Assembly (NCBI GenBank): GCA_020073545.1
Contig: JAIQEZ010000005.1
Span: forward strand, 1-64,000
Source of the DNA: Terriglobia bacterium
GTDB taxonomy: Bacteria; Acidobacteriota; Terriglobia; UBA7540
DNA: 64,000 nt
Direction: 5' to 3'
In this document: in pieces, positions 1-64,000 of the stretch
Layout of the letters: the number at the start of each line of letters is the position of its first letter
Position numbering within the stretch: the first letter of the stretch is position 1
The notes under the pieces: model-generated
The model's input: only the letters and a program-made list of their open reading frames with translations
The model's database searches: none
What the model was told of the DNA's origin: nothing
Position numbers and translations under genes: made by a program

Positions 1-150
1 CCCCGCAAAACCGATTTGGCCACCCTACCCCCTCAGGAACTCGACGCCTGCGTCCAACGCTACAACAACACTCCTCGCAAGTGCCTGCGCTTCTTGACCC
101 CCAATGAGGCCTTCGCTTATGCTTGCCCCAGTGTTGCACTTCAAACGTGA
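1..150 (+). pseudogene. IS30-family transposase, C-terminal remnant
   Basis: The frame is open from the window edge to a TGA and encodes 49 residues including 'YNNTPRKCLRFLTPNEAF', the typical end of IS30-family DDE transposases (a 'YN.RPRK.LG..TP.E.F' block). The remainder lies outside the window, so whether the element is intact cannot be judged. The TGA is followed at once by a short hairpin (CCCGCTTTCGCGGG) of a kind common in intergenic repeats. Confidence 0.75.
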
Positions 151-239
151 ATCCACCTTCCCGCTTTCGCGGGAATGACGGTCTTCACAGGCCCGCCTGG
201 GCGGGGTTTTGGGCACCTCTGGCAGTCACGTTAACGCTT

Positions 240-338
240 ATGGCGCGGAAGCCACGACACGCTCCTTTCGTGCGGCACGCCAAGGAGTTCAGCGATCGGT
301 TGACCTACCTGTATCTCAACCCGGTGCGCGAGATTTTG
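240..338 (+). pseudogene. REP-associated tyrosine transposase remnant (Y1/RAYT type)
   Basis: The frame starts 'MARKPRH', a common N-terminus of REP-associated tyrosine transposases (often MARKPR). It jumps within about 15 residues to 'FSDRLTYLYLNPVRE', which resembles the C-terminal 'YI..NPVRAGLV' block of the same family. The HUH region and catalytic Tyr segment between them are missing, so this is an internally deleted relic. It lies next to an inverted-repeat element, as expected for RAYT genes. Identification rests on two short motifs. Confidence 0.5.
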
Positions 339-400
339 GACTTGCTTCGCAGGTTAAGGGGCAGTATAAGTAAGTTACCCTTTCGCCAGCCCTGGGAGGC

Positions 401-507
401 TAGTCCCGTGCCCGCCTGGTTAGGTTCTTTTCGGAAGCGTTCGCAGTCAACCGAAGCGCCGTGTGGGCAGACCGGGTCCGGGACTTCTTTAGGCGGTCAC
501 GGGACTA
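401..507. repeat. MITE/REP-like element with 17-bp terminal inverted repeats
   Basis: The 107-bp segment begins TAGTCCCGTGCCCGCCT and ends AGGCGGTCACGGGACTA; the two ends are inverted repeats matching at 16 of 17 positions. The interior contains GCGCCGTGTGGGCAGA. A diverged ungapped copy of 98 bp, roughly 80 percent identical by eye, lies on the opposite strand at 33063-33160. The neighbouring tyrosine-transposase relic could be the kind of enzyme that mobilised it (inference). Confidence 0.65.
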
Positions 508-694
508 GGCGTCATGAATAACTCCCCGGCCGATTGTCGATCACCGTTGGGGCTGTTCCCTGGCCAGCCGACTCCGAGGCTCTACGACCGCGTGGCAGGA
601 GTCCTGCGACTCGGCATGGGCGGTTTCTCGTTATGCCGACCGGGAAGGGTTTTATGCAGGTTAGCCTGAACAAGAGCTGGGCGGACGACGATCC

Positions 695-1342
695 ATGAAG
701 GAAAACATCCTCGAACAGGTTGTCGATAACTACCTCCAGGCTCGCGGCTTCTTCACGCGGCACAACATCAAGTTCCGACCGCGTAAGGGCCACAGGGACT
801 TCGTGAGCCGTGACGACTCAGTGCCGAGCGACATCGATGTCCTCGGGGTCAATCCCTATGCGCGCGGGTCGGCGAGAGTCTGGGTCGTCAGCTGCAAGAG
901 CTGGCAGTCGGGCTTCAATGTCCGTTCCAAGCTGGCCGAGTTAACCGAGAACAAGACCCGGTCAGGGCGGGAATCCTGGCGGTTCTTTCGAGAGCTGATG
1001 GTGCCGAAGTGGAGCGAGGCCTTCCGGGACGCTGTGTTCCGTGAGACTGGTTCCCAGAGGTTCACCTACATCACTGCAGTCACGCGACTTTCTGGGGATC
1101 CCTCTGAATGGGAGCGATTGCCACGCTTCCGACAAGCCATGCGTGGAAATCCAATTCGGCTCCTGGCTTTGGGGGACATGGTCGCCTACATTCTGCAGAG
1201 GCTTACGAGAACACCGGCCAGCTCTGATTTGGGCCGTACACTGCAGTTGCTGAAGGCAGCCGGGGTTTTGGAGGAACGCGAAGACCTGGACGAAGCGCAG
1301 CTCAACAAGGCGCTTCAGCCGACGGGCACCGCTCGCGGCTGA
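695..1342 (+). CDS. PD-(D/E)XK nuclease-like protein
   Basis: A 215-residue soluble protein of unassigned family. Near the N-terminus it has a restriction-endonuclease-like pattern: Glu7, then 'SDIDVLG' (Asp46/Asp48), then 'VWVVSCKSW' with Lys68 in the strand that normally carries E/D-x-K. The residue two before Lys is Ser rather than Glu, so catalysis is uncertain. The rest is mainly alpha-helical by composition. The C-terminal tail 'LNKALQPTGTARG' is encoded by an attC-like site. No good ribosome-binding site precedes the ATG. The next gene follows after 35 bases on the same strand, so the two may be co-transcribed or sit in adjacent cassettes. Confidence 0.7.
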   Translation: MKENILEQVVDNYLQARGFFTRHNIKFRPRKGHRDFVSRDDSVPSDIDVLGVNPYARGSARVWVVSCKSWQSGFNVRSKLAELTENKTRSGRESWRFFRELMVPKWSEAFRDAVFRETGSQRFTYITAVTRLSGDPSEWERLPRFRQAMRGNPIRLLALGDMVAYILQRLTRTPASSDLGRTLQLLKAAGVLEEREDLDEAQLNKALQPTGTARG

Positions 1343-1357
1343 GCAGCAGCGTCAGGC
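1300..1357 (+). other. attC-like integron recombination site (58 bp)
   Basis: The segment begins GCTCAAC, which fits the R'' consensus RYYYAAC, and ends GTCAGGC, one base from the R' consensus GTTRRRY. Between them CGCTTCAGCCG pairs imperfectly with CGGCTGAGCAGCAGCG, giving the stem expected of a folded attC. It overlaps the 3' end of the upstream gene in the usual orientation. GTTAGCC at 660-666, 29 bases before that gene, could be the left R' boundary. No integrase lies in the window. Confidence 0.5.
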
Positions 1358-1377
1358 AATCGAATTACGGTGTATCC

Positions 1378-2130
1378 ATGTCAGCCGACAGCTACCTATC
1401 AGGTGTTCTTGCCAAGTACAACGTCAACCACACCGGTGTTCACGCACAGGTTCTGGCCATTCATCCCGTCATCGCGAAGTGGGCTGGGACTTATCTACTG
1501 GAGACTATTTACTCGGGCTCGATCGCAAAAGGGACGGCGGTTTCGTTATCAAGGGATGCAGACATCTTCATTTCGTTAAGCTCGACGACCCCAGACCCCC
1601 TTGCCGATGTCTATGCAACACTCCACACCGCCCTGATCCAAGCGGGGTATCAAGCAAGAAAGCAGAATGTGTCAATCGGCGTTTCCGCTGGCGGATACAA
1701 CATCGACTACATCCCTGGGAAACGGCAATCGCAGTACGGTTATGACCATGGCCTCTACAAGAGCAAAGCCGGAAGTTGGACAAAAACAAACGTCAAGACG
1801 CATGTCTCCTCGGTCGCTGAATCTGGGCGCTTAAGGGAGATCAGGCTGACGAAGATCTGGAGAACCCTCCGTGGTCTCGAGTTTCCATCATTCTATCTAG
1901 AACTTGCGGCAATTGACTGCCTGGCCGGCTCTTCGACCACAACCCTGAGTGATAACTTCTGGAAGGTCTTGGGATTCTTGTCTGGCGACTTCCCCACGCG
2001 GAGGTACCTAGATCCCGCAAACACGAACAACGTCATCTCTGATGACCTTACGCAAGCGGAAAGGCAAGCGACCAAGACCGCGGCATTGAACGCCCGCGCT
2101 CAGAAGAACTGGCAGACCATCGTGTGGTGA
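1378..2130 (+). CDS. CD-NTase-like nucleotidyltransferase (conflict-system type)
   Basis: A 250-residue Pol-beta-superfamily nucleotidyltransferase. 'GSIAKGT' (residues 47-53) is the GS helix motif, 'DADIFI' (Asp60, Asp62) and 'NIDYIPG' (Asp110) supply three metal-binding acids. A C-terminal helical domain contains 'RLTKIWR', 'FPSFYLELAAID' (169-180) and 'LDPANTNNV' (211-219), features shared with OAS/CD-NTase and CCA-adding-like enzymes. All catalytic acids are present, so it is probably active; the product (cyclic or linear oligonucleotide, or nucleotidylated target) cannot be read from sequence. The DUF6602 gene begins 4 bases after the stop, so the two are almost certainly translated together. 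A GTG 8 bases upstream is in another frame; the ATG is preferred. Confidence 0.8.
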   Translation: MSADSYLSGVLAKYNVNHTGVHAQVLAIHPVIAKWAGTYLLETIYSGSIAKGTAVSLSRDADIFISLSSTTPDPLADVYATLHTALIQAGYQARKQNVSIGVSAGGYNIDYIPGKRQSQYGYDHGLYKSKAGSWTKTNVKTHVSSVAESGRLREIRLTKIWRTLRGLEFPSFYLELAAIDCLAGSSTTTLSDNFWKVLGFLSGDFPTRRYLDPANTNNVISDDLTQAERQATKTAALNARAQKNWQTIVW

Positions 2131-2134
2131 CGAT

Positions 2135-2887
2135 ATGGCACCTCGCAGAAAGATAACAACGAAAGCTGGCGCGAGATTTCTACGGAATGCGTTCTCTCTC
2201 GAACAGAATCTCTTAAAAGTCCAGTTAGAGCTATCGCGAAAGAGTGTTGCACACTCTGGCGTTCTTGGCGAAGTCCATGAGGACCGCTTCATTGAGGTCT
2301 TGAGGCGTTATCTGCCAAGGCGCTACGCGGTCGAAACGGGCATTGTTCTGGATAGCCGGGGAATGACAAGTCATCAGATTGACGTAATCGTCTACGACAA
2401 TCAGTACACGCCAACTCTCCTTGATCAAGAGAACCATAGGTTCGTTCCGGTAGAGGCCGTGTACGCCGTTTTCGAGGTGAAGCCAAGGATCGATAAGCGT
2501 TATCTCGAGTACGCTGCGGACAAGGCGGGCTCGGTCCGCAAGCTCAAGAGGACGAGTATTCCGATCGTTCACGCTGGAGGAACATTTCCGAGGAGGCCTC
2601 TCTTCGAGATTGTGGGTGGCATAGTTGCGACAGACCTTGCATGGTCGCAGGGCTTCAGGAGCCCAGCGTTTTCGCGTGCTGTTGACGGGCTGACAGGGGT
2701 GCGCGCTCTCCATGCAGGCTTGGCGGTGACGGGTGGGTGCTTCGACTACTACGACGGACCTATCAGAACCGCGTCAGCCAAAAACGGACTTATGTTTTTT
2801 ATTTTCAGGCTCTTGCAGAAGCTCCAGACGCTCGGCACGGCACCGGCGGTAGACTGGAATGCATATGGAAGTGTTCTTTCCAAGTAG
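2135..2887 (+). CDS. DUF6602 protein, PD-(D/E)XK nuclease-like
   Basis: A 250-residue protein matching the DUF6602 pattern. 'GEVHEDRF' (Glu46/Glu49), 'SHQIDVIVYD' (Asp83, Asp88) and 'AVFEVKP' (Glu114, Lys116) form the spaced E...D...ExK arrangement of the PD-(D/E)XK fold. There is no signal peptide or membrane segment. It starts 4 bases after the nucleotidyltransferase gene, which suggests a two-protein module in which it would be the effector. That pairing is seen here; the defence role is inference. Codon use is less GC-rich than in the housekeeping genes, consistent with acquisition. GCCTAAC directly after the stop fits an attC R'' half-site, but no partner half follows. Confidence 0.75.
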   Translation: MAPRRKITTKAGARFLRNAFSLEQNLLKVQLELSRKSVAHSGVLGEVHEDRFIEVLRRYLPRRYAVETGIVLDSRGMTSHQIDVIVYDNQYTPTLLDQENHRFVPVEAVYAVFEVKPRIDKRYLEYAADKAGSVRKLKRTSIPIVHAGGTFPRRPLFEIVGGIVATDLAWSQGFRSPAFSRAVDGLTGVRALHAGLAVTGGCFDYYDGPIRTASAKNGLMFFIFRLLQKLQTLGTAPAVDWNAYGSVLSK

Positions 2888-3036
2888 ATTGCCTAACCCG
2901 AGGAGGACAGGAAGTTAATCATAGATGGCTGGGGGCCATGGCTCAAACAGCCTTGCGGCCAGTAGCGAGGACATCTTTTTTGCTGCTCACCCCACTGCCC
3001 ACCATCGCGGGCTGGCGCAGAGCGGTAGCTCTGCGA

Positions 3037-3171
3037 GGCTTCACCTACGACCCCCTCGGGCACAGGATTCGCACGCTTTTCAGGAGCGCGACCGCCCTTT
3101 ACGTATCTGACGGCAACAACGTGATTGGGGAGCTGGATAGTGCCGCAACTCTGCTAGAAGCCGCAACCGAC
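3037..3171 (+). pseudogene. RHS/YD-repeat protein remnant
   Basis: One reading frame gives 'GFTYDPLGHRI' followed by 'ALYVSDGNNVIGELDSAATLLEA', a recognisable RHS/YD-repeat unit (consensus 'YDPLGHRI...YVYDG.NVIEELD..G.LLA'). The surrounding sequence in the same frame is not RHS-like, so only a fragment of a much larger gene survives. RHS genes are often hitch-hikers in accessory regions, which fits the neighbouring transposase remnants. Confidence 0.6.
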
Positions 3172-3244
3172 CCCATCCCCCTGCGCCTCACGGCGCGCAG
3201 AACTGCGTTCTGCGCCAGCCCGCGTTTATTGGACGGAGGAACGA

Positions 3245-3547
3245 ATGAAGAAAGTACTAATTATACTATCGGTTCTCCTGGTAATTGGTTGGGGAGTATT
3301 CCACTACTCGAACGCTGCCGCAGCACAACGTGCTAGTACTCGGGTTCAGGAATTAGAAGGGGAGAACGCTGAATTGAAGGAAAAACTCGACAACATCCAA
3401 AGCTTAGTAGCCGAAGCCAGGTCCGATTTGGATGATGTAGAAACTGACGTACAGAGCGATGAACCCTGCGAAGATACGAGGGCTTACTCGGACGCCTCGG
3501 ACGTGGAGATTAAGTTGAATGAAATAGAGTCTGAGGCATCATATTAG
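3245..3547 (+). CDS. Small membrane-anchored coiled-coil protein
   Basis: A 100-residue protein preceded by a strong ribosome-binding site (GGAGG, 5 bases before ATG). Residues 3-20 ('KVLIILSVLLVIGWGVFH') form one transmembrane helix or uncleaved signal anchor. Residues 31-65 ('VQELEGENAELKEKLDNI') are a clear heptad coiled coil, followed by an acidic tail rich in Asp and Glu. Its base composition is distinctly lower in GC than the neighbouring genes. No family is recognised. It may be a spacer or adaptor protein facing the periplasm. It sits at the edge of the accessory zone. Confidence 0.6.
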   Translation: MKKVLIILSVLLVIGWGVFHYSNAAAAQRASTRVQELEGENAELKEKLDNIQSLVAEARSDLDDVETDVQSDEPCEDTRAYSDASDVEIKLNEIESEASY

Positions 3548-3588
3548 ATCCAGGAGCAAGTAGCGCACACCTGTTTTCCAAGGTCTGC

Positions 3589-3647
3589 GGCTTTTCTCAC
3601 CGACCGTGCCCAAGTGCCGCCCCGATGGATCGGGCATGAGAAAAGCC
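3589..3647. terminator. Inverted repeat, possible bidirectional terminator
   Basis: GGCTTTTCTCA (3589-3599) is perfectly complementary to TGAGAAAAGCC (3637-3647), with a smaller CCCGAT/ATCGGG hairpin in the loop. It lies between two convergent genes, where a shared terminator would be expected. No T-run follows, so an alternative is a small foldback repeat. Confidence 0.4.
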
Positions 3648-3721
3648 CACGGTCAGGAGTACACTGACAGTGGCTACCCTCTTTTTCGTCACGGGGCGCC
3701 CGCCCAAGCGACGCAAGCCCT

Positions 3722-5965
3722 TCACGGTTCCCCAGTATTTGCCGCGACGGCCCGGTCGATGGGCAGCTCGATCACAAACTTGGTTCCCGTGGGGAGATTC
3801 TCCTCGGCGCGAATGGAGCCGCGGTGCTCGGCGACGATGCGGTTGATAATCGCCAAGCCCAAGCCGGTTCCTGAGCGCTTGGTGGAGAAGTAGGGAAGGA
3901 ACAACCGCTCCTTGGCTTCCGGGGAGATTCCCGGCCCGCTGTCCGCCACGGTGATTTCCACCATATCCCGCTCGGGGTCGAGTGTACTGCCCACCCAGAT
4001 CTCCTTCCGCAGGGATTGCTCCAGAGCTTCGGCGGCATTGTCAATCAGATTGACGACGACGCGCTTCATCTGATCCGGGTCGGCTTGCACGATAGGCAAG
4101 TCGGGAGACAGATCGCGATGGATGGCGATCCCGTTCAAGCGTCCTTCGAACACGTTGAGAGCATTCTCGAGGATGTCGTTGACGCGCGTCGGTACCGGTT
4201 TGGATGTGGGAAAGCGCGCGAAGGCGGAGAATTCGTCGACGAGGGTCTTCAAGGTACCCACCTCGCGCCCAATTAACGAGGCACTGTCCGCGACGGCCCC
4301 CAGCAGCTCGCCGGAGGAAGAATCGGCGCGCGGGCGCTCAATCAGCCGCAGGATACGCTCCGTGGAAAGCTGGATGGGGGTGAGCGGATTCTTGATTTCG
4401 TGAGCGATCCGCTGGGCGACCTCTTGCCAGGCGGCGGAGCGCTGCGCGCGCAGGACTTCGGTAAGGTCTTCCAGTACCAGAACCGAACCCACCCGCCCGT
4501 GCCGAGCCTGAACGGACGAGAGGGTGAGCGCGACAAAGGCGCGGCGACCGCCCAGGTCGAGCTCCATCTGGCGTGTGACCACACCCTGGCGCGCGGCGCG
4601 GCGGAACAAGCGAGCAATCTCCCGTGCGTCTTCGGGAGAGAAAAGGTCGGAGAGGCCCCGCGCGGAGCGGACGTCGGGACGGCCAAACATACGCTCGGCG
4701 GTCGAGTTCAGCCGCGTGATCTGGCCTTGCGGATCGAAAGAGATGACTCCGCTCGGAATGTTTTCCAGGATGGCTTCGATGGTGTTGCCACGCTCCTCCA
4801 ACTGACGGTTCGCTTGCTGGAGCTCGAGCGATGCCTGCTCGATCGCACGGCGATTCTCGAGAAGTTGCAGGGTCATCTGGTTGAAGGAATGAAGCAGCAC
4901 GCCCAGTTCGTCATCCGCACGCGCCGTTATCTGGAACCCCAAATTGCCCTGTGAGACCTCGTGCGTGGCTCTGGCCAGCGCCTGGATGGGGATGGTGACC
5001 TGTTTCGAAAGGAAAAGCGCAAACCAGGTCGCGATGAAAAGAATGAGCAGCGTCAGCAACCAAAGGATCGACAGGTAATTACGCTTCACGGCTTTCCGTT
5101 CCAGGCTGAGGTCGTTGTACTTTTGGGCTTCCCGCCGGATTTCACTGGAGACCAAGGTCAGCTTCGAGGGCAGACGCGTAATGCCGGCAATTGCTCCCAG
5201 GCGGGCGCCGGCGCGATTCAGAATCGGGTCGACCGAGATGAAGAGTTCGTAATCACCGGCGGCCCAGTGTCCTACAAGGCCGTTCCGCGGCAAGCTGCCC
5301 CCGCGGACTTGGGGAAAGTAGCTGGCCACCGCCGCCGCATCAGGCCAGGGATCACCCGCTTGACCCAGAAGCCGGCCCGAAGAATCAAAGCACAGGACGG
5401 CTACGTTCCCGGGGTCGGGGGCTACCTCCTGCGTCACCAGTTGCGTCACCAAAGGGATATCGGCGTGGTCCATGGCTTGGATCATTTTTTCACTTTGCGC
5501 GAGATGGGTGGAAATGTTGTCGGCGCGCTGTCCGGCCTGCAGCTCGAGTTGGCGGACCAGCTCCTCGGAGTCTTGACGGATCAGGTCAGGGGGAAGACTG
5601 AACCACCTGTCAATCGTGCGATTCAGTAACCCGTAGGCAAAGGCGAATAGAAAGCAGACCGGCACCAAGGAAAGTCCCAGGAAGGCCACAACCATCTTCG
5701 TCTTGAAACGCGACCCAAGCTGTTGTTGCCGCCGTTCGACATAAAGCTTCAGAAGAATGCGCAGAAGAATGAGTGCGAAAATCACGAAGGCCAGGAAAAT
5801 GACCGTCGAGAGAGCGAGCAGCAAGATGGTTTGTTGTGAATTGCTGGGGTGGATAAACGAAAGATTGAGCGAGGCTTGGCTCCACCCCAGGAAGAACAGG
5901 GCGGGGACGAGGACCAATAATGCCGCCAACATAATCTTACGGCGACGAGTAAGGTCGGATTTCAT
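3722..5965 (-). CDS. NtrY-type membrane sensor histidine kinase
   Basis: A 747-residue sensor kinase with NtrY-like layout. Transmembrane helices lie near residues 12-30, 46-69 and 88-112, followed by an extracytoplasmic segment, a further helix near 305-325, a HAMP linker ('IPIQALARATHEVSQGNLG'), a PAS domain ('IEAILENIPSGVISFDPQG'), the H-box 'RIAHEIKNPLTP' with the phospho-acceptor His, and a complete ATPase domain with N-box 'NLIDNAAEAL', G1 'DSGPGIS' and G2 'GTGLGLAI'. It begins 9 bases after the glycosylase gene on the same strand. No NtrX-like regulator lies next to it, so its partner is elsewhere. The signal sensed is unknown. Confidence 0.85.
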   Translation of the reverse strand: MKSDLTRRRKIMLAALLVLVPALFFLGWSQASLNLSFIHPSNSQQTILLLALSTVIFLAFVIFALILLRILLKLYVERRQQQLGSRFKTKMVVAFLGLSLVPVCFLFAFAYGLLNRTIDRWFSLPPDLIRQDSEELVRQLELQAGQRADNISTHLAQSEKMIQAMDHADIPLVTQLVTQEVAPDPGNVAVLCFDSSGRLLGQAGDPWPDAAAVASYFPQVRGGSLPRNGLVGHWAAGDYELFISVDPILNRAGARLGAIAGITRLPSKLTLVSSEIRREAQKYNDLSLERKAVKRNYLSILWLLTLLILFIATWFALFLSKQVTIPIQALARATHEVSQGNLGFQITARADDELGVLLHSFNQMTLQLLENRRAIEQASLELQQANRQLEERGNTIEAILENIPSGVISFDPQGQITRLNSTAERMFGRPDVRSARGLSDLFSPEDAREIARLFRRAARQGVVTRQMELDLGGRRAFVALTLSSVQARHGRVGSVLVLEDLTEVLRAQRSAAWQEVAQRIAHEIKNPLTPIQLSTERILRLIERPRADSSSGELLGAVADSASLIGREVGTLKTLVDEFSAFARFPTSKPVPTRVNDILENALNVFEGRLNGIAIHRDLSPDLPIVQADPDQMKRVVVNLIDNAAEALEQSLRKEIWVGSTLDPERDMVEITVADSGPGISPEAKERLFLPYFSTKRSGTGLGLAIINRIVAEHRGSIRAEENLPTGTKFVIELPIDRAVAANTGEP

Positions 5966-5974
5966 GCCGGTTGC

Positions 5975-6730
5975 CTACGCGCTTTCGTTGGCCATTGCCG
6001 CCGGCCTGTCGCGGAACATCGAGGCTGGACCTGGTAATCTTTGCGTGTCCCCCTGCGGCAGGAACCTACGCAAGGGGCATTCCTCACAGCGCGCCACTTG
6101 CCGCCGACAGTAGCGTTTGGCCACCTCGACCATCAAGGCGTGAAACTCATTGAACATCGCTTCATCAGCCGGCAGATGGTCGTGGAGGAACTGCTGGGCG
6201 GATTTGTAGTCTGCGGTCGCGGCAAGGAGTTGGTGCCGAGAAAGAACCCGGCGGGTGTAAGCATCCGCGACAAACAGGGGGTGCCGTCCAGCATACAGCA
6301 AAATCGCATCCGCCGTCTCCGGGCCGATTCCCTGGAGACTGAGAAGTTGCTGGCGGCCCCGCGCTGATTTCATCGAAAAAAGCGAGTCCAGCGAGCCGCC
6401 CAGCGTACGTTCTAACCAATCCGCAAAATCGTGAATGGTCCGCGCCTTTTGCCGATAGAACCCGGCCGGGCGAACGCAGGACTCCAATTCCTTTAGAGAG
6501 GCCTGGCGAAGGGCGCGCCACGTGAGGAGGCCAGCTTTTCTGAGGTTCTTCAAAGCCAACGTCGCATTCCGCCAGGTCCTGTTCTGTGTAAGAATGGCTC
6601 CCAGAATGATTTCCAGCCGCGTTCGGGCAGGCCACCAACCCTGCGGCCCGAAGCTTTCGAGCAGGGTCAGGTACAACTGGCGGAGAGTTTCACTTGGCGC
6701 CGCCGCGCTTTGCTGAGCCACCATGTGCAT
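5975..6730 (-). CDS. Endonuclease III-like DNA glycosylase (COG2231/MagIII type)
   Basis: A 251-residue HhH-GPD protein. The helix-hairpin-helix is 'LQGIGPETADAILLYAG' and the catalytic Asp lies in 'LFVADAYTRRV'. The Lys that endonuclease III uses as Schiff-base nucleophile is Glu here ('GPETAD'), as in the MagIII-like 3-methyladenine glycosylases, so a monofunctional base-excision role is likely. The C-terminal cluster reads C-x6-C-x2-C, but the fourth Cys of the usual iron-sulfur loop is Leu, so the cluster is probably absent or incomplete. An in-frame ATG two codons later is an equally good start. It is the first gene of a two-gene unit with the NtrY-like kinase. Confidence 0.8.
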   Translation of the reverse strand: MHMVAQQSAAAPSETLRQLYLTLLESFGPQGWWPARTRLEIILGAILTQNRTWRNATLALKNLRKAGLLTWRALRQASLKELESCVRPAGFYRQKARTIHDFADWLERTLGGSLDSLFSMKSARGRQQLLSLQGIGPETADAILLYAGRHPLFVADAYTRRVLSRHQLLAATADYKSAQQFLHDHLPADEAMFNEFHALMVEVAKRYCRRQVARCEECPLRRFLPQGDTQRLPGPASMFRDRPAAMANESA

Positions 6731-6914
6731 ATTTGGGAAACTTATACTCGCCCCCCGGCAAAGTCAAGGCAACCGGGGCGGCTGAGGAGCAGCCGGGATG
6801 CCTTGGGGCGTGATGCCAGGTGCGCGGCGGACTCTAAAAGCCCCGGCGCAGCCGTTCACGCCAGGAATGAACCCGAGTGAGACGTACCAGAGGTACTAGG
6901 TCCGGGAAATCGCC

Positions 6915-6943
6915 TTGACAACTCAAGAGGAGTTCCTTACGAT
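6915..6943 (+). promoter_or_regulatory. Predicted sigma-70-type promoter for the pil operon
   Basis: A perfect -35 TTGACA (6915-6920) is followed after 17 bases by TACGAT (6938-6943, 4 of 6 matches to TATAAT). It lies about 100 bases before pilB in the 315-base gap that separates the operon from the divergent glycosylase gene. The rest of the gap shows no gene. Confidence 0.5.
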
Positions 6944-7045
6944 GCCTTTAAGTATGTGACTTTCAGAGACTTGCCGTAAGGCCGCGCAAGGGCGTGAGAT
7001 CGCTGTTAAACCTGTCGATCAGGCCGGGATAGCGGGGGTTCGGGA

Positions 7046-8776
7046 ATGTCTGGCAAGCTCGGCGAGATTCTCCTCAAGGAAAACCTGATTACTCCTGACC
7101 AGCTCAAGCAGGCGCTTGAGCATCAGAAGGCCAACGGGGGAAGGCTGGGGGGTTCCCTGGTCAAATTGGGCTTCCTGAACGACGATGAGGTGACGGCCGT
7201 CCTCTCTCGCCAATACGGTGTTCCCTCCATCAACCTCGCCTATTTCGAGGTTGACCCCGGCGTCATCAAGCTGATTCCCGTGGAAACGGCCGCGAAGTAT
7301 CAGGTGCTGCCACTCAGCCGCGTCGGATCGTCGTTGACGCTGGCCATGGTGGATCCCACAAACGTGTTCGCCATGGACGATATCAAGTTCATGACGGGTT
7401 TCAACATCGAACCGGTGGTGGCATCGGAAGCGACCGTCCTGGATGCCATCAAGAAGCACTACGGCAGCGTCGAGGACCAGGAACGCAAGAAGGAGTTGGA
7501 AGAGATCGTCAGCTTCATCGACGAAGGCCAAGCTGAAAGCGTGGAGCTGGAAGCTCAAGAAGATGGAATGCTGAATCTGGCCCAGTTGGAAAGGGCGGCC
7601 GAGGAAGCGCCGGTCATCAAGCTTGTGAACTATATCCTCACGGATGCGGTAAAACGGGGAGCGAGCGACATTCACCTGGAACCCTACGAAAAGGAATACC
7701 GCGTCCGCTACCGGATTGATGGCTTGCTGCAGAACATCATGAATCCCCCCTTCAAGTTGCGCGACGCCATCATCAGCCGCGTGAAGATCATGTCGAAGTT
7801 GGATATTTCCGAGAAGCGGCTGCCGCAAGACGGTCGCATCATGATCAAGATGATGAAGGACCGGAAGAAGAAGCAGCTCGATTTCCGGGTTTCCGTGCTC
7901 CCCACCCTGCACGGCGAAAAAATCGTCATGCGCTTGCTGGATAAGGAAAACCTGCGGCTCGACATGACCAAGCTGGGGTTCGAGGCGGAATCGTTGGCGA
8001 AGTTCCAGAGGGCGATTTTCAAACCCTACGGGATGGTTCTGGTGACGGGGCCGACCGGGAGCGGCAAGACGAACACTCTTTATTCCGCGATTTCCCAGCT
8101 TAACAAGCCGGACACGAACATCCTCACCGCCGAAGACCCCGTAGAGTTCCAATTACCCGGCATCAATCAGGTGCAGATGAAGGAGCAGATCGGCCTGAAC
8201 TTTGCGGCGGCTCTGCGCTCGTTCTTGCGGCAAGATCCCAACATCATCCTGGTGGGCGAGATCCGGGACTTCGAGACGGCAGAAATTGCCATCAAGGCCG
8301 CGCTCACCGGCCACATGGTGCTCTCGACCCTGCACACGAATGATGCGCCCTCCACCATCTCGCGATTGATGAACATGGGCATTGAGCCCTTTCTCGTGGC
8401 CACCTCGGTGCACCTGATTTGCGCCCAACGTCTGGCCCGGTGCATCTGCCTGGATTGCAGAGTCCAGGAAGACGTCTCTCCTCAGTTGCTCATCGACGCC
8501 GGCTATACACCGGAGGAAGCCAAAACCGTGAAAGTGTACAAGGGCCAAGGTTGCTCCACATGCGGCAACAAAGGGTACAAGGGGCGCGTGGGCCTTTACG
8601 AAGTCCTGGAGATTACCGATGAGCTTCGCGAGTTGATCCTAGTGGGAGCGTCGGCCCTGGAATTGCGGAAGAAGGGGATCGAGCAGGGCATGTTCAGCTT
8701 GCGACGCAGCGGTCTGATCAAGGTTGCGGCAGGCATGACCACCCTGGAAGAAGTCTTCCGCGAAACGGTGCTATAG
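7046..8776 (+). CDS. pilB: PilB, type IV pilus extension ATPase
   Basis: A 576-residue GspE/PilB-family hexameric ATPase that powers pilin polymerisation at the inner membrane. The N-terminal MshEN domain ('LGEILLKENLITPDQLKQAL') precedes the N2 and ATPase domains. Walker A 'GPTGSGKT' is near residue 334 and Walker B 'IILVGEIRD' near 400. A zinc-binding pair follows, Cys-rich 'CICLDC' near 465 and 'CSTCGNKGYKGR' near 502. Length is typical. It is the first gene of pilB-pilT-pilC-pilS-pilR; a G-rich stretch immediately upstream of the ATG serves as ribosome-binding site. Confidence 0.95.
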   Translation: MSGKLGEILLKENLITPDQLKQALEHQKANGGRLGGSLVKLGFLNDDEVTAVLSRQYGVPSINLAYFEVDPGVIKLIPVETAAKYQVLPLSRVGSSLTLAMVDPTNVFAMDDIKFMTGFNIEPVVASEATVLDAIKKHYGSVEDQERKKELEEIVSFIDEGQAESVELEAQEDGMLNLAQLERAAEEAPVIKLVNYILTDAVKRGASDIHLEPYEKEYRVRYRIDGLLQNIMNPPFKLRDAIISRVKIMSKLDISEKRLPQDGRIMIKMMKDRKKKQLDFRVSVLPTLHGEKIVMRLLDKENLRLDMTKLGFEAESLAKFQRAIFKPYGMVLVTGPTGSGKTNTLYSAISQLNKPDTNILTAEDPVEFQLPGINQVQMKEQIGLNFAAALRSFLRQDPNIILVGEIRDFETAEIAIKAALTGHMVLSTLHTNDAPSTISRLMNMGIEPFLVATSVHLICAQRLARCICLDCRVQEDVSPQLLIDAGYTPEEAKTVKVYKGQGCSTCGNKGYKGRVGLYEVLEITDELRELILVGASALELRKKGIEQGMFSLRRSGLIKVAAGMTTLEEVFRETVL

Positions 8777-8827
8777 CTTGGCTCGGGCCTGAGGACTGGA
8801 CGACGCCGAAAAAGGAGAGCAGAAGTA

Positions 8828-9958
8828 ATGCCTTTACCCACACTCAGCGAACTGCTGAAGAGGATGGTCGATTCTGGCGGGTCCGACCTCCATATCACCA
8901 CCAACTCCCCGCCGCGCGTGCGTCTTCATGGTGAACTCAAGCCCCTGGAAGATGTTCCTCCCCTCAGTCCTGCGGATACCAAACAGCTCGCTTACAGCAT
9001 CCTGACCGATGCCCAGAAGCACCGGTTTGAGGAAAATCTCGAACTCGACTTTTCCTTTGGGATCAAGAACATCGCGCGCTTCCGGGGAAACCTGTTCAAC
9101 CAGCGCGGCGCCGTGGCCTGCGTTTTCCGGGTGATCCCGTTTGAGATCAGGACCTTCGAACAACTTCAGTTGCCCTCGATTCTCCGCAAACTCTGCGAGA
9201 AACCGCGGGGACTTATTCTGGTGACGGGTCCGACGGGAAGCGGGAAGTCAACCACCCTGGCCACCATGCTCAACTATATCAATGAAAGCCGCTTCGAGCA
9301 CATGCTCACGATCGAGGACCCCATCGAGTTCATCCACGCGCACAAGAAATGCCTGGTGAATCAGCGCGAAGTGCACTCGGACACGCACTCTTTCGCCAAC
9401 GCTCTGCGCGCGGCCCTCCGCGAGGATCCCGACGTCGTGCTCATCGGAGAAATGCGCGATCTGGAAACCATCGAGTCGGCGTTGCGCATCGCGGAGACCG
9501 GCCACCTGACATTTGGGACGCTGCACACAAACTCCGCCTCTTCGACCATCAACCGGATCATCGACGTGTTTCCTTCCCACCAGCAGTCGCAAATCCGGGC
9601 GCAGCTTTCCCTGGTTCTGGAAGGTATTCTCTGCCAGGCGCTCCTGCCTCGGGCTGACGTGCGCGGCCGGGTCATGGCCATGGAAATCCTCATTCCCAAC
9701 CCTGCCGTCCGAAACCTGGTTCGTGAAGACAAGGTCCACCAGATTTACTCCACGATGCAATCCGGACAGGACAAGTTCGGAATGCAGACCTTCAACCAAG
9801 CCCTGCTTTCGATTTACCAGCAGAGATTCATCACCCTGGAGACGGCCTTGTCGCGTTCGAGCAACGTCGACGAACTTCAGGACATGATCAACCGTGGCGG
9901 TCCGCCTGGCGGGGCTCCGCAGCGGCCGCCGACGCCTTACGCCCCTGTCCGGCGGTAA
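8828..9958 (+). CDS. pilT: PilT, type IV pilus retraction ATPase
   Basis: A 376-residue PilT-family ATPase that depolymerises the pilus for twitching motility. Walker A 'GPTGSGKST' lies near residue 133, the Walker B region 'DPDVVLIGEMRD' near 200, and the PilT signature 'AVRNLVRE' (AIRNLIRE variant) near 292. The C-terminus ends in a Pro/Gly-rich tail. A GGAGAG ribosome-binding site lies ahead of the ATG. It follows pilB by about 50 bases. Confidence 0.95.
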   Translation: MPLPTLSELLKRMVDSGGSDLHITTNSPPRVRLHGELKPLEDVPPLSPADTKQLAYSILTDAQKHRFEENLELDFSFGIKNIARFRGNLFNQRGAVACVFRVIPFEIRTFEQLQLPSILRKLCEKPRGLILVTGPTGSGKSTTLATMLNYINESRFEHMLTIEDPIEFIHAHKKCLVNQREVHSDTHSFANALRAALREDPDVVLIGEMRDLETIESALRIAETGHLTFGTLHTNSASSTINRIIDVFPSHQQSQIRAQLSLVLEGILCQALLPRADVRGRVMAMEILIPNPAVRNLVREDKVHQIYSTMQSGQDKFGMQTFNQALLSIYQQRFITLETALSRSSNVDELQDMINRGGPPGGAPQRPPTPYAPVRR

Positions 9959-10043
9959 CTCTCTCTTTGTGCCCCGGACAGTGGTTCCGGGTCGAGGGGT
10001 GACGGCTTGAAAGGGGCGAGGCACAACCGAGTGAGGTGCAGCG

Positions 10044-11255
10044 ATGCCGCAATATGAATATCGAGGGACTTCGCGGAGTGGCCAAACTGTCAGTGGCACG
10101 CGGACGGCGCCCAGTCGTGAGTCGCTGGACGCGATTCTCCGCCGTGAGCAAATCACCCCGACGCGCATCGTCGAGAAGGGCCGGGAGATTGCCATTCCCA
10201 GGCCGAAGGTGGGGGGGAAGGTTAGCCCCAAAGAACTGGCAGTTTTCACCCGGCAGTTTTCCGTGATGATCGACGCGGGGTTACCCCTGGTACAGTGCCT
10301 GGAGATCCTTTCGAGCCAACAGGAGAACAAGGGCTTCGCGAAAGCCCTGGCGGAGGTGCGCAGTACCGTGGAGGCGGGCTCTACACTGGCCCATGCGCTC
10401 CGGCAGTTTCCCCGGATGTTCGATGATCTGTACGCGAACATGGTGGAGGCCGGCGAGACTGGGGGTATTCTCGACACGATTCTGCAGCGCCTCTCGAGCT
10501 ATATCGAAAAGGCGGTCAAACTCAAGCGCGCTGTGCAGTCCGCACTGATCTACCCGACCGCCGTAGTGCTTATCGCGGGGGGCGTGATCCTTCTGCTGCT
10601 CTGGAAAGTGGTTCCCATCTTCGCCACGCTGTTTGCCGGGTTGGGCGTGGAGATGCCGCTGCCGACGCGCATCGTGATCGGCTTGAGCGGTGCCGTAGGG
10701 ACTTTCGCCATCCCCTTGATTGTGGCGTGCATTTTGGGTGGGTGGGGACTGAAGGTTTACTATAGCACTCCTAACGGTCGCATGATGATTGACTCGCTGA
10801 TCCTTAAACTACCGGTGCTCGGAAATCTGATGCGAAAGATCGCCGTGGCCCGTTTCACGCGAACCTTGGGTACGCTGATTACCAGTGGCGTTCCGATGCT
10901 CGAGGCCATGGATATCACCGCGCGCACCTCCGGAAACGCGGTCGTCGAAAGGGCCATTCTCAGCGTCCGGAAAGCCATCGAAACTGGCCGAACGATTGTG
11001 GACCCCTTGCGAGAAACGGGGGTGTTTCCGAACATGGTCGTGCAAATGATCGGCGTAGGCGAGCAGACAGGTGCTTTAGATGCCATGCTGCAAAAAGTGG
11101 CCGATTTCTATGAGGACGAAGTTGACGCCGCGGTGGGTGACTTGCTCACGGCGATGGAACCGATGATCATTCTCTTCCTGGGTGTGGTCGTCGGAGGCGT
11201 CGTCATTTCCATGTATCTCCCCTTGTTCAGCCTGGTTGGGAAACTGGCGGGCTAG
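10044..11255 (+). CDS. pilC: PilC, type IV pilus inner-membrane platform protein
   Basis: A 403-residue T2SF-family platform protein that couples the PilB and PilT motors to the pilus base. It has the N-terminal 'MPQYEYRG' start, two homologous cytoplasmic helical domains ('LAVFTRQFSVMIDAGLPLVQ' and 'IAVARFTRTLGTLITSGVPM') and membrane helices near 180-200, 220-245 and 375-395. The length is as usual for the family. It lies 85 bases after pilT. Confidence 0.93.
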   Translation: MPQYEYRGTSRSGQTVSGTRTAPSRESLDAILRREQITPTRIVEKGREIAIPRPKVGGKVSPKELAVFTRQFSVMIDAGLPLVQCLEILSSQQENKGFAKALAEVRSTVEAGSTLAHALRQFPRMFDDLYANMVEAGETGGILDTILQRLSSYIEKAVKLKRAVQSALIYPTAVVLIAGGVILLLLWKVVPIFATLFAGLGVEMPLPTRIVIGLSGAVGTFAIPLIVACILGGWGLKVYYSTPNGRMMIDSLILKLPVLGNLMRKIAVARFTRTLGTLITSGVPMLEAMDITARTSGNAVVERAILSVRKAIETGRTIVDPLRETGVFPNMVVQMIGVGEQTGALDAMLQKVADFYEDEVDAAVGDLLTAMEPMIILFLGVVVGGVVISMYLPLFSLVGKLAG

Positions 11256-11568
11256 GTGCAGAGATGTGGCCTTGGGTTCCGGCGCCCCGCCGCCAAAGGG
11301 ATCCCGGGAAGAAGCTCCTGTCCTCTTGGAGTGGCCAGCTCGCAGTTTACCGTCACTGTCTTTCTGGCCATGTTAGGTGTACTCCTTCGCACCCACCCCT
11401 CGTCAGCCGGACTCGTGAGGCGAACCCAACGTGCCCTCTACGGGGGAAGGGCTTGAGCGAATTCTGAATTATGAAACCTCCTAACCCGGGGACCCGGCCA
11501 GGGTGTGTTTCAGCCTTCAAGGTTCACAATTCTCCCTGCGCGGGGGCTCACTTGACCCGAATACTCTT

Positions 11569-13290
11569 ATGACCTCCACCGGCGAAATCAAGGACTGGCT
11601 TTCATGGGTCATCAAGATCCGTTTCGTAATCATCAGCTTTGTGTTCGCGATCGATTATGCCATTCGACAACTGGCTCCTAACCCCGCCAATGCTTCGTCG
11701 ATCCGATATTTGGGAATCGCCGTCATTCTGTGGTACATCGTCAGCCTTTTTTTTCTGATCTACCATCAGATCAGCCGAGACTATCTCCTTCAGGCTTATC
11801 TTCAGATCTTTTCGGATATTGTCATCATCACGGCCATTCTCCATGTGACGGGCGACCTGGATAGCAATTATCTCTCGCTCTATCTGGTCGCGATCATTCT
11901 GGCCAGTATTCTTCTTCCCCGCGCTCGAGCCTTTGTGGTGGCGGCCGTAAGTTTTGTGCTCATGGGGGCGGTGATCGAGCTTGCCTACCTGCCGAGTATC
12001 TATCCCGAGCTGGTGGAGCAACATCCGGCGCTGCAATTCCTAGCAACGACTTCGTCCGTGACGGTCGATCTGAGAACCCTGCAGGTGAAGATCAGCGCGA
12101 GTCTATTCGGTTTCTTTGCGGTGGCCTATCTGACGAGCTACCTGGCGGAGAGCTTGCGGAAAGCCGGGGCTGAGCTGCGCGATAAGAGCGGACAAGTCGC
12201 CAGTCTCCAGGCCAAGAACGAAAATATCATCAAGAGTATGCGCGGAGGCCTCTTAATCACCGATCTCGAGGGGACGATCGCCGAGTTAAACCCTGCCGGA
12301 GCAGAGATTCTGGGCCGCCAGACGGAAGACGTGCGTGGAAGCCGCATCGAAATGGTCTTGGGCTCCTTGCAGGGGGATGCCCCGTCCGTCCACGATGCCC
12401 GTTCCTTCCCCACCCGCCAGGAGATTACTTACCGACACCCCCACCGGGGAAGCCGCATCCTGGGTGTCTCCTCGTCGCCGTTGGTGGTGCCGGAAGTCGG
12501 CGTGGTTGGGTATGTTTATAGCTTCCAGGACCTCACGGAGGAGAAACGACGCGAGGGAGAATCCAGGACCAAGGACCGCATGGCGGCGCTGGGCCGTGTG
12601 GCGGCAGGCATCGCCCACGAAATCCGCAATCCCCTTGCCTCGATCGCGGGGTCTGTGAAGCTCCTGCGCTCTCTCAGCCAACTCGACGACGATCAAGCGG
12701 AACTGATTGCGATTGTGAGCCGTGAGTCCGAGCGACTCAACAAGCTGGTCTCTGATTTTCTGCTCTACTCACGCGAGCAACGATTTGAATTCCATCGTGC
12801 CGATGTCGTGAACCTGCTCGAAGAGACCCTCCTGCTGGTCGAGCATCATCCGCTCTTTGGGCCTCAATATCGCATTGAGCGCAAGTTTCCGCGCCGGGCG
12901 GCGATGGTATCGGTTGACGCGGACAAGCTTCGACAGGTCTTTTGGAATATTTGCGACAACTCACTCAAGGCGATGCCCAGGGGCGGAACACTCACGGCCC
13001 AGGCGGAAGAGGTGGGCGACAAAATCCGCGTGATTCTGGGCGATGAGGGCATCGGCTTCACAGGAGTGCAGCTCGAGAAAGTCTTTGAGCCCTTTCAATC
13101 TGGGTTCAGTAAGGGGACGGGGTTGGGGTTGGCCCTCGTTTATCAGATCATCCAGGGGCATCAGGGTTCCATCCAGGTCGATTCAAAGCCTGGAAAGGGG
13201 GCGCGCTTTGTGATCGAACTCCCACGCAGAGCCTCACGGCGGCTGTTTTCCAAGGCGGGAACCGCTCAGGCTGATGCCAAACCCCAGTAA
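11569..13290 (+). CDS. pilS: PilS, membrane sensor histidine kinase
   Basis: A 573-residue kinase with about six transmembrane helices in residues 10-200, a PAS domain ('NIIKSMRGGLLITDLEG'), the H-box 'GIAHEIRNPLAS' near residue 346 and an ATPase domain with 'NICDNSLKAM', 'DEGIGF' and 'GTGLGLALVYQI'. Gene order and architecture identify it as PilS, which in characterised systems senses pilin levels and controls PilR. The ATG is chosen because the first membrane helix starts directly after it; an in-frame GTG lies 66 bases upstream. The gene overlaps the long open frame of pilR at its 3' end, but the true pilR start is downstream of its stop. The 313-base gap before it shows no gene. Confidence 0.9.
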   Translation: MTSTGEIKDWLSWVIKIRFVIISFVFAIDYAIRQLAPNPANASSIRYLGIAVILWYIVSLFFLIYHQISRDYLLQAYLQIFSDIVIITAILHVTGDLDSNYLSLYLVAIILASILLPRARAFVVAAVSFVLMGAVIELAYLPSIYPELVEQHPALQFLATTSSVTVDLRTLQVKISASLFGFFAVAYLTSYLAESLRKAGAELRDKSGQVASLQAKNENIIKSMRGGLLITDLEGTIAELNPAGAEILGRQTEDVRGSRIEMVLGSLQGDAPSVHDARSFPTRQEITYRHPHRGSRILGVSSSPLVVPEVGVVGYVYSFQDLTEEKRREGESRTKDRMAALGRVAAGIAHEIRNPLASIAGSVKLLRSLSQLDDDQAELIAIVSRESERLNKLVSDFLLYSREQRFEFHRADVVNLLEETLLLVEHHPLFGPQYRIERKFPRRAAMVSVDADKLRQVFWNICDNSLKAMPRGGTLTAQAEEVGDKIRVILGDEGIGFTGVQLEKVFEPFQSGFSKGTGLGLALVYQIIQGHQGSIQVDSKPGKGARFVIELPRRASRRLFSKAGTAQADAKPQ

Positions 13291-13324
13291 CCCGTGGGCG
13301 GAATTCTCCGCTGAGGAAAAACCG

Positions 13325-14695
13325 ATGGCCCGACTCCTAGTTGTCGATGATGAGAAATCGCTGTGCCAACTGCTCGAAATCGCTTTCCGCAAAGACGGCC
13401 ACCTTGTTGAAACGGTCTCCAGCGGCCAAGCGGCCAAAAAGAAAATTGCGTCGCAGGTCTACGACCTGATCATCTCGGATGTCCGCATGCCCGATCTGAC
13501 GGGGATCGAACTGCTGGAGTTTGCCCGTGAAACGCGCAACCCGGCAGCCTTTCTCCTCATCACGGCTGTGCCCACGATGTCTACCGCCATCCAGGCTTTG
13601 AATCTGGGAGCCTACCGGTACGTTATCAAGACCGATAAGCTGGTGGAAGACCTGAAGCTGGCGGTGCAACGGGCACTGGAGGAGTTGGCCTTACGTGAAG
13701 AAAACATCCGCCTTCGCCGGGAGCTTTTGCGAGTGTTTGCCGCACAAAACATCGTCGGACGCAGCCGGTCCATTGAAGCTATTTTGGAAATGGTCCGGAC
13801 GGTCGCTCCGACCACCAGTACGGTTCTGATTACCGGAGAAAGTGGCACGGGCAAGGAACTTGTGGCGCGCGCGATTCATGAAGCCAGCACGCGTCGGGAA
13901 AAGGCCTTCGTCTCGATTAACTGCGGGGCCTTTCCGGAAACGCTGTTGGAAAGCGAACTCTTTGGGTACCACAAAGGAGCATTCACCGGCGCTGATTCAA
14001 ACCGGAAGGGCATTATTGAATCGGCGAATGGGGGCACCCTCTTCCTGGATGAAATTGGAGAAACGAGCCCGGGAATGCAGGTGAAGCTCCTACGGGTTCT
14101 CCAGGAGAGGACGGTGCGGCCTCTCGGCGGCAATATGGATGTCTCCGTCGACGTGCGCTTGATCGCTTCCACCAACCGCGACCTGAAGCAGATGGTTTCA
14201 AATGGCCAGTTTCGCGAAGATTTCTATTATCGAATCAGCGTCATCCCCATTCACGTACCACCCCTGCGAGAACGCGCCGAGGATATTGAGCCCCTGGCGC
14301 GACACTTCCTGCGCAAGTTTGCCCTCCAGATGGCAAAGCCTCTGAGTGATTTTGATTCCGAGGCCACGGAAGCTTTGAAACGCTGCAGTTGGCCAGGAAA
14401 CGTCCGGGAGCTCGAAAACGCCGTCGAGCATGCGGTCGCCGTGAGTGAAGATCGGGATCGAATTGTCCACCTCACGCATCTTCCCGAGGCCGTGACCGGA
14501 ACTGTCCTGCGTGGTGAGAAAGTAATTCAGATCCCCACGGAAGGCCTTGACTTCGAGACCCAGATTTCACAGGTGGAAAAGCAATACTTGTTGGCAGCAC
14601 TGCGAGCAGCCGGAGGAGTTCGCCTGCACGCTGCAGATCTTCTTCATATGTCATACCGCTCCTTCCGACATTATGCAAAGAAGTATGGAATCTAG
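13325..14695 (+). CDS. pilR: PilR, sigma-54-dependent response regulator
   Basis: A 456-residue NtrC-family activator. The receiver domain has the acidic pair in 'LLVVDDEKS' and the phospho-acceptor Asp in 'IISDVRMPDLTG' near residue 52. The AAA+ domain has Walker A 'GESGTGKE' near 171 and the sigma-54 contact loop 'GAFTGAD' near 218. A Fis-type helix-turn-helix ends the protein. The start follows TGAGGAAA and fits the receiver domain; an in-frame start 51 bases upstream would overlap pilS. In known systems PilR activates pilA, which is not in the window. Confidence 0.92.
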   Translation: MARLLVVDDEKSLCQLLEIAFRKDGHLVETVSSGQAAKKKIASQVYDLIISDVRMPDLTGIELLEFARETRNPAAFLLITAVPTMSTAIQALNLGAYRYVIKTDKLVEDLKLAVQRALEELALREENIRLRRELLRVFAAQNIVGRSRSIEAILEMVRTVAPTTSTVLITGESGTGKELVARAIHEASTRREKAFVSINCGAFPETLLESELFGYHKGAFTGADSNRKGIIESANGGTLFLDEIGETSPGMQVKLLRVLQERTVRPLGGNMDVSVDVRLIASTNRDLKQMVSNGQFREDFYYRISVIPIHVPPLRERAEDIEPLARHFLRKFALQMAKPLSDFDSEATEALKRCSWPGNVRELENAVEHAVAVSEDRDRIVHLTHLPEAVTGTVLRGEKVIQIPTEGLDFETQISQVEKQYLLAALRAAGGVRLHAADLLHMSYRSFRHYAKKYGI

Positions 14696-14796
14696 TGCCG
14701 TTCCAACTTAATCTCCCCCTCTGTGGCGCCTTTATTTTGGGCGGCCCGAAGGATGGCCCGGCGTAGAAAGGTTCGGAAGGACAAGTTGGAACGGCA
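14696..14796. repeat. Foldback element with 14-bp perfect inverted repeats
   Basis: TGCCGTTCCAACTT immediately after the pilR stop codon is perfectly complementary to AAGTTGGAACGGCA at 14783-14796. The 73-base loop has no coding frame. It could terminate the pil operon or be a small mobile palindromic element. Confidence 0.5.
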
Positions 14797-14954
14797 GGAG
14801 CGGATTTTTCGGGGTCGCTCGACACGCGGCCAAAGGTGCGAAGCGGAGCGCGCAGGGTCAACCGTTCGCCTGGGACTGCGATTCGCAGCGCCGCGGTGCG
14901 CTGCACGCAGCGGACTGAAGTGGTAGAAGCGGAGAAGACTTGGGGAGGCGCAGT

Positions 14955-16814
14955 TTGGCGCGGGAAACCGAACCGATTGAAGTTAGGGTTTGTGCATCTT
15001 CGACAGAGCTTTCCGCTGCCCCAGTCTCCCAAAGGGCTGCAGCTCTCGCGTTGGTTGTGATTCTCGTCCTGGTGTTTCTGGCTTACCTCGACACTCTCTG
15101 GTTCCAGTTCGTTCACGATGATCAGTTCCAGATCGTTCGAAACACCTGGCTCCGATCCTGGCGATATCTGCCGCGGTATTTCACCGCCGATGTTTGGGCT
15201 TTCAACCATCCGGCCTTTCGGGGCACTTTCTACCGTCCTGTCTTTCTTCTTTGGTTCCGGCTTCAATATCTGGCGTTCGGGCTAAGACCTTGGGGATGGC
15301 ATCTTTGTACGGTTCTCGCGCATGTCGGTGTAACAGCTCTTGTTTACTACACGTCGGTGCGTCTTTTGAAGGACCGTCTTGCCGCTCTATTCGCCACGCT
15401 CATTTTCGGCCTGCATCCGACCCATGCGGAAGGCGTTGCCTGGATATCGGGTGTCACCGAGCCCTTGTTTGCACTCTTCGCGATCTCCTCCTACCTTTGT
15501 TACCTGAAAAAGCGAACGGAGCGCCCGTATGCTCGAGCTTATCTTGCAGCTTCACTTGCTCTGTATGCGCTCGCGACGCTTGCCAAAGAGACTGCGGTCG
15601 TTCTCCCCTTGATTATCTTCTCCAGCGAATTCATCTGGAGTGCGCCAACCGCCACTTCACGATTGCGCGGGGGGTTCCAACGAGGTGTAGCGGCGCTGGC
15701 GGTCGTTACTCCCTACCTCGTACTTTCCGCGGCTTATCTGGCCCTGCGGGTCATGGCGCTGCAAGGGTTCCAGAACTCCATGGAATCACACAGGTTCTTC
15801 AGCATGGTCCTGACCTGGCCGTCCGTGCTCTGGTTTTACATCCGGCATCTGATTTGGCCGGTGCGACTAAGTCCGTTTTATGACATGGAGTATGTCGTCC
15901 GTGCGGGTGTCAGAAACGTTCTTTTGCCCGCCCTGGCGGTTTTGATAGTCGGTGCGGGTCTCTGGCTTTGGGGAAGGCGATCCCAGCAGGCTGCCCTTGC
16001 TACCGTTTGGTTGGTAGTGCCGATTCTTCCCGTGTTGAACCTGCAGGCTTTTGTCGAGGGGCACCTCGTGCATGACCGTTATCTCTATTTGCCCTCGTTC
16101 GGTTTCGCCCTGCTGGTCGCACTGGGCTTGCGGCGTCTACAGATAGGGTCTGCCAGACTTCTGGGTCAGCCCGCCCCACAAATCGCACTTGCGGTCGTTC
16201 TGGCCCTAGCACTTGCCACAAGTACCACCCAACAAACAGCTTGTTTCGCCACCGACACGACGTTCTTCGCCTACCTCATCTCCACGTCGTCCAAAAGCGA
16301 AAGTGCAAAGTTGAACCTCGCCGGACTGCTGGGGCATCAGGGCCACCTGGACGAAGCAATAAGGCTTTACCAGGAAGTCTGGTCGAGCGAGCCGGACAAC
16401 TGGGAGGTTAACTACAACCTTGGGTATGCTTATTACTTGCAGGGGAAACTCCCAGAAGCAGACCGGTATCTGAGCCGCGCCGTGCAGATTGACGCGAGCC
16501 GGCCGGATGGTTTTTTTTATCTCGGTCTGACCAGATTGAAAATGGGAGACGTGAACGGCGCAGCCGCTGATGTCCAGCGGGCCATAACCATAAGGCCGGA
16601 CGCAGAGCACTACCATTTTGCACTCGGAGCTATTTTGAGATTGCAGGGTAACCTTACGGGAGCGCTGTCGGAATTCCGAACTGAGCTCGAACTTGATCCT
16701 GACAATGCTGCCGCACGACAACAAGCTGCGGAGATCGAAGCAGTCCGGGGCGGAGGGCAGCCAGCAGCTCCGCCGGGCTCAACGCCTGTTCCTTTCAGTT
16801 CACCCCGCCATTGA
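14955..16814 (+). CDS. Multi-pass membrane protein with C-terminal TPR repeats (TMTC/GT-C-like)
   Basis: About 620 residues. The N-terminal two-thirds has roughly ten membrane helices; the first extracytoplasmic loop carries an acidic pair ('FVHDDQFQIV') as in GT-C glycosyltransferases, followed by 'RPVFLLWFRLQYLAFGLRPW' and 'GLHPTHAEGVAWISGVTEPL'. The C-terminal third has TPR units ('VNYNLGYAYYLQGKLPEADR'). The layout resembles TMTC-type protein O-mannosyltransferases, but enzymatic function is unproven. The TTG start is chosen because GGGGAGG precedes it by 6 bases. A clear paralogue lies convergently at 18849-20708. Confidence 0.75.
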   Translation: MARETEPIEVRVCASSTELSAAPVSQRAAALALVVILVLVFLAYLDTLWFQFVHDDQFQIVRNTWLRSWRYLPRYFTADVWAFNHPAFRGTFYRPVFLLWFRLQYLAFGLRPWGWHLCTVLAHVGVTALVYYTSVRLLKDRLAALFATLIFGLHPTHAEGVAWISGVTEPLFALFAISSYLCYLKKRTERPYARAYLAASLALYALATLAKETAVVLPLIIFSSEFIWSAPTATSRLRGGFQRGVAALAVVTPYLVLSAAYLALRVMALQGFQNSMESHRFFSMVLTWPSVLWFYIRHLIWPVRLSPFYDMEYVVRAGVRNVLLPALAVLIVGAGLWLWGRRSQQAALATVWLVVPILPVLNLQAFVEGHLVHDRYLYLPSFGFALLVALGLRRLQIGSARLLGQPAPQIALAVVLALALATSTTQQTACFATDTTFFAYLISTSSKSESAKLNLAGLLGHQGHLDEAIRLYQEVWSSEPDNWEVNYNLGYAYYLQGKLPEADRYLSRAVQIDASRPDGFFYLGLTRLKMGDVNGAAADVQRAITIRPDAEHYHFALGAILRLQGNLTGALSEFRTELELDPDNAAARQQAAEIEAVRGGGQPAAPPGSTPVPFSSPRH

Positions 16815-16948
16815 TTTGCCTCTTCCAGGATGCTTTTGTGGTTTTTGAGAAACCCGTCCCTTTCGAGATGCCTGGCAGGTGCAGCCGAAACGACGCGTGT
16901 GTCATTAGCGTACAGCCTGGAGCCTCAAACCTAGTCCCTAGGGAGACC

Positions 16949-17586
16949 CCCCGGCTCTGCCGGGGAGGCAGTAGAAGTTTGACAAATACCGGAGTCCATC
17001 GGGGAAACTCCTTAACGTGAGCCGCCAAAGCACACGAAAAGGAGCTCCACGATGGACGAAAAGGAAAGCCTAAACCATACGAAGTGGGAGTGCAAATATC
17101 ATGTAGTCTTCATCCCAAAGTGTCGAAGGAAGACTTTGTACCAGGAACTGCGGCGGTATCTGGGGGAGGTATTTCGTCGGCTGGCAGAGCAGAAGGAGAG
17201 TCAGATTGAAGAAGGGCATCTGAGGCCGGATCATGTGCATATGATGATTGCGATTCCCCCCAAGTACGCGGTATCGCAAGTGATTGGATACATCAAAGGC
17301 AAGAGCGCGATCCATCTGGCGCGGGTGTACGGAGAGAGGAAGCGGAATTTCGTGGGTCAGCACTTTTGGGCACGAGGGTTCTTCGTGTCCACAGTGGGCC
17401 GCGATGAGGCCGTGATCCGCGAGTACATCCGGAAGCAGGAGCAAGAAGACAAGCGACTGGACCAGATGAACCTGTGGCGATGAGCGGCCACCGTCAAGGT
17501 GGCTCAACCAATCTGGGGCCGCGTTAGCGACCCCGCCTAGCCGCTTTGAGCGGCTCACAACTTAAAGCCCCCGGCTTTGCCGGGGG
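16949..17586 (+). mobile_element. IS200-type insertion sequence
   Basis: A single-gene element bounded by two similar hairpins: CCCCGGCTCTGCCGGGG on the left (16949-16965) and CCCCCGGCTTTGCCGGGGG on the right (17568-17586). There are no terminal inverted repeats or target duplication, as expected for this family, so exact cleavage points can only be placed within some tens of bases outside the hairpins. A further hairpin (AGCCGCTTTGAGCGGCT, 17539-17555) lies between gene and right end. It has removed or displaced the start of the TonB-like gene. Confidence 0.8.
17052..17483 (+). CDS. tnpA: IS200/IS605-family transposase TnpA
   Basis: A 143-residue Y1 HUH single-strand transposase. 'RPDHVHMMI' supplies the HUH-type His pair (His61, His63), and Tyr125 in 'IREYIRKQEQED' is the catalytic nucleophile. 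'WARGFFVSTVG' is the conserved block before the Tyr helix. Length is normal and the frame is intact, so it is probably active. AAGGAG precedes the ATG by 7 bases. No TnpB or RNA-guided partner accompanies it. Confidence 0.95.
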   Translation: MDEKESLNHTKWECKYHVVFIPKCRRKTLYQELRRYLGEVFRRLAEQKESQIEEGHLRPDHVHMMIAIPPKYAVSQVIGYIKGKSAIHLARVYGERKRNFVGQHFWARGFFVSTVGRDEAVIREYIRKQEQEDKRLDQMNLWR

Positions 17587-17589
17587 ATA

Positions 17590-18556
17590 CTTACTGTCGG
17601 GAACTCCTGCAGAACAGGCGCAGCAACAAGAACGGGTGTTGCAGTTCCTCAAGGAGGTGCGAGACCTCACCGACATCCGGACTGCCGACAGCCCACCTTT
17701 CCGTGTGCGAGCGCGTGTTGAGGCGGCTCCGTTGAAGCCCGGAATGAAACCTTCTCATGGGACATTGCTTCTGAGCTGGCTTGCTCCTGCCCAGTGGCGG
17801 GAGGAGATCACCTTTCCGGGCTACAGCCAGGTGCGAATAGCCTCTCAGGGAAAGCTTTGGACAGCACGTGACGCCCCCTTTGAGTCCGTACGCGCTTACC
17901 AGTTGGAAGAACTGATAAACCTCCGATCGCAATGGACTCTGAGACAGGGCGAATCCGCTAGAGAAGAGAATAAGGAAAAGAAGCAGAAGGGGTCTGTCAT
18001 GCGCTGCATTGAGGTGAAGGGTTATCTCGAGCCCGGACGTGAACTATGCTCGGATGCGGAATCGTTGGTCCCGCTCGCGACTAGGGCTGTGGCTTCGCAT
18101 CTGACTTCCTACGAATACGGCGACTATGCGCCATGGGGCAGCAAGCAGTTTCCCCACTTGATGCGCGCCTACGAAGGCAAGAATCTCGTAATTGAGGCGC
18201 GACTAGAGGAACTAGCACTGATTTCAGAACCGCCGGCCTCCCTGCTTTCCCTTCCGGCCGGAGCCACTGCCTGGGACTGGTGTGATAATGCCGAGCCCGC
18301 GAAGGCGCTTGACAAGACTGCACCACACTACCCGCAGGCGGCCCGCCAAAGCGGGCGGGAGGCTGACGTGTCCGTCTATGCCGTTATTCCCACAGATGGC
18401 TCGCCGCAGCACCTTACGGTCGTGAGGTCAGCGGGTCCCGATTTTGACGCCTCAATTCTGGCTGCCGTTGCCCGTTGGCGATATCGGCCCGGGATGTGTG
18501 GAGATAACCCGATCACCACCGAAACAGTCATTGATGTTGCATACAGGCTGCGGTAA
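17590..18556 (+). pseudogene. TonB C-terminal-domain protein, 5' truncated by IS200
   Basis: The frame encodes about 320 residues from 'SGTPAEQAQQQERVLQFLKE' to a TonB_C domain ('HYPQAARQSGREADVSVYAV' and 'FDASILAAVARWRYRPG'). The expected signal peptide or membrane anchor is missing: the open frame extends upstream only into the IS right end. The nearest usable start (TTG at 17546) would make the first residues from IS sequence. The middle resembles lipoprotein-carrier-like domains that often precede TonB_C in Acidobacteria. Probably non-functional. Confidence 0.7.
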
Positions 18557-18848
18557 TAACCGGTAGGTGGTCTTCTAATCCGCGGCCATCCATTGGAGCG
18601 ATTTCGTTTCGGCGCTGTCCCCCGATCCGCGGGCGTTGCAGGCCGTCGTAGGCGCAGCAGCCCGCTTGGCGCAGATCTCCGCCTTTGACGCCGACACCCC
18701 TTGAGTGCAAGCCTCAAAGCTACCTCTTTATTATCAGCGATTACGTGGACAATTTAATGTAATACTTTAAGTCGTCACTATGGCTCCCGCCAGGGTGTGA
18801 AAAACACCTCTTTGGCTGCCACCTCCTCTGCCTGGACCGGCCGCGTGG
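18557..18848. other. Intergenic region without a gene
   Basis: This gap between the truncated TonB-like gene and the convergent membrane/TPR gene shows no coding frame of credible composition. It contains one copy of the AT-rich palindrome family (18750-18773). Confidence 0.5.
18750..18773 (-). repeat. AT-rich palindrome family, copy A
   Basis: On the minus strand the core reads TTAAAGTATTACATTAA, an imperfect palindrome of 7-bp arms and a 3-bp spacer. It matches copy B at 20 of 24 positions. It stands out in GC-rich surroundings. Confidence 0.55.
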
Positions 18849-20708
18849 TCACCTGGGTCGAGGTGAAAACGAGTTTGCGGTCGGCTTTGCGGCCTGGCTT
18901 CCTAACTGCCCCTCGACCTCCGCAAGCAGCGCACGGGTTTGAGCGTCCTGCGGGTCTGCGGCGAGCGCCGCTTCCAACTCCTGCCGCGCCTCCGCGAGTT
19001 TCCCTGCCTGTTTCAGCACCAGCCCCAGCCCCAAGTGATACCCATGACCGTGGGGGCGCACGAGCAAGGCCGTGCGAATGGCTCCCTCCGCCTCGGCCAG
19101 CCGGTTGAGGTGCATCCACGCCAGCCCCAGGTACAAAAACTGGTCGCCGTCCGTGGGATCCGCGGCAGCGCTCCGCTCAAAGTAACGAACAGCCTCCGCG
19201 AAGTTGCCCTGCTGGTAATAGCGATACGCCAAGTTAACGTTCGCCCGCCAGAAGTCAGGATGGCTCTCGAGCACCTGCCTGTAAAGCGCCTGGGCGGCCG
19301 GAACCATGCCGCGTTCCGCCGCCGCAGCGGCCAAGCTGGTAGTCGCGGAAACATTCTGGGGGGCGATTTCGTGTGCATGAAAGTTCAGGGAGAGATCGTC
19401 CGACCAGCAGAGGCTCTGGCGTGCGGTCGCGAAGGCCATGAGAACAGAAAACGCTACTCCCAGGGCGGCGGCCCAGGAGGACCGCGCCAGCAGGCGGGCG
19501 TGGCGGAATCCTGCCTGTCGCCACGCCAAAGCCACCAGGATCGAAAAGCCCACGGACGGGAGGTAGAGATAGCGGTCGTGCGCGATTTCGCCCTCGGGAA
19601 GCAGCCGAAAGTTAAGGACAGGAAGAATCGCCAGCGCCATCCAGAGGCTTGCGAAAGCCCAGGCGCGCGATCCCTCTGGCGCAGGGCCGCGGGTCCGGCG
19701 GTGCCAGAAGACCAGAACCGCGACCACCGCAACCAGCACGACCAACGGCAATATGAACCCTCTGAAGCTGGGGGCGGAAACATAGGGCGTGTCGTAGTAG
19801 CAGCTCAGGCGGGCCGGCCAGACCAGCAGGCGCAAGTAGAAAAGCCCTACGGAGGGGATGGTGAGGATTGCAGTCGAGACCGGTAGCGGCGTGACGGTGT
19901 GGGCGAACCCTCTGACCGCCCAGACGCGCAGTGGCAGGTAGGCGAGGGTCACAGCAAGAAAGGAAGCCACCGCCACAAGCGCCGCGCGCAGCCTTGCGCC
20001 CGGGCGGGTTTCCCCACCGTCCACCGCCGCGTAGATCCAGGCGAAGGCGGCGACGAAGACCGGCAGCATCAAGCTGCTCTCCTTCGAGAGCAAGGCCGCG
20101 CCATAAAGGGTCAATGACGCGGCAAGCCACCTGAGCCTCGGTCCATGTTCGCGGCTGCGCAACCAAGCGAGAAAGGCAGCCAGCACGAACAGGGTCGAGA
20201 GCGGTTCGGCAACCCCGGAGATGTAGGCGACGGCCTCGATGTGAACGGGGTGCAATCCGAATACTAGCGCGCCCGCAGTCGCCACCCCTTTGTCCCGCGT
20301 GAGCCGGAAGCCCAGGCGGAAGACGAGGTAGGTCACCGCCAGGTGCGCCGCCACCGAAGTGAGATGCCATCCCCAGGCGCGCAGACCAAAAAGCACTTCG
20401 TTCAGGCGTAGCCAGAGGAGGAACAAGGGCCGATAATAATTTGAGAGCAGATGCGGGTACAGATAACTCCAGACGTGCGAGGTGAAATAGCTCGGCAGGT
20501 AGCGCCAGGCGCGAATCGCGTCGTTCCCGACGATGCCGGCTTTGTCGTCGAAGACGAACCCAAAACTCAGCGTGGCAGCGTAAGCAATAAACGTGGCCGT
20601 GAGGATCCCCGCCACGGCCAGGCCGCTCGTCCAAGGAGAATCGCCCTCCAAGTACCCTTCCCACCCGCGTTTTTGGGGATCGTTGTCAGTACCCATCTTT
20701 GCCGGCAT
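18849..20708 (-). CDS. Multi-pass membrane protein with C-terminal TPR repeats (TMTC/GT-C-like)
   Basis: 619 residues, same architecture as the gene at 14955. About ten membrane helices follow an acidic first loop ('FVFDDKAGIVGND'), with 'RPLFLLWLRLNEVLFGLRAW' and 'GLHPVHIEAVAYISGVAEPL' matching the paralogue closely. TPR units occupy roughly residues 445-590 ('FWRANVNLAYRYYQQGNFAE'). The two genes point toward each other and flank the IS200 copy. The protein could be a glycosyltransferase or a membrane scaffold. An alternative ATG lies four codons in. Confidence 0.75.
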   Translation of the reverse strand: MPAKMGTDNDPQKRGWEGYLEGDSPWTSGLAVAGILTATFIAYAATLSFGFVFDDKAGIVGNDAIRAWRYLPSYFTSHVWSYLYPHLLSNYYRPLFLLWLRLNEVLFGLRAWGWHLTSVAAHLAVTYLVFRLGFRLTRDKGVATAGALVFGLHPVHIEAVAYISGVAEPLSTLFVLAAFLAWLRSREHGPRLRWLAASLTLYGAALLSKESSLMLPVFVAAFAWIYAAVDGGETRPGARLRAALVAVASFLAVTLAYLPLRVWAVRGFAHTVTPLPVSTAILTIPSVGLFYLRLLVWPARLSCYYDTPYVSAPSFRGFILPLVVLVAVVAVLVFWHRRTRGPAPEGSRAWAFASLWMALAILPVLNFRLLPEGEIAHDRYLYLPSVGFSILVALAWRQAGFRHARLLARSSWAAALGVAFSVLMAFATARQSLCWSDDLSLNFHAHEIAPQNVSATTSLAAAAAERGMVPAAQALYRQVLESHPDFWRANVNLAYRYYQQGNFAEAVRYFERSAAADPTDGDQFLYLGLAWMHLNRLAEAEGAIRTALLVRPHGHGYHLGLGLVLKQAGKLAEARQELEAALAADPQDAQTRALLAEVEGQLGSQAAKPTANSFSPRPR

Positions 20709-20844
20709 CTAACATAACCCAAACTGCGCCGGATCTTGCAGAGATTCACCTGCCGCGAACTTGAGGAACGCGGCCTCGCACCGGCGCCGTTTCGCTCGCT
20801 CCTCTGGCTGCTTCCACCCGCACGGGTGACCCCCGTGCGCGCCA

Positions 20845-20860
20845 TGTCGACGCGCCGACA
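20845..20860. repeat. 16-bp palindrome TGTCGACGCGCCGACA, copy 1
   Basis: Near-perfect palindrome in a gene-free stretch. Two further copies (24214 and 28548) differ at one position at most. Confidence 0.6.
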
Positions 20861-20999
20861 GAGAGAGAACAGCGATGAGTGACAAGCGAGCAGTGACGAG
20901 CAGGACCAGGACGAGCTTGACCCAGGCGGAACAGAGCGCCAAGCCGGGCCTAGAAAAGAAGGGCCACGAACCTCCTGGAGATCCGCGACCTCATGGATA

Positions 21000-21023
21000 A
21001 ACTTAAAGTGTTACTTTAATTTG
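21000..21023 (+). repeat. AT-rich palindrome family, copy B
   Basis: The core TTAAAGT-GTT-ACTTTAA is a perfect inverted repeat with 7-bp arms. It is the most symmetrical of four copies. Confidence 0.6.
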
Positions 21024-21115
21024 GGCGGTTCCCAGCTCTTCCCTTTAGCCGAGCGCCAATGCGAGCGCCCCTGCCCGAACACCCAACCGCCCACACCTGA
21101 AACCTGACACCTGCC

Positions 21116-23821
21116 TCACGCCGTCGTGTAGCCTTTCTCCATTTGCTTCTTCACGGCCGCTTGGGCTGCCGCTAGGCGCGCAATAGGCACACGGTAAGGC
21201 GAGCAGCTCACGTAATTCAGGCCCGCCTCCGCGCAAACCTCGATTGAAGCCGGATCACCGCCGTGCTCGCCGCAAATGCCCACCTTGAGCTTGGGGCGTG
21301 CTGCGCGGCCTTCCTTGGTACCGAGCTTCATCAGGCGGCCGACCCGCTTCGGGTCCAGCACTGCGAAGGGGTCCGCCGGCCAGATCTTCGCCTTCACGTA
21401 AGCGTTGATGATCTTGGCGCAATCATCGCGGGATATCCCGAACGTGGTCTGCGTGAGGTCATTGGTGCCGAAGCTGAAGAACTCCGCTTCCTGCGCGATC
21501 TCGCCCGCCGACAATGCCGCCGCCGGCAGCTCGATCATGGTACCCACCAAGTACTTGACCTCCACGGCCTTCTTCTTGAAAACCTCTTGCGCGACGCGGT
21601 TCACGATCTCCTTCTGCGCCTGCAACTCCTTTACATCGCCGACGAGGGGGATCATGACTTCAGGTTCCACTTGAATTCCCTGCTTCTGGCAGTCGCAGGC
21701 CGCTTCGAAGATGGCGCGCGCCTGCATCTCGCTGATTTCAGGATACATGATGCCCAGCCGGCAACCGCGCAAGCCAAGCATGGGATTGAATTCATGTAGT
21801 CCTTCAACTACTTCCAGTAACTTCTTGAGCCGCGCGGTCTTAGGGCTCTTCTTTCTCCGCGCTTCCAGGATCGCGATCTCCACCATCAACTCTTCCCGCT
21901 TGGGTAGGAACTCGTGCAGCGGCGGGTCGAGTGTCCGAATGGTGACCGGCAACCCGTCCATGGCCTTGAAGAGCCCGAAGAAGTCCTTGCGCTGCATCGG
22001 CAGGAGCTTCGCCAAGGCCGCGCGTCGTTCTTTCTCGTACTTGGCTGCTTCCTTGGGATCCTGTGTATCTTTGCAGGCCATAATCATGCGCTGCACGTGC
22101 GGCAGCCGGTCCTTGGCGAAGAACATATGCTCAGTGCGGCAGAGGCCAATGCCTTCCGCGCCGAAACGGCGAGCCACCAAGGCGTCGCGCGGGATATCAG
22201 CGTTGGCGCGCACGCCCAGTTCGCGCGCTTCGTCGGCCCACTTCATGAATTCCGCGAAGGCGCCGCTGTGGGGATCGGGCTCGACTAAGTCCGCTTTGCC
22301 CAGGATGACGCGGCCAGTGGACCCGTCGAGTGAAATCCAATCACCTTCCTTGACGATGTTCGGGCCCACCTTGATTTGGCGCTTCTTTTCGTCCACTTCG
22401 GCTTCGCCGCAGCCCGCCACGCAGGGCTTGCCCATGCCGCGGGTCACCACGGCGGCGTGCGAGGTCATGCCGCCGCGCGAGGTGAGAATACCCACGGCCA
22501 CTTCCATGCCGTGAATATCGTCGGGGACGGTTTCGGCACGCACCAGAATCACCGGCGCGGCCTTCCCTCTCACCACCGCCTCATCGGCCGTAAAGACCAC
22601 GCGTCCCACAGCCGCTCCAGGCGAGGCCGGCAGGCCCCTGGCGATCACCTTCAGCGGCTTCGACTCATCGAGCACGGGGTGCAGTAACTGGTTCAACTGC
22701 TCGGGCTCGACGCGCAGCAGGGCTTCCTTGGGCGCCAGTAGACCTTCTTGCACCATTTCGACGGCAATCCGCACCGCCGCCGGCCCCGTGCGCTTGCCGT
22801 TGCGGGTCTGCAGCATGTAGAGCTTGCCCTCCTGAATGGTGAACTCGAAATCCTGCACGTCTTTGTAATGCTTCTCGAGCCGCGTGGTGATTTCGTGGAG
22901 CTGGTGGTAAACCTCGGGCATGATCTGCTCGAGTTCCTTGATCGGAACCGGCGTGCGCACGCCTGCCACCACATCCTCGCCCTGGGCGTTCATCAGAAAC
23001 TCGCCGTAGAACTCCTTGGCGCCCGTGGCCGGATCGCGCGTAAAGCCCACGCCCGTGCCGGAGGTGTCGCCCATATTGCCGAAGACCATGGTCTGTACGT
23101 TCACGGCCGTCCCCAGGTCATCGGAAATCTTGTTCAGGCGCCGATAGGTCTGGGCGCGCGGGTTGTACCAGGAGCGGAAAACCGCCTCGATGGCCATGTT
23201 CAGTTGCACCAGGGGATCCTGCGGGAAGTCCTTGCCGGCTTCCCTGCGTACGACCTTCTTGTAGTCGGCAATGACGGCTTTCAGGTCATCGGCCGTCAGG
23301 TCGGTGTCGAGCTTCACGCCCTTTTTCTTCTTCTGGCCGTCGAAAACGTGCTCGAACTTGGCTTTGGGGATCTCCATCACCACGTTGCCGAACATCTGGA
23401 TGAAGCGCCGGTAGCTGTCGTAAGCGAAGCGCAGGTTGCCGGTCTTGCGCGCGAACACCTCGACGACCGTGTCGTTCATGCCCAGGTTCAGGACGGTGTC
23501 CATCATGCCAGGCATGGAAAACTTGGCGCCCGATCGCACCGAAACCAGCAGCGGCTTCTCCGCATCGCCGAGTTCCTGCCCCAGCAGCGCCTCGAGTTTC
23601 GCCAATGCCTCGTCTTTCTGGGCCAGGATCTCAGGCGGCGTCTGGTTGTGGTTCTGGAAGTAAAGCCGGCAGGCGGAAGTCACAATGGTGAATCCCGGGG
23701 GAACCGGCAAGCCCGCGTTGGTCATTTCGGCCAGGCCGGCGCCCTTGCCGCCCAAGGCGTCCTTCATGGCCCCGTGGCCATCAGCCTTCCCACCTCCGAA
23801 AAAATACACGTACTTCTCCAT
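21116..23821 (-). CDS. ppdK: Pyruvate, phosphate dikinase
   Basis: A 901-residue PPDK that interconverts pyruvate, ATP and phosphate with PEP, AMP and pyrophosphate. The N-terminal nucleotide-binding domain starts 'MEKYVYFFGGG'. The swivelling domain has the phospho-His motif 'GGMTSHAAVVTRGMGKPC', and the C-terminal PEP barrel carries 'GICGEHGGDPAS' with its catalytic Cys. Length is normal. The ATG is preceded by GAAAGGAG at 5 bases; a longer frame 30 bases upstream is not needed. It is transcribed alone, toward the membrane/TPR gene. Confidence 0.95.
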   Translation of the reverse strand: MEKYVYFFGGGKADGHGAMKDALGGKGAGLAEMTNAGLPVPPGFTIVTSACRLYFQNHNQTPPEILAQKDEALAKLEALLGQELGDAEKPLLVSVRSGAKFSMPGMMDTVLNLGMNDTVVEVFARKTGNLRFAYDSYRRFIQMFGNVVMEIPKAKFEHVFDGQKKKKGVKLDTDLTADDLKAVIADYKKVVRREAGKDFPQDPLVQLNMAIEAVFRSWYNPRAQTYRRLNKISDDLGTAVNVQTMVFGNMGDTSGTGVGFTRDPATGAKEFYGEFLMNAQGEDVVAGVRTPVPIKELEQIMPEVYHQLHEITTRLEKHYKDVQDFEFTIQEGKLYMLQTRNGKRTGPAAVRIAVEMVQEGLLAPKEALLRVEPEQLNQLLHPVLDESKPLKVIARGLPASPGAAVGRVVFTADEAVVRGKAAPVILVRAETVPDDIHGMEVAVGILTSRGGMTSHAAVVTRGMGKPCVAGCGEAEVDEKKRQIKVGPNIVKEGDWISLDGSTGRVILGKADLVEPDPHSGAFAEFMKWADEARELGVRANADIPRDALVARRFGAEGIGLCRTEHMFFAKDRLPHVQRMIMACKDTQDPKEAAKYEKERRAALAKLLPMQRKDFFGLFKAMDGLPVTIRTLDPPLHEFLPKREELMVEIAILEARRKKSPKTARLKKLLEVVEGLHEFNPMLGLRGCRLGIMYPEISEMQARAIFEAACDCQKQGIQVEPEVMIPLVGDVKELQAQKEIVNRVAQEVFKKKAVEVKYLVGTMIELPAAALSAGEIAQEAEFFSFGTNDLTQTTFGISRDDCAKIINAYVKAKIWPADPFAVLDPKRVGRLMKLGTKEGRAARPKLKVGICGEHGGDPASIEVCAEAGLNYVSCSPYRVPIARLAAAQAAVKKQMEKGYTTA

Positions 23822-24018
23822 GATTGCTCCTTTCGAGTTGTCAGGTCTCAATTGTCAATCGTTAGTTCAAAGTCAAAAGTTGAAATTCCAAAGGCGCTAC
23901 TTGCTCGCGGTCCGTATCGGTTTTTAGCAAGTAAATGGCCGAAGATTGTGCCCCAATTCCCGCGGTCTTTCAACGGGCAACTGAGCGCTGTCGCGGACGC
24001 ATCTAGTCTTTCCGCCCC

Positions 24019-24147
24019 AGGAGGGCGGGGCTTCAGTCCCGCCGCAACGCCGTCCCCTCACCCCCGCCCCTCTCCCGCGCGCGGGAGAGGGGGGACCGCG
24101 AAGTGGGGGTGAGGATCTAAACGGCGGGGTTAAGACCCCGCCCTCCT
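24019..24147. repeat. Composite cruciform repeat
   Basis: AGGAGGGCGGGG (24019-24030) pairs perfectly with CCCCGCCCTCCT (24136-24147). Nested inside is a perfect 26-base palindrome at 24067-24092 built from CCCCTCTCCCGCG and its complement, flanked by CCCTCACCCCC and GGGGGTGAGG. The structure resembles the REP-like intergenic repeats of GC-rich genomes. Confidence 0.7.
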
Positions 24148-24213
24148 ACGAGTCCGACACGCTTGTCGGTCTGGCACGAAGCACCATTAGCCCTACGGCT
24201 CGTTTCTTGCCGA

Positions 24214-24229
24214 TGTCGACGCGTCGACA
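24214..24229. repeat. 16-bp palindrome TGTCGACGCGTCGACA, copy 2
   Basis: A perfect palindrome, extended to 18 bases by flanking A and T. It lies in the gap downstream of glyS. Confidence 0.6.
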
Positions 24230-24304
24230 TTCAAGAACACTGGCGAGTGGCCAGTGAGCCAAGCTCCCCCGCCCGTCTGCTCGTCACTTGTCACTGGTCG
24301 CTCG

Positions 24305-26500
24305 TCACTGTTTTTGAGCTATTTCCGCAAAATCCGCTATGCCAGCGAACAGCTCGTCCAGCTTCTTTAGCAAGCGCAAGCGGTTCTGGCGAATTTCCCG
24401 GTCCTCCGCCATGACCAACACTTTGTCGAAGAAGCGGTCGACGGCTGGCCGCAGGGTCGAAATCGCTTCCAGGGCCTGCCGATACTGGCGTTCCTCCCGG
24501 TATCGCGCCACTTCCCCGGCGATGCCGCGATAGGCCTGGTCAAGCTCGATTTCCTGCGGTTCCTTCAAAAGACTCGTGTCAACCTCGCCAGGTCGCCAGT
24601 CGGCTACCGTCGCCGACTTCGTCAGGATGTTCCGGATACGTTTCGCGGCCGCGCAGACAGCTTCAAAGTCCTCCCCACCCCGCAGCGATTCCAGAGCCTC
24701 GACGCGCTCCGTAGCATCGAGGGGGTTGTCCCAACTGGCAGCCGCGGCCAGGACTGCTCGCACGGTATCGTACCGGAAACATCGAATGTTTTCGAGATAA
24801 TACTCCAGGCGCTCACGAAAGAACTCGTGCACAGCCGGCAAGGTACGACTCCAGGGGACTTCCGTAAGAATACCTTCTTCCGCATGGCCGGCGAGGTACT
24901 CATGAAACTTTTGGATCAAGCTCCACAACGAAATAGATATCTTAAATTCAAGTAAAACTTTAATTATCCCATTCCCTTGCCGACGCAACGCGAACGGGTC
25001 ACCCGAACTCGTCGGTTGATGCTCGACGGCGAAGCCTGCGACCACGCTGTCAAGCTTGTCGGCCAGCGACACCAGCGCGCCGACTAGGGTGCGCGGCGAC
25101 TGCCCTTCCGGTCCCAAAGGCAGATAGTGGTCGTAAATGGCGGTGGCAACTTCGTCAGATCTTCCTTGAGCTTTTGCGTAGAGCCCCCCCACCACCCCTT
25201 GCAGTTCCGGGAATTCCTGCACCATCTGGGTGGTCAGGTCCGCCTTGCACAGATCTACCGCACTGAACACGTTTTCCCATTCGTGGGGAGCGACGAGTTT
25301 CTTCTCTTGAAGTGCCTCGAAGATGACTCGTGCAACCTTAGCCATCCGCGCGACCTTGTTCGCGTAACTGCCGAGCCCCGACTGAAAGGTAATCGTGTGA
25401 AGCAGAAGGCCACGTTCCAACAAGGTCTTCTTCTGGTCGGCGTTCCAAAAGAACTCCGCGTCGCGGAAGCGTGCGGTCAGCACGCGCTCGTGCCCCTGGC
25501 GAATCAGGCCCCTCGCGTCCGAGTCCATGTTGAGCACGGCGACAAAGTGCGGACGCAGGTTCCCCTGCCCGTCCTCCACGGCAAAGTACTTCTGGTGGTC
25601 GCGCATCACGGTGATCAGGATTTCGCGCGGCAAGTGAAGGAACCGCTCTTCGAAGCCCCCGAGCATGGGCCTGGGCCACTCGGTGGAGTTCGCGATCCAA
25701 TCAGCCAACCACTCATCCTGGACGATCTTGAGCGAGGCTTTTTCAACCAGCGCTTGAGCTTCCCGAATGAAGCTCGCCCGGCGCCGCGCAGGATCAATCT
25801 CCACATGTGCTTGCGCCAATTTCTTCGTGTAATCCATGAAGCCTGCAACGCGTAGCGGCCTCGCGCTTTTGGCGCGATGCCCGAAGGTGAAATCCCCGGA
25901 CTTTACGCCCAGGATTTCGAAGTCGACCGGCTTCGCCTGCTTCCCTTCTCCCAAGACAGCCAACACCCAGCGAATGGGCCGCACAAAGCGCGGCGCCGAC
26001 TTCTCCGTCCAGTACATGCTCTTCGGGAAGGTCAGGCCCAGGATGGCTTGCGGCAAAATCTCCGGCAGGATCTCGCGGGCAGGACGGCCCCGGGTGGTTT
26101 TCCGCAGCGCCAGATACTCCCCTTTGGGAGTGATCACCCGGGTCAAATCCTTCAGAGGGACTGAGTTCTTCTGCGCGAAGCTCTCCGCCGCCCGCGTGTA
26201 ATCCCCTTCTGCATCGACCGCCACCTTGACGGGCGGTCCGACGATCTCTTCGATCTTGTCCGGCTGCTGAGCCAACAAGACCGGAACGTGGATCACTAGG
26301 CGACGCGGCGTGGAATACGTCCCCAGGGCCGATTCACGAATCGGGGGCTCATCATTGGCTGGCAGCAGCCGGGCTTCGCTGAGGGCCGCCTGGACCCGTT
26401 CGCCCAAGCCCTTCTAGGCGTCGCGGAGGAAGCGCGCGGGGATTTCCTCGCAGCCAACTTCGAGCAGCAGAGGCAGCGCGGCCACGCCAGGTGCCGTCAT
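24305..26500 (-). CDS. glyS: Glycyl-tRNA synthetase beta subunit with in-frame amber codon
   Basis: The beta subunit binds tRNA and completes the alpha2beta2 glycyl-tRNA synthetase. From 26407 downward the frame encodes 700 residues with standard GlyS blocks ('YSTPRRLVIHV', 'GVVGGLYAKAQGRSDEVATA', 'DPFALRRQGNG') and a C-terminal anticodon-binding-like domain. The conserved N-terminus lies upstream in the same frame: from the ATG at 26500, with GGAGG 7 bases ahead, it reads 'LLLEVGCEEIPARFLRDA', then TAG (26416-26414), then 'KGLGERVQAALSEA'. GAG to TAG would explain it. The gene may be mutated, the base may be a sequencing error, or translation may restart at the TTG at 26407. An AT-rich patch occurs around 24941-24963. 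Confidence 0.85.
24941..24963 (-). repeat. AT-rich palindrome family, copy D, inside glyS
   Basis: On the coding strand the core is TTAAAGTTTTACTTGAA. It matches copy B at 19 of 21 positions. Here it encodes part of 'GIIKVLLEFKIS' and forms an AT-rich island in a GC-rich gene. Since that protein segment is conserved in GlyS, chance resemblance remains possible. Confidence 0.4.
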
Positions 26501-26660
26501 GCTGGCACCTCCATATAACCGTCATTCCCGCGTAAGCGGGAATCCACTGTAGGGAACCGAGCCTGGACCCCCGCCTGCGCGGCGGTGACGGCCCGAGCTA
26601 GCGCCATCGCGCTCGCTTGGCCATTCCCGCCCAGGTTGGAATCCAGTGTATGTGGTGCGG
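26501..26660. repeat. Intergenic repeat with CATTCCCGC hairpin
   Basis: GTCATTCCCGCGTAAGCGGG followed by AATCCACTGTA forms a hairpin, and a second related unit (CATTCCCGCC...GGAATCCAGTGTA) follows about 100 bases on. The same hairpin, inverted, occurs at about 150-180 after the IS30 remnant. It sits between glyQ and glyS. Confidence 0.5.
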
Positions 26661-27650
26661 TCACGCCGACGCCTCCGCGGCAGGTTGCCGCTCGAGGTAG
26701 ATGGCCGAGACTTCGCAGGCCAGCTTGCGCACGCGGGCGATGAGCGCCACGCGCTCGGTTACGCTAATGGCGCCGCGCGCGTCGAGGATATTGAACAGGT
26801 GCGAGCACTTCAGGCAGAGGTCATAAACCTTGCGAAGCGGAAAGCGTTGTTGACTTAAAGTAATACTTGAAATCATCGCCACATCTCTTTTGGGCGCTTT
26901 ATCTTGCTCCTCGCTCCGGTTTCGCGGATACTCGTCCAGCAGGCGTGCCGCCTCGGCTTCGTAGAGGTCCAGGAGCTTGCGGCAGGTCGCGGCGCCAGCG
27001 GATTCGAAGTCGTAAACCGAAAACTCCAGTTCTTCCGTGCGCCGCATGTCGCCATAGGTCACGGTCTCATTCCAGCGCACCTCGTAAACGTCCTCGACGT
27101 TCTGGAGGAAGGCCGCAATGCGCTCGAGCCCGTAGGTCAGCTCGACGCTAATGGGCTCCAGATCCACGCCGCCCGACTGCTGGAAGTACGTGAACTGAGT
27201 GATCTCCAAGCCATCGAGCATGACCTGCCAGCCGATGCCCCAGGCGCCCAGTGTAGGGGCTTCCCAGTTGTCTTCCTCGAAGCGGATGTCGTGGTGGCGA
27301 ATGTCGATTCCCAGCGCCCCCAGGCTTTCCAGATACACGTCCTGGATGCGCTCGGGCGGCGGCTTCAGGATGACCTGCATTTGCGTGTGCTTGAGCAGGC
27401 GGTTGGGATTTTCACCGTAGCGGCCGTCCGCGGGGCGGCGGGAGGGCTGCACGTACGCCACGCGCCAGGGCTCGGGCCCCAAGACCCGCAGGAAGGTTTC
27501 CGGGCACATGGTGCCCGCGCCCACCTCGACGTCGTAAGGCAAGGCGATGACGCAACCTTGCCGCGCCCAGAATTCGCTGAGGCGGAAAAGCATGGCCTGA
27601 AACGTGAGCGGCCCGGCAACCTTGCGGGGCGATTTGTCCCTAGGTGGCAT
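26661..27650 (-). CDS. glyQ: Glycyl-tRNA synthetase alpha subunit
   Basis: A 329-residue class II synthetase subunit that activates glycine. Diagnostic blocks are '[20 protein letters not shown]', '[20 protein letters not shown]', '[17 protein letters not shown]' and '[20 protein letters not shown]'. It is about 25 residues longer than typical members because of a stretch around '[20 protein letters not shown]' before the last conserved block. That stretch includes AT-rich sequence (copy C of the palindrome family). It pairs with glyS about 160 bases downstream. Confidence 0.93.
26852..26875 (+). repeat. AT-rich palindrome family, copy C, inside glyQ
   Basis: The core TTAAAGTAATACTTGAA matches copy A at 19 of 24 positions. 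It lies in the stretch that makes this GlyQ longer than usual, so an in-frame insertion is possible. Confidence 0.5.
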
Positions 27651-27789
27651 TGAGCTTCGTTCTCGCGATAGGTGGTCAGCTTTCAGCTATCAGCAGTCAG
27701 CTTTCAGCTCTTAAGAGTCAGCTTTGGTCTGCGTCGTTAGGCGCGCCCTGGGCTTTAAGCTGACCGCTCACTGCTGAACGCTGAACGCC

Positions 27790-28536
27790 TCAAACTTCCT
27801 CCCCCATCATCTCCCGCGTGATGAGTTTCCGTTCCACCTGGGTTTCGATGATCTCCTCGAAAAACCCCCGCGCCTCGCGGCAGCCGGGCGGAGCCTTTTC
27901 CTGCGCCAGCCACCGATCGAGCGGCACGTGGCAGGCGGTTCGCACCATGGCCAGCGCCGTGCCGGAGACCTGCTGTTTGGCTCCCGGCAACCGACACTCG
28001 CGGCAAAGCAAGCCCTCCGAACCCGGCCCGTAGTACCCGCCTTCTTCCCCCAAGGCTCGGCCGCAGGCGGAGCAGCTTTCGAGGTCCGGCAAAAAGCCGC
28101 CCAACCGCAGCATCCAGTAATCGAAATAGAGCAGCGGCCGGTTGACCTCCCCGGAACGCTTCAAGGCCCGCAGCACGGTCAGCAGCAGGCGGAAAGCACG
28201 CTCATTTGCCTCGCGTTCAGGGAGCATCCGCTCGGCCACCTCCGCCAGGTATTGCGCGGCGAGCTGCACGTGGTAGTCCTTCTGCATGTCGAAGAAAGAC
28301 TCCAGGAGCTCCGCGGAATTCAGGTGCAGCAAGTCGCGGTTTTCCCGCTCGAAGATCCACAGCCGCACATAGCTGAGAGGTTCGAGCGTGCCGCCGTAGC
28401 GGCTCTTGGGACGCAGGGCGCCCCTGGCCACAGCCCTCAGCCGGCCCAGTTGTCGGGCAAAGAGCGAAGCGATCTTATCAGCTTCACCCAGGCGGTAGGT
28501 TCTGAGGACAATGGCTTCCGTTTCGAGCAGAGGCAT
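27790..28536 (-). CDS. recO: DNA repair protein RecO
   Basis: A 248-residue RecO that promotes RecA loading in the RecFOR pathway. The OB-fold N-terminus is typical ('TEAIVLRTYRLGEADKIASL'), followed by the helical domain and a zinc finger 'CSACGRAL' ... 'CRECRL'. The ATG giving 'MPLLETEAIVL' is chosen; an upstream in-frame start would add 15 unlikely residues and run through a 16-bp palindrome. The gap downstream (27651-27789 toward glyQ on the map) is low-complexity 'TCAGC' sequence without a gene. Confidence 0.92.
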   Translation of the reverse strand: MPLLETEAIVLRTYRLGEADKIASLFARQLGRLRAVARGALRPKSRYGGTLEPLSYVRLWIFERENRDLLHLNSAELLESFFDMQKDYHVQLAAQYLAEVAERMLPEREANERAFRLLLTVLRALKRSGEVNRPLLYFDYWMLRLGGFLPDLESCSACGRALGEEGGYYGPGSEGLLCRECRLPGAKQQVSGTALAMVRTACHVPLDRWLAQEKAPPGCREARGFFEEIIETQVERKLITREMMGEEV

Positions 28537-28547
28537 GCGATGGCCAA

Positions 28548-28563
28548 TGTCGACGCGCCGACA
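28548..28563. repeat. 16-bp palindrome TGTCGACGCGCCGACA, copy 3
   Basis: Identical to copy 1 and located 11 bases upstream of the recO start codon, where it could overlap the recO control region. Confidence 0.6.
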
Positions 28564-28764
28564 AATGCATAAAGTTAGCATACGCGCCCGCCAGCGGAAA
28601 GAGAAAAAGCTGTGGGCAGTCTATGGCTCAGGCGAAGAGCACGAGGGCGCCTGGTCGCGCAGGATGGTTTCCCTGCATCTTGGGGTCCTTGCGGTGAAGG
28701 CGGCCACTGTTTGACAGCACGAGGGCACCAGGCCGAACTTCGCACCCCGGACGACGAGGGCTTC

Positions 28765-29000
28765 ACAGGCTGCAGAAAAAACCTTCTCTGTCGTCGTCCT
28801 GAGCCCATTCGCCGTCATCCTGAGTTCCGATCTGATCGGGACGAAGGATCTTTGTCATTTCGCTCAGGGTAAACTGCGCGAAGGACCTCGCTCGGCGCAT
28901 TCTCAGGGAAATACGACATTCTTCGTCGCCGGAGTTTACCCTGAGTGTGGCGAAGGGGCTCCTCAGAATGACAATCCCGAAGCGTTCTTCCGCAGCCTGT
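28765..29000. repeat. Foldback element, family with ACAGGYTGCRGAA ends (copy 1)
   Basis: ACAGGCTGCAGAAAAAAC at the left is nearly complementary to GTTCTTCCGCAGCCTGT at the right. Inner arms CTCAGGGTAAACT (about 28863) and AGTTTACCCTGAG (about 28933) also pair. The interior contains GTCATCCTGAG-type repeat sequence. The ends match those of the element at 35096-35215. Confidence 0.55.
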
Positions 29001-29187
29001 TCACCCCCGCCCTTCCAGCCGCCGGGAAAAGGGCATCCTGGAGTGAGAAATTCGGGCTAGGAGCCCAGCGGGTCGGGCACCCCGCGAGAAGGCCCAGCAG
29101 ACACAGACCGCGCCCAGGAGAGGCGAGCTGCGTCCGGCTTCTGCGGGCAGGTTTTCCTCAACTCATGCCGCGAGTCGGTGCTCTGCT

Positions 29188-29219
29188 TTGACTATATGTT
29201 TCATTTAGTTATGAAACAT
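29188..29219 (+). promoter_or_regulatory. Promoter overlapped by a perfect 9-bp dyad operator
   Basis: TTGACT (29188-29193) and TATGAA (29210-29215) are spaced by 16 bases. The spacer and -10 are covered by ATGTTTCAT-N6-ATGAAACAT (29196-29219), a perfect inverted repeat of the size bound by dimeric repressors. The sequence is AT-rich in a GC-rich genome. No convincing gene follows, so its target has been lost or is a short RNA or peptide. Confidence 0.45.
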
Positions 29220-29606
29220 CTGGAAGGTTAAACTTGAGATTTGTGGAAATCTCCGGGCGTTTTGTGGAAAAAAGATTATGTTAACTACAGCAGCCCGAAC
29301 GGCAACATTATCAGACACGCATGTCCGAAACTCGGCCCGCTTCCCCTCCCCACGACGCGAAGCAGCCGGACGCAACGTGAACGCCGCGTCCGGCGGGAAC
29401 GGATTCACCCAGCCCGCCCCGGGTCGGAGGTGGCGGCACTACGTGCCTGCCATCTACGCTTCTCCCCGCAAGCGGCGGCACACTGCCACAGTCCAGTTTG
29501 CCTGGGACACATGAGGGTTTACGACCCCTGCGGAACCAACGTTGAGCTGGCCATTGGGAGCGTGCTCCAGGGCACCTGAGGGAGAGACCCAGCACCAAAT
29601 TCAACT

Positions 29607-30560
29607 CTAGTGCGTTGATAGCGTGCCCATGAAGTCGATGACGCAATGCTGGACCTTGCCGTCACAGGCGACATTGATCTCGCGGTCATTGCGCCACTCT
29701 ATCTGGAGCCTGGAATTGCAGCCGTCCGAAACAGGCAAAACGGATGGCTTGATTCCTTCGCCGGCGATTACCAAGAAGAACCTCACGTTCTGCTCGCCGG
29801 CATCCATGAGGGTGTTATCTACGGATTTCCAGTCATAGATGCGATCAATAAACGCGACACGCTTGCTGTCCGGGGCCCAAAAGAACGCACCGTAGAATTC
29901 GTGGATGTTCCGGTACAGACCTCCCGATTCTTGTATGGTGTGTGGCTCCAGTCTTGTGCCGTGGGGACCCGGGGAAGACACTGCGCTCGTCACCGCATGA
30001 GGTGGATACACCGTCTTGCCGTCGATCTGCAAGTAACTCGAGTGCCCAAAGGGCGGAGAGAAATGCGGAATCCAACCGTGGTAGGCCAAGTGGGAGTTGT
30101 CCGGAGACCAAGCGAAGCCAAAGCCCAGCCAGTGCCGCAGCGCTTGCCCGCTTTCCTGATCCAGTTCGCTGTACTCACTCAGCGAAGGGCTGACGTGGCA
30201 ATCGACCCCCAGGCGCCTCCGATCAATGAAGTCGATCCTGTTTACCGAGTTGCAGCCGTCCCAATCCTTGGTAGGTGCTAGCGAGAATTCTTTCAGAACC
30301 GCGCCGTTGGGATCGCATAGAACCAGCTTCGGTTCGCATTGGCCGACCTGAGGACAGAACCGGAAGTAGGCAATGCGTTCGTGATCCTGTGACCATGTCG
30401 GCGCACTGGCGAATTCGGGTCCATGCGTCAACGGTTCGCGCCTTCCGTCCACCCAGACAAGCCAGATCTGCTGGTCTTCAGGTGACACCTCGAGTGATTG
30501 AGCCGCCAGAGGCAAGCTCAGGACGTGGAGCGCTGCAAGCCAGGACAACCATCGCGCCAT
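29607..30560 (-). CDS. Secreted protein with TolB/WD40-like propeller repeats
   Basis: A 317-residue protein with a signal peptide ('MARWLSWLAALHVLSLPLAAQ'). The body has repeated strands typical of TolB-like beta-propellers: 'APTWSQDHERIAYFRF', 'FAWSPDNSHLAYHGW' and 'FFWAPDSKRVAFIDR'. Six Cys suggest disulfides in the periplasm. Function is unknown. The start is set by the signal peptide; a longer frame adds 33 residues without signal character. It is divergent from the aldehyde dehydrogenase gene. Confidence 0.65.
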   Translation of the reverse strand: MARWLSWLAALHVLSLPLAAQSLEVSPEDQQIWLVWVDGRREPLTHGPEFASAPTWSQDHERIAYFRFCPQVGQCEPKLVLCDPNGAVLKEFSLAPTKDWDGCNSVNRIDFIDRRRLGVDCHVSPSLSEYSELDQESGQALRHWLGFGFAWSPDNSHLAYHGWIPHFSPPFGHSSYLQIDGKTVYPPHAVTSAVSSPGPHGTRLEPHTIQESGGLYRNIHEFYGAFFWAPDSKRVAFIDRIYDWKSVDNTLMDAGEQNVRFFLVIAGEGIKPSVLPVSDGCNSRLQIEWRNDREINVACDGKVQHCVIDFMGTLSTH

Positions 30561-30627
30561 GCGTCGGAATGATACCACAGCGAACCAAACCGACCACCGC
30601 ACCTGGTGGAGTGCGTCTTCCCTTCCC

Positions 30628-30656
30628 TTGAAGGCCTGAGGCGGGTTTGCTATAGT
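30628..30656 (+). promoter_or_regulatory. Predicted promoter of the aldehyde dehydrogenase gene
   Basis: TTGAAG and TATAGT are separated by exactly 17 bases, about 85 bases before the start codon. Confidence 0.5.
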
Positions 30657-30740
30657 CAAACGCCATTGCCGGTCGGTTCCGCGAATTCCGCTCGCCCTGA
30701 GGCACGGTTCAGCCTTGGCGAGCCCGGGGGTACTGTCATC

Positions 30741-32231
<1,491 letters not shown>

Positions 32232-32383
32232 CCCGAGCGGCGCGCTCTCCCCTGACTACAATTCCCCCACGGCGCTGTGGCCCGCGCCGCTGGTTGTGGG
32301 CCACGTGCGAACATCATGCCCAGCGCCCTCTCGCAACACCTCAAGGCCACGGAGGGCGGTCGTGTGCATCCTGGGAATGGAAC

Positions 32384-33040
32384 TCATTTCTCTTGTGGGG
32401 GCGTTGCTTCCCGGAAAGCGGTAGGCGTGGTAGGTTCGGCGGCAGGATCGCCCTTGGCGGTATTGGGGGCGCTGGCGCGCGCCAAGTCGGGGTCGAGCTC
32501 AGCCGGCAAAGGGTGCGGACCTAGGCCGAGCTTCATGAGTGATTTGGCCTCCGGGAGACCGGTAGCGGGAAAACCATGCTCTTTCTGGTAGCGCAGCATG
32601 GCAGCTCGGGTGTGATCGTCCCAGCGCGCGTTCGGGTCTCCTTGGAGGTAACCCTCGCGGATAAGCGCCTGCTGGATTTCCTGCACGCGGCCCGGCTCCA
32701 GGTGGAGCCGCGCCAAACGCTGCCGGCCGGAGAGGGGGCGGCGCCTCCTGCTTCGCGCCTTGCTCCTGCGCACGGTGGAGGCCTTCTGCGTGGCCGTTGC
32801 GCCGGTAGCGAGGGTCGCCGGGTTTTTCACAGTGGTTGCAGCAGTTGTGCGGGTCACCGGATTTTTTGCTGCGGGGGTTGTAGTCGTGCGATGTGTCGCC
32901 GCGGCGGACTTCTGGGGAAGAGGCTTCCTCGCGGTTTCAGGAGTCGAGGCTTGGGCGGCGTGCAAGGAAGGCGCGGACAAGCAGGCGCCTGTCAGCAGCA
33001 CCACCAGAAGGCCGCCAGTCTTGTGACGGCGAAAGTTCAA
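32384..33040 (-). CDS. Secreted peptidoglycan-binding-domain protein
   Basis: A 218-residue exported protein. The N-terminus 'MNFRRHKTGGLLVVLLTGAC' is a signal peptide, possibly a lipobox-type one. A Thr/Ala/Lys-rich linker leads to a basic stretch and a PG_binding_1 domain ('VQEIQQALIREGYLQGDPN', 'AAMLRYQKEHGFPATG'). The start is a TTG, chosen because GGAGGAAGGAG lies 4 bases upstream; an ATG 66 bases earlier would add an N-terminus that hides the signal peptide and overlaps repeat sequence. It follows htrA in the same direction across a 123-base gap, so both may act on the cell envelope. Confidence 0.75.
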   Translation of the reverse strand: MNFRRHKTGGLLVVLLTGACLSAPSLHAAQASTPETARKPLPQKSAAATHRTTTTPAAKNPVTRTTAATTVKNPATLATGATATQKASTVRRSKARSRRRRPLSGRQRLARLHLEPGRVQEIQQALIREGYLQGDPNARWDDHTRAAMLRYQKEHGFPATGLPEAKSLMKLGLGPHPLPAELDPDLARASAPNTAKGDPAAEPTTPTAFREATPPQEK

Positions 33041-33062
33041 CCCGCTCCTTCCTCCATCCTGT

Positions 33063-33160
33063 TCCCGTGACCGCCTAACGAAGTCCCAAGCTTGTTCTGC
33101 CCACACGGCGCTTGGGTCGACTGCGCACGCTTTCGAGAGGCGCCCAACCCGGCAGGCACG
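33063..33160 (-). repeat. Diverged copy of the 107-bp inverted-repeat element
   Basis: 98 bases align without gaps to 407-504 at roughly 80 percent identity, including GCGCCGTGTGGGCAGA and AGGCGGTCACGGGA. One terminal repeat is eroded here. It fills the gap between the htrA stop and the next gene. Confidence 0.65.
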
Positions 33161-33163
33161 CGC

Positions 33164-34735
33164 CTAGGGCAGGCGGTCCGCCAGGAAGAGCGTCGAGAAC
33201 GTACGCGGACCACTGCGGCGCGCCACCAGCAGAAGCACGTCACTGCCCGACTTCAACTGGGCCTGCAACCTGTTGTAGTCGTCAACGGAAGCGACCGGGT
33301 GACGATTGATGCTCAGGATGACGTCGCCGCGCTCCACGCCCAAGTCGGAAGCAAAGCCGCCCGCCTGAACGTCGGCAACCAGTACGCCCTGTTTGGAGTC
33401 GAGGTGCAGTTGATCGGCAAGGTCCTGCGCCTGGTCACGCGTGAGGTTCTTGACTGCCAGGCCGAGAACGCCGCTGCTTTGGGGGCCGGCATCCTCGCCG
33501 CTTTCTTCTTCGCCACCTGGGCGATTCTCACCGATGATCTGGTTGCGGTCGCCAACCTCTATTTCCGTCGTAGCACGCTTGCCATCGCGGAGGTACTCCA
33601 CGCGTAACTTCTTGCCGACCTCCGTATCCGAAACAATGGAAACGAGCTCGTCACCGCTCTGCACGGCTTGACCGTTCACGCTCACAATCACGTCACCACG
33701 TTTCAGGCCGGCGCGGTCGGCTGGGGTGCCGGCCTGGACGCTGTCGACGATGATGCCATGGTCCGTGCCAAAGCTCCGTAGCAGCGCGGGGTTGGCTTGC
33801 GCTTGGAACTGCACGCCGATGGCGCCACGTTTTACCGCGCCGCTGGTAATTAAGGCATTGTAAACCTTGCGCGCGGTGTTGGAGGGAATGGCAAAACCCA
33901 CGCCGTCGTAACTTCCCCGGCGCGTGGCGATGGCGGTGTTGATGCCCACCACCTGGGCAGCCAGGTTCACCAGGGGCCCGCCGCTGTTGCCGGGATTGAT
34001 GGCAGCGTCGGTCTGGATGAAGCGCTTGAACTGCCCCTGGGTTCCGCCTTCGATGTCGCGGCCCTTGGCGCTGACGATGCCCGCGGTCACCGTGGAGTCG
34101 AGACCGAAGGGACTACCCACTGCCAGCACCCAGTCGCCCACGCGCATCGTGTCGGAGTCTCCAAGTTCGGCAGCATGCAGCGGCTTGCCCGTGTCGATTT
34201 TGATCACGGCGAGATCCGTCCACTTGTCGGAGCCAATGATCTTGGCCTTGTACCTGGTGACGCCGTCGCCGCGTAGGGTGACATTGATGCGGTCGACCGG
34301 TTTGTCCTCCGCGTTCTGGGTGATCACGTGATAGTTGGTGAGAATGTACCCGTTCCGGTCGAGAATCACGCCCGAGCCGAGGCTTTGCTGGCGGAAATCG
34401 CCGCCGAAGGGGGAGTCAGGATTGCCCTGGAAGAAGCGATCGAAGAAATCGTTAAAGGGCGAGTCGTCAGGCGAATGGAAGCGACGGCCTCTGACGCGCA
34501 CCGTGGTCTCGGTATTGATGTTGACAACCGCGTCTTCGATTCTATCGGCGATCTGCGAGAAGGAGTTGGAGAGCTCGGCGGGAGAAGGCATGGGCAGGGG
34601 CTTTGCGTCCGCGGCGACCGGAGAGCTTTTGGCCGCCCGCACGCCGCGAGAAATCACTGTGCCGATCAGAATGCCGATGCCGAGCGTCGCCGCGATTACC
34701 AGCGCGGGCAGAAACCGCCGACTGTGTGTACTCAT
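33164..34735 (-). CDS. HtrA/DegP-type periplasmic serine protease
   Basis: A 523-residue protease-chaperone. A signal anchor (residues 10-34) precedes a trypsin-like domain with the triad His136 ('TNYHVITQ'), Asp174 ('TDLAVIKI') and Ser251 ('GNSGGPLVN'). Two PDZ domains follow ('HGIIVDSVQAGTPADRAGL' and 'GVLVADVQAGGFASDLGV'). The start is set by GGGAGAGG ahead of 'MSTHSRRF'; a longer frame adds 20 residues before the anchor. It would degrade misfolded envelope proteins. A -10-like TATACT lies about 52 bases upstream. Confidence 0.93.
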   Translation of the reverse strand: MSTHSRRFLPALVIAATLGIGILIGTVISRGVRAAKSSPVAADAKPLPMPSPAELSNSFSQIADRIEDAVVNINTETTVRVRGRRFHSPDDSPFNDFFDRFFQGNPDSPFGGDFRQQSLGSGVILDRNGYILTNYHVITQNAEDKPVDRINVTLRGDGVTRYKAKIIGSDKWTDLAVIKIDTGKPLHAAELGDSDTMRVGDWVLAVGSPFGLDSTVTAGIVSAKGRDIEGGTQGQFKRFIQTDAAINPGNSGGPLVNLAAQVVGINTAIATRRGSYDGVGFAIPSNTARKVYNALITSGAVKRGAIGVQFQAQANPALLRSFGTDHGIIVDSVQAGTPADRAGLKRGDVIVSVNGQAVQSGDELVSIVSDTEVGKKLRVEYLRDGKRATTEIEVGDRNQIIGENRPGGEEESGEDAGPQSSGVLGLAVKNLTRDQAQDLADQLHLDSKQGVLVADVQAGGFASDLGVERGDVILSINRHPVASVDDYNRLQAQLKSGSDVLLLVARRSGPRTFSTLFLADRLP

Positions 34736-34786
34736 CTTCACCTCTCCCCTCAATCCTGGGCTGCCATACCAACCCCTCATTTTACT

Positions 34787-34792
34787 AGTATA
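34787..34792 (-). promoter_or_regulatory. Possible htrA -10 hexamer (TATACT)
   Basis: TATACT on the minus strand, directly preceded by TG, lies about 52 bases ahead of the htrA start. No recognisable -35 accompanies it, so an alternative sigma factor or an extended -10 type is possible. Confidence 0.3.
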
Positions 34793-35095
34793 CACTACGA
34801 TGCGTCTTTCGGGGGCGCTGCTGCCCGAAGAGGGACTGTCCTAATTTCAAAAGCTGCGCCTCAGGGAGTTGTTGGTCGGGGCTTTAGCTCCGACCGGGTC
34901 GGGCCGCACGCAGTCGGGGGCTTTAAGCCCCTGAAGCTTCAGGGCCTAAAGGCCCCGTCTGAAGTCTTGGCTGTTGTCGGACCTGAAGGTCCCACCCCCT
35001 TCCTGGAATTCACTCCACCCTATTAGGACATTGCCTCCGAGCAGGTAGCGGGTCAGCTTGGATTTTCGGAGTGACCCCCGCCCCCGAAAACTTAG

Positions 35096-35215
35096 CAGGT
35101 TGCGGAAAAACGTGTAGGGGCGACTTCACGTCGCCATGCTGGCGATGAAAACACAGGACCTGTGGCGATGTGAAGTCGCCACGACATCGTCGGGGGCGAG
35201 TTTTTCCGCAACCTG
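35096..35215. repeat. Foldback element, family with ACAGGYTGCRGAA ends (copy 2)
   Basis: CAGGTTGCGGAAAAAC (35096-35111) is perfectly complementary to GTTTTTCCGCAACCTG (35200-35215). Inner arms at 35119-35135 and 35164-35180 pair at 16 of 17 positions. The 120-bp unit would fold into one long hairpin. Its ends match those of the element at 28765-29000. Confidence 0.65.
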
Positions 35216-35259
35216 TTAGACGGCGCCCCGTGCGCACGGTCACCTGCGCGAGACAACTT

Positions 35260-36129
35260 CTACCCCTCGACCGGCGCGGGCGCTCCCCCGCCCCACATTT
35301 CCGAAATGACCATCCCCGCCAGAATGAGCGAGGAACCGACCAGCACTTTTCCTCCCAGGTGCTCCCCGGTAGCGAGGCGCGAAGTCAGCGCAGCGAAGAC
35401 CGGCTCCAGGGCGAAAATCAACGCGGTGTGAGCCGGAGGCGTGTATTGCTGAGCCCACACCTGGATGCCGAAGGCAAAACCCGTGGCGAAAATCGCGGTC
35501 ACGGCCAGGGCGAAAATCAGGCGGCCGGTCCAGTGCACGCCCCAGGCGGGGCCTATGGGAATGGCCAGCGTCGCGACGACGCCGACCACCAGGATCTGCC
35601 CCGGGGCGAGGTGCTGGAAGGAAAAGCGGCGTGTGTAGGCGCCGACCAGCACGATGTGAACCGCAAAAGAAATGGCCCCGAACAAGGTGAGGAGATCACC
35701 GCGATTCACGGCGTCGAGCCCCGAGGGGAGCACGAGAAAGTAAAGCCCCAGCAGGCCGAGGCCCGCTCCACTGAGGTTCGCGGCGCGCAGGCGATAGCCA
35801 TGAAAGAGCGAAATCATGGGAACCAGGATGACGCTGACCCCCGTGATGAAGGCGCTCTTGGAGGGCGTGGTGGAAGTGAGCCCCCAGGTCTGGAAGGCGT
35901 AGCCGGCGAAGAGAAGCATTCCCAGCACCAGGCTGGGCACGAGCGCCTGGCGATCGAGACGGCCGCGGCCCATGACTAGCCACATCAACAGTCCCGCCAC
36001 GATGAAACGGATGGCCAGAAAAGGAAAAGGAGAGGCGTCGAGAAGCGCGCCCTTGACGATCACAAAGGTCGAACCCCAGATGAAGGTGGTGACAACCAGA
36101 AGGATTTCCGCTTTGCTGCGTTGGCTCAA
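35260..36129 (-). CDS. EamA-family (DMT) transporter
   Basis: About 289 residues with ten predicted membrane helices in two EamA repeats ('TTFIWGSTFVIVKGALL' ... and 'LFGAISFAVHIVLVGAY' ...), plus the typical C-terminal 'TALIFALEPVFAALTSRL'. Members export amino acids or small metabolites; the substrate is unknown. The start is uncertain: a TTG at 36129, with GAGG about 9 bases upstream and directly before 'SQRSKAEILLVV', is preferred, and another TTG at 36201 adds 24 residues. It lies close behind the LeuA-like gene and may be co-transcribed. Confidence 0.85.
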   Translation of the reverse strand: MSQRSKAEILLVVTTFIWGSTFVIVKGALLDASPFPFLAIRFIVAGLLMWLVMGRGRLDRQALVPSLVLGMLLFAGYAFQTWGLTSTTPSKSAFITGVSVILVPMISLFHGYRLRAANLSGAGLGLLGLYFLVLPSGLDAVNRGDLLTLFGAISFAVHIVLVGAYTRRFSFQHLAPGQILVVGVVATLAIPIGPAWGVHWTGRLIFALAVTAIFATGFAFGIQVWAQQYTPPAHTALIFALEPVFAALTSRLATGEHLGGKVLVGSSLILAGMVISEMWGGGAPAPVEG

Positions 36130-36219
36130 AACCGGTTGCCTCGTGCCTTTGAGATGCGTTGCGGTGCAGGACGGATTCCGCAGACGCCGAGCGGTGAGCA
36201 ACGCGGATCGGCCCGCGCC

Positions 36220-37455
36220 TTAGGAGCCGGGCGGCCCGCACAGTTCCAGGATTTCCGCGTCGGTCAGCAGGCGGTCCGTGTGTTTGGCGTGGGCAAAGAT
36301 TTTCTCCACCAGCTCCGGCCGGGCGGGAATGCCGCGCTTTTCCAGCCAATGAATCACGTTGGACTTGCCGCTCAAGGGGCCGATCTCGATCTTTTGCTCC
36401 AACCCAAACCAATGCGAGGGCACGCCGGAATAGACCTGGTTGGCCAGCTCGACGTCGTGCTTCTTGAAGGCCTTGATGACGGCAGCCGCATGGACGCCCG
36501 TAGCGGTACGAAACGCATCCGAACCCACCACGGGGTAGTTGGGCGGAATCGGCACGCCGACCGCTTCCGAAACGGCCTCGCAGTACTCTTTCAGCCTCGT
36601 CAGGTCACGCTCGATGGCGCCTATCAGCTTAAGGTTGACGAGCAGTTGGTCCATAGGCGTGTTGCCCACGCGCTCACCGACTCCGAGCGCGGCGCCATGT
36701 ACCTGGTCGGCGCCGGCGGCCAGGGCCGCCAGCGAATTGGCGACGCCCAAGCCGCGGTCAGAGTGGCCGTGCCAGTCAATGCGCACCTTCGCGCCGGTGG
36801 GCTTGACCACTTCCTCGCGCACAAAGCGCACCAGGGCTTGGGCGCCGCGCGGCGTCGCATGGCCGACGGTGTCGCAGACCACGATGGCGCGCGCCCCGCA
36901 CTCGATCGCCGTGGTGTAAAGCTCCTTGATGACCTCGGGGCGAGCGCGCGTGGTGTCTTCGGTCACGTACATGCAAGGCAGGCCCAGACGCACCACGTAC
37001 TTTACGGCCTGCTCGGTGGTGCGGAGCAGGAAGTCGAGCGTCCAATCTTCCGCGTACTGGCGGATGGGGCTGGAACCGAGAAACGTGGCGGCTTCGATTT
37101 CAACCCCCGTGGCTTCGACCACGTCGGCAATGGGGTGGATGTCGGACTCGACGGTGCGCGCCGCGCAGTTAGGGCGAATGCGCAACTTGGCGCTGGCGAT
37201 TTCGTGGGCCAGCCGCAGGACGTCTTCCTTGGCGCGCGGACCCGCCCCGGGCAAGCCCAGGTTGACGGAATCAATCCCCAGCGCTTCCATCAAGTGGAGG
37301 ATGCGGACCTTCTTTTCGATGGGAGGGTCGAGGACGGAGGGTGATTGCAGGCCGTCGCGCAGCGTCTCATCGTCAAGCCTGGGCGGGGCCACCGCAGTCC
37401 ATTCCGGGCCGTCCTCCCGATTCCAGTCGTAGATGAGATCGCTTTTGGAACTCAT
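36220..37455 (-). CDS. LeuA-like synthase (HMGL/isopropylmalate synthase family)
   Basis: A 411-residue pyruvate-carboxyltransferase barrel. The active-site strand reads 'LDDETLRDGLQS' and the metal site 'IDWHGHSDRGLGVANSL', followed by 'GERVGNTPMDQLLV'. It lacks the C-terminal LeuA allosteric domain of full-size isopropylmalate synthase, so it may be a homocitrate-, citramalate- or isopropylmalate-type enzyme without that feedback module. The ATG before 'SSKSDLIYDWN' is preferred to one 57 bases earlier. It precedes the transporter on the same strand. Confidence 0.85.
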   Translation of the reverse strand: MSSKSDLIYDWNREDGPEWTAVAPPRLDDETLRDGLQSPSVLDPPIEKKVRILHLMEALGIDSVNLGLPGAGPRAKEDVLRLAHEIASAKLRIRPNCAARTVESDIHPIADVVEATGVEIEAATFLGSSPIRQYAEDWTLDFLLRTTEQAVKYVVRLGLPCMYVTEDTTRARPEVIKELYTTAIECGARAIVVCDTVGHATPRGAQALVRFVREEVVKPTGAKVRIDWHGHSDRGLGVANSLAALAAGADQVHGAALGVGERVGNTPMDQLLVNLKLIGAIERDLTRLKEYCEAVSEAVGVPIPPNYPVVGSDAFRTATGVHAAAVIKAFKKHDVELANQVYSGVPSHWFGLEQKIEIGPLSGKSNVIHWLEKRGIPARPELVEKIFAHAKHTDRLLTDAEILELCGPPGS

Positions 37456-37512
37456 GTGGGGCTTCGACGTTCCCTGCCCGATGGGGCGGCGGCCCGCGAG
37501 GCGCGTGCCCAC

Positions 37513-37824
37513 CTATTTGGGGTTTTTGCCCTGAAAATCGCCCCAAAGGTTTACCGGATGAAGCTGAAACTTCTGGCCTGCGGTCGAGCGATCGGTCGCG
37601 ACGGGACGATAAAGGGTATGGCAGCGTTCACAACGGTAGACCTCGGCATTCTTGCCAAACTCCTTCACGGCCGCTGCTTCTTCCTCGCTGCAAGTGAGCC
37701 TCAGCGGATGGTAGTAATACCAGCGCTTCAGGTGCCCGCAACACAATTCGCCCTTGGCGTCCTTCTCGTCGCAGGCGCGCTGCCCGGGCTTCTTCTCTTT
37801 GACCTTCAAGTCTGCGGTGCTCAC
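37513..37824 (-). CDS. Small Cys-rich protein
   Basis: About 103 residues of unknown family. Cys residues fall as 'CDEKDAKGELCCGHLKRWYY' near the start and 'YRCERCHTLYRP' (a CxxC knuckle) near the middle, which suggests zinc or metal binding. A GTG is chosen because AGGAG lies 9 bases upstream; a longer frame from 37899 adds 25 residues without support. It lies just upstream of the LeuA-like gene on the same strand. Confidence 0.6.
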   Translation of the reverse strand: MSTADLKVKEKKPGQRACDEKDAKGELCCGHLKRWYYYHPLRLTCSEEEAAAVKEFGKNAEVYRCERCHTLYRPVATDRSTAGQKFQLHPVNLWGDFQGKNPK

Positions 37825-37964
37825 CGAGGAGTTCTCCTGTGAAACGCTGGATTCAAAACTTCCGTGCGCGAACCACCAGAACTTGGGAAGCGCGGGCAAC
37901 CGATCGACGTCGAGCTATTTTACTCGAAAGAAATCCAGGCCGCGAGGGGTTTAGGCAAAGCAAG

Positions 37965-38720
37965 TCAGGCGTATTCCACCTTTACTAGACAGAGGCCTTG
38001 CGCGGGCGCCGTGGGGCCAGCCTGCGTGCGATCGCGCGCAGCGAGAATGCGCGGCATGTCGCACGGCGCGAGCTTGCCTCGTCCCACCTCGATCAAAGTG
38101 CCCACCATGTTCCGAACCATGTGGCGGAGAAATCCGTTGCCGGTCACCTCGTACACCGGCATGGAAGTGCGCGGCCGCCAGACAAGCCGCGATCGAAAGA
38201 TAACCCGAACCATGGATTGGATCTCTTCGTCGTCTTGCCCGTCCGCGCCCGCGAAAGAGGTGAAATCGTGCTCACCTTGAAAGAACTGCGCCGCCTGCGC
38301 CATACGCGCTCGATCCAAAGGGTAGGGATGGTGGCTAACGAAACGGCACAAAAACGGCGAGCAGAGCGGCGTCTGCAAAATCCGATACCGGTAAGTCTTC
38401 GATCGCACATCATAACGGGCGTGAAAGGTCGGCGCCACCTCGTCCGCGGCCTTGACGCGCACCGTCGGGGGAAGCAAATCATTGAGCGCCTTGACGAGAT
38501 TCGGGCAAGGGATGGAGGAGACGGTTTGGAAATTGGCGACCTGATGCAAAGCGTGCACGCCGGCGTCGGTTCGTCCCGAGCCGTATACCTGCGCCGAGGC
38601 GCCCGTCAGCTTCTGAATGGCCTCTTCAAGGCACCCCTGGATAGTGGGAACGGCAGGCTGGCGTTGCCAGCCATGGAAGTCCGTTCCGTCATAGGCAAGA
38701 ACCAAGCGAATATTGCGCAT
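37965..38720 (-). CDS. truA: tRNA pseudouridine(38-40) synthase TruA
   Basis: A 251-residue enzyme that isomerises U38-U40 in tRNA anticodon arms. The catalytic Asp52 lies in 'GSGRTDAGVHA'; 'YDGTDFHGWQRQP' and 'NGFLRHMVRNMVGTLIEVG' are also typical. The start 'MRNIRLVLAYDG' is preferred to an upstream ATG that adds nine residues. Confidence 0.95.
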   Translation of the reverse strand: MRNIRLVLAYDGTDFHGWQRQPAVPTIQGCLEEAIQKLTGASAQVYGSGRTDAGVHALHQVANFQTVSSIPCPNLVKALNDLLPPTVRVKAADEVAPTFHARYDVRSKTYRYRILQTPLCSPFLCRFVSHHPYPLDRARMAQAAQFFQGEHDFTSFAGADGQDDEEIQSMVRVIFRSRLVWRPRTSMPVYEVTGNGFLRHMVRNMVGTLIEVGRGKLAPCDMPRILAARDRTQAGPTAPAQGLCLVKVEYA

Positions 38721-38747
38721 GGCGCGGCCAGTTGCCCAGGAGGGCAA

Positions 38748-39331
38748 AACTCGTTGCTAACTTATACTGCCCAGCAGCCGGAACACAACCGGGAATCTCT
38801 GGACGGTGTTCGCTCTCGAATCGACGAATCCCATAAGCGAACACGGAAATGCAGCTAGGGCGGGCGGAGTCGGCGCAACTCATTGTGGGGATGAGAGAAA
38901 CTTTGCCTCTCGCCAGGCAAGCAAAGTGCGTACAGGGAAAGTGAGATTAAATCAGGCTGGAGGGTTCCACAAAGCCCGGGCTGTCGCCTGGGGCTTGAGG
39001 TTGTCTCCTCGGCAGGCGGATGATAAACTCTCCGCTTCTGCATTTGAATGCGCCGATCATTTGGCCTGTGTATTCTTTGGACATCGTACAAGGGGAGGAC
39101 AAACCCGGTCAGCGTCCGCTGAAGACAAGTCGGCACGCGAGTAGTTCGCATTTTGACGAACCTACGTGTGTGCCGACCGGGAAAAAGGCACCGCCCGCTC
39201 ACCGGGCACTCAGGAATAGGAAACACCGGCGGCTGCTGACGTTCTGTGAAACTTTGCGTCCAACCATTGCGTAATACCCGGTAGTGAAGATGATTAGAGG
39301 AATATTCTGTTCGAGGGGAGAAGGACATTCG
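38748..39331. other. Intergenic region between truA and the TolC-like gene
   Basis: No credible gene. GTGTTCGCT (38806-38814) and AGCGAACAC (38836-38844) form a 9-bp hairpin. Otherwise the roughly 580 bases show no recognisable element. Confidence 0.4.
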
Positions 39332-41332
39332 ATGAAGCCTTACTGTCAACGCCTCGTCGCCTTCATGTTCGTCGTAAGCACTCTTGCAGTCGGGCCGTAC
39401 CTCTGTGCGCAGGAGGCTAAGCCCGCGCAAGAAACCGCTCCGCCACAGACCCCGGCTAGGAGTTTCGCCAACACGCGGTGGTTTCCTACGGTTTGGGAAC
39501 CTTATGGCAGTCCCATGGTTCCTGAGCCCAAAATGAGCAACTCAGAACGCTTGCGCTCGTTGATCAGCGACGGCAAGCTGCACCTTTCAATCGAGGATGC
39601 CATTGCCCTGGCGCTGGAGAACAATCTGGACATCGCCGTGTCGCGATACAGCCTGAGCTACGCACAAACGGACGTGCTGCGCACCCAAGGCGGCGGTGCC
39701 GCGCGCGGATTCTCCGGATCATTCACCTCGGCAGCGTTGTTTGCCGGCGCCCTCGGCGGCGGCGTCAGTACCACCATCAGCGCAGGTGGAGGGCGAACCG
39801 GTGGGGCAACAGGCGGTGCCAGCGCAACGCCGTTGGGTGGCGGCACTTTTGATCCTACCGCCTTCTTCTCCATGGGCTGGGACCGAAACACCACACCCTT
39901 AGGCACCTCCGTCGTCACAGGAGTTCCCTACGTCACTTCCCAGGGGACGAACTACTTCACGGGCATCAACCAAACCTTTCAGACCGGCACCAGTTACGAA
40001 GTCGTCTTGGGAGGCGCGCGAGGGACCTCAACTTCCCTAACTCAGGTCTTTAATCCATTTGTAAATACCTTCATGGCCGTCGGGTTCACCCAACCTCTGC
40101 TTAATGGGTTCGGCCGCCGAGCAAACGCAACGCAGATTCGCATCGCCAGAAATGACCTCAAGGTTGCGGACGCAGTCTTCCGTCAACAGGTGATCACCAC
40201 CGTCGCTCAGGTTCTGAATCTTTACTGGGATTACCTTTCTTTCAAGGAGAACGTGGGGGTAGCCGAGCAGGCGCTCGCTTATTCCCAAAAGCTTCTGTCC
40301 GATAACAAGCGGCAGGTTGAGATCGGGACCCTCGCCCCGATTGAAGTGGTGCGGGCGGAATCAGAAGTCGCCTCCGATCAACAGAAGCTGATTGTCGCCC
40401 AGACCAGTCTGCAACAGCAGGCGGAGCTGATCAAGACGGCTCTGGCGAGGAAAGTAGACGGCGAACTGATGAGCGCGCAGCTTGACGCGGTGGACAAGCT
40501 CCCCGAGCCGAGGCCTGACGATATTCCGCTCCTGGAGGAAGCGCTCAAAGTGGCTCTTGCCAACCGGCCCGAGATCGAACAGACCGAACTGAAATTTCGC
40601 GACCAGGACTACACGATTCAGGCTCGGCGTAATTCGCTGCTGCCTACGTTGAACGTTTTCGCCACCTACATTGCGAGTGGTCTGTCAGGGAACCAAGCCT
40701 TGTGTCCGCCAGGAGATATTGCCCTGGCCGCAGCGTGTCAGACGACGACCGGGACGTTGGTTCCACCTCTAAGCATTCCCAGCAACGGCGTTTCTCAGGC
40801 TCTCACCCAGACCATCCAGGGGCATTACCCGGACTATTCCTTTGGCGTCAACCTCTCGATTCCGATTCGCAACCGATCTGCACAAGCCGACGCGGCACGC
40901 GCCCTCCTGGAACGTCGCCAGCTCGAAACCCAATTGCAGCAATACAAAAACAACATAGCTCAGCAGGTGCGCAATGCGGAGATCGGCGTCATCCAGGCCA
41001 AAGCCCAGATTGAGGCGGCCCGCAAGGCCGTGACCCTAGCCAAGCAAACACTCGACGCCGAGCAGAAGAAATTCCAGTTGGGCGAGTCCACCGTCTTCCT
41101 GGTCATTCAGGCGCAGCGTGATCTGTCCACGGCAGAGGGCAACGAAGTTGCCGCGCGTTCGACTTACGCCAAAGCCTTCACAGAGTTCCAGAAGCAAACG
41201 GCCACAATCCTCAAACAGTACCACGTGGAGATGAGCGACGCGGTGTCCGGCCACGTCGTGCACTCGCCCAACATTCCCGGCACGGCCGAAACCCCCATTC
41301 CCGAGAAGCCTGCCGCACCCCCGCAGGGGTAG
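39332..41332 (+). CDS. TolC-family outer-membrane efflux protein
   Basis: About 666 residues with a signal peptide ('LVAFMFVVSTLAVGPYLCAQ'). Two OEP domains are recognisable: 'SIEDAIALALENNLDIAVSR' starts the first, and 'LEEALKVALANRPEIEQTEL' starts the second. It is longer than E. coli TolC owing to Gly/Ala-rich insertions near residues 125-180 and a loop near 465-500. The start is taken at 'MKPYCQRL' with GGGGAGAAGG upstream. No adjacent RND or MFP partner is present, so its pump is encoded elsewhere. Confidence 0.88.
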   Translation: MKPYCQRLVAFMFVVSTLAVGPYLCAQEAKPAQETAPPQTPARSFANTRWFPTVWEPYGSPMVPEPKMSNSERLRSLISDGKLHLSIEDAIALALENNLDIAVSRYSLSYAQTDVLRTQGGGAARGFSGSFTSAALFAGALGGGVSTTISAGGGRTGGATGGASATPLGGGTFDPTAFFSMGWDRNTTPLGTSVVTGVPYVTSQGTNYFTGINQTFQTGTSYEVVLGGARGTSTSLTQVFNPFVNTFMAVGFTQPLLNGFGRRANATQIRIARNDLKVADAVFRQQVITTVAQVLNLYWDYLSFKENVGVAEQALAYSQKLLSDNKRQVEIGTLAPIEVVRAESEVASDQQKLIVAQTSLQQQAELIKTALARKVDGELMSAQLDAVDKLPEPRPDDIPLLEEALKVALANRPEIEQTELKFRDQDYTIQARRNSLLPTLNVFATYIASGLSGNQALCPPGDIALAAACQTTTGTLVPPLSIPSNGVSQALTQTIQGHYPDYSFGVNLSIPIRNRSAQADAARALLERRQLETQLQQYKNNIAQQVRNAEIGVIQAKAQIEAARKAVTLAKQTLDAEQKKFQLGESTVFLVIQAQRDLSTAEGNEVAARSTYAKAFTEFQKQTATILKQYHVEMSDAVSGHVVHSPNIPGTAETPIPEKPAAPPQG

Positions 41333-41453
41333 GAAAGACAATTTAGAGGCGAACGGCGTTCGACCCTCCTCGGGGTGAGCGCCGCTCGCGCCTACTTCAC
41401 ACCAGCCAGTTCCGTGGTCCCGCGTTTGACTTTGAAACTAGCCCTGCACTAAC

Positions 41454-43187
<1,734 letters not shown>

Positions 43188-43305
43188 GCTGGAATTCTAA
43201 CTTCTGAATTATGAATTATGAAAACAGCAGCGGATGATCGCTGCTTAGCAGCCCGCGCGGAGGTAGACTTTACCCTTTGTAGTTCGTATTCAGAATTCAT
43301 AATTT

Positions 43306-43719
43306 ATGATGACCGAACCTCGAATTCGTGTGCTAGTTGCCAAGCCCGGGTTGGACGGGCACGACCGCGGAGCCAAAATTGTGGCGCGCGCGCTTCGTGA
43401 CGCCGGCATGGAAGTCATCTACACCGGTCTGCGGCAGACGCCGGAGCAGATCGCGAGCGCCGCGCTGCAGGAGGATGTGGATGCCATCGGAATCTCGATT
43501 CTGTCCGGCGCTCACAACACCATCATTCCCCGGATCTGCGAATTGCTCCGCTCGCAAGGCACGGAGGACGTCCTCCTGGTCGTGGGAGGAATTATCCCGG
43601 ATGAGGATATCGCCGGGCTAAAACAGGCCGGGGTTGCGGAGGTGTTCCAGCCGGGCGCCTCAACGCAAGCTATTGTCGAGTTTGTCCGCAAGAACGTGAA
43701 AGGCGTGCCCACCGGATGA
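43306..43719 (+). CDS. Cobalamin-binding small subunit of methylmalonyl-CoA mutase
   Basis: A 137-residue B12-binding protein. 'GLDGHDRG' provides the DxHxxG motif (Asp17, His19, Gly22), and '[14 protein letters not shown]' and 'VGGIIPDED' are the other conserved blocks. It would bind adenosylcobalamin and dock on the large subunit. The intergenic region before it contains AT-rich repeat sequence ('GAATTATGAATTATG' type) and lacks a ribosome-binding site; the ATG at 43309 is an alternative. Confidence 0.92.
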
Positions 43720-43786
43720 ATTCACCGGAGCTCTAAGGGCAGGCGACCTGAAGGCCGTTCTCTTAATCGGTCGCTGCTATCATCCC

Positions 43787-44404
43787 ATGGAACTCTCCAG
43801 CCATGATTCGGTAGCCGTGCTGGCGTTTCCGCCGACGGCGGGGTATCCGCGCCTGACGCGAGCGGTCCTGCAGGACCTGGATGAACTCCTCGAAGAGGTC
43901 AAGTACGCAGGACTGTTCAGCGGAGTCGTGATCGCCTCTAACCCAAGCTCATTTTCCACCGGCGCTGATATCGAAGAGGTCGCGGCGGTGGAAGGGGCGG
44001 GAGCGCGGCAATTCGCCGAGCTTGGGCAAAGCACCTGTCGTCGAATTGAGAATTTCCCCTTCCCCGTGGTCGCCGCCATCCGAGGTTACTGTCTGGGAGG
44101 AGGGCTGGACCTGGCGGTTGCCTGTCATGGCCGCGTAGCGACCTACGACGCCTCGTTTGGACACCCGGGAGTCGCGCTGGGTTTGATGACCGGCTGGGGC
44201 GGCACGCAACGATTGCCGCGTCTGGTGGGCAAATCCTCCGCTCTCCAGATGCTGCTCACGGGCGATCGTATTCCCGCCACTCAGGCTTTGACCATGGGGT
44301 TGGTTGACGAACTTGTCTCCTCGCGGGACCTGGTCAGTCAAGCAGCAAAACGGGCCCAGGCGTTGCGGGTTGTTCCCCCAGCGCGCGCGAAGTCGGGCCA
44401 TTAA
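43787..44404 (+). CDS. Enoyl-CoA hydratase/isomerase family protein (short)
   Basis: A 205-residue crotonase-fold protein. 'GYCLGGGLDLAVACHGRVA' supplies the oxyanion-hole helix and 'GWGGTQRLPRLVG' the trimer core. It is about 50 residues shorter than normal at the C-terminus, where the helices that close the active site usually lie. A conserved catalytic Glu is not clear ('GVALGLMTGWGG'). It may be a modified or degraded member. It lies in the acyl-CoA cluster. Confidence 0.8.
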   Translation: MELSSHDSVAVLAFPPTAGYPRLTRAVLQDLDELLEEVKYAGLFSGVVIASNPSSFSTGADIEEVAAVEGAGARQFAELGQSTCRRIENFPFPVVAAIRGYCLGGGLDLAVACHGRVATYDASFGHPGVALGLMTGWGGTQRLPRLVGKSSALQMLLTGDRIPATQALTMGLVDELVSSRDLVSQAAKRAQALRVVPPARAKSGH

Positions 44405-44485
44405 CGTGTTGGGATCAGCAATTCCCTGTAGTTGGACATCGACCCTGACCCACATGGCGTGGCCAGATCACGACCATCAGGAAGA

Positions 44486-44905
44486 ATGCTCGAAAGCGAA
44501 AACCCCGGAACCACACTCTCAAAACGGGCCGCGCGCCGGATCATTCAACGCGCGTTTGTATTGACAGGACGAGATAAGAGCGTGCGGCAGCACCTTCGCA
44601 CAGCGCAGCTCGCGACCCTCTGGGTCCTGGAGGACTGGGACTTGGCCTGGACCGTCTCCCTCCATCGCGGAAGGTTGGAAGTGGCGCGGCGTCCGGCGAA
44701 GCATCCGGACGTCACTTTGTCGTGGCCCACCGCCGAGGAATTCTTCCATCAAGCCGAGCGCGTGGGGGACGGCGCCGTGCAGGTCCACATCCTTCCTGCG
44801 CAGGAACATCCACGGTTCTTCCAACCACTGCTGAGAGGGTTTTTCACTGCCCTCCGCCACGTCCTCAGCAACCCCGTGGATGACCAGGGCGTGAGCCTGC
44901 TCTGA
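44486..44905 (+). CDS. SCP2-like lipid-carrier domain protein
   Basis: About 139 residues. The pattern 'DWDLAWTVSLHRGRLEVARR' followed by 'HPDVTLSWPTAEEFF' resembles the SCP2 sterol-carrier fold (strand pair, then 'pda.l..d.e.fl'). The match is weak. The start at 'MLESENPG' is chosen from AGGAAG just upstream; a TTG 54 bases earlier also exists. Its place among acyl-CoA genes supports a role in fatty-acyl handling. Confidence 0.5.
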   Translation: MLESENPGTTLSKRAARRIIQRAFVLTGRDKSVRQHLRTAQLATLWVLEDWDLAWTVSLHRGRLEVARRPAKHPDVTLSWPTAEEFFHQAERVGDGAVQVHILPAQEHPRFFQPLLRGFFTALRHVLSNPVDDQGVSLL

Positions 44906-44989
44906 TCGTGCCGGCAGAGTTTGCGAAATCGTCGTTTTGCTATAGACTGCGTGGGAAGGAACCACCTTACTTTGCGGAAGAAAGCGAAT

Positions 44990-45433
44990 ATGGATTCTGA
45001 ACGCACCTGGACAGCCACAACCCTGCGCGTCCGTTACGCGGAGACGGATCAGATGGGGGTGGTCTACTACGCGAATTTCCTGGTTTGGTTTGAAATCGGA
45101 CGTACAGACTTCTGCCGCCAGCACGGTTTCGCTTACCGCGAAATGGAGCAGCAGGACGGGCTGTATATTATGGTGGCGGAGGCGCGCTGCCGGTACAAAG
45201 CCCCGGCCCGTTACGACGACGATATCCTCGTCCGCACCTGTCTAAAGGAAGTCCGCCGGCGCGTCCTGGTTTTCGGATACGAGATCTACCGGCAAGCCAA
45301 CGATGAACTTCTGGCAGAAGGTGAAACGGTGCACGTGATCACCGACCGCGACGGACGTCCGCGTGCCCTGCCCGACAAGTACCGGGACCTGTTCTTGTCG
45401 GGGGTGAAGGCGAGCGGACCCAGCGCGCCTTGA
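44990..45433 (+). CDS. Acyl-CoA thioesterase (YbgC/FadM-type hotdog fold)
   Basis: A 147-residue hotdog-fold thioesterase. The signature 'VRYAETDQMGVVYYANF' contains the catalytic Asp, and 'RTDFCRQHGFAYREME' follows. It would hydrolyse short or aromatic acyl-CoAs. The start follows GGAAGAAAG by a few bases; a longer frame adds 23 residues without family match. Confidence 0.9.
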   Translation: MDSERTWTATTLRVRYAETDQMGVVYYANFLVWFEIGRTDFCRQHGFAYREMEQQDGLYIMVAEARCRYKAPARYDDDILVRTCLKEVRRRVLVFGYEIYRQANDELLAEGETVHVITDRDGRPRALPDKYRDLFLSGVKASGPSAP

Positions 45434-45477
45434 ACTGGCCACGAAGGCTAGAGTCTTCGTTCGCACCGAAGGATTCC

Positions 45478-47004
45478 ATGCCGCGCACAATACTCCTCGA
45501 CGGCCAGCGACTCGCGCGCCGCGATTTCTACGCGGTCGTGCTCCGCAATCATCGCGTTGGCTTGTCCCGGCGGGCGCGTCGTGCCATGGAGAAGTCCCGT
45601 GCCTGGGTCGAGAAGATCATCGCGGAAAAACAAGTGGTCTACGGCGTGACCACGGGCGTCGGAAGCCTTTCTACGGAACGCATCGATCCTGTCGAAGCAC
45701 GCGAACTGCAACTGAACGTGGTTCGCAGCCACTCCTGCGGTGTGGGGGAACCTCTGGGCGTCCCGGAGACTCGCGGCCTGCTCCTGCTGCGGGCCAATAC
45801 GCTGGCGCTGGGCCTTTCCGGCGTACGGCCTCGCATCGCCGAGATGTTGTGCGCGTTCCTGAATCATGGCGTCCACCCCGTTGTCCCCCAACGTGGCTCC
45901 GTGGGCGCGAGTGGCGACCTGGCGCCGCTCGCCCACGTGGCGTTGGCACTCGTCGGCGAGGGCGAGGTTTTCCTGGAAGACCGGCGCCTGCCCGCCGCGA
46001 TTGCTCTGAAGTCGCTGGGCATGAAGCCGCTCGTCCTGGAGGCTAAAGAAGGGCTCTCGCTCGTGAACGGCACACAGGCAATGCTCTCCGTGGGGCTCCT
46101 CGCCCTGCGGGACGCCGAGATTCTCGCCGATACCGCCGACGTCGCCGGAGCGCTGTCACTCGATGGCCTGCGCGGCTCGACGCGAGCTTTCGACCCCCGG
46201 CTGCACAAAGCCCGGCCTCATCCCGGGCAAATGATCTCGGCCCGCAACCTGACCCGGCTTAATCGAGGCAGCGCGATCAATAAATCGCATCAGGGTTGCT
46301 CGCGCGTTCAGGACGCATACAGCCTGCGCTGCATGCCGCAGGTGCATGGCGCGGTGCGCGATGCGCTCGGCTACGCGCGGCGGATCTTTGAGACGGAAAT
46401 GAATAGCGCCACGGATAATCCCTTGGTTTTCGCCCGTGAGGGTGAGGTGATCTCCGGCGGCAATTTTCACGGTCAACCGCTGGCGGTGGCGCTCGACCTC
46501 ATGGCGATCGCGCTGACCCAGCTCGGGGGCATTTCGGAGCGCCGCGTCGATCGCCTGGTGAATCCGCTCACTTCCGAACTTCCGGCCTTCCTCACCAAGT
46601 CGCCGGGTCTGGAATCGGGTCTCATGCTGGCGCAGGTAACTGCCGCCGCTTTGGCCTCCGAGAACAAGGTCCTGGCGCATCCGGCGTCTGTTGATTCCAT
46701 ACCCACCTCAGGGAACAAGGAAGATTTCGTAAGCATGGGCATGACCGCGGCGCTGAAGTTGCAGTCCGTCATCGCCAACGCCAGAGCCATCTTGGCCATT
46801 GAGCTGCTTTGCGCCTGCCAGGCTCTTGACTTGCTCTCACCGTTGGAGTCTGGCAAGCTGGCCGAGCGAGCCAGGGTGCTTGTCCGTAAGGTCTCACCGC
46901 GTATCGAGAAAGACCGGCCGCTGCACGCCGACATTGCCCGCGTCGCCAAGCTTGTTTCGATGGGCGCGCTTGCCGAGGTCATAGCACCCGGAAGCGATTT
47001 TTGA
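45478..47004 (+). CDS. hutH: Histidine ammonia-lyase
   Basis: A 508-residue HAL that deaminates histidine to urocanate. The Ala-Ser-Gly triad in 'GSVGASGDLAPL' (near residues 144-146) forms the MIO cofactor; 'YGVTTGVGSLS' and 'NGTQAMLSVGLLALRDA' are also typical. The ATG giving 'MPRTILLDGQ' is favoured over a TTG 48 bases upstream. No hutU, hutI or hutG lies alongside. It runs into the next gene with 7 bases between, so it may be part of a longer operon with the glycosyltransferases. Confidence 0.93.
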   Translation: MPRTILLDGQRLARRDFYAVVLRNHRVGLSRRARRAMEKSRAWVEKIIAEKQVVYGVTTGVGSLSTERIDPVEARELQLNVVRSHSCGVGEPLGVPETRGLLLLRANTLALGLSGVRPRIAEMLCAFLNHGVHPVVPQRGSVGASGDLAPLAHVALALVGEGEVFLEDRRLPAAIALKSLGMKPLVLEAKEGLSLVNGTQAMLSVGLLALRDAEILADTADVAGALSLDGLRGSTRAFDPRLHKARPHPGQMISARNLTRLNRGSAINKSHQGCSRVQDAYSLRCMPQVHGAVRDALGYARRIFETEMNSATDNPLVFAREGEVISGGNFHGQPLAVALDLMAIALTQLGGISERRVDRLVNPLTSELPAFLTKSPGLESGLMLAQVTAAALASENKVLAHPASVDSIPTSGNKEDFVSMGMTAALKLQSVIANARAILAIELLCACQALDLLSPLESGKLAERARVLVRKVSPRIEKDRPLHADIARVAKLVSMGALAEVIAPGSDF

Positions 47005-47011
47005 CCCCGCC

Positions 47012-47782
47012 ATGCCAGCCGTTTCCGCTACGATCATTGCGCATAACGAGGCCGCGAACATTGCCCGCGCCATTCGGTCGCTGGCCTGTGCGGACGAGGT
47101 GATCGTGGTGGACAGCGGGTCGACGGACGAGACGGCGGCCTTGGCCCGGTCGCTGGGCGCGCAGGTGATCACACACCCTTTCGAAGGCTTTACCGCGCAA
47201 AAGAATTTTGCCACCACCCAAGCTCACCACGACTGGATCCTGAGCCTCGATGCAGATGAAGAACTGGACTCGACCGCCCAGCAGGCGGTGGAGCAATGGA
47301 AGCGTTCGACGCCACACGCGAGCGGGTACCGGTTCGCGCGTCGCGCGCGCTACCTGGGCCGCTGGATTCGCCACTCGGGCTGGTATCCCGACTCCAAGTT
47401 GCGCCTTTTCGACCGCCGGTGCGGCCGGTGGCAGGGCGCCTACGTCCACGAATCCGTGGTGGTAGAGGGAGCGGTGGAGAAACTGCCGGGCGAGATTTTG
47501 CATTACACCTGCGATTCATTCGCCGAGCACCGCGCGCGCGTGGAGTTTTACACCGACCTGGCGGCTCGCGAAATGTTCGAGCGCCGCAGCGGACCTGGCC
47601 CCCTGGCGCGCGTTTTCGCTCCGGCCTGGGTCTGCTTGAGCTCTTATTTCTTTCGCCTGGGAATCCTGGATGGCTACCAAGGTCTCCTCATTGCCTGGAT
47701 GGCAGGGCGCACGGTGCAGCGCAAATACGTCAAATGGGCGAAGCTGGTCCGCAGTGAGGCAGCCGCCGGGCGAGGCGATTGA
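47012..47782 (+). CDS. Family 2 glycosyltransferase (LPS core-type)
   Basis: A 256-residue GT-A enzyme. 'SATIIAHNEAANIARAI' is the nucleotide-sugar start and 'WILSLDADEELD' holds the DxD motif. 'RRARYLGRWIRHSGWYPDSK' and 'ILHYTCDSFAEH' are typical of WaaE/KdtX-like core transferases. It likely acts at the cytoplasmic face in envelope glycan synthesis. It starts 7 bases after hutH and precedes a GT4 gene by 10 bases. Confidence 0.87.
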   Translation: MPAVSATIIAHNEAANIARAIRSLACADEVIVVDSGSTDETAALARSLGAQVITHPFEGFTAQKNFATTQAHHDWILSLDADEELDSTAQQAVEQWKRSTPHASGYRFARRARYLGRWIRHSGWYPDSKLRLFDRRCGRWQGAYVHESVVVEGAVEKLPGEILHYTCDSFAEHRARVEFYTDLAAREMFERRSGPGPLARVFAPAWVCLSSYFFRLGILDGYQGLLIAWMAGRTVQRKYVKWAKLVRSEAAAGRGD

Positions 47783-47792
47783 GAACGCAGGC

Positions 47793-48962
47793 ATGAAGAA
47801 CGACCTCTCCACATCGCCGCGAGTTGAACGCCAGCCGCCTGCACCAGGCTACCGGATCGTCCATGTGGACACCGCCCTGGACTTCCGGGGTGGCCAGCAG
47901 CAGTTGCTGCAACTGGCCCGCGGGCTCGGCTGGCGCGGCCACCAGCAACTTATCGTCTGTCCGGAGCGCAGCCTTCTGGCAGAACGCGCTCGGGAGGCCG
48001 GCTGCTCGGTTGCCGAGTTACCCGCCTACGATCCTGGGCACGTCCGGGGCGCTCTGCAGCTTCGCCGGCGCTTGCGCGCCGAACCCGCGGACCTCCTCCA
48101 CGCCCATGACGGCCAGGGGCAGACGATCTCCGCACTGGCGACCACCGGCCTGCCGGTCCGCCGAGCGGCAAGCCGCCTCGTTATGTTCCAACCGAAGTGG
48201 TTCGCCGGGGGTGGTTTCCTCCAAGGCCTGAAATACGAACACACTTGCCATGGCGTGATCGCGGTGTGCGAGTACGTGAAGCAATTGCTGGTCAGAACGG
48301 GCGTGTCCGCATCGCGAATCGAGGTCATCCCGGTGGGGATTGATTGGCCTGAGAATCCTCCGGGCCCCGAACTGCGTGCCCGCATGCGCGCGCAGTGGGG
48401 CTTGAGAGAGGATGACTTCGTGGTGGGCCATCTGGGAGCCTTTACACTCGAGAAGGGTCAAGACATCGCCGTCGAGGCCGCGATTCTGCTTGCGCCCAAG
48501 TTGCCTGGTCTCGAAATGCTGCTGGCGGGCGAAGTTTCCGCGCAGGCGCAGTCTCGCCTGGCCCCTCGGCTGCGGGCAGCAGCCGGTCACGCCCGCGTGC
48601 TGGAGTTCTTGGAGAATCCCTCCGAGTTTCTCTCCGCGCTCGACCTTTTCATCATGCCCTCGCGGGCTGAGGGCCTGCCCGCATCGGTCCTGCTAGCCAT
48701 GGCCAGCGGCCTGGGCGTGGTGGCCAGCAAGGTGGGCGGGCTGCCAGAGATCGTGACGCACGGAAAAACCGGGTGGCTCGTCCCTCCCGATTCCCCGGAA
48801 GCGTTGGCCGCCGGCATTCTGGAGGCGGCTTCGGACCGCGCCAGGCTGCGCGAATTCGGCGCCAGCGGTCGCGCGCGAGCCCGGCAGTTCTCCATTGAGC
48901 AGATGATCGCGCGGACAGAAGCCTTCTACGCCCGCCTCGTCGGCAGGCAGCAACAGGAGTAG
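47793..48962 (+). CDS. Family 4 glycosyltransferase (GT-B)
   Basis: About 390 residues with two Rossmann-like domains. 'DFRGGQQQLLQLARGLGWRG' is the N-terminal acceptor side, and 'HLGAFTLEKGQDIAVEA' and 'MPSRAEGLPASVLLAMASG' are donor-binding blocks, with the ExxxxxxxE pattern in the latter. The start at 'MKNDLSTS' fits; a longer frame overlaps the previous gene. Together with the preceding GT2 gene it forms a sugar-transfer pair. Confidence 0.87.
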   Translation: MKNDLSTSPRVERQPPAPGYRIVHVDTALDFRGGQQQLLQLARGLGWRGHQQLIVCPERSLLAERAREAGCSVAELPAYDPGHVRGALQLRRRLRAEPADLLHAHDGQGQTISALATTGLPVRRAASRLVMFQPKWFAGGGFLQGLKYEHTCHGVIAVCEYVKQLLVRTGVSASRIEVIPVGIDWPENPPGPELRARMRAQWGLREDDFVVGHLGAFTLEKGQDIAVEAAILLAPKLPGLEMLLAGEVSAQAQSRLAPRLRAAAGHARVLEFLENPSEFLSALDLFIMPSRAEGLPASVLLAMASGLGVVASKVGGLPEIVTHGKTGWLVPPDSPEALAAGILEAASDRARLREFGASGRARARQFSIEQMIARTEAFYARLVGRQQQE

Positions 48963-49022
48963 TCACCGTGAGCTCCGTGATGCCAAAGCGGCAAGAATGA
49001 CTTCCCAGAGCAGCAGCCGGGA

Positions 49023-49038
49023 CCTTGACGCGTCGAGG
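49023..49038. repeat. Possible distant copy of the 16-bp GC-rich palindrome
   Basis: CCTTGACGCGTCGAGG shares the GACGCGTC core and near-symmetry with the palindromes at 20845, 24214 and 28548, but its flanks differ. It lies in the gap ahead of the prepilin peptidase gene. Confidence 0.3.
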
Positions 49039-49094
49039 TTGGCCGGATACGATGCGCCCTAAGCAGTATAGAGAGGTCGAATAGAGTCGGGCTC

Positions 49095-49931
49095 ATGATC
49101 GATCTGACGATTGTCTTGTTCGGGCTCGTCTTCGGCAGCTTCCTCAATGTCTGCATCGCCCGGCTGCCCCAACACCAGTCGGTAGTCCGGCCGCGCTCCC
49201 AGTGTCCTCGCTGCGGTCACCCCATCCGCTGGTACGACAACGTCCCGCTCCTCAGCTACCTGATTTTGCGCGGGCACTGCCGGGATTGCCGCGCGCCGAT
49301 CTCCCGGGTCTATCCCCTGGTCGAGGCCCTCACCGCCGTAGTCCTGGTTCTGACTTTCCGGCAATACGGGCTGGGTCCCGAATTCATCAAATACGCGCTG
49401 TTCGGCATGCTGCTGATTGTCCTCGTTTTCACGGACCTCCTCGCACGTCGCCTTCCCCATGTGGTAACCGGGCTGGGAATTTTCCTGGGGTTGTTATTGA
49501 GCTTCATTATACCCGTAGATGACCGGCCGCTCGTCTGGATCGCTCGGCATTGGGACGTCTATCTCGAAGGCGCCGCTTCCTCTGTTGCCGGCGCCATCAC
49601 AGGAGCGCTGGTGGGGGGAGGGCTCTTTTATGTCGTGGGCGAAGCCTTCTACCGCCTCGGCGGCAGGCAGAAGGAATACCTCGGGTTCGGAGACGTCATG
49701 CTGATGCTCATGGTGGGGACTTTCCTGGGGGTGCCCCTGACGCTCATGACGATTCTTCTGGGCTCTTTGGGAGGAACGCTCATCGCACTCGGCGCGAACG
49801 CGTTAAGTTCTCGCTTTCGGAAGTATGCGTGGCCTTATGGGACGTTCCTGGGAGTTGCGGCGATTTACGCCTGCCTGTGGGGGAGCCGACTCCTCGACCT
49901 TTACCTCCGTTGGTCGGGAATCGCGGGCTGA
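49095..49931 (+). CDS. pilD: Prepilin peptidase / N-methyltransferase PilD
   Basis: A 278-residue membrane protease with about eight helices. The cytoplasmic N-terminal domain has the methyltransferase-associated zinc site (Cys37, Cys40, Cys62, Cys65). The aspartyl catalytic residues are Asp114 ('VFTDLLARRLP') and Asp200 ('GFGDVML'). It cleaves and N-methylates pilin-type leaders and would serve the pil motor encoded earlier in the window. It leads a two-gene unit with the PAS protein. Confidence 0.95.
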   Translation: MIDLTIVLFGLVFGSFLNVCIARLPQHQSVVRPRSQCPRCGHPIRWYDNVPLLSYLILRGHCRDCRAPISRVYPLVEALTAVVLVLTFRQYGLGPEFIKYALFGMLLIVLVFTDLLARRLPHVVTGLGIFLGLLLSFIIPVDDRPLVWIARHWDVYLEGAASSVAGAITGALVGGGLFYVVGEAFYRLGGRQKEYLGFGDVMLMLMVGTFLGVPLTLMTILLGSLGGTLIALGANALSSRFRKYAWPYGTFLGVAAIYACLWGSRLLDLYLRWSGIAG

Positions 49932-49932
49932 A

Positions 49933-50559
49933 ATGACTTCGCACCTCAGCTTTCTCCAGCTGACCTTCCTTGTTGGCGGCGCCGTTGTCGTGGCGCTTGT
50001 CCTGATTGTGGCAATATACACGCTCCACAAGTGCTTTCGCGGGACCTTGAAACCTGACGACTTCAAACCACCCCGGGCGCGGGTCGCAGACGAGACGGCG
50101 TTCACGCTCGCGACGATGCAGGCAGTCATTGCCCAGTTGAAGGATGAACAAAAGGCAACCCAGCCGAAGCTCGTGGCGGCGGAACAACGTGCCGAAGAGA
50201 ACACCCGCAAGATCGCGCTGATCGCTCAGGAAATGGACCAGGGTTTGATGGTCTTTGACCGCCAGGGCTTCCTGATTCAAGCCAATGCCCCTGCACGCGA
50301 GCTGCTCGGCCCAGACACTTGGTCGCGCCGCCGCTATGCGGAGCTCCTCCAGTCCATTCCAAGATTGGCGGAACTCGTGCGGACTTGCTTGGAGACGGGG
50401 GCCGAAAGCCGGAAGCAGACGGTCGAATACGAGGCCGGGGACGAAGGCACGCGGGCCATTGCGGTCTCAGTGCTTCCCGTTCGCGACCGAAACGGGAATA
50501 CCGAAGCCGTGGCCTGCTTGCTTCGGGGAGTGTCCTCAACGCCGGCGTCGCAGATGTAA
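49933..50559 (+). CDS. Membrane-anchored PAS-domain protein
   Basis: A 208-residue protein. One N-terminal helix (residues 8-30, 'LTFLVGGAVVVALVLIVAIY') is followed by a coiled coil (about 60-95, 'QLKDEQKATQPKLVAAEQRA') and a PAS domain ('GLMVFDRQGFLIQANAPARE'). No kinase or output domain follows, so it may be a truncated sensor or a PAS-only scaffold. It starts 1 base after the pilD stop (TGA-A-ATG), which implies translational coupling and a possible role in pilus control. Confidence 0.75.
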   Translation: MTSHLSFLQLTFLVGGAVVVALVLIVAIYTLHKCFRGTLKPDDFKPPRARVADETAFTLATMQAVIAQLKDEQKATQPKLVAAEQRAEENTRKIALIAQEMDQGLMVFDRQGFLIQANAPARELLGPDTWSRRRYAELLQSIPRLAELVRTCLETGAESRKQTVEYEAGDEGTRAIAVSVLPVRDRNGNTEAVACLLRGVSSTPASQM

Positions 50560-50676
50560 CGATCGGTAGTCACGATGAGAGCTCTGCTCGTCGTGGGCTT
50601 CTTGGATGCGGGCGTTTCAATCTCGCCGAACCCACAGCTGATTCCACCGACGAATTAATCCTGGCCACCACCTTCT

Positions 50677-51135
50677 TCACTGGACAGGCCCAGCACCAAT
50701 CTGGCCGAGGTGATGAACCAGATGCCGCAAGTAATCCTCTGCCGGAAACTTGAGCGTGACGGGTCCGCTCGAGCCAATTTGACAGGGGACTTCCAGTTTG
50801 GCAGGTGGCAGGTGGGCTATCACATGCGCCAGATACCGGCTGTAATTCGCCCACAGCGCCACCATCACTGCCCAATTCGCTTCCTCGGTCGCCTGCACGC
50901 GCACCCAACCGTCCTGGTCATAGCCAGGAAACTCCAGAGAGTCCTGTAACGACGCCCTTACAAAACGCTGGTGGTTGTTCGAGGCCGAATCAATCAGGTG
51001 GGCAACAACTTGCCTGCGCAACCACCCACCCGTCAACACCGGTTTTCTGCTTTCCTCTTCGCCAACCTTGCGAAGAATTCCCTCGGCGGAGTTTACGACG
51101 CGGATGATTTCCGCGCTCACTTTCAGAGTGTCCAT
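50677..51135 (-). CDS. DinB/YfiT-family metal-binding protein
   Basis: A 152-residue four-helix-bundle protein. Conserved His residues occur in 'VVAHLIDSASNNHQRF' and 'YLRHLVHHLGQI', matching the three-His metal site of DinB proteins. Members include thiol-transferases such as bacillithiol transferase; the substrate here is unknown. The start is set by GGGAGAAGAG ahead of 'MDTLKVSAEII'. Confidence 0.8.
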   Translation of the reverse strand: MDTLKVSAEIIRVVNSAEGILRKVGEEESRKPVLTGGWLRRQVVAHLIDSASNNHQRFVRASLQDSLEFPGYDQDGWVRVQATEEANWAVMVALWANYSRYLAHVIAHLPPAKLEVPCQIGSSGPVTLKFPAEDYLRHLVHHLGQIGAGPVQ

Positions 51136-51342
51136 GATCTCTTCTCCCACAGAAGTGACTTTGCCGCACGAAACGAACCACCCGTGCCCGATCAGCGATC
51201 TGGGCGACCAAATCCTTGGCTTGAATGTGATTGCCCGCCTCACCTGCAATTTACAGGCAATGTTCGGCCCCGGGTCGCGGTGCGATGTAGAGGGAACTCA
51301 TAGTTGATTCCACCGATGAATTAACCGTGGCTGCCTTCGCGT

Positions 51343-52083
51343 TCATCGCTCAAGCCATCTGACCAGATTCTGGAAAATCTTCAGGCCGTCTTGGGAATAC
51401 TGCGCGGGAAGCGAAGTGCGTTCGGGATGGGGCATCAAGCCCAGGACGAGGCCGGTCTCATCGCTGATCCCAGCAACGGCGTCCGGCGAACCATTCGGGT
51501 TGCTCGGATATTCCATCGTCGGCTGGCCCTTCTCGTCACCGTAGCGGAAAACCACCCGTGCCGGGGATGATGTACCGGCGGAACAGAACAAGGGGCGGCC
51601 CTCTCCGTGCGCGCAAGGCATCTCCAGGATTTGCCCCGCCAAGCCTTCGGTCCACACACACTTCTCCGCAGAAGCGATCAGGCGCAGCTTGCGGTCTTCA
51701 AACCGCGCGGACTGATTTTCGAGAAGCGCCATGGTTCTGTGGCCGGGTATTCGGTCAGGCAGAATCCCCGCTTCGGTGAGAACCTGAAACCCATTACAGA
51801 TTCCGAGCAAGGGCTTCTTCGCGTCCAGAAACCGCACCAACTGATCACGCAGCCGCGCTACGAGCATCGTGGCGAAAATCCGTCCTGCACCCAAGTGATC
51901 GCCGTAGGAGAATCCGCCCGGAACAATGGCGGCTTGAAAATCGCCGAGCCGGCTGTGGCCGTCGATCAGGTCCTTCAAGAGAACCAGTTCAGCCTTGCCT
52001 CCCGCCAGCTCTATCGCGGCGGCGGTCTCTTCGTGGCAATTGGTTCCGGGGGAATAGAGGATGGCGGTTTTTGCCTGGCTCAT
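51343..52083 (-). CDS. purQ: FGAM synthetase glutaminase subunit PurQ
   Basis: A 246-residue class I glutamine amidotransferase that supplies ammonia to PurL. The triad is Cys96 ('GICNGFQ'), His219 and Glu221 ('PHPERT'). 'GGFSYGDHLGAG' is the PurQ oxyanion loop. The ATG overlaps the purL stop by four bases (ATGA), so the two are co-translated. Confidence 0.95.
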   Translation of the reverse strand: MSQAKTAILYSPGTNCHEETAAAIELAGGKAELVLLKDLIDGHSRLGDFQAAIVPGGFSYGDHLGAGRIFATMLVARLRDQLVRFLDAKKPLLGICNGFQVLTEAGILPDRIPGHRTMALLENQSARFEDRKLRLIASAEKCVWTEGLAGQILEMPCAHGEGRPLFCSAGTSSPARVVFRYGDEKGQPTMEYPSNPNGSPDAVAGISDETGLVLGLMPHPERTSLPAQYSQDGLKIFQNLVRWLER

Positions 52084-54884
52084 TTCACGACCTCACGAAA
52101 GGTTTTGCTCCAACTCTCGGCCAACTGCGCAACGGCCTCTTCCCAGACAACCGCGCCGCGCTCGGTCACCGTCAAACGAGGCTCCTCGGTCACTTCGCCC
52201 AGGACCCGATAAGGTATCCCCGCGAGATGCGAGGAAAGCTCACAATCCGGCGAAACCTCAATCAAGCACGAGCCGATAAACTCACCGAAAAGCAGGCCGT
52301 CGCGGCGCCCCGGGGGGATGGCGTCAAGCTCGACGCGCGCCCCGAGACCCGATCCGAAGGCAGCTTCAAACAGTCGCAAGAGGATCCCTCCCTCGGCGAT
52401 GGCAGATCCCGAAACATACTGTCGGGCGGAGTGCAGCTTCAGCAGGCGATCCCACTGGGCTCGAATGGTAGTGGCGTCATAGGCATCAAATAGGCTGTCA
52501 CCGCGCTCCCCGAAGCAATCCGCGTAAACCGTGCCACCGACAACTTCGGGGTCGCAACGTCCCACCAGGACCAGCCGATTGCCAGGTCGCTTGAAATCTT
52601 TCGTGATGACTTGCTTCACATTCTCGACTCGCCCCACCGTGGCCACGGCGAGAGTAGGAGGCACATCGATTCTTCGCCCACCCGCCTCGAAGGTCCCCGA
52701 ACTCGAGTCTTTGCCGGAGATAAAGGGCACACCCAGTTCAACCGAAAGGCTTGAGATGGTTTCAACCATCCGGGTCAGTTCCCAGGCGACATCCGGCCGC
52801 ACCCGGGGCGTATAGAAGTTGTCGCACAGCACCATCTGGCGGTAGTCCGCACCTGCCACGACGGCCTTGGTGATGGCTTCAAACATCATGAGCCGGGCCA
52901 TCGCCCCGGGGTTGATCTCACCGTAAAACGGATTGAATGCCAGGGTGGTGATCACGCCGTTCGGCTTGTCACGGAGCGGCGCCGAAACGTAGAGGTTCGT
53001 CGGCATCCGATGATTTCTGCCCCCGTAAGGCCCCACGGCGGTTCTGCCCTGGATGGTGGTGTCAAAACGCGTGCCGGCGGCGCTCTGGTCGGCGCAATGA
53101 TAGTGCGAGAGGACGCGATGAACCGCCTCGGCCCAAGCGTCACGCGTGCGTGGCTCAGCGATGCTCACCGGCTGGAGCTTTCGCTGGGGCTGCGCCGTGG
53201 CGGTCGAGTCGATGGGGCACGCGCTCCAGAGGAACCCCATCTTCAGGTTGGTGACTTGCTGACCCTTCCAGGTCGCCTCCAGGCGAGCCGTGTCCGTAAA
53301 GCGCCCGAGGATGGAATAAGTCACCTCAAATCGGCGCAGAATCGATTGTGCCTCGGCGAGTTTTTCCGGAGGCACCGCAATCAGCATCCGCTCCTGGGAC
53401 TCGGACAGGAGAATTTCCCACGCGGTCAGGCTCTGGTCCTTCAAGGGAACGGCATCCAAATCGAGTTGCACGCCGGTTTCAGCGCCCATCTCGCCGGCGG
53501 CACACGAAATGCCTCCCGCTCCGAGGTCGGTAATCGAGCGGATGCATCCCTGGTCGCGCAGAATGGGAATCGCCGTCGTGAAACGCCGTTCAGTGATCGG
53601 GTGCCCGATTTGGACGGCCGCCGATTCCTTTTTCAGAGTCTCCCCCGTCATGCCGGTGGAACTGGCGGTGGCTCCGTGTATTCCGTCGCGGCCCGTCTCG
53701 CCGCCGATCAGCAAGGCAATGTCGCCGGGGCGCGGCGGATCTTTCTGCGCATACTTCTTGGGGATGAGGCCCAAGGAGTGCCCCAAGGCAAAGCATTTGG
53801 CATAGCCCGGATGACACCGATAGAGGGGATGCATCATGGGGATGCCCATCGGGTTGGTATAGTAAGCCGTGGCCCGAATCGATTCGGAAACGATCAGCTC
53901 CGGAGGCAGAGCGCCCACCGGCACCTCGTCATCCGGCATTCGAGGGTCCATCGTGCCCATGACGGTCGTCCCCCCGATCGGATAGGCGCCTTTGCCAAAT
54001 CCCAGCGTGTCCCGAATCACCCCACCGTGCTTGGTGGCGATGCCACCGAAAGGAGCGATGGAGCTTGGGAAGTTGTGCGTCTCGCCCTTGATGGTAATGA
54101 CCCAATCAGCTACAAACTCCATCCCGCCCGCATTGTCCGTGAAAGACGACACGACGAGAGGATGATTGATCCGGCGTGTAGCTTCGCTCAGTTTCTTCAA
54201 CAACCCCAGGCTCTTCCAGGTGGTGTGGTAACAGTGATCGCTCCAACTTTGGACGAGAATCTCGATCTCCGCATCGGTGTAAGGCCTGCCCCGCTCCTGC
54301 TCGTGCGCCTGGATCACTTTCATCTGCGAAAGCGGCGCGTACCAGGATCGTGCGTGCGACAAAGCCCCGAGTTCCGCATCGCTCAAATTCCGTAGCGAAA
54401 CCTCGCCGACAGGATCAGGCTTCCCACTCGGCCGCAAAGTGAGCACAACCTCGTGCTGATCCCGAATCCTCTCGACGACTTTGTTGTAGAGGAACCGGGC
54501 AGCTACCGCTTTCGCCTCCGATTCGTCGAGCCCGCAGAATTGGTATCGCCTGCTCAAGCGGGCGAATTCCAATCCGGTTTCACCCAGGGCGTGCGCGCCG
54601 GCGAGGATCGAGGGTGTCTCAGGGTCAGTGACGGCAGGGCGATAGGCGATCTCCACGATGGGACCCTGTCGAGGGTCGAGCTGAGACCTCTCCGCAGGAA
54701 CCTGGTAAAGGGTATTGACCAGGAGCGGCATGAGTTTTCCCAGGTCGAAGGACCCCTCAAGCCAAAAGACCCTCTCGATAATCAGATTGGTGAGGCGAGT
54801 GTGGCCACGCCGATGAAAGAAGCTCAACCAGTTGCGGGCCTCAGGATCATCTTTCGACAGGGTATAAATGCTGTGGATTGCCAT
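52080..54884 (-). CDS. purL: FGAM synthetase PurL with fused PurS-like N-terminus
   Basis: A 934-residue synthetase that converts FGAR to FGAM in purine synthesis. It is longer than small PurL (about 740) but lacks the glutaminase of large PurL. An N-terminal extension of about 150 residues resembles PurS. Core blocks include 'KVIQAHEQERGRPYTDAEIE', 'KGETHNFPSSIAPFGGIATK' and 'ATASSTGMTGETLKKESAAV'. The arrangement, PurS-PurL fused and PurQ separate, makes a separate purS gene unnecessary. Confidence 0.93.
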   Translation of the reverse strand: MAIHSIYTLSKDDPEARNWLSFFHRRGHTRLTNLIIERVFWLEGSFDLGKLMPLLVNTLYQVPAERSQLDPRQGPIVEIAYRPAVTDPETPSILAGAHALGETGLEFARLSRRYQFCGLDESEAKAVAARFLYNKVVERIRDQHEVVLTLRPSGKPDPVGEVSLRNLSDAELGALSHARSWYAPLSQMKVIQAHEQERGRPYTDAEIEILVQSWSDHCYHTTWKSLGLLKKLSEATRRINHPLVVSSFTDNAGGMEFVADWVITIKGETHNFPSSIAPFGGIATKHGGVIRDTLGFGKGAYPIGGTTVMGTMDPRMPDDEVPVGALPPELIVSESIRATAYYTNPMGIPMMHPLYRCHPGYAKCFALGHSLGLIPKKYAQKDPPRPGDIALLIGGETGRDGIHGATASSTGMTGETLKKESAAVQIGHPITERRFTTAIPILRDQGCIRSITDLGAGGISCAAGEMGAETGVQLDLDAVPLKDQSLTAWEILLSESQERMLIAVPPEKLAEAQSILRRFEVTYSILGRFTDTARLEATWKGQQVTNLKMGFLWSACPIDSTATAQPQRKLQPVSIAEPRTRDAWAEAVHRVLSHYHCADQSAAGTRFDTTIQGRTAVGPYGGRNHRMPTNLYVSAPLRDKPNGVITTLAFNPFYGEINPGAMARLMMFEAITKAVVAGADYRQMVLCDNFYTPRVRPDVAWELTRMVETISSLSVELGVPFISGKDSSSGTFEAGGRRIDVPPTLAVATVGRVENVKQVITKDFKRPGNRLVLVGRCDPEVVGGTVYADCFGERGDSLFDAYDATTIRAQWDRLLKLHSARQYVSGSAIAEGGILLRLFEAAFGSGLGARVELDAIPPGRRDGLLFGEFIGSCLIEVSPDCELSSHLAGIPYRVLGEVTEEPRLTVTERGAVVWEEAVAQLAESWSKTFREVVK

Positions 54885-55190
54885 CTTAGCCTCAAAGAAC
54901 GAGTTGTGGATGCAGTGGGCTCATTTCACCGTGTTGCACCGGTTTCACACGTGCCGAGTTCCATTCGTGCCAGGAATTCCGCAATCGCCCGCACTCCCCC
55001 GGGGAAGATGGGAGGCGCATTCGGAAGGGGAAGCATACTTTGATCAAGCGGTCCATTATAGCTGGGAAGGGCAACCTTCGTCTCTCCTTGTACTTCAACA
55101 TATTGGGTGGCAATAGACCCAGCAGCGCGATTCTGCGGCGAGCTTCTTACGACGAGTGAAAATGAGTCTTCGGTGGCGCGGCGGGAGGAG
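54885..55190. promoter_or_regulatory. purL upstream region with -10-like TATAAT
   Basis: On the minus strand a perfect TATAAT lies at 55060-55055, about 170 bases before the purL start. No clear -35 precedes it. The rest of the gap has no credible gene. Confidence 0.4.
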
Positions 55191-55219
55191 TTGATTTTGG
55201 CTGTGAGAAAGCGTAGATT
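55191..55219 (+). promoter_or_regulatory. Predicted promoter of the secreted coiled-coil gene pair
   Basis: TTGATT and TAGATT are separated by exactly 17 bases, about 40 bases before the first gene of the pair. Confidence 0.45.
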
Positions 55220-55261
55220 CTGAAAAGGGATCGAGCGTGCCGCCCCTCGAGGAAGGGCTAT

Positions 55262-55879
55262 ATGAATATGCGTTCGAAGATTTGTATCCTTGCGTGCGTG
55301 GTCTTCTGTCTTGCTCCTGGCGCGGGCAAGGCCCAGAAACCTGACACGACCGACACTTCGCTGGGCGATCTCGCCCGCCAGTTACGCGCTGAGAAGTCAA
55401 AAGAAAGCAAGCCGGCGAAGGTCTTCACGAACGATAACCTGCCCAGGCGCGGCGGGGAGGAGGGAAACCTTTCGGTTGCCTCCGGGATCAGCGAAAACCC
55501 CGCGGAAAAGAAACCTGAAAAACCTGCCGGGGAAGCTGGCCCGGAAACCAAGGGGAAGGGTGAAGCGAACCCTACCGCCGAGGCCGGAGCAGGTCACGGC
55601 GAGAAGTATTACCGCGCGCGCCTGAGTGACCTGCAGGGCAAACATGATCTGCACAAGCGCGAACTCGACGTCCTTCAGCAAAAGATTAACTTGAATCAGA
55701 CTCAGTATTACACCGACCCCAACAAGAGTCTCCAGCAGCAGTACACTCGCAACGACATCAATAAACTCAATCAGGATATCGACGCAAAGAAGCAACAGAT
55801 TGCTGAAGACGAGAAGGCCATCGAGGATTTGCACGACCAACTCCGACGCGAGGGCGGCGACCCCGGCTGGCTGCGTTAG
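55262..55879 (+). CDS. Secreted coiled-coil protein (SLGDLARQLR family)
   Basis: A 205-residue exported protein. After the signal peptide ('KICILACVVFCLAPGAGKAQ') comes 'SLGDLARQLRAEKSKESKPA' and 'KVFTNDNLPRRGG', both shared with the neighbour. A Pro/Glu/Lys-rich linker leads to a long coiled coil (about residues 118-195, 'LQGKHDLHKRELDVLQQKIN'). GAGGAAGG lies before the ATG. The function is unknown; I recall similar SLGDLAR/KVFTNDNL proteins from Acidobacteria. Confidence 0.75.
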   Translation: MNMRSKICILACVVFCLAPGAGKAQKPDTTDTSLGDLARQLRAEKSKESKPAKVFTNDNLPRRGGEEGNLSVASGISENPAEKKPEKPAGEAGPETKGKGEANPTAEAGAGHGEKYYRARLSDLQGKHDLHKRELDVLQQKINLNQTQYYTDPNKSLQQQYTRNDINKLNQDIDAKKQQIAEDEKAIEDLHDQLRREGGDPGWLR

Positions 55880-55995
55880 CCCCGATCCCGGAGTTGAAGT
55901 TGTTCTGCGTGACATGCTCAGATCTCTTTAGGAACACTAAGCTTAAGGCCCCGATCCGCGTTCCTGCTTCGGGATCGGGATTAAGCGAGGTACAC

Positions 55996-56610
55996 ATGCG
56001 GAAGACGCCAATGCTGCTGATCGTTGTCGGGCTGTCCGTGGCTTTGCCGCTTCTCGCCAAACCCGAGCAGGAATCGCTTGGGGATTTGGCACGACAGCTC
56101 CGCGAGCAGCGGGAGAAAGAGTCCAAGAAGCCCGTCAAGGTCTTTACCAACGACAACCTCCCGGCCCGTCCGCCTTGGGATGAAGGGCCGACCGCGGCCT
56201 CGGGACTCTCTGAGACTCCTGGCGGCGGGCAAAGGCCCAATTCAACCCCACCCACAACGAAACCCCCAGAATCAGTCGAGGAAAAGCGTAGCGTTGGGCC
56301 GGAGTCTCCCGAGGGCAAGGTCAAGACCCGCGACTATTGGCAAGCCAGGTTCAAAGAGGCGCGCGGAAAGCTCGCCCGCACGCGAGAGGAACAACAGCTC
56401 GCTGAAGATGAACTGAACTTGCTCCAGATTCAACAAGCCCGGGAGCTTGACCCCCATGCCAAGCAGGAGCTCGACGCCAGGGGGCGCGACAAACAAGCCG
56501 AAGTTGATACGAGACGGGCCGCTACCGACGCAGCCCAGAAGGCCTTGAATGATCTTGAGAAGGAATTCAAAGAGAGCGGCGCTCCGGAAGACTGGAGCAG
56601 CACGGAGTAG
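55996..56610 (+). CDS. Secreted coiled-coil protein (SLGDLARQLR family), second copy
   Basis: A 204-residue paralogue of the gene just upstream. It has a signal peptide ('MLLIVVGLSVALPLLA'), then 'SLGDLARQLREQREKESKKP' and 'KVFTNDNLPARP', a Pro-rich linker and a coiled coil ('EQQLAEDELNLLQIQQAREL'). GAGG precedes the ATG. The pair probably arose by tandem duplication, since the two conserved blocks are the best-kept parts. Confidence 0.75.
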   Translation: MRKTPMLLIVVGLSVALPLLAKPEQESLGDLARQLREQREKESKKPVKVFTNDNLPARPPWDEGPTAASGLSETPGGGQRPNSTPPTTKPPESVEEKRSVGPESPEGKVKTRDYWQARFKEARGKLARTREEQQLAEDELNLLQIQQARELDPHAKQELDARGRDKQAEVDTRRAATDAAQKALNDLEKEFKESGAPEDWSSTE

Positions 56611-56616
56611 GTCCTG

Positions 56617-56841
56617 TCACCTCATCGCCCTCGTGATGCGCGAACAGCGTATCTCCTCATTGGCCGTGCGGACCGATCGGTAATACAGTCCATCAACCAA
56701 ATATCCGAAGTGCCGGCCAGCGTACAAGTGCGCCACGAATTTGCCTGCCGCGATGCACAGGACCAGCGCGTTGGCGGTGATGGCGAGCCGCTTCTCTGGG
56801 CATTTGTCGAGAACCGGAGCGGATGCGGAACTCATACCCAA
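56617..56841 (-). pseudogene. GT39-like glycosyltransferase N-terminal fragment
   Basis: 74 residues. 'KFVAHLYAGRHFGYLVDGLY' matches the first loop of GT39-type membrane glycosyltransferases (consensus 'HLLTAGRYGYFRDELYY'), with the first helix before it. The frame ends soon after, and the next gene lies in another direction, so only the beginning of a large gene remains. A functional small protein cannot be excluded. Confidence 0.45.
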
Positions 56842-57098
56842 TCGAAGTGTAGAACATTTCCAGGCGCGACTGGCTTTGGCGGCCCGCCACTGAGGGCCGA
56901 GCCAAGGTAGCCCCGGGCGGGAGAAGCCCTGAAATGATCCCCCAAGACCCTTCTTACCGCAGAGACGCGGAGGCGCGGAGATTTGAAAACAAGAGGCACT
57001 TTCTCTGCTTCTCGGCGTCTCTGCGGTAAACGTAACCGTTTTTCCAGAGCATCGGAGGCAAGAGAGTTCGCGGTGCCCACCTCCGCGCTCCTTTCGTC

Positions 57099-58712
57099 TC
57101 AGGCCAAGTCAATTTCGAGCTTCGTCACGGACGCCGGCTTGAAGGTCCAGGAAAAACTCGATCCTGCGACATTAGCTGGTTCCGTCTTGGGTTCGACCGC
57201 TTGAGGATGATCGAAGTCGTTGTGCGCGTGAATATCCGGCGCAGCAAGCACGGTAACTTGCGCGGACCGCGCGGAGGCCCCGCGCAGGACCACGTCCGCG
57301 ACGCGTGGCTCGCTGGCGTGCGGATTCACCACCGTGACCACCAAAGTCTTTCCGTGCACCGAGGCTGAACCCTCAAGTCCCCAGAGCGACTTGCCCGCTC
57401 CATAGGAGATCGAAGGGGCGCTGCTCACAAAACGCAGCGAGCGCCCGCCCTGGTGGGATTTGTACATATCGAAGACGTGGAAGATGGTCGTAGGCGCGAA
57501 ACGGTCCTCCCGCGCCAGAAACAGGGTGTGGATGCAATTCACCAGTTGGGCGTCGTTGCACATGGCGAGCTTTTCGGCGTGGCGATTGAAGATATCGAGG
57601 TTAATTCCGGTCACCAGGGCATCCCGCATGGTGGGGACATAGCTGAACAGGTAGCGCGGGTCAATCGCCGGGCCCCGGTGCCAGGCTCCCCATTCATCCA
57701 CGACCAGTTTCACCTTGTGCTCTTTATCGAACTCACCCATGGCCAGCCAATGCTTGTTCACGAGTGAGTCCATGACGTCGGCCTGCCACAGCAGTTGGTA
57801 CCAATCGTCCACGGTATAGTCGAGCGAGTCGCCTTTGCCGGTGGTCCAGCAGTAATAGTGCATCGACAGGCCGTAGAGATGCGCCAGCTCCTCTGGGCCC
57901 TTGGCCAGCAGGCCCTCAAAGAAGCCGCGCGTCCAGGCGATCTGGGCGTCCTGCACCGCCGTGCCGGGTCCGGAGGCAATAAAGCGCAGCTTGAGTCCGT
58001 AGTCGGGAACCCAGGCGGTGAAGCGGCGAAACTCGGTGGCGTATTCCTCCGGTTTGAAGTCGCCGCCGCAGCCCCAGGACTCGTTGCCGATGCCCCAGTA
58101 AACGACGTTGAACGGCTCCTTGCTGCCGTCGGCGGCGCGCGTTGCGGCAAGGGTCGTGCTGCCCGCCGGGGAGTTACAGTAGTCCACCCATTCGTCGAAA
58201 TCATTGGGAGTCAGGCTGCGGACATTGGCGGCAAGATAGGGTTTTGCGCCACACAGTTGGCAGAAGCGCATGAATTCATAGGTGCCGAACGTATTGGGCT
58301 CGAATTTCTGCGGACCGTCGGCCGCTTTCCACAGATCGGGGTCATTGGTCCAGAAATTAGTGCGGACGGGGCGCTTGGCGCGCGGGCCGGTGCCGTCGCG
58401 CCAATTGTAGCTGTCGGCAAAGCAGCCGCCCGCCCAGCGCACCACCGGCGCGTTCAATTGGCGCATGCGGTCGACCAGCGCTTTGCGGATCCCGCCCACG
58501 TTCGGAATCTTGGAGTTTTCGCCCACCCAGATCCCGTCGTAAATCACGCCACCCAAGTGTTCGGTGAAGTGCCCGTGAAACTCCGGCGCAATGTCGCCCA
58601 CGGGCTCGTTCATCAGGATCTCGACCAGGCCGTCCGCGGCGCGCGTGGAACGCGGCGCCAGACTGGCGGCAGCAATCGCTAGTGTTGAACTAAGGAATTC
58701 TCGCCTTTTCAT
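57099..58712 (-). CDS. GH51 alpha-L-arabinofuranosidase, Tat-exported
   Basis: A 537-residue glycoside hydrolase that removes arabinose from plant polysaccharides. 'MKRREFLSSTLAIAAASL' is a twin-arginine signal. The acid/base Glu lies in 'YWGIGNESWGCGG' and the nucleophile Glu in 'LVVDEWGAWHRGP'; a C-terminal beta-sandwich follows. The start is fixed by the Tat signal and GGAGGT 8 bases upstream; a longer frame adds 73 unsupported residues. It is divergent from a PfkB-type sugar kinase gene. Confidence 0.93.
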   Translation of the reverse strand: MKRREFLSSTLAIAAASLAPRSTRAADGLVEILMNEPVGDIAPEFHGHFTEHLGGVIYDGIWVGENSKIPNVGGIRKALVDRMRQLNAPVVRWAGGCFADSYNWRDGTGPRAKRPVRTNFWTNDPDLWKAADGPQKFEPNTFGTYEFMRFCQLCGAKPYLAANVRSLTPNDFDEWVDYCNSPAGSTTLAATRAADGSKEPFNVVYWGIGNESWGCGGDFKPEEYATEFRRFTAWVPDYGLKLRFIASGPGTAVQDAQIAWTRGFFEGLLAKGPEELAHLYGLSMHYYCWTTGKGDSLDYTVDDWYQLLWQADVMDSLVNKHWLAMGEFDKEHKVKLVVDEWGAWHRGPAIDPRYLFSYVPTMRDALVTGINLDIFNRHAEKLAMCNDAQLVNCIHTLFLAREDRFAPTTIFHVFDMYKSHQGGRSLRFVSSAPSISYGAGKSLWGLEGSASVHGKTLVVTVVNPHASEPRVADVVLRGASARSAQVTVLAAPDIHAHNDFDHPQAVEPKTEPANVAGSSFSWTFKPASVTKLEIDLA

Positions 58713-58924
58713 GCTGAGTGACCTCCGGGCATTCGCCCCGATGATTTGCCGCGCTAGATTACCAGAGTCGAGGCCGGAGGGCGAGTGTTCCCCGCGCAAA
58801 AAAACCCTGCGGACCTCCGTCCCCGCCTCCCGATAGGGAGGTGGTGCGATCTTTGGCCCCCTCCCTTCGCAACCTCGCGCCAAACGGTGATAGAGTATCG
58901 TCCTTCTGAAACCGGGAGGCACGT

Positions 58925-59926
58925 TTGCCAAACGCCAAAGTGGATGTGGTCGGCCTGGGCTTGAACGCCACGGACACGGTCATGACGGTTCGGGAGTTCC
59001 CTGCCCTGGGAGGCAAAGAGCGTGTGGTCGCGTCGTCGATGCAAGCCGGCGGGCAGGTGGCGACAGCGCTGGTTACCTGTCGGCGGCTGGGATTGAAGGC
59101 GCGCTACATCGGTAAGGTGGGCAACGACCAGGCCGGCTGCCTCCAGCTTACCAGCCTGCGGCGCGAGGGCCTGGACCTCGCTCACGTGCGGGTGGTGCGC
59201 GGCGTTCCGAACCAGTTCGGCTACATCATAGTCGACCAGGCGACCGGCGAGCGCACCGTCTTCTGGGACCGCGACGCGCGGCTAAGCGTCCAGCCCGAAG
59301 AACTGAAGCCCTCCGCGATTACCTCAGCGCGCTTGCTGCATCTGGACGGCTGCGACGTGGAAGCCTGCTTGGTGGCGGCGCGCTGGGCGCGCCGGGCGCA
59401 CGTTCCGGTGGTGGCAGACCTGGACACGGTCTACAAGAAAGTCGAGACGCTTTTTCCCTACATCGACTATCTGATCGCCTCGGCGAATTTCCTTCCCGCC
59501 GTCACCGGGCACGCCGACCCCTGCAAAGTGCTGGCGAACATGGCGCGCGAGTACCGAGTGCGGGTGCCCGGCATGACGCTGGGCCGCGACGGCGCACTGG
59601 TTTACCAAGCGGGCCGTTTCTACTACTCGCCGGGGTTTGTCGTCGAAACCGTAGACACCACGGGCGCAGGCGACGTCTTCCACGGGGCGTTCATTTACGG
59701 GTTGCTGGCCGGATGGGACATCCAGCGCACGCTGGATTTCTCCAACGCCATGGCCGGTCTCAACTGCACGGTGCTGGGGGCGCGCGGCGGAATCAAATCG
59801 CAGGCCGAGGCCGCGCGATTAATGGCCACGGGCGGGCGGCACGTGAACCCCGCATATCGGAACGGGCTGGCACCGGTGAAGCCGCTGAGACCAGCCTCCT
59901 CCGCGTCCGCCAGGCACCGAGTCTGA
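58925..59926 (+). CDS. PfkB-family sugar kinase
   Basis: A 333-residue ribokinase-like enzyme. 'DTTGAGDVFHGAFIYGLLAG' contains the catalytic Asp and anion hole, and 'GGQVATALVTCRRLG' is the sugar-binding start. Start is TTG, with GGGAGG upstream giving 'MPNAKVDVVGLG'. The substrate is unknown; the divergent arabinofuranosidase gene makes a sugar such as ribose or arabinose possible (inference). The SDR pseudogene follows by 13 bases. Confidence 0.9.
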   Translation: MPNAKVDVVGLGLNATDTVMTVREFPALGGKERVVASSMQAGGQVATALVTCRRLGLKARYIGKVGNDQAGCLQLTSLRREGLDLAHVRVVRGVPNQFGYIIVDQATGERTVFWDRDARLSVQPEELKPSAITSARLLHLDGCDVEACLVAARWARRAHVPVVADLDTVYKKVETLFPYIDYLIASANFLPAVTGHADPCKVLANMAREYRVRVPGMTLGRDGALVYQAGRFYYSPGFVVETVDTTGAGDVFHGAFIYGLLAGWDIQRTLDFSNAMAGLNCTVLGARGGIKSQAEAARLMATGGRHVNPAYRNGLAPVKPLRPASSASARHRV

Positions 59927-59939
59927 GGGAGATCTAACC

Positions 59940-60765
59940 ATGTCTGATCCGCAGGGCAAGAGCCAACCGACCTTGGAAATGACCGGAGGGGATTTCGCGC
60001 TCATTACCGGAGCCTCAAGCGGCATTGGCGCCTGCTTTGCGCGGGCCCTCGCGGCGCGCGGCAAGAACCTGGTTTTGGTAGCGCGGTCGAAGGACAAGCT
60101 GGAAGAACTGGCGCGCGAAATCCGCGCAAAGCATTCCTTGCGCATCGAGGTCGTCCCGCAGGACCTCAGCGCGGAGGGAGCCGCGCAGCACCTGGTCTCG
60201 ACCCTGAATGAGCGCGGCATCGTCATTGACCTGCTCGTCAACAGCGGGCTTTGGCGCGCAGGGCGAGTTCTGGAAACTACCGCTCGATCGCCAGTCGCAA
60301 ATGCTCCGCTTGAACATCGTAGCGCTCACCGAGCTGACGCACCTGCTCCTGCCTCCCATGGTCGCGCGGCGCAGCGGCGGCATCATCAACGTGTCTTCGA
60401 CGGCCGGCTTTCAGCCCGTCCCCTACACCAGTGTGTATTCAGCCACCAAGGCCTTCGTCACGAGCTTTTCGATGGCGCTGGCGGAGGAAGTGCGCGACTA
60501 CGGCGTGAAAGTTGTGGCGCTCTGCCCCGGCGGCACGGCTACCAACTTCTTTGACGCCAGCCAGTACGCCAAGCGTGAGTTCCCGGGCGGCTTGCAGGCA
60601 CCCGAAGCAGTGGTCGACGCCGGCCTGCGAGCTCTTGACCGTGGCCGCAGCCTGGCCGTCACGCGGTTCATTAACCGGCTGATGGTCGCCTCGCTGCGCT
60701 TTGCGCCACGCCGGATGGTGGCCCGGGAAGCCGGCAAGATGTTCCGCCCGAAAGCCTGCAAGTGA
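59940..60765 (+). pseudogene. Short-chain dehydrogenase, frameshifted
   Basis: The first frame has the cofactor motif 'ALITGASSGIGACFARALAA' and runs to 'IDLLVN'. The SDR sequence then continues in another frame as 'AGFGAQGEFWKLPLDRQSQM' to the end, with 'YTSVYSATKAF' carrying the Tyr-Lys pair. The shift lies at 60243: AACA-GCG where AAC-AAC-GCG is expected, a loss of two bases. Either the gene is broken or the base calls are wrong. Repaired it would be about 275 residues. Confidence 0.85.
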
Positions 60766-60880
60766 GGGCTTCCTCCCATCGCGGAATGTGGTAAGTTAGC
60801 TGCCAACGTCCAGGTGCAGTTTCATCTCTTCCCTGCCTGGCTCGCTGGACTGCGGGCGCGGGCTGCAGGGGGAGGCAAAC

Positions 60881-62896
60881 ATGCCCAAGCAATTCGCCGC
60901 TCTGGCAGGCACTCTTTTGGTAATCATCGCTTGTAGTTCTGCCTCCGCGTTATTCGCGCAAGGAAATGCTGCGCGGCCAGCGGATGAGCAAATCCTTTCC
61001 TATCATAGCGACGTCACCGTCAATCCGAACGCCACAATCCTGGTGCGCGAGACGATTTCGGTGTTGGCCACGGGCCAGCAGATCAGGCATGGGATTTACC
61101 GCGATCTTCCCACGCGCTACCACGATCGCTTTGGCAACGCCTACATCGTGCACTTTGAAGTCGTGTCCGTAGAGCGGGACGACCAACCGGAAGACTATCA
61201 TCTGGAAAAGCTGTCGAATGGCCTGCGCATCTACGTGGGCAAGCAGAGCAAACTGGTTTCGTCCGGTGAACACGCGTATGAGCTCGCCTACACCGTGGAT
61301 CGCGAAATCGGATTCTTCTCCGACCACGACGAGCTTTACTGGAACGTGACGGGCAACGGTTGGGTGTTCCCCATCCAGGAGGCCTCCGCCACGGTTCATC
61401 TGCCGCAGGGAATCGCCCATGACGCGATCCTGCTGGATGCTTACACGGGCCCACAGGACTCGGCGGGAACCGATTACATCGCCTCCGCCGACAACCAGAG
61501 CAACGCCGGCTTCCGCACGACGCGAGCGCTGGGCCCACACGAAGGCCTGACGATCGTGGTCCGCTGGCCCAAGGGATTTGTGCGCCCCCCCACGGACGAA
61601 GAAAAGTTCCATTACTTCCTGGAAGACAACCAAGTCACGCTGATCGGGGTTGCCGGGCTGATCGTGGTTCTCATTTATTACACGGCCGCGTGGTTTCTGG
61701 TGGGGCGCGATCCGGCGAAGGGCGTGATCATGCCCAGGTACGAGCCACCCCGGGGATTCTCGCCCGCCGCTGTCCGCTACGTGAATCGCATGACCTTCGA
61801 CCAAAAGGCGCTGGTTGCGAACCTTGTAGACCTCGCGGTGAAGAAGCGACTGGCGATTCAGGAGGACGGCTCCGGCGTATACACTCTGACGCGCCTGGAG
61901 GCGAACCCGCCGCCCGCTGGCGCCGCGGCTCCTTCCCGCGGCAGGAGCGTGGAGAACTCGCCAGAGATCACGCCCGACGAGAAACTCCTCCTCGACACGC
62001 TCTTCGCGGCAGGCGGAACGCTTCGCCTGGAACGCACGAACCACGCTCGCGTCGGCGGCGCGATCGAAGCTCTTCACCGCGCGTTGCGTTCCAGCCTGGA
62101 GAGGGTTTACTTCTTCAAGAACAGCCGCTACCTGATTCCGGGTCTGCTGATTTCCTTCCTGACTATTGTCCGGTGCGGATTTTCAATCCAGGGCGCGCAG
62201 AAACCGATTGCGCTCTTCATCACCTTCTGGCTGCTGATCTGGAGCCTGGGATGCACGGTGCTGGTGTTCGCGGTGTTTGCGGCGTGGAGGAATGCCCTTT
62301 CCGACCCGCACCACAAGGCCGCCGCCCGCACCCAGGCCCTCATCATCAGTGCGTTTTCCATCCCCTTCTTCATCGGCGAACTCGTCGGACTGGTCGGGCT
62401 GGCGTTGGCCGCTTCCCCCGCGGTGGTTCTCGTCCTGATTCTCCTGGTCCTGACCAACTACCTGTTCCATTACCTTCTCAAAGCGCCAACCCGCTCGGGC
62501 CGCGCGCTGCTGGATCAGATTGAGGGCTTCCGCATGTTCCTTGCCGCCGTGGAGGAGGACCGCTACAAGGCGCTGAATCCACTTGAGAAGACTCCCGAGC
62601 TGTTTGAGAAGTTTCTCCCTCACGCCATGGCGTTGAATGTGGAAAAAGCGTGGAGCGAAAAGTTCGCCGCAGTGCTGGCGCGAGCCGCACAACCGGGCAC
62701 GACCGGCTATTCGCCTGTCTGGTACTCCGGCCCCAACTGGAGCCCGATAACAGCCTCGGCGTTCGCAACCTCGCTGGGCAGCTCTTTCTCTAGCGCGATT
62801 TCTTCCGCTTCCACTGCTCCTGGTTCGAGTTCGGGAGGTGGCGGAGGGGGCTCCTCGGGAGGTGGGGGAGGCGGAGGCGGGGGCGGAGGCTGGTGA
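60881..62896 (+). CDS. DUF2207 membrane protein with poly-Gly tail
   Basis: A 671-residue exported membrane protein. After a signal peptide ('LAGTLLVIIACSSASALFAQ') comes the DUF2207 extracytoplasmic domain ('QILSYHSDVTVNPNATILVR', 'GIYRDLPTRY'). Membrane helices lie near residues 250-270, 415-435, 445-465 and 485-530. The C-terminus is an almost pure Gly/Ser run ending in Trp, typical of this family. The function is unknown. Confidence 0.85.
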   Translation: MPKQFAALAGTLLVIIACSSASALFAQGNAARPADEQILSYHSDVTVNPNATILVRETISVLATGQQIRHGIYRDLPTRYHDRFGNAYIVHFEVVSVERDDQPEDYHLEKLSNGLRIYVGKQSKLVSSGEHAYELAYTVDREIGFFSDHDELYWNVTGNGWVFPIQEASATVHLPQGIAHDAILLDAYTGPQDSAGTDYIASADNQSNAGFRTTRALGPHEGLTIVVRWPKGFVRPPTDEEKFHYFLEDNQVTLIGVAGLIVVLIYYTAAWFLVGRDPAKGVIMPRYEPPRGFSPAAVRYVNRMTFDQKALVANLVDLAVKKRLAIQEDGSGVYTLTRLEANPPPAGAAAPSRGRSVENSPEITPDEKLLLDTLFAAGGTLRLERTNHARVGGAIEALHRALRSSLERVYFFKNSRYLIPGLLISFLTIVRCGFSIQGAQKPIALFITFWLLIWSLGCTVLVFAVFAAWRNALSDPHHKAAARTQALIISAFSIPFFIGELVGLVGLALAASPAVVLVLILLVLTNYLFHYLLKAPTRSGRALLDQIEGFRMFLAAVEEDRYKALNPLEKTPELFEKFLPHAMALNVEKAWSEKFAAVLARAAQPGTTGYSPVWYSGPNWSPITASAFATSLGSSFSSAISSASTAPGSSSGGGGGGSSGGGGGGGGGGGW

Positions 62897-63033
62897 GGCC
62901 ATTGTGAATGATGAATTCTGAAATATGAATCATGCGTTACGGCATGCACCTGAGCTGCCGTCGCCACAGTGGAAGGTGCAACAATTCATAATTCATAATT
63001 TACTATTTGCCATTCACTATTCCGAATTCAGCC
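62897..63033. repeat. AT-rich intergenic repeat sequence
   Basis: The gap contains CAATTCATAATTCATAATTT and a related GAATTCTGAAATATGAATC. Similar sequence occurs at 43190-43305 between the mutase subunit genes. No gene. Confidence 0.5.
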
Positions 63034-64000
63034 TCACTTCTGCACGGACAACCTCAGCGTAGTACTGTGACTCACTTCCCGGCTAGCTGCCGTGATCGTC
63101 AGGGTGTAGGCACCCACGGGAGTCCCGGACTGAGAGAGGCTTCTCCCGCTGCCCACTTGGCCGCCACCGCCGCAACCCGGCAACAACACCGTCGCGAGCA
63201 GGAGCGTCGCGAGGCCGCACGCGGCGCATCGCCTGAAAGCCGGGGCGACCGAGCCCCCCATCACCAGGAGTGCGAGCAACATCACCACGGTCATCAGAAG
63301 TTCTCCGTGGTCCCCAAGTCCCCCCGGGATTTGAGGTGTTCGGAACAGGGCGGCGGAGGGTGCCGTGGTCTGAACGGAGACCGTGACTTCTACCGGCGTC
63401 ACACCGTCGAGAGGCACGGTTACGGGTGAGACCTGGCAAGTCGACCCTGACGGTGCTCCCGCACAACTGAAATCGACCGTGTCCTTCATTCCCCCCGGCG
63501 CAAGCGTAATGTGGAACACCGCCTGCTGGCCGGGCGAGACTGTGAGCGCCGTCGCCGACCCCGCTGACACGCTCAGGGAAAAATCTGTCCCCGTGCCGGT
63601 AAGCGGCACGGCCTGCGGGCTGCCTGCAGCGTTTGTGGTGATAAGGAGGGTGGCAATACGACTCCCTGCCGACGTGGGGGTGAAGGTCAGGCTCACGGCG
63701 CAACTCGCTCCCGGATTGAGCGACCCTCCGCACGCGCTCTGAAGCGAAAAGTCCTTGCTGTCGGAACCCGTCACCGCGACGCCGCTGATCGCGAGCGCCG
63801 CATCGCCCGTGTTACTCAGCGTCAACGACTGGGTGCTGCTGGCGATCCCGACCACCTGGCTCGAGAAACTCAGGCTGGACGCCGACAACGAGACTTGTGG
63901 CACCGTGCCCCTTCCAGTGAGCGCGATGGATTGCGGGCTGCCTGTAGCGTTGTCCGTCACACTCAGCGAGCCCACTTGGGTTCCACTCGTGGCCGGCGTA
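63034..64000 (-). CDS. Large repeat protein with ASH/Hydin-type domains, 3' end only
   Basis: The frame is open to the window edge; 322 C-terminal residues are visible. Repeats such as 'SLSFSSQVVGIASSTQSLTL' and 'FTPTSAGSRIATLLITTNA' are typical of the choice-of-anchor D / ASPM-SPD2-Hydin immunoglobulin-like domains that are expanded in Acidobacteria. Near the C-terminus is a hydrophobic helix ('GELLMTVVMLLALLVMGGSV'), which may anchor the protein, followed by a second one and a Gly-rich stretch. It is probably a cell-surface adhesin or structural protein. Confidence 0.8.
   Translation of the reverse strand, partial: TPATSGTQVGSLSVTDNATGSPQSIALTGRGTVPQVSLSASSLSFSSQVVGIASSTQSLTLSNTGDAALAISGVAVTGSDSKDFSLQSACGGSLNPGASCAVSLTFTPTSAGSRIATLLITTNAAGSPQAVPLTGTGTDFSLSVSAGSATALTVSPGQQAVFHITLAPGGMKDTVDFSCAGAPSGSTCQVSPVTVPLDGVTPVEVTVSVQTTAPSAALFRTPQIPGGLGDHGELLMTVVMLLALLVMGGSVAPAFRRCAACGLATLLLATVLLPGCGGGGQVGSGRSLSQSGTPVGAYTLTITAASREVSHSTTLRLSVQK

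Follow-up and report, generated by a model that had tools for sequence, protein, structure and literature searches.

A single in-frame TAG codon in glyS of a draft acidobacterial genome is probably a wrong consensus base

Background

Bacterial glycyl-tRNA synthetase (GlyRS) of the heterotetrameric type (alpha2beta2) is composed of the GlyQ and GlyS subunits. In E. coli, the B1 domain of the beta subunit (residues 1-65 and 125-215), whose first elements are strand S1 and helix H1, is in contact with alpha; deletion of the whole domain disrupts the tetramer, and adenylate synthesis requires the N-terminal part of beta (PMC8464048). The locus described here resembles this system in its full-length GlyS match, the adjoining upstream glyQ, the conserved LLLEVGCEEIPARFLRDA start and the lack of any other lesion, and differs from it by one TAG at codon 29, confined to the present assembly. 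Cases of amber suppression and UAG recoding (supE/supF tRNAs, pyrrolysine, UAG-Sec) share the in-frame UAG inside a conserved gene. Here, however, no tRNA with a CUA anticodon was found, genuine stops are often UAG and the tRNA-Sec serves UGA. A further comparison is with metagenome-assembled genomes (MAGs) in which a single base, through an error or as a strain variant, creates a stop: there too an isolated lesion lies in a conserved single-copy gene and further such lesions occur in the same draft. The difference is that glyS is essential, so that an error is more probable than an allele that became fixed. The literature was searched for reports of such nonsense errors in essential MAG genes, and no matching paper was found.

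The window analyzed is a stretch of 64,000 nucleotides from a Terriglobia bacterium (assembly GCA_020073545.1, contig JAIQEZ010000005.1). The assembly is an acidobacterial MAG of 5.28 Mb in 261 contigs, 95.5% complete and with 3.56% contamination. The nearest glyS matches are in Acidobacteria/Terriglobia metagenome genomes, whose isolate names indicate soil, fen, sediment and groundwater as habitats.

Results and Discussion

The glyS gene and its in-frame stop

The features of the locus, and of two comparable genes elsewhere in the assembly, are listed in Table 1. On the minus strand, glyS reads MTAPGVAALPLLLEVGCEEIPARFLRDA, then a stop (TAG), then KGLGERVQ, confirming the amber codon that an earlier note had reported in the conserved N-terminus; the ribosome-binding site and start codon, described there as intact, are indeed so, with a 6-base spacer between them. 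Past the TAG, 702 codons are open and end at a TGA (24305-24307), and the full-length GlyRS beta match spans these codons, which are conserved and carry no other lesion. The frame of the assembled gene is thus interrupted once: the PF02092 match (positions 1-536) contains exactly one internal stop, and the read-through frame matches TIGR00211 over positions 2-684 of 684, against a cut-off of 300 bits. A structure that might act as a readthrough signal was considered for the 60 bases 3' of the TAG, for which the native sequence alone gave a folding energy of -28.7 kcal/mol.

Table 1. Features of the glyQ-glyS locus and two other genes of the assembly with a single in-frame TAG
Feature	Location	Strand	Evidence
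glyS, GlyRS beta subunit, frame including the internal TAG	24305..26500	-	PF02092 587 bits, TIGR00211 714.5 bits
TTG, first in-frame start 3' of the TAG; SD-like AGAAGG 2-3 bases before it	26405..26407	-	sequence, TIGR00211
Stop codon TAG, codon 29 of glyS; GAG in closest relatives	26414..26416	-	sequence and relatives
glyS start ATG	26498..26500	-	sequence
Shine-Dalgarno GGAGGT, 6-base spacer to glyS ATG	26507..26512	-	sequence
Dispersed palindromic repeat of the CATTCCCGCGTAAGCGGGAATCCA type, filling the glyQ-glyS spacer	26521..26589	-	about 30 partial copies elsewhere in the genome
glyQ, GlyRS alpha subunit, intact, directly upstream of glyS	26661..27650	-	PRK09348 411.6 bits (cut-off 369); TIGR00388 401.7 bits, above cut-off
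RhaT-like transporter gene with one in-frame TAG (about 15239)	L231 / G000:C16:14871-15896	-	relatives have TGG (Trp)
Sigma-54 AAA gene fused to a truncated PIN-TRAM frame, TAG at 6736, reading LILG*SGTGKE	L163 (G000:C1) about 6600-6740	+	by-eye inspection

The Glu (GAG) expected after FLRDA is borne out by the relatives. Codon 29 is GAG in three close ones (L008, L022/L063 and L113, reading RDAEK or RDAEKS) and GAA in L025 and its near copy L064, while in farther relatives the codon specifies Glu, Gln, Arg or Thr; Glu is thus usual at this position, not invariant. In the E. coli beta subunit, the corresponding residue would be Ala24. PF02092 matches were found in 37 of the 41 genomes searched; a stop within the match was present only in the window's own and in none of the other 36. 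The difference from the relatives is explained by one substitution, without indels. A pair of compensating frameshifts was considered in its place and rejected; the flanking codons are in frame with the relatives, so a single substitution suffices.

Selection on glyS and search for a second GlyRS

An early nonsense codon might mark glyS as a decaying pseudogene, its role having been taken over by another GlyRS. In the tree of relatives, the terminal branch of the window's glyS measures 0.28, close to the range seen in its sisters. From the common node this glyS is about 0.33 away, the sisters lying between 0.26 and 0.36. No acceleration of this branch was seen. As the distance falls within the sisters' range, with no sign of relaxed selection, and the 702 codons are free of further lesions, glyS has been normally constrained, at least up to the very recent past; the same absence of acceleration and of a second lesion indicates a gene that is functional in nature. 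Nor did the assembly yield a candidate that could have replaced it. glyS is single copy, and no dimeric (alpha2-type) GlyRS was found above cut-off in the genome, the best TIGR00389 match being too weak to count as one (31 bits vs a cut-off of 243). A DNA search of the MAG for a second copy of the glyS start matched only the repeat in the glyQ-glyS spacer. The second synthetase that had been proposed as a check is therefore missing from the assembly in both forms, as a GlyS copy and as the dimeric type. With glyQ intact upstream as well, these results contradict decay of glyS, which we consider highly improbable.

Stop codon usage and tRNA genes

Another reading is that UAG is decoded as sense in this gene, whether by an amber suppressor tRNA, by recoding of UAG or by insertion of the Sec type. 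Stop usage was counted in a sample that covers 1.25 Mb of the assembly and that also served for the scan for lesions described below. Among the ORFs of at least 400 codons (n=328), 169 end at TGA, 108 (33%) at TAG and 51 at TAA, so that UAG does not have the rarity of an amber-recoding organism, and the earlier statement that TAG is a normal stop here holds for this sample. No CUA anticodon was present among about 49 RF00005 tRNA matches, read with ARAGORN or by eye, in this 95.5% complete MAG, and an amber suppressor tRNA, also suggested as a check, was accordingly rejected for the assembled sequence. The tRNA set is not quite complete: tRNA-Tyr and some Thr, Gly and Val isoacceptors are missing from the matches, and a suppressor could sit on a missing contig. 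The genome does recode UGA as Sec, but its tRNA-Sec has the anticodon UCA (TCA) and is a UGA reader, which eliminates it as a reader of UAG. In agreement with the earlier view that recoding was improbable, the frequent termination at TAG, the lack of a CUA tRNA among those found and the UGA specificity of tRNA-Sec make a sense reading of UAG very unlikely, and we give almost no weight to it as an explanation of the glyS codon. Nothing here points to a novel decoding mechanism, and the finding is an ordinary one.

Other single nonsense lesions in the assembly

The 1.25 Mb sample was scanned for stops with strongly coding sequence in the same frame on both sides, and the candidates were judged by eye; the resulting count is therefore a minimum and gives no rate. 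At least two single-TAG lesions resembling that of glyS were found; the rest were adjacent genes, shadow frames and Sec codons. The first lies in the RhaT-like transporter gene, where a relative with 79% identity and four others have TGG at the position of the TAG. The second is inside the GESGTGKE motif of the sigma-54 AAA gene, where the residue replaced is presumably Glu, as expected from the family motif. This frame is fused to a truncated PIN-TRAM (YacL-like) frame, an arrangement that looks like a chimeric contig or assembly, or else a recombination. A TolB/tricorn-like frame (L208 16034-16280, plus strand), in which short open stretches occur along with several stops, was also noticed and is probably a pseudogene remnant.

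That all three single-lesion nonsense codons are TAG could be counted in favor of UAG as sense. However, TAG is the stop most easily reached at the present codon usage, being expected in 53% of single-step nonsense changes, so that three of three is unremarkable (about 0.15 by chance), and the residues replaced are not alike (Glu, Trp and probably Glu). With two further single amber lesions in 1.25 Mb, isolated nonsense lesions of the glyS type are background noise in the present assembly.

Restart at the downstream TTG

The main rival to a consensus error is a TAG that truly exists in the assembled strain. It would then be a recent nonsense allele, either tolerated at low level because of weak readthrough or a restart at the TTG, 9 bases 3' of the stop, or else present in a non-viable or minor subpopulation. 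Consensus bases in drafts are mostly correct, and a TTG does follow directly 3' of the stop, with the SD-like AGAAGG adjoining. A start there would give a product of 700 aa that keeps TIGR00211 positions 36-684 (684.6 bits, the match beginning at 36 instead of 2); as the earlier note had anticipated, such a protein lacks the conserved start, profile positions 1-35 being lost. The spacing between a Shine-Dalgarno sequence and its start is usually about 5-9 bases, and the AGAAGG, at 2-3 bases, is therefore too close to the TTG for efficient initiation. By comparison with E. coli, the 700-aa form would lose S1 and the first portion of H1 from its B1 domain; in E. coli the tetramer depends on B1, and adenylate synthesis on the N-terminal part of beta (PMC8464048). 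There is also no second GlyRS to compensate and no comparable stop in any relative examined. We regard a real nonsense allele as possible but rather unlikely. A TAG that is both true and maintained, with GlyS made by inefficient readthrough or stop-reinitiation at the TTG and termination at codon 29 setting the GlyRS level, is extremely doubtful; if it existed, an essential aminoacyl-tRNA synthetase would be controlled in an unusual manner.

Consensus error as the preferred explanation

The best explanation, and in our judgment the probable one, is a wrong consensus base in the draft MAG, and we rank it ahead of a real allele of the assembled strain. The glyS of this acidobacterium would then be an ordinary, functional GlyRS beta gene, in which a single G-to-T change on the gene strand turned GAG into TAG; the wrong base may have arisen in sequencing, in library preparation or by merging of strains, and GAG would be the major base in the reads. 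This explanation is supported by the lone lesion, the open and conserved frame downstream, branch lengths that show no relaxed selection, the GAG or GAA of relatives that are themselves free of stops, and the nature of the draft, with its many contigs, its contamination and its two further single-TAG lesions. Moreover, with one copy of glyS and no GlyRS of the dimeric type above the cut-off, a real null allele should be lethal. Against a consensus error counts the contig itself, which is 72.9 kb long and otherwise good at the site. The TAG in glyS is in itself of little importance, and when an essential gene of a draft MAG carries an isolated nonsense codon, an error of the consensus or a strain variant should be assumed unless there is contrary evidence from reads, relatives or a suppressor.

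Putative selenoproteins

In-frame TGA codons at the position of a redox Cys were observed in four peroxiredoxin-like genes and one AhpD/CMD-like gene of the same genome (L190 16024, plus; L191 14042, minus; L191 13438, minus; L216 7207, minus; L221 10611, plus), in contexts such as FYPADFTFV*ATEF and NHCFY*IEAHG. There is a tRNA-Sec(UCA) at C139:6453-6543 and a SelB at C253:4941-6836. Together with the TGA codons, these genes suggest that the organism makes several selenoproteins. Selenoprotein families of the Prx and AhpD-like types were already known, as were a few selenoproteins from acidobacteria (PMC1794560).
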